34,282 bases of DNA from Nannocystis sp. (lineage in GTDB: Bacteria; Myxococcota_A; Polyangia; Nannocystales; Nannocystaceae): contig NZ_JACCSO010000528.1 in assembly GCF_013812955.1 (NCBI RefSeq), positions 1 to 34,282 of the forward strand, in the 5' to 3' direction. The notes under the pieces were generated by a model. The model was given only the letters and a program-made list of their open reading frames with translations, searched no databases and was not told the DNA's origin. Shown piece by piece: positions 1 through 34,282 of the stretch; position 1 is the first letter of the stretch; each line of letters starts with the position of its first letter. A program made the position numbers and the translations under genes.

Positions 1-38
1 CGCCACCACCCGCGCCAGCCCGCGAGGCGAGCCGCAGC

Positions 39-404
39 GTGCCGGCACCTCCGAGCGCCGCCACACTCGCCGCAGTGCGGCCCCCGAGCGTCGCCACAGC
101 GGCCGCGTCACGTCCACCGAGCGCCGCGATGCCGGCCGCGGACAGTCCGGAGAAGGCCAGCGGCAGTGGTTCACGGCGCCGCAGCAGCGCGCTTGCGATG
201 TCCGGTCATGGCGAGCCGCGCGACTGGGGGACGATCCCCCCGATCAACGACCTCTTGCCGGTGGTCCCGGCCGCCGCGCCCCCAACACCGCCAGTACCGG
301 TCACCGCGCTCGCACCGCAGCCCACGCGAAACCCCCTGCCGTTGACCCTCATGATCGCGGTCGGCCTCGCCGCCTTGCTCGCGCTCGTGTTCTTGTTGAC
401 CTGA
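39..404 (+). CDS. C-terminal part of a Pro/Ala-rich protein with a C-terminal TM segment; probably truncated by the window start
   Basis: Frame stays open upstream to the window edge; ends [22 protein letters not shown] (hydrophobic tail). Confidence 0.45.
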
Positions 405-470
405 GCGCCCGTGCGGATCGTCGCAGCAAGGCCGTGACGCGGGGAGGGGACCCGCGGTTATCTTTCGCGC

Positions 471-1448
<978 letters not shown>

Positions 1449-1514
1449 CCTGGCGGCCTTCGCGGCTTGAATTATCCCCGGCTGCGGTCCACCCTGGGAC
1501 CCGGAGCACACGCC

Positions 1515-1883
1515 ATGCAGTCGATGATCGCCTCGTGTCTGGCCTTTACCTTCGGGCTGATGTTCCTGTCGGCGCTGCTGCCGGGCATGGTCGTGCGTGA
1601 CCTGTGGAGCGCGGCCAAGGCCGCGGTCGTCTGCGGCGTGCTCAGCGTCGTCGTCGGCAAGCTGCTGTTCGCGCTGCTCTCGCTGATCTTTTTCTTCCCG
1701 ATCTTGATCACCGGACCCATCGGCGCGTTCGTGGTCCAGACCTTCGTGAACACCGTGTTGCTGCTGCTGACGGAGAACCTCGTCGACGGCGTCCGCTTCC
1801 AGCGCTGGCGCACGGCGCTCTGGGCGGCCGTCGGCCTCACGCTGCTGCAGACCATCGCCGCCGGCCAGGTCGGCGGGGGTTGA
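1515..1883 (+). CDS. Small 4-TM membrane protein (phage-holin family 4-like)
   Basis: [27 protein letters not shown]... has several hydrophobic helices; internal ATG at 1515 preferred over the 1467 start in the ORF track. Confidence 0.6.
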
Positions 1884-1947
1884 CTCACAGCCGCGAGCGG
1901 AGCGCGCGCGCGGCCTGCAAACGGCGTCCTGCTAGGCTCCGCCCGCG

Positions 1948-3336
<1,389 letters not shown>

Positions 3337-3348
3337 CCATCGTCCACC

Positions 3349-4495
3349 ATGAACGAAGTCAGTCAAAGCCTCCCCGAGCACAACAAGGTCACCGAGCAGC
3401 TCGCTCGCCTCGCGGCCCGATTGGCCGAGTTGCGGCGGCATCTTTGACTACGTCGGCAAGCTAGAGCGACTCGAGGAGCTCGACGCGCAGACCGCCGATC
3501 CGTCGTTTTGGGGCAAGAACGACAAGGCCCAGGAGCTCCTGCGCGAGCAGGCGACCACCAAGAAGGTCGTCGACGACCTCGACGAGGCCCAGAAGCGCCT
3601 CGAGGACGCCCAGACCCTCTACGAGCTCGGACGTGAGGCCGAGGACAACGCGAGCATCCTCGAGGCCGCCGCCGGACTCGAGGCGCTCGAGGTCCGCGTC
3701 GCCAAGATGGAGTTCCAGCGCATGCTCGGCGGTCGCTTCGACGCCACCAACGCGATCGTGTCGGTCAACGCCGGCGCCGGCGGGGTCGACAGCCAGGACT
3801 GGGCCCAGATGCTGCAGCGCATGTACCAGCGCTGGGGCGAGCGCCGCGGCTTCAAGGTCCAGATCCTCGACCTCCAGGACGGCGAGCAGGCCGGCATCCG
3901 CAGCGTCGAGCTGGCGATCGAGGGCGAGTACGCCTACGGCCATCTGCGCTCGGAGATCGGCGTGCACCGCCTGGTCCGCATCAGCCCCTTCGACGCCAAC
4001 GCCCGCCGCCAGACCAGCTTCGCCAGCGTCATGGTCCTCCCCGACGTCGGCGACGACGACGCGGAGATCGAGATCAACGACGCCGACCTGCGCGTCGACA
4101 CCTATCGCTCCTCCGGCGCGGGCGGCCAGCACGTCAACAAGACCGAGTCCGCCGTGCGCCTGACCCACCTCCCGACCGGCCTCGTCGTCGCCTGTCAGAT
4201 GGAGCGCTCGCAGCACAAGAACATGGCCACCGCCCGGCGCATGCTCATGGCCAAGCTCATCGACCTCGAGCAGCAGAAGCGCGAGGCCGAGCGCAACAGC
4301 CTCGAGGGCGAGAAGAAGAAGATCGAGTGGGGCAGCCAGATCCGCTCGTACGTGCTCCAGCCGTACCAGCAGGTCAATGACCACCGCACCGAGCTCAAGA
4401 GCTCGGCCGTCAACGCCATCCTCGACGGCGACCTCGACATCTTCATGGAAGCCTTCCTCCTCCAGCAATCGCAGCCCATCCCCGACACGCACTAG
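3349..4495 (+). CDS. prfB: Peptide chain release factor 2, expressed through a +1 programmed frameshift; join(3349..3444,3446..4495)
   Basis: Frame 1 MNEVSQSLPEHNKVTEQLARLAARLAELRRHL ends at an in-frame TGA (3445-3447) in CTT TGA C; after a +1 shift DYVGKLERLEELDAQTADPSFWGKNDKAQ... continues in frame to ...SPFDANARRQTSF... and SSGAGGQHVNKTES (GGQ). Confidence 0.95.
3431..3448 (+). promoter_or_regulatory. RF2 programmed +1 frameshift site with SD-like purine run
   Basis: tgCGGCGGCATCTTTGAC; same layout as the E. coli prfB site (AGGGGGTATCTTTGAC). Confidence 0.9.
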
Positions 4496-4507
4496 CGCCC
4501 CGGCCCC

Positions 4508-6526
4508 GTGCGCAGCACCTCAACGTCCCGCCTGCACTGGCAGATCGCCTGGCGCCACCTTCGGGTCGGCGACCGGCCCCCGGCGTGGGTGCGGGCGCTG
4601 CTCGTCACTGCCGCCTATCTCGTTGTCGTCGGCCTCGGGCTCGTCGCCTACGCCCAGTGGGGCCTCGCCCCCGAGCCCGCGCTCAACCCCGGCTTGCTGG
4701 CGCTGCCGGCGGGCATCGAGCCCCTCGACCTGATCCCGACCCCGCGCCAGGCCTACTACGGCGCGCTCGGCGGCTTCACCTTGCTGCTCGCCGCGGTGTT
4801 CCTCGGCCTCGGCGTGCTCTCACGGATCTTCACGCTGCTCGCCACCGTCATCGCGATCTCCGTGATGCTCGGCTGCATGGCCCTGGTGATCGTGCTCAGC
4901 CTGATGACCGGCCTCGAGCACGACCTCCGCGACAAGATCCTCGGCCAGCGCGCGCACATCCGCGTCAGTCGTGAGGACCACAAGCCCTTCGCCGACTACC
5001 GCGATCTCACCGCTGCCATCGCTGCCGAGCCCGGCATCATCGGCGCCAGCCCTTACCTGCAGGGCGAGGTCATGGTCCGCAGCGGCTTCCAGCGCCAGGG
5101 CGGGGTCTTGCTCGGCATCGATCCCGATCTGCACGCCAGCGTCTCCAACCTCCCCGACATCCTGCGCGAGGGCAAATACAGCTACCTCGCCGATCCCGCC
5201 GCCGTGCCCGAGTCGCAGTTCGGCTTCGAGGCCCTGCCGATCGTGCGCGAGGACGACGAGCCCACCCCCGATCCCGAAGAGGGTCTCGCCCATCCGCCGC
5301 CCGATCCACCGCCCCTCGAGGGCTCCATGATCGGGCTCGGCGCGACCGCTCTGCCGCCGCCACCGTTTCCGACCAAGCTCACCGGCGAAGGCGACGGCGA
5401 CGACGGCGGCTGGGAGGACCCCGAACAGGAGCTCGAGAAGCTGCGCGCCGCCAAGCTTCCGCCCACCAAGGGCACGGTCACCGCGGTCGGTCCCGCCTCG
5501 AAGATCGCGAAGATCCCGAAGGTCCCGAAAGTCCCCCATGGCGTCGAGCTCGACGACGAGGAGGGCTGGGAGAACCCCGAGGCGGAGATCGCCCGCCTGC
5601 GCCAACAAGGCAAACTACCACCTGCCTCAAAGGACAGCCCCGTCGAGCCCGAGCCGGAGCCCGAGCCGGAGCCGGAGCCGGACCCGGCCAGCGAGACCGA
5701 TGAGCCGCGCGCGGAGCAGCTCGACGGCGTGTTCATCGGCAGCGAGAAGGCCAAGGAGCTCGCGTCTCACCTCGGCGACCCCGTCCAGCTGATCACCCCG
5801 ATCGGCCGCCTGACCCCCGCGGGACGCATCCCCGGCGTCATGAAGGTCAAGGTCGCCGGGGTCTTCGACGCCAATCATTACGAGTACGACCGCTGGCTGG
5901 TCTACGCCAACCTCCCGCTGGCCCAGGCCTTTTTGCGCTCCGGCGATCGCGTGTCCGGCGTCGAGGTCAAGGTCGATGACCCCGACCGGCTCGCCGAGCG
6001 CAAGCAGCAGGTCCAGGCCGTCGTCGATCGCCTCGGTCGCTCGGACCTCCTGGTCCAGGACTGGCAGGAGCTGAACCTCAGCCTGTTCTCGGCGATGGCC
6101 CTCGAGAAGATCGCGGTGTTCATCGCGCTGCTGTGCGTCATCCTCGTCGCCTCGATCGGCATCCTCGGCTCCAACCTGATGAGCGTGCTCGAGAAGTCCA
6201 AGGAGATCGCAATTCTCAAGACGATGGGCTGCACCGACCGCCTGATCCTGCGCGTGTTCATCTCCGAGGGCCTGTGCCTCGGCGTGCTCGGCGGCGTGCT
6301 CGGGATCCTCGCCGGCATCGCCCTCTGCACGGTCCTCGATCGCTACGGACTGCCGCTCGGCGGCAGCCTCCAGGGCTTCGAGCAGCTGCCCGTCGCCATC
6401 GATCCGCTGGAGATCGTGCTCGTCGGCTTCTCGTCGCTGCTGATCGTGTTCCTCTCGAGCCTGTACCCGGCCTGGGTCGCCTCACGCATGCGTCCCGTCG
6501 ATGCCCTTCGACAGGGCGAGCGATGA
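4508..6526 (+). CDS. LolC/LolE-type lipoprotein-releasing ABC permease (FtsX-like) with a large low-complexity insert
   Basis: MALVIVLSLMTGLEHDLRDKILGQRAHIRVS near the N-terminus; C-terminal ILGSNLMSVLEKSKEIAILKTMGCTDRLILRVFISEG...; EPEPEPEP insert. Confidence 0.85.
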   Translation: MRSTSTSRLHWQIAWRHLRVGDRPPAWVRALLVTAAYLVVVGLGLVAYAQWGLAPEPALNPGLLALPAGIEPLDLIPTPRQAYYGALGGFTLLLAAVFLGLGVLSRIFTLLATVIAISVMLGCMALVIVLSLMTGLEHDLRDKILGQRAHIRVSREDHKPFADYRDLTAAIAAEPGIIGASPYLQGEVMVRSGFQRQGGVLLGIDPDLHASVSNLPDILREGKYSYLADPAAVPESQFGFEALPIVREDDEPTPDPEEGLAHPPPDPPPLEGSMIGLGATALPPPPFPTKLTGEGDGDDGGWEDPEQELEKLRAAKLPPTKGTVTAVGPASKIAKIPKVPKVPHGVELDDEEGWENPEAEIARLRQQGKLPPASKDSPVEPEPEPEPEPEPDPASETDEPRAEQLDGVFIGSEKAKELASHLGDPVQLITPIGRLTPAGRIPGVMKVKVAGVFDANHYEYDRWLVYANLPLAQAFLRSGDRVSGVEVKVDDPDRLAERKQQVQAVVDRLGRSDLLVQDWQELNLSLFSAMALEKIAVFIALLCVILVASIGILGSNLMSVLEKSKEIAILKTMGCTDRLILRVFISEGLCLGVLGGVLGILAGIALCTVLDRYGLPLGGSLQGFEQLPVAIDPLEIVLVGFSSLLIVFLSSLYPAWVASRMRPVDALRQGER

Positions 6527-8373
6527 ACCGCCTGGTGTGGTTGATCGCCTTGCGCCACCTGCGGGCGCAAAAGGCTCCCACCTGGCTGCCTGGACTGGCC
6601 CTGCGCGCCCTCTATCTGGTCGTCGTCGGCGGCGCCTTCTTGATCGCCTCGGCCAACGCCCCGCGCCCCGGCATGTTCAGCCCGCCCCCGCTGACCCCGG
6701 CGATCGATTACATGGGCGCCCTCGGCAGCGTCACCCTCGCTGCGGGCGGCTTCCTGCTCGGCTTTTGCGCCCTCGCGCGCCTGTTCAACCTGCTCGCCAC
6801 GATCATCGCCTTCTCGGTCGCGCAGGGCTGCATGGCCCTCGTGCTGGTGCTCGGACTGATGGGCGGCCTCGAAGACGACCTGCGCGGCCGCCTGCTCGAG
6901 CATCGCGCCCATGTCCGCGTCGCCCGTCACGACGGCGCCGGCTTCATCGCCGACGATGCATTGCTCGCCACCCTGCGCGCCCGCCCCGAGGTCGCCGGCG
7001 CCAGCGCGCTGCTCGAGGGCGAGGTGCTCGTGCGCACCGCATACGGCCGCCAGGGAGCGACCCTCATCGGCATCGACCCCACCCGCCACGCCACGGTCAC
7101 CTCGCTGCCCGCCGAGGTCGAGCAGGGCAGCTACGTGTTCATGATGGCGCCCGAGCGCATCCCATACTTTCGCCCCGAGCCCGAGCCCGAGCCCGAGTTC
7201 GCGATCGAGGCAGAGTCCGAAGGCTTGGGGCCCGAGGTCGAGCAGCCCGAGCGCGAGGCGGCCGAGCCTCGAGGCGCAGCCGAGACCGAGACCGAGCCCA
7301 AGCCCGGGGACACAGCCGCGCCCGGCGATGCCGCGGTGACCCCACCTGTCCCCAAGGACCTGCCCCTCGAGCCAGATGACGAGGACGGCGACGGTTGGGA
7401 GGATCCCGCCGTGGAGATCCCGCGACTGCGAGCCGCAGGTGAGCTGCCGCCCGCCGCCCCGCCGAAGCTGGCTCCCGAGGCACCGCTCACGCCACCCGAG
7501 CCCGAACCAGCGCCCGAGCCCCTCCCCGAACCGCCCGCGCCCGAGCCCGAGCCCGAGCTCAAACCCGAGGCCGTGCTGCCGCCCGTGCTGCTCGGCCGGG
7601 AGCTCGCTGCCGAGCTCGGTGTCAACATGGGCGACCCCTTGCAGATCATCACCCCGGTCGGTCGCATGACGCCGCAGGGCATGGTCCCGGGCATGGTGCT
7701 CACGCGCGTCGCCGGCGTGTTCTTCACCGGCATCTTCGACATCGACCGCAAGCACCTGTACCTGCCGCTGGAGCAGGCGCAGGCGTTCCAGCGGGCCGAC
7801 ACGCAGGTCAACGCGATCGACATCAAGCTGCACGACGTCGCGGCGATCGACGCCGGACGGGCCGCTGTCGCCGAGGTCGTGGCCGGCCTCGACCTCGTCG
7901 TCGAGGACTGGCGCGACCAAAATCGTGACCTCTTCTCGGCGATGTTCCTGGAGAAGGTCGCGATGTTCATCGCCCTGGTGTTCGTGATCCTCGTCGCGGC
8001 CTTCGGCATCCTCGCCACCAACCTGATGGCCGTCCTGGAGAAGGCCCCGGAGATCGCCATCCTGAAGACGATGGGCTGCCGCGACCGCGAGCTGGCCCGA
8101 ACCTTCGCCCTCGAGGGCCTTTGTGTCGGTGTGCTCGGCGTCTTCGGGGGGATCGCCGCCGGCGTCGCCCTGGGCCTCGCCCTCGGCGTGCACGGCCTGC
8201 CGCTCCAGGGCGGCGTGTTCTATCTGGAGCGCCTGCCGATCCGCATCGACCCCGCCGAGGTCGCCGTCGTCGCGGCCATGGCTCTCGCCATCGTCGCCCT
8301 GTCCAGCGCCTGGCCTGCGCGCTCGGCGGCCCGCCTGCGCCCGGTCGACGGCCTGCGCCTGCGCGACGAGTGA
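6523..8373 (+). CDS. Second LolC/LolE-type ABC permease, tandem paralogue
   Basis: ATGA overlap with the preceding gene; MALVLVLGLMGGLEDDLRGRLLEHRAHVRVA; ATNLMAVLEKAPEIAILKTMGCRDRELARTFALEG. The 6133 start in the ORF track is an over-extension. Confidence 0.85.
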   Translation: MNRLVWLIALRHLRAQKAPTWLPGLALRALYLVVVGGAFLIASANAPRPGMFSPPPLTPAIDYMGALGSVTLAAGGFLLGFCALARLFNLLATIIAFSVAQGCMALVLVLGLMGGLEDDLRGRLLEHRAHVRVARHDGAGFIADDALLATLRARPEVAGASALLEGEVLVRTAYGRQGATLIGIDPTRHATVTSLPAEVEQGSYVFMMAPERIPYFRPEPEPEPEFAIEAESEGLGPEVEQPEREAAEPRGAAETETEPKPGDTAAPGDAAVTPPVPKDLPLEPDDEDGDGWEDPAVEIPRLRAAGELPPAAPPKLAPEAPLTPPEPEPAPEPLPEPPAPEPEPELKPEAVLPPVLLGRELAAELGVNMGDPLQIITPVGRMTPQGMVPGMVLTRVAGVFFTGIFDIDRKHLYLPLEQAQAFQRADTQVNAIDIKLHDVAAIDAGRAAVAEVVAGLDLVVEDWRDQNRDLFSAMFLEKVAMFIALVFVILVAAFGILATNLMAVLEKAPEIAILKTMGCRDRELARTFALEGLCVGVLGVFGGIAAGVALGLALGVHGLPLQGGVFYLERLPIRIDPAEVAVVAAMALAIVALSSAWPARSAARLRPVDGLRLRDE

Positions 8374-8457
8374 GCCGTGCGCCCGGACGTACCGGCTTCA
8401 CACCTGAAATCTTCCCTGGCGTCGCGCCTGCCACCCGAAATGGCGGCACGGGCGGCG

Positions 8458-8486
8458 TTGACACGCTGGGGGTGCCCGTTTAGGGT
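8458..8486 (+). promoter_or_regulatory. Candidate sigma70-type promoter for lolD-bamA
   Basis: TTGACA - 17 nt - TAGGGT, 9 nt before the lolD start. Confidence 0.45.
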
Positions 8487-8495
8487 TGCGCCATC

Positions 8496-9266
8496 TTGAC
8501 CACCGGCGCCGCGCAGGAGCCGCCCGCACTCGTGCGGGTGGTCCACATGTACAAGGAGTTCACCCACGGAGCCAGGGTCCTCCAGGTCCTGCGCGACGTG
8601 AACCTGACCCTGAATCGCGGCGAAATGGTCACGATCATCGGCGCATCGGGGGCCGGCAAGTCGACGCTGCTGCATTGCCTCGGCACCCTCGACCTGCCGA
8701 CGCGCGGCCAGATCTTGTTCGGCGACACCGACATCACCGCCTTCTCGCCGCCGCAGCTGGCCAGCTTCCGCAACGAGACCATCGGCTTCGTGTTCCAGTT
8801 CCATCACCTCCTTGGTGAGTTCACCGCGCTCGAGAACGCGATGATGCCGGCGCTGATCGGTCGCATCCCGCACAAAGAGGCGCGCGAGCGGGCAGGGGAG
8901 ATGCTCAAGGCGGTCGGCCTCTCGCACCGCCTCAATCATCGCCCGGGCGAGCTCTCCGGCGGCGAACAGCAGCGCGTGGCGATCGCCCGCGCCCTCGTCA
9001 TGCGCCCGCACCTGCTGCTCGCCGACGAGCCTACCGGCAACCTCGACACCCGCACCTCGGACGAGGTCCACGATCTGCTGTTTCGCCTCAACGACGAACA
9101 CAAAATGACCCTGCTCGTCGTCACCCACAACATGGACCTCGCCTGGAAGGTCCCGCGGCGGATCCGAATGGAAGACGGCCGACTCGTCGACGACGCGCGC
9201 CACGACCCGAGCGTGGCCAGAGATGCGCGCACCGATCCGCCAGCAGGGACCCCGAGATCGTCGTGA
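8496..9266 (+). CDS. lolD: LolD-type ABC transporter ATPase
   Basis: Walker [25 protein letters not shown] signature; Walker [13 protein letters not shown]; next to LolC/E permeases; TTG start. Confidence 0.9.
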
Positions 9267-11911
9267 GCGCCACTCCCGTCATCGCCTCCGCCAACCCCGG
9301 GGGCCGAAGGCCGGCCGGTTTGGGCCGCGCCCTCGCAGGTCGTCGCCTTGTGGGTCGCACCCTCACAATCCTGATCGCTTGCGTGCTCGCAGCGTTGCCC
9401 GGCCTCGCCCGCGCACTGCCCTTCAGCGGCGCCGCCGTCGGCGACGACATGATGTTTCGCATGCTCTACCTCGCCGAGGTGCCCGAGGAGGTGTACGGCC
9501 AGCCGATCGCCGACATCCGCGTCGAGGGCAACCGCCGCGTCGAGACCGAGGCCATGCTGCTCGAGCTCGAGAGCGGGGTGGGGGAGCTGGTGTCGACCCG
9601 CAACCTCGCCGCCGACATCCGCCGCCTGTGGGCGATGGGCAAGTTCGAGGACGTGCGCGTCGAGGGCGAGCTCACCGGCGCCGGCGTGGTCCTGACCTTC
9701 ATCGTCAAGGAGCGACCCACCGTCCGCAAGATCATCGTCGAGGGCAACAGCAAGATCAAGCTCGACGACATCAACGAGGTCCTCGACCTCAAGCTGAACG
9801 GCATCCTCGACCTCGGCGCGGTCAAGGCCAACGTCGAGAAGGTCAAGCAGGCCTACGTCGAGAAGGGCTTCTTCCTGGCCGAGGTCACCTACGGCCTCAA
9901 GCCCGTCGAGGACGAGCCCGGCAAGGTCGACATCCTGATCGTCATCAGCGAGGCTGCCGAGACCGTCGTCCGCAAGATCACCTTCATCGGTAACCAGGCC
10001 TTCAGCGACGAGGAGCTGCGCAAGCACATGCTCACCCGCGTCGGCGGTTACATGAGCATCATCAGCAAGAAGGCCGGCGGCGTCTTCAACAAGGAGGCCT
10101 TCGGCGGCGACTTCCAGATGCTCAAGCAGTTCTACAGCGACAAGGGCTACCTCGACGCCAACGTCAAGGACCCCGAGCTGTCGCTGAGCCCCGATCGCCG
10201 CTTCGTCTACGTCACCATCCCGGTCGACGAGGGCCCGCAGTATCGCATCGGCCGCATCCGCGCCAAGGAGACCCTGGCCCGCGGCGAGAAGCCGCTCTAC
10301 GACGAGCGCACCCTTGCCGAGTCGATCGACCCGATCCTGCGCGAGGGCGACGTCGCCTCGATGGGCAAGATCCAGACCATCCAGCAGGACATCGAGCGCC
10401 GCTACAAGGACGCCGGCCACGCCTACGTCAACGTCATCCCCGACGCGCGCCTCGACAAGGAGAACCTCAAGCTCTACATGACGCTCGAGGTCGGCAAGGG
10501 CCCGCTCGTCTACATCGAGCGCATCAACATCAGCGGCAACGACAAGACCTCCGACAAGGTCATCCGCCGCGAAATGATGCTGCGCGAGGGCGACCTCTAC
10601 TCCGAGACCGGCAAGGAGATCTCGGAGTTCAACGTCATGCGCCTCGGCTACTTCAACGACGCGACGCTGTCGACGTCGCAGGGTAGCGCGGAGGATCGCA
10701 TCATCCTGAACGTCGAGGTCACCGAGCGCCTGACCGGCACCTTCCAGGTCGGCGCCGGCTTCAGCACGATCGAGAACTTCGTGCTGCAGGCCCAGATCCA
10801 GTACGACAACTTCCTCGGCCGCGGCACGACCGTCACCCTCGTGGCCCAGATCTCGAGCCTGCGCCGCCTCTTCAACCTCGCCTACGTCACCCGCCACTTC
10901 CTCGACTCGAACTGGAACTTCTCGTTCAACATCTTCAACTCGCGCAACGTGTTCCCGAGCTTCACGCGCGACAGCACCGGCGTGCGCGTCAGCTGGGGTT
11001 ACCCGATCCCGAAGATCCCCAACCTGATCCTGTTCGCGGGCTACAACTTCGAGTACGTGAAGGTCGGCTTCGGCACCTTCGGCTACGGCTACGGCGGCGG
11101 CTTCGCCGGCGCGGGCGCCTTCGCCACCCAGTACAGCTCCTCGGCGCTGATCAATAACCTGTTCAACAACGGCATCACGTCGTCGATCACCACGCGCCTG
11201 CGCTACGACACGACCGACAACTACCTGTTCCCGACCTCGGGCATGCGCCACGAGATCGGCGCCGAGTTCGCGAGCAAGTACCTCGGCTCGCAGAACCAGT
11301 TCAACCGCTACGACGCCAACTTCCGGTTCTACTTCCCGATCATCCGCAGCAAGCAGCCGTTCCGCGCCTGGCTGGTGTTCAAGACCCGCCTGATGGTCGG
11401 CTTCATCCACAGCCCGCAGGACAAGGGCGTGCCGATCTTCGAGCGCTACTTCCCGGGCGGCATCTACGGCGACGGCGGCATCCGCGGCTATCGCCTGCGC
11501 AGCCTCGGCCCGATGATCAAGGTCCAGAGCTCCTCGGATCCGACCGCGCCGCTGCAACCCTACGGCATCGGCGGCAACCTCCTGACCGCGTTGAACCTCG
11601 AGTTCGAGTTCATGATGGTCCCACCGGCCCAGATCAAGGGCGTGGTCTTCATGGACATCGGCAACGCCTACAACACCGAGCCGCTGTACTGCGTCGCCCC
11701 GAACCCCAGCGAGCTGCCCAAGGCCGATCCCTGCGTGAAGTTCAACTTCAAGTACCTGCGCCGCTCGGTCGGCTTCGGCTTCCGCTGGCAGTCGCCGATC
11801 GGCCCGCTGCGCTTCGAGTGGGGCTTCCCGCTCGACCGTCAGGCGCGAACCGAGTTCCTGTTCGGCGATGATCCCGTGGTCTTCGAATTCAACGTCGGAA
11901 ACTCGTTCTGA
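9263..11911 (+). CDS. bamA: Outer-membrane protein assembly factor BamA (Omp85)
   Basis: POTRA repeats ([35 protein letters not shown]); C-terminal barrel ending in Phe (FEFNVGNSF); [21 protein letters not shown] matches the VRGY-type motif. Confidence 0.93.
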
Positions 11912-12134
11912 TCCGCAGGTGAGCTACGCCACGCTCGCCCGGCGCTGACAGCCCCAGGTTTAGCCCCGGTCCAAGCCCTGGATCTGCGCCCAGGAACTGG
12001 CCTTGGAGCCACACCGGGCCAGCGCCCGCAAAAAGCCTCGCACGAGGTTCATTCGGCGATGAATCGTCCGCGACTGGCGCCCGTCTGTGGCCCCCGGTTG
12101 CCGCCCTGGGTGGTGGCGGCTAAGGTGTTGCCCC

Positions 12135-12680
12135 GTGAAGCGTCGACTACTCGTCCCTCTCGCTGCGCTGCTGGTCGCCGGCGCCGCGCTCATTCCCGCC
12201 GCAGAAGCCGTGGCGGCGCCCGCCAAGGCGCTGGAAAAGCTCGGCCTGGTCGACCTCCAGCGCTGCATCCTCGAGACCGTGCAGGGCACCCGCGCGAAGA
12301 AGGATCTCGAAGCCTCCTTCGCCAAGGGTCAGGCCCAGCTCGACAAGAAGACCAAGGACCTGCAGAAGAAGGTCGAGGACCTGCGGGCCAAGGCCGCGAT
12401 GCTCTCCCAGGATGAGCTCGGCAAGCGCCAGGCGGAGCTGATGCAGAAGGACCAGGAGCTGCAGAAGCTGTACTCCGATCTCCAGGAGGAGATCGCGACC
12501 AAAGAGGCGCAGCTGACCGAGAAGATCTACAAGAACGTCGCGGCGATCATCAAGGACGTCGCGGCCGAGGAGGGCCTGCAGCTCGTGCTGGTCCGCTCGC
12601 AGGCCACCGTCCTCTACGCCAACCCCAAGCTCGACCTGACCAACCGCGTCATCGTCGCCTACGACAAGAAGTACACGTGA
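12135..12680 (+). CDS. Skp/OmpH-like periplasmic chaperone, copy 1
   Basis: Signal peptide, LGLVDLQRCILETVQGTRAKKDLE, coiled-coil core, directly after bamA; GTG start. Confidence 0.85.
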   Translation: MKRRLLVPLAALLVAGAALIPAAEAVAAPAKALEKLGLVDLQRCILETVQGTRAKKDLEASFAKGQAQLDKKTKDLQKKVEDLRAKAAMLSQDELGKRQAELMQKDQELQKLYSDLQEEIATKEAQLTEKIYKNVAAIIKDVAAEEGLQLVLVRSQATVLYANPKLDLTNRVIVAYDKKYT

Positions 12681-13237
12681 TCGCCATGCACACCGCCTTT
12701 CGCCGCCTGCTCACCGCATCCGCCCTCGCCCTAGGCGTCGCCGGCACCAGCCTGGCGCCCGTGCTGACGGCTCCGGCTCAGGCCGCCGTTCCCAAGGTCC
12801 GCGGCGTCGCCGTCGTCGACATGCAAAAGGTCCTCAACGACACCAAGCAGGGCCAGGCCGCCCGCAAGAAGCTCGAGGACAGCTCCAAGGCCAAGCAAGA
12901 GAAGCTCGACGGCAAGCGCAAGAAGCTCGAGTCCGATCAGGGCAAGCTCAAGGGTCTCAGCGGCGACAAGCTCGCCCAGGCCGAGGAAGCGCTGCAAAAG
13001 GACTACGTCGAGATGCAGCAGATCTATATGACGATGCAGCAGGAGCTGGCCGCCCAGGAGGGCCGCGTGCTCGAGGACATCTACAAGAACTGCCAGAGCG
13101 TCATCGACAAGATCGCCGCCGAGATGGAGCTCGACCTGGTGATCATCCGCGACGAGACGACGGTGCTCTACGTCGAGAGCAACCTCGACATCACCGATAC
13201 CCTCGTCAAGCGCTACAACCAGAAGTACCCGAGCTAG
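12677..13237 (+). CDS. Skp/OmpH-like periplasmic chaperone, copy 2
   Basis: Signal peptide, VAVVDMQKVLNDTKQGQAARKKLE, coiled coil; GTGA overlap with copy 1. Confidence 0.85.
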   Translation: MIAMHTAFRRLLTASALALGVAGTSLAPVLTAPAQAAVPKVRGVAVVDMQKVLNDTKQGQAARKKLEDSSKAKQEKLDGKRKKLESDQGKLKGLSGDKLAQAEEALQKDYVEMQQIYMTMQQELAAQEGRVLEDIYKNCQSVIDKIAAEMELDLVIIRDETTVLYVESNLDITDTLVKRYNQKYPS

Positions 13238-13282
13238 CCCGGCCGGGGACGACCCCCGGCAGCCAAAACTAAAGACGAGCGG

Positions 13283-13317
13283 TTCGCCGCGGGCAAGGTC
13301 TCCTCGCCCGCGGCGAA
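13283..13317 (+). promoter_or_regulatory. Perfect 12-bp inverted repeat (stem-loop) upstream of fabZ
   Basis: TTCGCCGCGGGC - 11 nt - GCCCGCGGCGAA; no T-tract follows. Confidence 0.6.
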
Positions 13318-13341
13318 GTCGTCTATGATGCTCGCGGCCCC

Positions 13342-13803
13342 ATGCTGCTCGACGTCGTACAGATCCAGAAGATCCTCCCGCACCGGTTCCCGTTCCTCTT
13401 TCTCGACCGTGTGATCTCGGCCGTGTCCGGCGAGTCGCTTGTCGCGCAGAAGTTGGTGTCGATCAGCGACCCGATCTTGCAGGGGCACTTCCCGGGCTAT
13501 CCGATCCTCCCCGGGGTCGTGCAGGTCGAGGCGATGGCCCAGGCAGGCGTCGTGCTCGCCCATCTCTCCGGACTCTTCGATCCCGAGCTGCATCACTGCT
13601 TCTTCGTCGGCATTCAGGAGGCCAAGTTTCGGGCCCCGGTGGTCCCGGGTGAGGTCCTGACGATCGAGATCAAGGCGCTTCGCCTCGGCCGGCTGAGCAA
13701 GCTCTCCGGGGAGATCCGCGCCGGTGACCAGCTCAAGAGCTCCGCGACCTTCACCGCCGTGATCGACCTCAAGGTCAAGCCTGCTGCCGTGCCCGCCCCA
13801 TGA
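13342..13803 (+). CDS. fabZ: 3-hydroxyacyl-[ACP] dehydratase FabZ
   Basis: LPHRFPFLFLDRV; GHFPGYPILPGVVQVEAMAQAG. Confidence 0.95.
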   Translation: MLLDVVQIQKILPHRFPFLFLDRVISAVSGESLVAQKLVSISDPILQGHFPGYPILPGVVQVEAMAQAGVVLAHLSGLFDPELHHCFFVGIQEAKFRAPVVPGEVLTIEIKALRLGRLSKLSGEIRAGDQLKSSATFTAVIDLKVKPAAVPAP

Positions 13804-14453
13804 GCCTCGCTCGCCCGCACCTCGTGCTCTTGCTGGCGCTCCTGCCGGCGCTCGCGTGCGGTCGCCGTGAACTGCGCGAGCTCAGCCGCGCCAGCGATGA
13901 TGTCGCCACCGCGGTCCGGCGAGGCGACGCCCGCGCGCTGAGCCAGCACGTGGTCGTCGGGGCCCGCCACCGTGTCGACTACGCGGCCATTTTGGCGGAC
14001 AAACAGCAGCGGGCGTCCTGGGCGCGCGGCCTCGCCAGGCCGGATCAGGTCCGCCCCGGCGCGACCCTGTTCGTCGCCCCGGATCAGCCGCTGTCTGTGG
14101 TGTGGACGGGGCAAGCCTGGGTCTTCGCGGAAGATCCCACGCTGCTGTACGACCAGTCGAGCCCGCGCGCCGCCCTGCGTAGCCTGGTCCGAGCGAGTAC
14201 CCTGCAGCGCTGGGATGTCCTGCTCGCTCTGGCCCCCGAGCGCTACCGCCTCGGCCTGTCGGAGGACGACCTGCGCCGCGCCTGGACCGAGGGCGAGTAT
14301 GCCTCGGCCCTCCAGACCGCCCGCGAACGCCTCCAGAAGCACCTCGCCGAGCCGATCGTGCACGACGCTCACGAAGCCGTGCTGGACCTCGGCGATGGCG
14401 AAGCAGCGCACCTCGAGCGCGAAGGTTCACGCTGGGTCGTGGTCGACTTCTAA
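13800..14453 (+). CDS. Putative lipoprotein of unknown function
   Basis: Lipobox LPALAC after a hydrophobic signal; ATGA overlap with fabZ. Confidence 0.7.
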   Translation: MSLARPHLVLLLALLPALACGRRELRELSRASDDVATAVRRGDARALSQHVVVGARHRVDYAAILADKQQRASWARGLARPDQVRPGATLFVAPDQPLSVVWTGQAWVFAEDPTLLYDQSSPRAALRSLVRASTLQRWDVLLALAPERYRLGLSEDDLRRAWTEGEYASALQTARERLQKHLAEPIVHDAHEAVLDLGDGEAAHLEREGSRWVVVDF

Positions 14454-14577
14454 AACCACTTCTCGTCCCCGCCCTGGACCGGGCCCCGATCACCCGGAGG
14501 CCTCGCCGCCGCGCATTCTGGCGGATTCCTGCGCCGTGTGGGCCCAACGCGCACCACGACGAGCGCGAAGACAGCTC

Positions 14578-14605
14578 TTGCCATCGCTACGGTGGGCGTT
14601 AGTCT
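14578..14605 (+). promoter_or_regulatory. Candidate promoter for the 14.6-15.1 kb unit
   Basis: TTGCCA - 16 nt - TAGTCT; predicted start about 6-7 nt before the first hairpin. Confidence 0.3.
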
Positions 14606-14617
14606 GTCTAGTAAGGT

Positions 14618-14743
14618 GGCCAACCAAAATTTCACTGCCCCGCCCCGGATGACAGCAATGTCAGGGGAGAGGCTGGCCGACAACCACAGGGCCGGATACC
14701 TACCTGTAACCGGCGTGGCCGGCAAGCCCAGCTCGTGTGAGCT
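14618..14743 (+). ncRNA. Candidate structured RNA / leader with three successive hairpins
   Basis: H1: GGCCA...CCCC-GGA-TGACA-GCAA-TGTCA-GGGG...TGGCC; H2: CCAC-agg-GCCGG-a-TAC-ctacct-GTA-a-CCGGC-GTGG; H3: AGCTC-gtgt-GAGCT. Matches no RNA class I recognise. Confidence 0.4.
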
Positions 14744-14810
14744 TTACCCCTGCCGCTCTAACCTTTCCAAACCCTTAGCGCCCGACGTGGCAGAAGCGGC
14801 AGGCGAGCCG

Positions 14811-14999
14811 ATGAGACCCGCGAACCTCGACAAGCGAAAGCATGCGCCCAAGTCCTCGATCCGCGAGCGTCAGGCTCCGGCGCTCCTCGAGCTGGAACTA
14901 CCGCTGGTGGCGCCCGAGGCTAATCTACCGGTTCGTCCCGCGGCCGGGGGTGATCCACCCCTCGATCGCGGGATCGCGGTCATCGATTTTTATATTTGA
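14811..14999 (+). CDS. Candidate small protein (62 aa): MRPANLDKRKHAPKSSIRERQAPALLELELPLVAPEANLPVRPAAGGDPPLDRGIAVIDFYI
   Basis: High-GC third positions, ordinary amino-acid composition, lies between the hairpins and a terminator; a competing frame exists (14842..15057). Confidence 0.35.
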   Translation: MRPANLDKRKHAPKSSIRERQAPALLELELPLVAPEANLPVRPAAGGDPPLDRGIAVIDFYI

Positions 15000-15038
15000 G
15001 GGCAAGCGGCCCCGGAGGCCCAGGCTCGAAATCTCAGA

Positions 15039-15075
15039 CGAGGGCGTCCTGCGCTAAGGGCGCCCTCGTTTTTTT
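15039..15075 (+). terminator. Strong Rho-independent terminator
   Basis: CGAGGGCGTCCT-GCGCTA-AGGGCGCCCTCG followed by TTTTTTT; 12-bp stem including one G-U. Confidence 0.9.
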
Positions 15076-15210
15076 GCTGCTATAGGCCCCTTGGCGGGAA
15101 CTGTCGGGTCAGGGGAGGCGTCTCCATGGACCATTGGGGCGAAGCGGCCCCAACCGTTCAAGGACATTGTGTGCTTCACCCCACCGCCTGCCTCCTGTTA
15201 GTTTGGGTCC

Positions 15211-16614
<1,404 letters not shown>

Positions 16615-16645
16615 ATCGCGGCCCGGGCGCGCTACCATCTCGCGG

Positions 16646-17581
16646 ATGTCGCTGCCCGCCGCGCCCCTGGTTCACCCGCCTGCGTGGGTCCACGCGCGCG
16701 GTGAGCTCGGGCTCGATGTGCCGCGGGTGATGGCGGTCGTCAACCTGACGCCCGACAGCTTCTTCGACGGCGGCAGTCTGATGCCGCCGGGCGGCGAAGA
16801 CCCGAACGCCGGCATGGCGGCGCGCCTGTGTCGTGGCCTCGTGCAGCAGGGCGCCGACCTGCTCGACCTCGGGGGCGAGTCGACGCGGCCGGGCTCCGAA
16901 GCGGTGGCGCCGGGGCTCGAGCTGCGGCGCGTGCTGCCGGTGCTGCGGCGCCTGCGAGAAGACCCCGAGCTCGGATCGATCCCGATCAGCGTCGATACCC
17001 GCCACGCCGAGGTCGCCGCGGCGGCGATGGCCGCGGGTGCGGCGATCATCAATGACGTCAGCGGTCTCGCCGACCCTGCGATGGCCGACGTCGCCGCGCG
17101 GACCGGCGCCGGTCTGGTGCTCGGGCACCTGCGCGGCGTCCCGACGACGATGCAGCAGGACATTCACTTCAAGGACCTGCTCGCCGAGGTCGCCGAGGAG
17201 CTGATCGCCGCCGTCGAGCGCGCGCTGCGGGCCGGCGTCGCCAACGAACGCCTCGTCGTCGACCCCGGCGTCGGCTTCGGCAAGACCCCGGAGCAGAGCG
17301 CCGCGCTGGTCGCCGCCTCGGCGCTCCTGGCCCGAGAGACAGGTTGCCCGGTGCTGATCGGTGCCAGTCGCAAGGGCTTCCTCGGCGCGATCACGGGGCG
17401 CCCGGTCGGTGAGCGATTGATCGGCAGCGTCGCCGCGGCGGTCATCGCCGTCGAGCGGGGCGCGAGCATCGTGCGCGTGCATGACGTCGCGGCCACGGCG
17501 GAGGCCCTGCGCGTGGCCGCAGCCGTGCATCGGGCCTACAACGCTGCGACCGGTGGTGGGCCCGGCCGGGAGTTCGCGTGA
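16646..17581 (+). CDS. folP: Dihydropteroate synthase
   Basis: VMAVVNLTPDSFFDGG; DLLDLGGESTRPGSE; GASRKGFLG; ATG at 16646 preferred over 16538. Confidence 0.95.
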   Translation: MSLPAAPLVHPPAWVHARGELGLDVPRVMAVVNLTPDSFFDGGSLMPPGGEDPNAGMAARLCRGLVQQGADLLDLGGESTRPGSEAVAPGLELRRVLPVLRRLREDPELGSIPISVDTRHAEVAAAAMAAGAAIINDVSGLADPAMADVAARTGAGLVLGHLRGVPTTMQQDIHFKDLLAEVAEELIAAVERALRAGVANERLVVDPGVGFGKTPEQSAALVAASALLARETGCPVLIGASRKGFLGAITGRPVGERLIGSVAAAVIAVERGASIVRVHDVAATAEALRVAAAVHRAYNAATGGGPGREFA

Positions 17582-18525
17582 CCCCACAGGAGTTCCTGGC
17601 CGCGCTGAGCTGGCGCGACGCGCTCGACTTCAGCCTCCTGCTCGTCATCGTCTACGCGTGCCTGCGGCTGCTGCAGGGCACGCGAGCGGTGCCGGTGCTG
17701 CTGTCCGTGGCGCTGTTCTCCGGGCTCGCGGCCGCGGCCAGCGCCCTCGACCTGGTCGCGGTCGCGGCGCTGCTCAAGTACTTCCTCGAGTACATCATCA
17801 TCATTCTCATCGTCGTGTTCCATCAGGAGCTGCGGCGGATCTTCCTGCGCATGGGTCAGCGCTTGTTGCCGCATGGACGGCGTGAGGCGGCCCGCAGCGC
17901 GGTCGGTGAACTGGTGCTGGCGATCGATCGCCTGCGGCGCGCCAAGGTCGGCGCGCTGGTCATCTTGCAGGGTGAGATCGACGTGCTCGAGGTCGTCAGC
18001 GATCGCGGCCGGGAGATCAACGCCGCGCTGCAGGCCGATACATTGATCGCTCTGATGATCCCGCACCCGATCAACCTCGCCCACGACGGCGCGGTGCTGG
18101 TCCAGAACTTTCGCATCGCCCGCGCCGGCGTCATCTGCCCGCTGACCCAGCGCGACCGCCTCGATCCGAGCTTCGGCACGCGGCATCGCGGAGCCATCGG
18201 CGTCAGCGAGGAGACCGACGCGCTGGTGGTCGTCGTCAGCGAGGAGCGCGGGGAGATCCGCGTGGTCCATCGCGGTGAGATCTCGGAGGCGCAGACCGCC
18301 GCGGAGCTCGAGGGTCGCATCGCCGAGTGGCTCGATCAGCCTCGGGTCGAGGCCTCGGTCGCGCCCGTGTCGCGCGTGGGCGCCGGCCCCGGTGAGAGCG
18401 GCGGCGCTCGCAGCCTGATCCGGCCACGAGAGCAGCGCCGCGGCGAGAGCCCGGCCGAGCTGTCGGCGAACCCCGGCGTCGAGCTGCGGCGGGTCGCCGA
18501 GGGCCTCGGGGAGGCGGAGCCATGA
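17578..18525 (+). CDS. cdaA: Diadenylate cyclase CdaA (c-di-AMP synthase)
   Basis: N-terminal TM helices, AHDGAVLV (DGA) and FGTRHRGAIGVSEETDALVVVVSEE (RHR); GTGA overlap with folP. Confidence 0.93.
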   Translation: MTPQEFLAALSWRDALDFSLLLVIVYACLRLLQGTRAVPVLLSVALFSGLAAAASALDLVAVAALLKYFLEYIIIILIVVFHQELRRIFLRMGQRLLPHGRREAARSAVGELVLAIDRLRRAKVGALVILQGEIDVLEVVSDRGREINAALQADTLIALMIPHPINLAHDGAVLVQNFRIARAGVICPLTQRDRLDPSFGTRHRGAIGVSEETDALVVVVSEERGEIRVVHRGEISEAQTAAELEGRIAEWLDQPRVEASVAPVSRVGAGPGESGGARSLIRPREQRRGESPAELSANPGVELRRVAEGLGEAEP

Positions 18526-19529
18526 GCCGGGCGCTGCGGCTGTTCGCACGCGGCATGCGCTGGCTGGGCGGCGCGATCATCCGCCATGGCGGGGCCAAGT
18601 TCGCGGCGCTGGTGATCGCGCTGGTGTTCTTCGTGGTCACCCGCGATGACGTGACGCGCACCTTCACGATCCCGCTGCAGGTGACGCAGGATCCGAACCG
18701 GGTGCTGCTGACCAAGCTGCCGGACCACATCACCGTCGAGCTGCACGGCAGCTGGGCGCGCATGAGTCGGCTGCGGGAGCATGAGCTGGGGCCCGCCGCG
18801 CTGAACCTGTCGGACGCGCGACCGGGCCCGCTCTCCGTCGAGCCGGCGAGCATCGTCATGCCCGAGGGGGTGATCTTTCGCAGCATGCAGTACGAGAAGG
18901 TCGACCTGCGCTTCGACGGGGTGATCGAGCGTCCGGTGACCGTGCGTGCCGAGCTGCGCGGCGCGGTCAACCCGGACTACGAGCACACGCGCACCACGAT
19001 CGAGCCGCCGCGCTGGCGCATCCGTGGCGGCGGCGGGCCGGTCAGCGAGGTCCACGTGCTCAACACCGAGCCGATCGTGCTCGACGACATCACCGCGGAT
19101 ACCACCGTCGAGGTGGCGTTGCAGCGACCGAGCCAGAACGTCGAGTTCACCGCCACGCCCCCGGGCGAGGAGCCGCAGGTCAAGGTCACGCTCGCCGTCC
19201 GCCCTCGCCTCGGCGAGCGCCGGCTGAGCGCGGCCGTCACCTGGCCGCCCGACCAGGTCGCACCGCCCGAGCTACCGACCGAGGTCTCCGCGATCGTGCG
19301 CGGCGGCCTCCCCGATCTGCGGATCGTCGACGCCGCGCTGTCGCCTCCGCTGGTGGCGATGCCCCGCCGCGAGAAGCCGAGCGCCGACTTCCCCGGCGGC
19401 AGCGTCGTGTTCGTGGTGCAGTTCACGCCCGCGGTGCCGCCCGAGGTCCAGGCGCGGCTCAGCGTCGAGGCCGCGCTCGACCGCGTCGTCCTCGCGGCGC
19501 CGGTCGAAGAGACTCCGCCTGCCCGCTAG
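18522..19529 (+). CDS. cdaR: CdaR-like YbbR-domain protein
   Basis: One N-terminal TM (GGAKFAALVIALVFFVVTRDDVTRTFTIPLQV), repeated YbbR-like segments; ATGA overlap with cdaA. Confidence 0.8.
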   Translation: MSRALRLFARGMRWLGGAIIRHGGAKFAALVIALVFFVVTRDDVTRTFTIPLQVTQDPNRVLLTKLPDHITVELHGSWARMSRLREHELGPAALNLSDARPGPLSVEPASIVMPEGVIFRSMQYEKVDLRFDGVIERPVTVRAELRGAVNPDYEHTRTTIEPPRWRIRGGGGPVSEVHVLNTEPIVLDDITADTTVEVALQRPSQNVEFTATPPGEEPQVKVTLAVRPRLGERRLSAAVTWPPDQVAPPELPTEVSAIVRGGLPDLRIVDAALSPPLVAMPRREKPSADFPGGSVVFVVQFTPAVPPEVQARLSVEAALDRVVLAAPVEETPPAR

Positions 19530-20224
19530 GACATGTCCGTGGGGACATATCGTTCACCGACCGCGTGCAGCAGGCGATCGCGGGCGACGGACCACGGCAT
19601 CCAGCTGTCGTCGACCTTGCCGCGCGGGCGCACGCCGAGGAAGCGCATGCCCGCGGCCGCGGCGAAGCGCTGATCGGCGAAGGCGCGGTCGCCGACCATC
19701 ACCATCGCCGCGCCCGGCAGCCCCATGCCGGCGAGCGTGACCTCGGCCATGCGCGGGGCCGGCTTCATCGCGCCGAGCTCCTCGGTGACCAGCACGAAGT
19801 CGAAGTCCCCGGGCGCGAGACCGAGGGCGGCGAGGCGCTCGGGGACGCCGCGATAGTCGCTGACGAGGCCGAGGCGCAGGCCGGCGGCGCGCAGCCTGGC
19901 GAGCACGAAATGGACGCCGGGCTGCAGCGCGCTGGCCTCCCGCAGGCCGCGGAGCACGGCGGGCTCGTAGCGCTCGGCGATCCACCGGGCCCACCGCTCT
20001 TGCTCGTTGGGGTCATCGCTGAGGCGCCTGAGGGTCTCACGCGCGATCGCCAGGCCGCTCCCGAAGTCGAGGCCGGCGAGGCTGGTGCGCACCCGCGTGT
20101 AACGCAGCAGCCGCAGCAGGGACAGCGGCATGTTGCGGACCATGAACCACTCGAGCGCCCGCTTGTCGTAGAGCGTGCCGTCGAGGTCGAAGACGACCCC
20201 ACGCAGCGGCGAGGGCCCGTTCAT
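19526..20224 (-). CDS. HAD-superfamily hydrolase
   Basis: VVFDLDGTLYDKRAL motif I; LVSDYRG; GAMKPAPRMAE; MVGDR; start at 20224, not 20935. Confidence 0.85.
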   Translation of the reverse strand: MNGPSPLRGVVFDLDGTLYDKRALEWFMVRNMPLSLLRLLRYTRVRTSLAGLDFGSGLAIARETLRRLSDDPNEQERWARWIAERYEPAVLRGLREASALQPGVHFVLARLRAAGLRLGLVSDYRGVPERLAALGLAPGDFDFVLVTEELGAMKPAPRMAEVTLAGMGLPGAAMVMVGDRAFADQRFAAAAGMRFLGVRPRGKVDDSWMPWSVARDRLLHAVGERYVPTDMS

Positions 20225-21147
20225 GCGCGCCGCGGCCCGAGCACGGTGAGCGCGAACACGATCACCGCGATCCAGAGACCTGTCCCGAGGAGCAGGTGCA
20301 CGATCTGCATCCAGCCCGGCGCCGACAGCAGGATGTTGGCGACCCCGGCCGCGACTTGCACGAGCACGCCGAGGATCACGAGGCCGCCCCAGCGGCGGAC
20401 CTCCGCGGGCGCCTGCGGGCCGGACAGCGCGTTGGCGATCACCAGCACGTAGAGGCCGATGCCGACCGCGAGGAACGGATGAAACACGCGCAGCCGCTGC
20501 AGGAAGTGGGCGCCGGCGCCATGGTCCTCGGCGAGGCGGCCGGCGAGGCCGAGCTGCTGGGCCGGGAACAGGGTGTCGCCCAGCGCCGTGACGGCCCCGC
20601 TGACGCCGACGATCAGCAAGCCGACCAGCGCCGCGCCGAGCCACAGCGCTGCCCGCCGCGGAGTCGATGGCGTGGGTGATTGCACCCGGGCGCGCCAGGC
20701 GGTGAAGGCGAGCGCGGCGGTCAGCAGCGAGGTGTTGACGAGGTGGATCGACATGACGACCGCGCGGGCCACCGAGTCGTTCTTGTCGACCAGGCCGAAG
20801 CGGACCAGGCCCGCGCCGACCAGCGCCTCGGTGATCGTGAAGAGGACCGCGAGCGCCGCTCCGAGCCGCACCGCATGGCCGCGAGGAAACCCGCGCCGCG
20901 CCATCCACAGCAGCACCAGCACCGACAGCAGGCACAGGCCGCTGGTGACGCGGTGCGTGAACTCGATGACCGTCGCCACGGTGGGACTGCGCGGCACCAG
21001 CTCGCCGTGACAGCTCGGCCAGTGCTCGCCGCAGCCGGCGCCCGAGCCGGTGATCCGGACCCAGGCCCCGAACAGGATCACGAGCACCGTGTATCCGAGG
21101 ACGGCCCAGGCGATGCGTTCAAAGCGACGGCGTGCGATCTCCGGCAT
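20221..21147 (-). CDS. ctaA: Heme A synthase (CtaA/COX15)
   Basis: GAWVRITGSGAGCGEHWPSCHGELVP; EFTHRVTSG; multiple TMs with conserved His; ATGA overlap with the HAD gene. Confidence 0.92.
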   Translation of the reverse strand: MPEIARRRFERIAWAVLGYTVLVILFGAWVRITGSGAGCGEHWPSCHGELVPRSPTVATVIEFTHRVTSGLCLLSVLVLLWMARRGFPRGHAVRLGAALAVLFTITEALVGAGLVRFGLVDKNDSVARAVVMSIHLVNTSLLTAALAFTAWRARVQSPTPSTPRRAALWLGAALVGLLIVGVSGAVTALGDTLFPAQQLGLAGRLAEDHGAGAHFLQRLRVFHPFLAVGIGLYVLVIANALSGPQAPAEVRRWGGLVILGVLVQVAAGVANILLSAPGWMQIVHLLLGTGLWIAVIVFALTVLGPRRA

Positions 21148-21267
21148 GCGATTCGCTTCACGGCATACCCGCTTTCGGCGCCGGCGCAAAGCCCTGCGGC
21201 CGCCGCGAGGATGAGGCAGGTTGCCGCAGGCTGCCGCAGCGAGTCGCACGCCAGCGTGACGGGCTGC

Positions 21268-21771
21268 TCAGGGCTCGGCGGCGAGCAGCGCGTCCGCCTG
21301 GGCCGAGCCGCCGAGCAGCGCGACATGCACGAAGTGCGCCCGGTCGACCGGCTGCACCGACAAACGCTGACCCTTCTGCGTCACGCGCATGCCCGACAGC
21401 GCCGGGTCGTCGCGCAGGCGCTCGAGCGGGACAGGCGCCGTCCACTTCTCGACGAAGGCGATGTCGACGAGCATCCAACGCGGCGCCGCGGCGCTCGATC
21501 GCGGGTCGAAGTAGGGGCTCTTGGGATCGAAGGCCGTGGCGTCGGGGTAGGGCGCGCTGGCCACCTTCGCCAGGCCGACCACCCCCGGCGGAGTCGTGCT
21601 CGAGTGATAGAACAGCACCGCGTCGCCCGGCTTCATGTCGTCGCGCATGTGATTGCGGGCCTGGTAGTTGCGCACGCCCTCCCACGGCGTTCGACCCTGC
21701 CGCTGTAGATCGTCGATGGAGAAGGTGTCGGGCTCGCTCTTCATCAGCCAGCAGCGGAGGGCAGGGGTCAT
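21268..21771 (-). CDS. EVE-domain protein (PUA-like)
   Basis: CWLMKSEPDTFSIDDLQRQGRTPWEGVRNYQARNHMRDDMKPGDAVLFYHSST; ATG at 21771. Confidence 0.93.
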   Translation of the reverse strand: MTPALRCWLMKSEPDTFSIDDLQRQGRTPWEGVRNYQARNHMRDDMKPGDAVLFYHSSTTPPGVVGLAKVASAPYPDATAFDPKSPYFDPRSSAAAPRWMLVDIAFVEKWTAPVPLERLRDDPALSGMRVTQKGQRLSVQPVDRAHFVHVALLGGSAQADALLAAEP

Positions 21772-21866
21772 GGCGAGGCGAAGGCTATCGCAGGTGTGTG
21801 CGGCCTTGGCAAGCGGCCGGCGCTGTGCCAGCGTGAGCGCCCCTCGCTGCCCACGCCTCCCGCGCC

Positions 21867-23090
21867 ATGGTCGCCTCCTCCGACTCCTCCGCGTCGCTGT
21901 CACTCGTGCCCCCCGCGCAGGCGGAGCTCGTGGTCGTCGTCGATGCGACCACGGATCCCGGGGCCGACGCCGCGTTGCTGGCCGCGGTGTTCAGCCGTAA
22001 CCGGATCACCGCGAGCCGCCTGCAGCCGCTGCTCGGCGCGCCGCTGCTGGCCTCACCGTGGCTCGCGCGGCTCGCTCGCATCAGCTTCCTCGGCACCCTC
22101 GATCTGCACCCGCACAGCCGCGAGGCCTCGACGCGGCTCGACCATTCGCTGGGGGTCGCTGCCCTGGGTCTGCAGGTCGGCGCGGAGCTCGGGCTGACGG
22201 CGGCGGACCTGCGGCTGCTGGTCGCCGCGTGCCTGCTGCACGACATCGGCCACTATCCGCTGTCGCACGCGGCCGAGCCGGGCTTCGCGCGGGCCCTCGG
22301 GGTCGCGCACCATGGCGTCTCGGAGTGGATCGTGCGCGGCAACGGGGCCATCCCCGTGAGTCAGTCGCTGCGCCCCGCGCTCGAGCGGGCCGGCCTCGAC
22401 CCCGAGCTGTTGTGGGCGGTGATCGTCGGCGACGCTCCACCGCCGCACGCCGCGCTGTCGTCGCTGTTGCTCGCGCCGATCAACCTCGACACCCTCGACG
22501 GCATCCGTCGCACCGCGCGCTCGTTCGGGCGTCGCGGGCTGCGGCTGCCGCCGGCTTTGTTTGCGCGCAGCGGCGACGAGCTGGTGCTCGAGCCCGCGGC
22601 GATCCCCGCGCTCGACCGGTTCTGGGCGCTGAAGGATCGCATGTACGGCGAGGTCATCAACCTCCCGTCCAACATCGTCTGCGAGGCCGAGCTGTCGCGC
22701 GTGGTCGCCGAGCACTTCGACCGGGCGGTGTTCGGTCGCTTCGCCGGCTTCGACGACGCCGCGCTCGGCTCGTTCGCGGCCGTCGCTGCCCGCGACGCCG
22801 GGCTGCTCGCCGGCGCCGACGACCGGTTTCACTTCGCCGGTCGCCGGGTCTCGGGCGACGACCTGCCGCGGGTGCGCAAGCGTTACTTCGTCGATCGCCA
22901 GGTCGAGCCCGGAGCGGCCGGCCTGCGCCGCGCCGACTGGGCGCTGCGCTACCGCCACGGGCGCCAGCTGGTGTACGTGACGCAGCAGCACCTGGCGACC
23001 CAGCTGCCGCTGCCGGGTCTGGCCTGGGACGTAGAGGAGGCCACGGACGCCTGGATCGCGCCGCCGGGGGCCGAGGGGCCCGAGATCTGA
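21867..23090 (+). CDS. HD-domain phosphohydrolase (dGTPase/SAMHD1-like superfamily)
   Basis: RLDHSLGVAALG...LLHDIGHYPLSHAAE. Confidence 0.85.
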   Translation: MVASSDSSASLSLVPPAQAELVVVVDATTDPGADAALLAAVFSRNRITASRLQPLLGAPLLASPWLARLARISFLGTLDLHPHSREASTRLDHSLGVAALGLQVGAELGLTAADLRLLVAACLLHDIGHYPLSHAAEPGFARALGVAHHGVSEWIVRGNGAIPVSQSLRPALERAGLDPELLWAVIVGDAPPPHAALSSLLLAPINLDTLDGIRRTARSFGRRGLRLPPALFARSGDELVLEPAAIPALDRFWALKDRMYGEVINLPSNIVCEAELSRVVAEHFDRAVFGRFAGFDDAALGSFAAVAARDAGLLAGADDRFHFAGRRVSGDDLPRVRKRYFVDRQVEPGAAGLRRADWALRYRHGRQLVYVTQQHLATQLPLPGLAWDVEEATDAWIAPPGAEGPEI

Positions 23091-23124
23091 TGCTGTCCCG
23101 AAGCGCAGGTAGTAAAAGATCTTG

Positions 23125-24132
23125 ATGGGCCCGATCGACTATCGCCCGCTGTTCCAAGAACTCGACATGGCCGAGTCCGAGGCCAGGCACGTGCTCGCCG
23201 CTGCCGAGGGCTCCTGGCAGCGTCTGGTCGACATCCGGCGCACGCTCGCGGTGCTGGCGATCCCCCGCGAGCTCGCGGTGTTCGCGGTCGGATCGCTGGG
23301 CCGCTTCGAGTCGTCGGCGGCGAGTGACCTCGACTTCGCGGTCGTGTATGCCGCCGCCACGCTCGATGTGCACGCCGCCGACGCGGCCCGTCACGAGCTG
23401 GCCGGGCAGCTGCGTGCGCGCGGCCACGAGGTGCTCGACAAGACCTTTCGCGCGCCGGTCGAGCTCGGCGCGCTGCTCGGCGACATCGGCGGCGAGGGCG
23501 ACACCAACCTGCACCTGACCTACCGCGCGCTGCTGCTGACCGAGGGTGCGTGGCTGGCCAACGCCGCCGCCGCGGAGCAGGTCACCGACGCGATCTTCGC
23601 CGCCTACGCGCAGGGGGCGATCAGCCGCGGCCGCTACCTGAGCTCGCTGCAGAACGACCTGCACCGCTATTACCGGACCATCTGCGTCGACTATCGCTTC
23701 AAGGTCGAGAGCGCCGGCAAGCGCTGGGCGATCCGTTACTTCAAGCTCCGGCACGCGCGCAAGTTGTGGCACCTCGCCAACCTCGCGCTGTTTTGCCAGG
23801 CCGCGCGGCTGCCGGACGACGAGCGCGACCTTCATCTCGCCACCGAGCTGCCGCGGCCGCCCTTGCTGCGCATCTCGACCTCGCTGCGCGCCCTCGGGGC
23901 TCTGCCGCTGTGCGCCGACCTGCTGCGCGCCTACGACGCCTTCCTCGCGGCGCTCGCCGAGCCCGAGCTGCGTCGCGGCCTCGATCGCATCGACTACGCG
24001 GCGCGGCTCGAGGACCCGCTGTTTCAGCGCCTCTCCGCCAGCGCCGATCGCTTCGACCTCGCCGCCCAGGCGATCGTCCAGCACCTGTGGGTCCGCTGCA
24101 ACGAGCATCTGGTGCGCTACGGGCTGCTATGA
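23125..24132 (+). CDS. Pol-beta-like nucleotidyltransferase-fold protein
   Basis: FAVGSLGRFESSAASDLDFAVVY matches GSxxRxExxxxSDxDF. Confidence 0.7.
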   Translation: MGPIDYRPLFQELDMAESEARHVLAAAEGSWQRLVDIRRTLAVLAIPRELAVFAVGSLGRFESSAASDLDFAVVYAAATLDVHAADAARHELAGQLRARGHEVLDKTFRAPVELGALLGDIGGEGDTNLHLTYRALLLTEGAWLANAAAAEQVTDAIFAAYAQGAISRGRYLSSLQNDLHRYYRTICVDYRFKVESAGKRWAIRYFKLRHARKLWHLANLALFCQAARLPDDERDLHLATELPRPPLLRISTSLRALGALPLCADLLRAYDAFLAALAEPELRRGLDRIDYAARLEDPLFQRLSASADRFDLAAQAIVQHLWVRCNEHLVRYGLL

Positions 24133-24671
24133 CACTGGCCGAAAGGACATGTTCGCAGGGACAGCCGGCACGCGCGATCGTCTTCGACCTGATCGGCGTG
24201 CTCGCGGCGCCGTCGTGGCGCGAGCTGTGCGGGCGGCCGGACCTCGCGGCCTGGGGTCGGCTGAAGGTCGGGGCGATCGGCGAGGCCGAGTTCTGGACGC
24301 CGGAGCAGGCGGCGGCGTATCGCGGCGCGCTGGCCCTGCGCAGCGATCGTCTGGACTTCCTCGGGCGCCTGCGTGCCCGCGGGCACACGATCTCGATCGC
24401 CAGCAACCTGGCCCGCGGATGGCTGCCGGGGCTGCGCGCGAGCATGCCGGCGGGCCTCGTCGAGCGCTGGTTCGTCAGCGGGGAGATCGGGGTCGCAAAG
24501 CCGGACCCACGGTTCTGGTCCGAGCTGCTGCGGCATGTGCCGGCCGGCAGCCTGGTCGTCGACGACCAGCGCCGCAACTGCGAGGCGGCCAAGCAGGCCG
24601 GGCTGCGCAGCCTGTGGGTCCCCTGCGGTGCCGGCTTCGAGGACCGCGTCGAAGCTGCGCTGGCGGGGTGA
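24129..24671 (+). CDS. HAD-like protein with altered motif I
   Basis: AIVFDLIGVLAAP; SIASNLARG; GEIGVAKPDPRFW; VVDDQRRNCEAAKQAGLRSLWV; ATGA overlap with the NTase gene. Confidence 0.75.
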   Translation: MTLAERTCSQGQPARAIVFDLIGVLAAPSWRELCGRPDLAAWGRLKVGAIGEAEFWTPEQAAAYRGALALRSDRLDFLGRLRARGHTISIASNLARGWLPGLRASMPAGLVERWFVSGEIGVAKPDPRFWSELLRHVPAGSLVVDDQRRNCEAAKQAGLRSLWVPCGAGFEDRVEAALAG

Positions 24672-24778
24672 GACGCCGCGCCGGCGGGGTAGGACGCCGC
24701 GCTGGCGGGGTAGGACGCCGCGCTGGCGGGGTGAGACGCCGCGCCGGCGGGGTGAGACGCCGCGCCGGCGGGGTGAGA
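24662..24778 (+). repeat. 21-bp tandem repeat, about 5.5 copies
   Basis: GGCGGGGTGAGACGCCGCGCC with GTGAGA/GTAGGA and C/T variants, starting in the last codons of the HAD gene. Confidence 0.95.
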
Positions 24779-24877
24779 AGTTGAGGGGTGAGGGGGGTGA
24801 GGGGCCCCCTGGCGACGTGCCAGGGATCGTGCGCGGCCGGCTTTACGGGGCGGAGGTCGGCTGCTTATGCTCCGGGG

Positions 24878-25243
24878 ATGACTCCCCGACGCGCGCCTCG
24901 TCTCGCTGTTCCTGCTGCCCTGATCTCGCTGTTGCTGGGCGGCGTGCTCGGCCTGGCGTGTGGTGGGCCGCCGCCGCCGGGCACCTCGTGTCGGCTCAAC
25001 CCGCTGTGCGAATCCGGTGGACTCGGGGCCAGCTGCGACCGCGACTCGGACTGCTTCGACGGGCATTGCTGCGAGAAGGACGAGTGCGACGGCGGCTCCT
25101 GCTCGCTGCCCTGCGACAAGGACAAAGACTGTCCGGGCGGGCTCAGCTGTCACGGCAACTGGTGCTACTTCAACTGCGATGGCGACGGCGACTGTGCCAA
25201 CGGCCAGCGCTGCAAGAACGATCGCTTCTGTTCCTGGGACTGA
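24878..25243 (+). CDS. Cys-rich putative lipoprotein
   Basis: Lipobox GLAC-GG; CDRDSDCFDGHCCEKDECDGGSCSLPCDKDKDCPGGLSCHGNWC... Confidence 0.75.
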   Translation: MTPRRAPRLAVPAALISLLLGGVLGLACGGPPPPGTSCRLNPLCESGGLGASCDRDSDCFDGHCCEKDECDGGSCSLPCDKDKDCPGGLSCHGNWCYFNCDGDGDCANGQRCKNDRFCSWD

Positions 25244-25267
25244 GGCGCTCGTGCTAAGACAGCGGCG

Positions 25268-26623
25268 ATGGTGAGCGAGCGTCGACTCTTCGGTACCGAC
25301 GGGATCCGTGGACCTGCCAACATCGCGCCGATGACCCCCGAGGTGGCCCTGCGCCTCGGCATGGCGGTCGCGGCCCACTTCGGACGCGGTGGTAGCATCG
25401 TCATCGGCAAGGACACGCGGCTCTCGGGCTACATGTTCGAGATGGCGCTCGCGGCCGGCGTGTGCGCGATGGGGGCCGAGGTGCTGCTGGTCGGCCCGCT
25501 GCCGACCCCGGGGATCGCCTACATCACCCGCTCGATGCGCGCCGACGCGGGCGTGGTGATCTCCGCGAGTCACAACCCCTTCGGTGACAACGGCATCAAG
25601 CTGTTCGCGGCCGACGGCTTCAAGCTGCCCGACGAGGTCGAGGCCCACCTCGAGAGCCTGATGGAGCCCGGGGTGCTCGACGATCAACGCGCGCGTGGTC
25701 GCGACATCGGCAAGGCCGCGCGCATCGACGACGCGACCGGCCGCTACATCACCCACCTGAAGTACGGCTTCCCCGCCGCGTACAAGCTCGACGGTCTGAA
25801 GATCGTCGTCGACTGCGCCCACGGGGCCGCCTACAAGGTCGCGCCGCTGGTGCTGCGTGAGCTCGGGGCCGAGGTCATCGCCCTCGGCGTCGCCCCGGAC
25901 GGCCTCAACATCAACGAGGACCTCGGCGCCGTCCACCCGGCGCGCATGTGCGCGACGGTGCGAGAGCACGGCGCGGACCTCGGCATCGCCCTCGACGGCG
26001 ACGCCGACCGGGCGGTGTTCTGCGATCGCCACGGCCAGCTGGTCGACGGCGACGCCATCCTGGCGATCTGTGCGCGCGAGCTGCACGCCCGCGGCGAGCT
26101 GCGCGGCGGCGCGGTGGTGGCGACGATCATGTCGAACATGGGCCTCGAGCGCTGCCTGCAAGAGGTCGGCGTCGGCCTGGTACGGACCCCGGTCGGCGAC
26201 CGTTACGTGGTCGAGCAGATGGTCAGCGGCGGCTACAACCTCGGCGGCGAGCAGTCCGGACATGTGGTGTTCCTCGACCATGGCACCACCGGCGACGGCG
26301 TGGTCGCGGCCCTGCAAGTGCTGGCGATCATGCAGCGCAGCGGCCGCCCGCTCGACGATCTGACCAGGGTCCTGACCCGCTTTCCGCAGCTTTTGCAGGC
26401 CATCCCGGTGGCCCGTAAGATCCCGCTGGAGCGTCTCCCGGGGCTGTCGGCGGTGATCGGCGGCGTCGAGACCGAACTCGGCCGCGAGGGGCGGGTCATC
26501 GTCCGCTACTCCGGCACCGAGGCGACCCTGCGTATCATGCTCGAGGGGCCCGACCTCGCGCGCCTGCAGGTGCTCGCCGGGCGCATCAGCGAGGCGGCGC
26601 GCGGCGAACTCGGCGCGGCCTGA
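25268..26623 (+). CDS. glmM: Phosphoglucosamine mutase
   Basis: LFGTDGIRGPAN; GVVISASHNPFGDNGIKLF; ALDGDADR. Confidence 0.95.
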   Translation: MVSERRLFGTDGIRGPANIAPMTPEVALRLGMAVAAHFGRGGSIVIGKDTRLSGYMFEMALAAGVCAMGAEVLLVGPLPTPGIAYITRSMRADAGVVISASHNPFGDNGIKLFAADGFKLPDEVEAHLESLMEPGVLDDQRARGRDIGKAARIDDATGRYITHLKYGFPAAYKLDGLKIVVDCAHGAAYKVAPLVLRELGAEVIALGVAPDGLNINEDLGAVHPARMCATVREHGADLGIALDGDADRAVFCDRHGQLVDGDAILAICARELHARGELRGGAVVATIMSNMGLERCLQEVGVGLVRTPVGDRYVVEQMVSGGYNLGGEQSGHVVFLDHGTTGDGVVAALQVLAIMQRSGRPLDDLTRVLTRFPQLLQAIPVARKIPLERLPGLSAVIGGVETELGREGRVIVRYSGTEATLRIMLEGPDLARLQVLAGRISEAARGELGAA

Positions 26624-26718
26624 GGGTCGTCACTCCAGCCTCGTCACTTGCCGTCGTTCTGATGCCCGCCGCGCTCCGTCGCTTGCCGTCGTCGTGACCG
26701 TCGGCGCCGCGCCTCGTC

Positions 26719-26835
26719 ACTTGCCGTCGTCACTTGCCGTCGTCACTTGCCGTCGTCACTTGCCGTCGTCACTTGCCGTCGTCACTTGCCGTCGTCACTT
26801 GCCGTCGTCACTTGCCGTCGTCACTTGCCGTCGTC
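26719..26835 (+). repeat. 13-bp minisatellite, 9 perfect copies, with two diverged copies upstream
   Basis: ACTTGCCGTCGTC x9; related units at 26646-26658 and 26681-26693. Confidence 0.97.
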
Positions 26836-26888
26836 GCCGACAACGGCGCCGCGCTTCGTTGTATGCTCCCGGGTCGAGGAGTCCCCGC

Positions 26889-27644
26889 ATGGCCGCGCGC
26901 ACGCCTGGTCCGATCGCCGCCGCTGAGCCGCAGCTCGCCACGCTCGGTGAGTACCGCCAGCTTCATCTCGCCCTCACCGAGGCCGATGCCACCCATCCGT
27001 GGTTGAAGGCGATCGAGCTGCCCACCGAGCTCGAGCTCGAAGCCGTCGAGGCCCTGGAGCAGTCGCTGTCGGCGAGCTTCTCCGACGCCCTGCTCGCGGT
27101 CTATGCCAGCCGCGTGCCGCACCTCGAGGACGCCTTCGAGATGCAGCTCGAGGGCCTGACGCAGCTCGGCGAGGAGGCCTGGGCGGTCGGCTGCCCGGCG
27201 GACATGCTGGCGGTCGCTCGCCAGGCCGACCTGTTCTTCTGCGTGCCGCGGCGCGAGCATCCGTGGGCGGTGACGATGGTGATCGCGTGGCACCCGCTCG
27301 ATGGCGCCGGGGCCCCGCGGCCGCTGCCGCGCTGGTTACGCGACGTGCCGATGGCGGACCTGTGGGAGGTGCTGCACGAGTTGCAGGCGGTCGACGCGGG
27401 GCAGGACGAGCCGCCCCCGGCGGCGCGGGTGGAGGTCGGCGTGCCGTTGACGCCGCGGCTGGTGCCGCATCGCTCGACCGTGTTGCAGGCGGCGCCGCGG
27501 GTGCAGCACCCGAAGTTCGGGGTCGGACGGGTGCTGCGGGCGACCGGCGGGGGTTCGGATCGCAAGCTGGAGATCGACTTCGGCGGCGGCGGCGTGCGCA
27601 CGATCCTGGCGCGCTTCGTCACCGAGCTGCCGCCCGAGGCCTGA
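26889..27644 (+). CDS. SMI1/KNR4-like protein with a C-terminal tudor-like (UvrD/PcrA C-terminal-type) segment
   Basis: C-terminus VQHPKFGVGRVLRATGGGSDRKLEIDFGGGGVRTILARFVTEL; ATG at 26889 with a GAGGAG upstream. Confidence 0.5.
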   Translation: MAARTPGPIAAAEPQLATLGEYRQLHLALTEADATHPWLKAIELPTELELEAVEALEQSLSASFSDALLAVYASRVPHLEDAFEMQLEGLTQLGEEAWAVGCPADMLAVARQADLFFCVPRREHPWAVTMVIAWHPLDGAGAPRPLPRWLRDVPMADLWEVLHELQAVDAGQDEPPPAARVEVGVPLTPRLVPHRSTVLQAAPRVQHPKFGVGRVLRATGGGSDRKLEIDFGGGGVRTILARFVTELPPEA

Positions 27645-27667
27645 GAGCCTCGTGATAAGGTTCGCAG

Positions 27668-29419
27668 GTGTCCGCAGCGAAGCGTCCGCCTGCCGCGAAG
27701 TCGTCCGCCGCGAAGTTGTGGGGCGCGAAGTCGTCCGCCGCGAAGTTGTGGGGCGCGCAGGTCGTCGCGCTCCTGTGGGCCGGCTGCGGTGGGGGCGGTC
27801 CGGACGAGCCCCCGAAGCCGGAGCCGCCGGTGTGCGAGGGCGAGATCGAGGTGCCCGACGAGCAGCTACGCGCGCTGTTGCTGGCGATCCTCGAGGACCC
27901 CGAGGCCTCGGACACGGACACCGACACCGGCGACCCCCAGGGCCTGAGCGCCGAGGCGCTGGCGGGCATCACCGGCCTGCAGGGGGCCCAGCGCGGCATC
28001 GTCGACCTGCGCGGCCTCGAGTGCGCGAGCAACCTGCGCAGCCTCGGTCTCGCGGGCAATGAGATCGCCGACCTCGGCCCGCTGGCGCCGCTGACCCTGC
28101 TGCGTGAGCTCGAGCTGTCCGATAATCCGATCACCGACCTGACGCCGCTCGCCGGCCTCGCGCAGCTGGAGAAGCTCGTGCTCGCCAGGTCGGGGGTGGC
28201 GGCGCTCGACGTGGTGGCCGGCATGACCGGGCTTCGCCACCTCGACGTCGCCGGCGGCAAGGTCGAGGATCTGCGGCCGCTCGCCAAGCTCGCCGGGCTC
28301 GAGTCGCTGGTGCTCTCGGACAATCAGATCGTCGACCTCGCGCCGCTGGCGGGGCTCGGCTCGTTGTTCGCGCTCGAGCTCGACGGCAATGCGATCGTCG
28401 ACCTCGCGCCGCTCGCGGCACTCACGGGCCTCGAGTACCTCGACCTCGACCGCAATCGCATCACCAGCCTCGCGGCCCTGGAGCCGCTCGAGCAGCTGCG
28501 TGACCTCGAGGCCAGCGACAACCTGCTGACCGGCACCGAGGGCCTGCGCGGCAAGTCGCAGCTGGTCGAGCTCTCGCTCGAGGTCAACCGGATCACGGCG
28601 CTCGAGGGGCTCGAGGACCTCGGCGCGCTGACCACGATCGACCTCGACAGCAACAAGCTCGAGCGCCTGGACAACCTCGAGCCGGTGCTGCGTCTGCGCA
28701 CGCTCAGCGCGCGCGACAACCCGATCCGTGACGTCGGCGCGCTCGCCGGGCTGCTCGAGCTGCGCCGGATCGATCTGCGCGACAACCCGGGCCTGCAAGC
28801 GCTCACGCCGCTGAAGTCGCTGGCGGCGCTCGACTTCCTCGGCGTCGGCGGCGAGCAGCTGGTCGTCGACCTCGCCCCGCTGGCGGGTCTGCCGGTGCTG
28901 CGCCAGATCGAGCTCGCGGACACCGCCGCGGCCGACTATGGCCCGCTGGCCAGCCTGCCTGCGCTGCGAAGCCTCAACCTCACCAGGGCGGGCCTCGGCC
29001 AGGCCGACCTCGCTTCTCTGGGGCAGCTCGTCGGGGTCACCACGCTGTCGATCAGCGGCACCAAGATCGACGACCTGCAGCCGCTCGCCGCCCTGGTCGC
29101 GCTCGAGAGCTTCAACGCCAGCGGGACCGCGATCACCACGCTCGCGCCGGTGCTGGCCTGGCCCCTGATCCAGAGCCTCGACCTCAGCGACACCGCGGTC
29201 GCCAGCCTCGAGGGCCTCGACCTGCTCGAGGACCTCAGCAAGGTCGAGGTCGACGGCACGCCGGTCAGCGACCTCGCGCCGCTGGTGGCCAACATCCGGT
29301 TTCGTAACGGTGACAGCGTCGACGTGCGCCGGACCGCGCTCGGTGAAGCGGCCTGCCCGGACATCGTGCTCCTGCGCGAGCGCAAGGCCGCGGTGGCCAC
29401 CGACCTCGCGTGCGAGTGA
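27668..29419 (+). CDS. Leucine-rich-repeat (SDS22/internalin-like) putative lipoprotein
   Basis: Lipobox-like LLWAGC; about 22-residue repeats such as LxxLxLxxNxIxDLxPLAxL; GTG start. Confidence 0.85.
   Translation: MSAAKRPPAAKSSAAKLWGAKSSAAKLWGAQVVALLWAGCGGGGPDEPPKPEPPVCEGEIEVPDEQLRALLLAILEDPEASDTDTDTGDPQGLSAEALAGITGLQGAQRGIVDLRGLECASNLRSLGLAGNEIADLGPLAPLTLLRELELSDNPITDLTPLAGLAQLEKLVLARSGVAALDVVAGMTGLRHLDVAGGKVEDLRPLAKLAGLESLVLSDNQIVDLAPLAGLGSLFALELDGNAIVDLAPLAALTGLEYLDLDRNRITSLAALEPLEQLRDLEASDNLLTGTEGLRGKSQLVELSLEVNRITALEGLEDLGALTTIDLDSNKLERLDNLEPVLRLRTLSARDNPIRDVGALAGLLELRRIDLRDNPGLQALTPLKSLAALDFLGVGGEQLVVDLAPLAGLPVLRQIELADTAAADYGPLASLPALRSLNLTRAGLGQADLASLGQLVGVTTLSISGTKIDDLQPLAALVALESFNASGTAITTLAPVLAWPLIQSLDLSDTAVASLEGLDLLEDLSKVEVDGTPVSDLAPLVANIRFRNGDSVDVRRTALGEAACPDIVLLRERKAAVATDLACE
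27695..27754 (+). repeat. Perfect 30-bp direct duplication inside the LRR signal-peptide region
   Basis: GCGAAGTCGTCCGCCGCGAAGTTGTGGGGC x2, encoding AKSSAAKLWG twice. Confidence 0.97.
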
Positions 29420-29431
29420 GGCCCGGGCGGG

Positions 29432-29476
29432 CCGGCAAGGTATCCGGCCCGGACGGGGCCGGGAAGGTATCCGGCC
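29432..29476 (+). repeat. Two 18-bp direct repeats between the converging LRR gene and trpS
   Basis: CCGG(C/G)AAGGTATCCGGCC at 29432 and 29459. Confidence 0.8.
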
Positions 29477-29488
29477 AGGGCGCCGCGC

Positions 29489-30568
29489 TCAGTGTTCGCG
29501 GCCGGGGTAGACCGGGCGCTTGCGGGCCTCGGCGCGGGCCTGGGTGGCCTGCACGAGGCCGGCCCACAGCGGCTCTAGGCCCATCGCCTCGCGCACGCGG
29601 CCGAGGGTCTCGTAGGCGACCTTGCGGGCGGTGATGGTTCCGTCGACGAGGATCTCCTCGACGCGGCCGCGGTCGCGGGCGAAGGCGGCGCGGCGCTCGC
29701 GAAACGGCGCGAGCACGGCGTCGATGGCGGTGATGATGCGGTCCTGGACGGCGGCGAAGCCGATGACGCCGCGGTCGTAGTCGCGGCGCAGGTCGTCGGC
29801 CTCGGCGGGGAGAAAGGCCTCGGAGAAGGCGAACAGCGGCGGGCGCCCGGGCTCGCCCGGGGCCGGGCCGGGCAGCGTACGCAGCTTGCGGGCGACCTCC
29901 TCGGACGAGTCCTCGAGGTTGATGGTGTTGCCGAGCGACTTGGACATCTTGTGTGCCGAGCCGTCGGGGATGGTGTTGACGCCGGGCAGGGACGGGGTGC
30001 TCGAGATGGTCGGCTGCGGGACGGCGAACACCGGGCCATAGGCCTCGTTGAAGTGCTGGGCGAGCTCCTGGGCGACCTGGACGTGGATCTCGTTGTCGCC
30101 GCCGACCGGCACGAGCTCGGCGTTGGCCATCAGGATGTCGGCGGCCTGCAGGACCGGATAACCGAGCAGGCCCATCGGCACCTCGGACTCGGCGAGGCCG
30201 GCGCTGCGGGCCATGTCCTTGATGGTGTCGATCTTCGAGAGGCGAGCGACCGGCGTCAGCATCTGCAGCAAGATCGCCAGGTCATAGACCGCGGGCACAC
30301 CCGACTGCAGGTAGATGGTGCTGCGGGCCGGGTCGATGCCGACGCTCAGCAGGTCGAGCACCATGCTGCGGACCCGGCCCGGGAGCTCTAGGATCTGCTC
30401 GCGCTTCGAGCGGGTCGTCAGCGAGTGCAGGTCGGCGACGATGAGGAAGCACTCGTGGCTGTCCTGCAGCGCCACCCGGTTTTGCAGGGTTCCGACCAGG
30501 TGGCCGAGGTGCAACGGACCGGTGGGGCGGTCACCGGTGAGCAGACGCGGTTTGCGGGCGACGGTCAT
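29489..30568 (-). CDS. trpS: Tryptophanyl-tRNA synthetase
   Basis: GDRPTGPLHLGHLVG (HIGH-type), DIKDMAR-like segment, HKMSKSLGN (KMSKS); AGGAGC upstream of ATG. Confidence 0.93.
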   Translation of the reverse strand: MTVARKPRLLTGDRPTGPLHLGHLVGTLQNRVALQDSHECFLIVADLHSLTTRSKREQILELPGRVRSMVLDLLSVGIDPARSTIYLQSGVPAVYDLAILLQMLTPVARLSKIDTIKDMARSAGLAESEVPMGLLGYPVLQAADILMANAELVPVGGDNEIHVQVAQELAQHFNEAYGPVFAVPQPTISSTPSLPGVNTIPDGSAHKMSKSLGNTINLEDSSEEVARKLRTLPGPAPGEPGRPPLFAFSEAFLPAEADDLRRDYDRGVIGFAAVQDRIITAIDAVLAPFRERRAAFARDRGRVEEILVDGTITARKVAYETLGRVREAMGLEPLWAGLVQATQARAEARKRPVYPGREH

Positions 30569-30743
30569 CGAGGCTCCTGGCCGCAGACCGAGTGGACCGC
30601 GACAAATTCATCGTCGGCGAAGCATGTACACGCGTCAAGTCAGCGAGCATGCGGCAGGTGGTGGCGCACGGTGCGGCGCAGGGGCTCGATGTAACCTGTC
30701 CGCAGGGACATGCCGCGCGCGTGACCCGGCGTCGCACAAACAC

Positions 30744-30774
30744 AAAAGCGCCCGACCACGACGGGCCGGACGCT
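30744..30774 (-). terminator. Intrinsic terminator downstream of the roadblock-like gene
   Basis: On the minus strand: AGCGTCCGGCC-CGTCGT-GGTCGGGCGCT then TTTTGTGTTTG. Confidence 0.7.
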
Positions 30775-30808
30775 CCTTGCATGTCCCTGCACGTATGCAG
30801 GGTGTCTC

Positions 30809-31192
30809 TCAGCGGAGGGCTTCGCGCAGGCGGGGCAGGGTGTCGGGGATGACGACGCTGACGAGGATGCCGAGCTGCGCCTTGGTGCAGTCGACGGCCA
30901 TGCCCCAGCGGTACTTAACGTCCAGGTCGATGACGACGATCATGACGTTGCCGTCCTCACCGAGGCGCAGCATCGTCTGATGCAGGTAATCGGGGACGGG
31001 CAGGCCCGACTTCTTGATGGTCTCGCCGATGCGCTCGCAGAGGATGTTGAAGAGCGCGCAGGCCTTGGGGGAGCTGCGGATACCGGCGACCGACATGCCG
31101 GACGACTTGCTGAAAACGTCCGACGCGGCCAGGCCACCCATCAAGCCATCTTCCGTCTCGGCGAGGAGTGCATTTACGGTCTTCAGGTTCAT
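30809..31192 (-). CDS. Small protein, possibly roadblock/LC7-like
   Basis: MNLKTVNALLAETEDGLMGGLAASDVFSKSSGMSVAGIRSSPKACALFNILCERIG...; GAAGGA upstream; fold assignment tentative. Confidence 0.5.
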   Translation of the reverse strand: MNLKTVNALLAETEDGLMGGLAASDVFSKSSGMSVAGIRSSPKACALFNILCERIGETIKKSGLPVPDYLHQTMLRLGEDGNVMIVVIDLDVKYRWGMAVDCTKAQLGILVSVVIPDTLPRLREALR

Positions 31193-31387
31193 TTCGAGTT
31201 CCTTCGTGGTGCCTGCGGCGAGGGAGCGAGCGTTGAGCCTCCCGCATCGGCGAGGGGTTTTTTGGACCCCTCCGTCGCCATCCTAGCCGGCTTCCCGGGT
31301 GCACTCCATCATTTTCTGCCCCGCTGTCCCACACCTGCATGGGGGCTGGAGATGGCGAAGGAGATGGATGGATGGGCCCGGGGTTTT

Positions 31388-31855
31388 TTAGAAGCTCAGG
31401 CCACTGATCGGGTTGGGCTCGTCGTTTTGACTCTCTTTGAGGTAGTGCTGGGCGGCCCGGCGCAGCAGGGTCTTCAGCTCCTCGGTGTCCCAGGGCTTGG
31501 TGACGTACTGCCACATGAGGCCCTCGTTGAGTCCGCGGATGACCACGTTAATGTCCGCATAACCGGTGATCAGGATGCGGACCGGGGTCGGGTTGATGGC
31601 CTTCAGCTTGCCGAACAGCTCGACGCCGGTCATCTCGGGCATGCGCTGGTCGCTGAGGACCAGATGGATCTCCTTGTCGCGGAAGATCTGCAGCGCCTCG
31701 GCGCCGGAGTTCGCGGTGAAGACCTTGAACATGTCGCGAAAGCTCTCCTCGAGGGTATTGAGGATGCCGCGTTCGTCGTCGACGATGAGCAGGGTCAGCG
31801 TCTTCTTGGTCTCGGCTCCGATCGCGCCGGTCTTCTGATATTCCTTCCAGCTCAT
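31388..31855 (-). CDS. Response-regulator receiver protein, apparently single-domain
   Basis: TLLIVDDERGILNTLEESF; VLSDQRMPEMTG; ILITGYAD; YVTKPWD. Confidence 0.92.
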   Translation of the reverse strand: MSWKEYQKTGAIGAETKKTLTLLIVDDERGILNTLEESFRDMFKVFTANSGAEALQIFRDKEIHLVLSDQRMPEMTGVELFGKLKAINPTPVRILITGYADINVVIRGLNEGLMWQYVTKPWDTEELKTLLRRAAQHYLKESQNDEPNPISGLSF

Positions 31856-31953
31856 GCCACACCTCGCTTCGCCCTGGGCAGCTCACCCGGGGACAGAGTC
31901 TTAGAGCGCGAAATGCGCGGAGCGCGCCGGATGCTCCGGATGCACGTCGTGAG

Positions 31954-32061
31954 AATCAGGCGCGGACGCGCCGTGGAGCGAATCAGGCGCGGACGCGCCG
32001 TGGAGCGAATCAGGCGCGGATGCGCCGTGGAGCGAATCAGGCGCGGACGCGCCGTGGAGCG
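31954..32061 (+). repeat. 27-bp tandem repeat, 4 copies
   Basis: AATCAGGCGCGGACGCGCCGTGGAGCG x4 (one mismatch in copy 3); each contains GGCGCG-GA-CGCGCC. Confidence 0.97.
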
Positions 32062-32087
32062 AATCGCGTGAATGGGCGAAAGTGGGC

Positions 32088-33509
32088 TCACGGTAGACCT
32101 CCTCTACCATCGCCCGCGCCGCGCACGTAGCGAAATGTGGATGCGAAGTGGCGGATGCCGGGGGCCTCGACCTCGAAGCGCAGGCCGTGGCGCAGGGTCG
32201 GGCCCTTCTCCTCGAAGACGGTGCGGATCACGTCGGCCACGTATTCGAGGTGCTCGAAGGTGTAGACGCGGCGTGGGATGGTGACGCGGCACAGGTCGAG
32301 GTTCGGGCGGATGTTCTCCCCGGTGTCGGGGTCGCGGCCTATCAGCACGCTGCCGACCTCGACGGCCCGCACGCCGCCTTCCTTGTAGAGCTCGGCGCAG
32401 AGCAGCTGGGCCGGGAACTCGTCCTCGGGGACGTGGGGGAAGAACTTGCGGGCGTCGATGAAGACGGCGTGGCCGCCGATCGGCTCGACGATGGGGACCT
32501 TGAACTGCTGGAGGAGCTCGCCGAAGCGGCGGACCTGGCCGATGCGATAGGCGAGGTAGGACTCGTCGATGACCTCGCGCAGACCCTGCGCGAGGGCCTC
32601 CATGTCGGCGCCGGACATGCCGCCGTAGGTGTAGAAGCCCTCGAAGAGGATGGTCGGGGCCTTGAGGCGCTCGTACAGGAGGTCGTCGCGGACGGCGATG
32701 AAGCCGCCCATCGGGACCATGGCGTCCTTCTTGGCGCTCATGATGCACGCGTCGGTGTACCCGCACATCTCGCTGACGATCTCGGGCACGGACTTGTGGG
32801 CGTACTCCGGCTCGCGGATCTTGATGAAGTAGGCGTTCTCGGCGAAGCGTGCGGCGTCGAGCACGACCATCAGGCCGTACTGGTCGGCGACGCGGCGGAC
32901 CTCGCGGATGTTGGCCATCGACACCGGCTGGCCGCCGCCCGAGTTGCAGGTGACGGTGATCAGGATGTAGGCGACATGGCGGGCGCCGTACTCGCGGATC
33001 ACGCTCTCCAGGCGCGGGATGTCGATGTTGCCCTTGAACGGGTGGCTGCCGTCCGAGGTGCGCCCGGCGTCGATGGTGCAGTCGATCGCGCGGCCGCCGG
33101 CGAATTCGATGTGCGCCTTGGTCGTGTCGAAGTGCGAGTTGCCGGGCACGATCATGTGCTTTTTGATCAGCACGAAGTCGAAGACACGCTCGCCGGCGCG
33201 GCCCTGGTGGACCGGGATGGCGTAGCGGTAGCCCATGGTCTCGCGGATCTGCCGCTCCATCTCGAAGAAGGAGCGCGAGCCGGCGTAGGCCTCGTCGCCG
33301 ATCATCATGCGGCCGACCTGGCTGGCCGAGAGGGCCCCGGTCCCGCTGTCGGTGATCAGGTCGATGTAGACCTCGTGCGAGCCGAGGCGAAACAGGTTGT
33401 TGCCGCAGGCTTCGATCCGGCGGATGCGTTCCTCATAGGGAAGCAGCGAGATCGGCTCGACGACCTTCGCCCGGTACGGGATGATCTGTCGCTCGTGCTT
33501 CTTGTTCAT
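32088..33509 (-). CDS. tnaA: PLP-dependent beta-eliminating lyase, most like tryptophanase
   Basis: DLITDSGTGALS, GDEAYAGSRSF, DAARFAENAYFIK, MSAKKDAMVPMGG, GGHAVFIDARKFFPH, VRAVEVGSVLIGRD, RHF near the C-terminus. Confidence 0.8.
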   Translation of the reverse strand: MNKKHERQIIPYRAKVVEPISLLPYEERIRRIEACGNNLFRLGSHEVYIDLITDSGTGALSASQVGRMMIGDEAYAGSRSFFEMERQIRETMGYRYAIPVHQGRAGERVFDFVLIKKHMIVPGNSHFDTTKAHIEFAGGRAIDCTIDAGRTSDGSHPFKGNIDIPRLESVIREYGARHVAYILITVTCNSGGGQPVSMANIREVRRVADQYGLMVVLDAARFAENAYFIKIREPEYAHKSVPEIVSEMCGYTDACIMSAKKDAMVPMGGFIAVRDDLLYERLKAPTILFEGFYTYGGMSGADMEALAQGLREVIDESYLAYRIGQVRRFGELLQQFKVPIVEPIGGHAVFIDARKFFPHVPEDEFPAQLLCAELYKEGGVRAVEVGSVLIGRDPDTGENIRPNLDLCRVTIPRRVYTFEHLEYVADVIRTVFEEKGPTLRHGLRFEVEAPGIRHFASTFRYVRGAGDGRGGLP

Positions 33510-34282
33510 GTGCCCTCCACGGAAGTGGTCTTGGGGGCCTCGGCGTCCACGGGGATGCGGATGAGGAAGGTGACCCCGGCCGTGTCGTTGCGGCGCACCG
33601 CGATCGTCCCACGGTGCTCCATGATGATCCGATAACTGATGGACAGGCCGAGGCCCGTGCCCTTGCCGACTGGCTTGGTGGTGAAGAACGGGTCGAAGAT
33701 CTTCGACATGTTCTCTTCGCTGATACCCTCGCCGGAGTCCGATACGGTGATCTCGACGAAGCCCTCGTGTTCGCGTGTCCGCACCGCGACCTCCCCGCCC
33801 CGCACGCTCGCGTCGATGGCGTTGTTCACCAGGTTTAGTACCACCTGATTGAGCTTCGCGGGGAAGCAGGAGTGCGGCCGGGTGAGCGCGAGGCCGGATA
33901 CCAAAGTCACGCCCTGATCGCGCGCGTTGTTGCTGAGGATCATCAATGTGTGGCGGATGCCTTCATCGATGTCCGCGGTCTGGAATTGGGCCTCGTCGAG
34001 TCGGGCAAAATTGCGCAGGCCGAGGACGATCTCGGCCATGCGGTCGAGGCCGATGAAGCTCTCCTCGAGCACCTTCTGGGTGCGCGCGAGCAGCTCGTCG
34101 ATCGGGCCCTCGTCGCGCTCCTTGCGGCGCACGACGTAGGTGAGGAAGTTCTCCAGCATGTCGATCTGATCGGCCGGGCGCAGGGCGGCGAGCTCGCCGC
34201 TGACCTCCTTGACGTCGGCGATCAGGCTCTTGTCGACGGTGAGGCGCTCGAGCACCAGTCGGCCGTTGGTGAGGCGCTCGCT
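33506..34282 (-). CDS. Sensor histidine kinase, C-terminal part, truncated by the window end
   Basis: [14 protein letters not shown] (N box); [30 protein letters not shown] (F and G2 boxes); open to the window edge. Confidence 0.9.

Follow-up and report, generated by a model that had tools for sequence, protein, structure and literature searches.

In E. coli, 5'-uAUG mRNAs function both as leaderless and as SD-led messages, and translating the upstream frame can influence the gene that follows (Beck, Fleming and Janssen 2016, PMC4965119). In Mycobacterium tuberculosis, Ribo-seq has revealed leaderless short ORFs, many of them without the codon signature of purifying selection, as well as alternative starts that yield isoforms; these ORFs indicate that a leaderless frame need not carry such a signature (PMC9094748). 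For myxobacteria, our literature search on leaderless mRNAs and on small proteins found nothing direct. The Nannocystis locus analysed here resembles the E. coli 5'-uAUG mRNAs, the closest described case, in having a start codon at the predicted 5' end of the message, a putative 5'-terminal upstream ORF and then a candidate SD-led gene. It differs from them in that the upstream ORF mostly continues in frame into the gene, has been kept family-wide and contains a conserved hairpin, and in that its translation is a prediction. With the M. tuberculosis ORFs it shares a predicted short leaderless ORF and a predicted alternative isoform start, but its frame is conserved over deep divergence, which is unexpected from random pervasive translation. 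Finally, it has a covarying hairpin near the transcript 5' end, as do structured leaders and riboswitches of the Rfam type; unlike these, it matches no family, and the region lies within a conserved open frame.

The locus occupies positions 14578-15075 (+ strand) of the window, the stretch of 34,282 nucleotides of Nannocystis sp. DNA that was analysed, between a lipoprotein gene downstream of fabZ and a gene for an FHA/sigma-54 regulator. The original prediction held that this gap is not empty, and all the elements that it listed were present when the sequence was checked directly. The promoter, the first hairpin, the ORF and the position of the terminator recur in relatives and, as judged by this comparison, the locus is a real one-gene transcription unit that runs from its own promoter to its own terminator and encodes a small protein. 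The promoter (14578-14605, +) consists of TTGCCA (14578-14583), a 16-nt spacer and TAGTCT (14600-14605). A site of the form TTGCnn-N16-TA[GC]nCT precedes the gene in different Nannocystaceae genera, in most loci and once per locus; spacers of 15-19 nt were permitted in the search, and the spacer is 16 in every match. A consensus scanner gives the window promoter no score, and its support is comparative. The distance from promoter to conserved core is 251-366 nt in Nannocystaceae loci; in other Myxococcota families the region 5' of the gene is shorter, and a TTGACC-type promoter-like site often lies within about 100 nt. At the other end, an intrinsic terminator with a T run is predicted at 15036-15071 (+); it recurs in position and has a stem of 15 bp instead of the 12 bp first described. 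Locus L003 has a terminator hairpin and T run of different sequence at the homologous place, where none was found in L022.

The 62-codon ORF (14811-14999, +), which starts at an internal ATG, was proposed as a small gene, and the homologue search and selection check bear this out. It has same-start homologues in Nannocystis, one in each of seven genomes, namely the assembly of the window and six placed in the same genus, whose loci match named Nannocystis contigs, and always flanked by the lipoprotein gene that follows fabZ and by the FHA/sigma-54 regulator. Among Nannocystis species the frame is conserved and under purifying selection (pooled pS 0.167, pN 0.037, pN/pS about 0.22), changes falling mainly at third positions. 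Homologues, mostly syntenic, are present in 27 of 29 Nannocystaceae genomes, including all 19 with a completeness of 90% or more and a contamination of 5% or less. When the Nannocystis form is used as a profile, it picks up proteins adjoining the same lipoprotein in other families (of the type MLDPWIIEEIRRREEEERxxREQPVLEIPLExP...ERGVVIVDFSV), and the protein search also recovers relatives in Enhygromyxa salina, Plesiocystis pacifica and Polyangia MAGs. These proteins are members of a small-protein family with MLDPWIIEEIRRREEEER...LELPLP...RGVVIIDL as its typical form. The family profile matches 222 of the 379 Myxococcota genomes, almost always with a single copy, and profile-profile comparison connects the phylum form with that of Nannocystis (hhalign E 3.4e-9). 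Alignments place the conserved C-terminal core of the window protein, LELELPL...DRGIAVIDFYI, at 14886-14996 (+), and the Nannocystis protein has the C-terminal LELPLP...RGVxIxD motif of the family. The N-terminal stretch ML[DP]P[WF]IIEEIRRREEE of the phylum is absent as such in Nannocystis, where it is degenerate (MRPANLDKRK), and traces of it, among them HWIIKN and NWITERP, survive in other Nannocystaceae. By its C-terminal motif and its synteny, the window protein is filed as a diverged member of the Myxococcota family.

The locus brings to light a small-protein family, almost always single-copy, across most of Myxococcota and missing from Pfam, NCBIfam and PHROGs, in which the 62-aa protein itself has no match. 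AlphaFold gives it no fold (pTM 0.14), and a PDB sequence search with a phylum-type member returned marginal matches only (E 0.013 and 0.71). The idea that an operon partner might reveal its function was dropped: the neighbours of the small gene differ between classes, and genomic context therefore yields no function. The lipoprotein-like gene that adjoins it in the window (13800-14453), which has no significant Pfam match, stays beside it in several Polyangia families, with a common C-terminal half of about 120 residues. Directly 5' of fabZ, at 12087-13237, lie two adjoining OmpH/Skp-like genes, one recognized by Pfam and the other by its similarity to the first in relatives; the pair is also found in Nannocystis and other relatives.

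The original prediction overlooked that GTG 14616, only 10 nt past the -10 hexamer, opens a frame that spans the hairpin region and continues in frame into the 62-aa ORF. The resulting 127-codon ORF (14616-14999, +), of which the 62-aa ORF is the C-terminal half, would have a leaderless or near-leaderless start, as suggested by the position of its start codon and by its stop-free frame. The frame that leads into the core is devoid of stops in 14 of 17 lineages (shuffles give 1.8 +/- 1.3, with a maximum of 8 among 2000), and an ATG or GTG lies 6-14 nt past the -10 box in 14 of 16 (background 0.25 per such stretch, P about 2e-7), counts that come, like that for SD-like sites below, from mutually related lineages, so that the shuffle statistics are not exact probabilities. 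For the hairpin analysis, start codons 28-29 nt past the -10 box were used in L019 and L025; in L023 no start codon is clear. The two remaining leader frames are stop-free in four and two lineages, respectively, and stops summed over lineages number 4 in the core frame versus 21 and 35 in the others. In the three exceptional lineages, the ORF opened at the 5' end terminates short of the core ORF start, by 7, 34 and 7 nt. Other families served as a control: there the in-frame opening 5' of the gene is usually short, with 3 of 34 loci reaching 190 nt or more. Within Nannocystis, a 1-nt deletion breaks the leader frame of L007; since fabZ is also split in the same assembly (L007/L042, Nannocystis pusilla Na p29), into two overlapping matches in different frames, this deletion is likely an assembly error.

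These observations bear on the proposal that the 5' region is a non-coding structured UTR, possibly a riboswitch or a protein-binding leader that controls the 62-aa ORF, its open frame being a coincidence. The covarying hairpin described below would fit such a leader, as would the SD-like sites that precede the ATG in most lineages and a pattern of substitutions and GC content that is flat over codon positions. A coincidence accounts poorly for a stop-free core frame in so many lineages and for a start codon where the transcript should begin; two of the three hairpins are not conserved, and the Rfam scan that had been suggested returned no family at the gathering threshold. Below that threshold, the best matches (E 0.3-4) all lie in the terminator region and are at chance level, and no known Rfam riboswitch or sRNA is recognized; a tRNA/tmRNA scan was also negative, in line with the original prediction, which claimed no tmRNA motif. 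We regard the non-coding leader as unlikely. Of the layout first proposed, the promoter, the structured 5' part, the small gene and the terminator hold, while a riboswitch-type or purely non-coding leader, or an ncRNA of about 460 nt, is unsupported, because in most lineages the leader forms one open frame with the small ORF and has a GTG or ATG at its expected 5' end. For the same reasons the "untranslated leader" is probably translated.

An ordinary protein domain under purifying selection in the leader was a possibility that we rejected. Within Nannocystis the extension has a pooled pS of 0.117 and a pN of 0.077 (pN/pS about 0.66), between genera the differences are about equal over the three codon positions, and GC content by codon position is 0.65/0.58/0.66 in the extension versus 0.76/0.50/0.78 in the core. 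The leader frame is thus maintained and its peptide sequence is not. By eye, a short motif resembling GCSGARAAYTC can be seen in the leaders of L018, L021, L087, L092, L025, L050, L093 and L095, in some lineages in differing reading frames.

The original prediction placed three hairpins in the leader and suggested a covariation check, which upheld the first and left the two others without comparative support. Hairpin 1 (14635-14676, +) has 15 bp, the GCAA loop and the 3-nt bulge previously noted, the latter being GGA, and its inner stem, UGACA-GCAA-UGUCA, lies at 14650-14663. RNAalifold run on seven Nannocystis leaders recovered this hairpin and extended it to 15 bp, with pairing in 99.0% of cells and five compensatory double changes versus 0.9 +/- 0.8 after shuffling and 0 or 1 after sliding, which amounts effectively to one comparison, since the contrast is mostly between the window and six close relatives. 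In other genera, a UGACA-N4-UGUC stem lies at +34/35, counted from the start codon. Stems of 5 bp closing a 4-nt loop occupy this position in 9 of 20 leaders (at most 4 among 500 dinucleotide-shuffled sets) and in 4 of 11 genus-level representatives, a count reached in 2 of 500 shuffled sets. Local folding is at its minimum right after the start codon and at its maximum at +25 to +59; folded as a whole, the 201-nt leader is not unusually stable (z -0.69). Hairpin 2 (GCCGG/CCGGC, 14691-14714, +) loses its pairs in relatives, in which the homologous place holds a different hairpin, and hairpin 3 (AGCTC-GTGT-GAGCT, 14730-14743, +) is partly kept in sequence while its stem is lost.

Because the sequence of the stem is mostly UGACA/UGUC, a live rival for the hairpin, and for the hairpin only, is that GACA-N4-TGTC acts as a DNA operator within the early transcribed region, a dimeric site for a regulator. 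The palindrome is indeed mostly kept as sequence (TGACA/TGTC) around a variable centre, and in L027 and L028 the predicted fold favours another pairing. An operator would not explain why Nannocystis keeps the stem with different bases (UGGUG/CAUCA) within a 15-bp covarying bulged hairpin, nor why the spacing to the start codon is tighter than the spacing to the promoter, and a genome pattern search shows no clear regulon. The GACA-N4-TGTC regulon was rejected, the excess over the 5-nt spacing fitting codon phase. An operator is thus conceivable but rather improbable, and it would be compatible with the use of two starts.

The internal ATG likewise seems to be a genuine start. It lines up with ML[DP]P[WF]II, the start found phylum-wide, and in 9 of 15 lineages, again related ones, an SD-like site precedes it (background 0.10, P about 2e-6). 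In Nannocystis, the window included, this site is weak, and scoring found none in the window itself or in L003. This start is pertinent to a second alternative, in which the locus is a simple leaderless gene of 127 codons, the internal ATG is unused and the rapidly evolving N-terminal part forms a disordered extension. Conservation of the frame and of the 5' start codon agrees with such a gene, and the core ORF has no ATG at the expected start in L018, L021, L091 and L095, the first two of which count in its favour. Nevertheless, it leaves unexplained the coincidence of the ATG with the phylum-wide start and its SD-like sites, the separation of the two ORFs in three lineages and the near absence of amino-acid conservation in the extension, and we consider it very doubtful.

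We favour, with reasonable though far from complete confidence, a dual-start small-protein gene in which a single mRNA has a leaderless and an internal start together with a conserved RNA hairpin. The promoter, the core gene, the hairpin, the maintenance of the frame and the start codon near the expected 5' end are established by comparison. The Nannocystaceae mRNA would begin at the GTG or ATG or a few nucleotides before it, as the position of the promoter suggests. Ribosomes would read it either from GTG 14616 in a leaderless manner, to give 127 amino acids, or from ATG 14811, the ancestral internal start, which lies in the same frame, to give 62 amino acids. The hairpin and leaderless initiation may then tune the amount of core protein or the isoform made. 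The location of the hairpin about 34 nt inside the leaderless frame, together with upkeep of the frame without upkeep of the amino acids, suggests that the additional peptide is less important than having ribosomes pass along the leader.

A more specific model, which we put forward tentatively and think rather unlikely as it stands, is a family-wide isoform or expression switch, in which leaderless 5' initiation would compete with the internal SD start and be modulated by the hairpin at +34. If this model were true, the state of the ribosome would set the amount or the form of a core protein that is found phylum-wide, and the extension would persist merely as a translatable frame, nearly free in sequence. 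The locus provides a natural case in which the frame but not the amino acids is conserved, beside a covarying RNA hairpin, and in which a role for leaderless initiation and dual starts becomes testable by comparison as well as by experiment.
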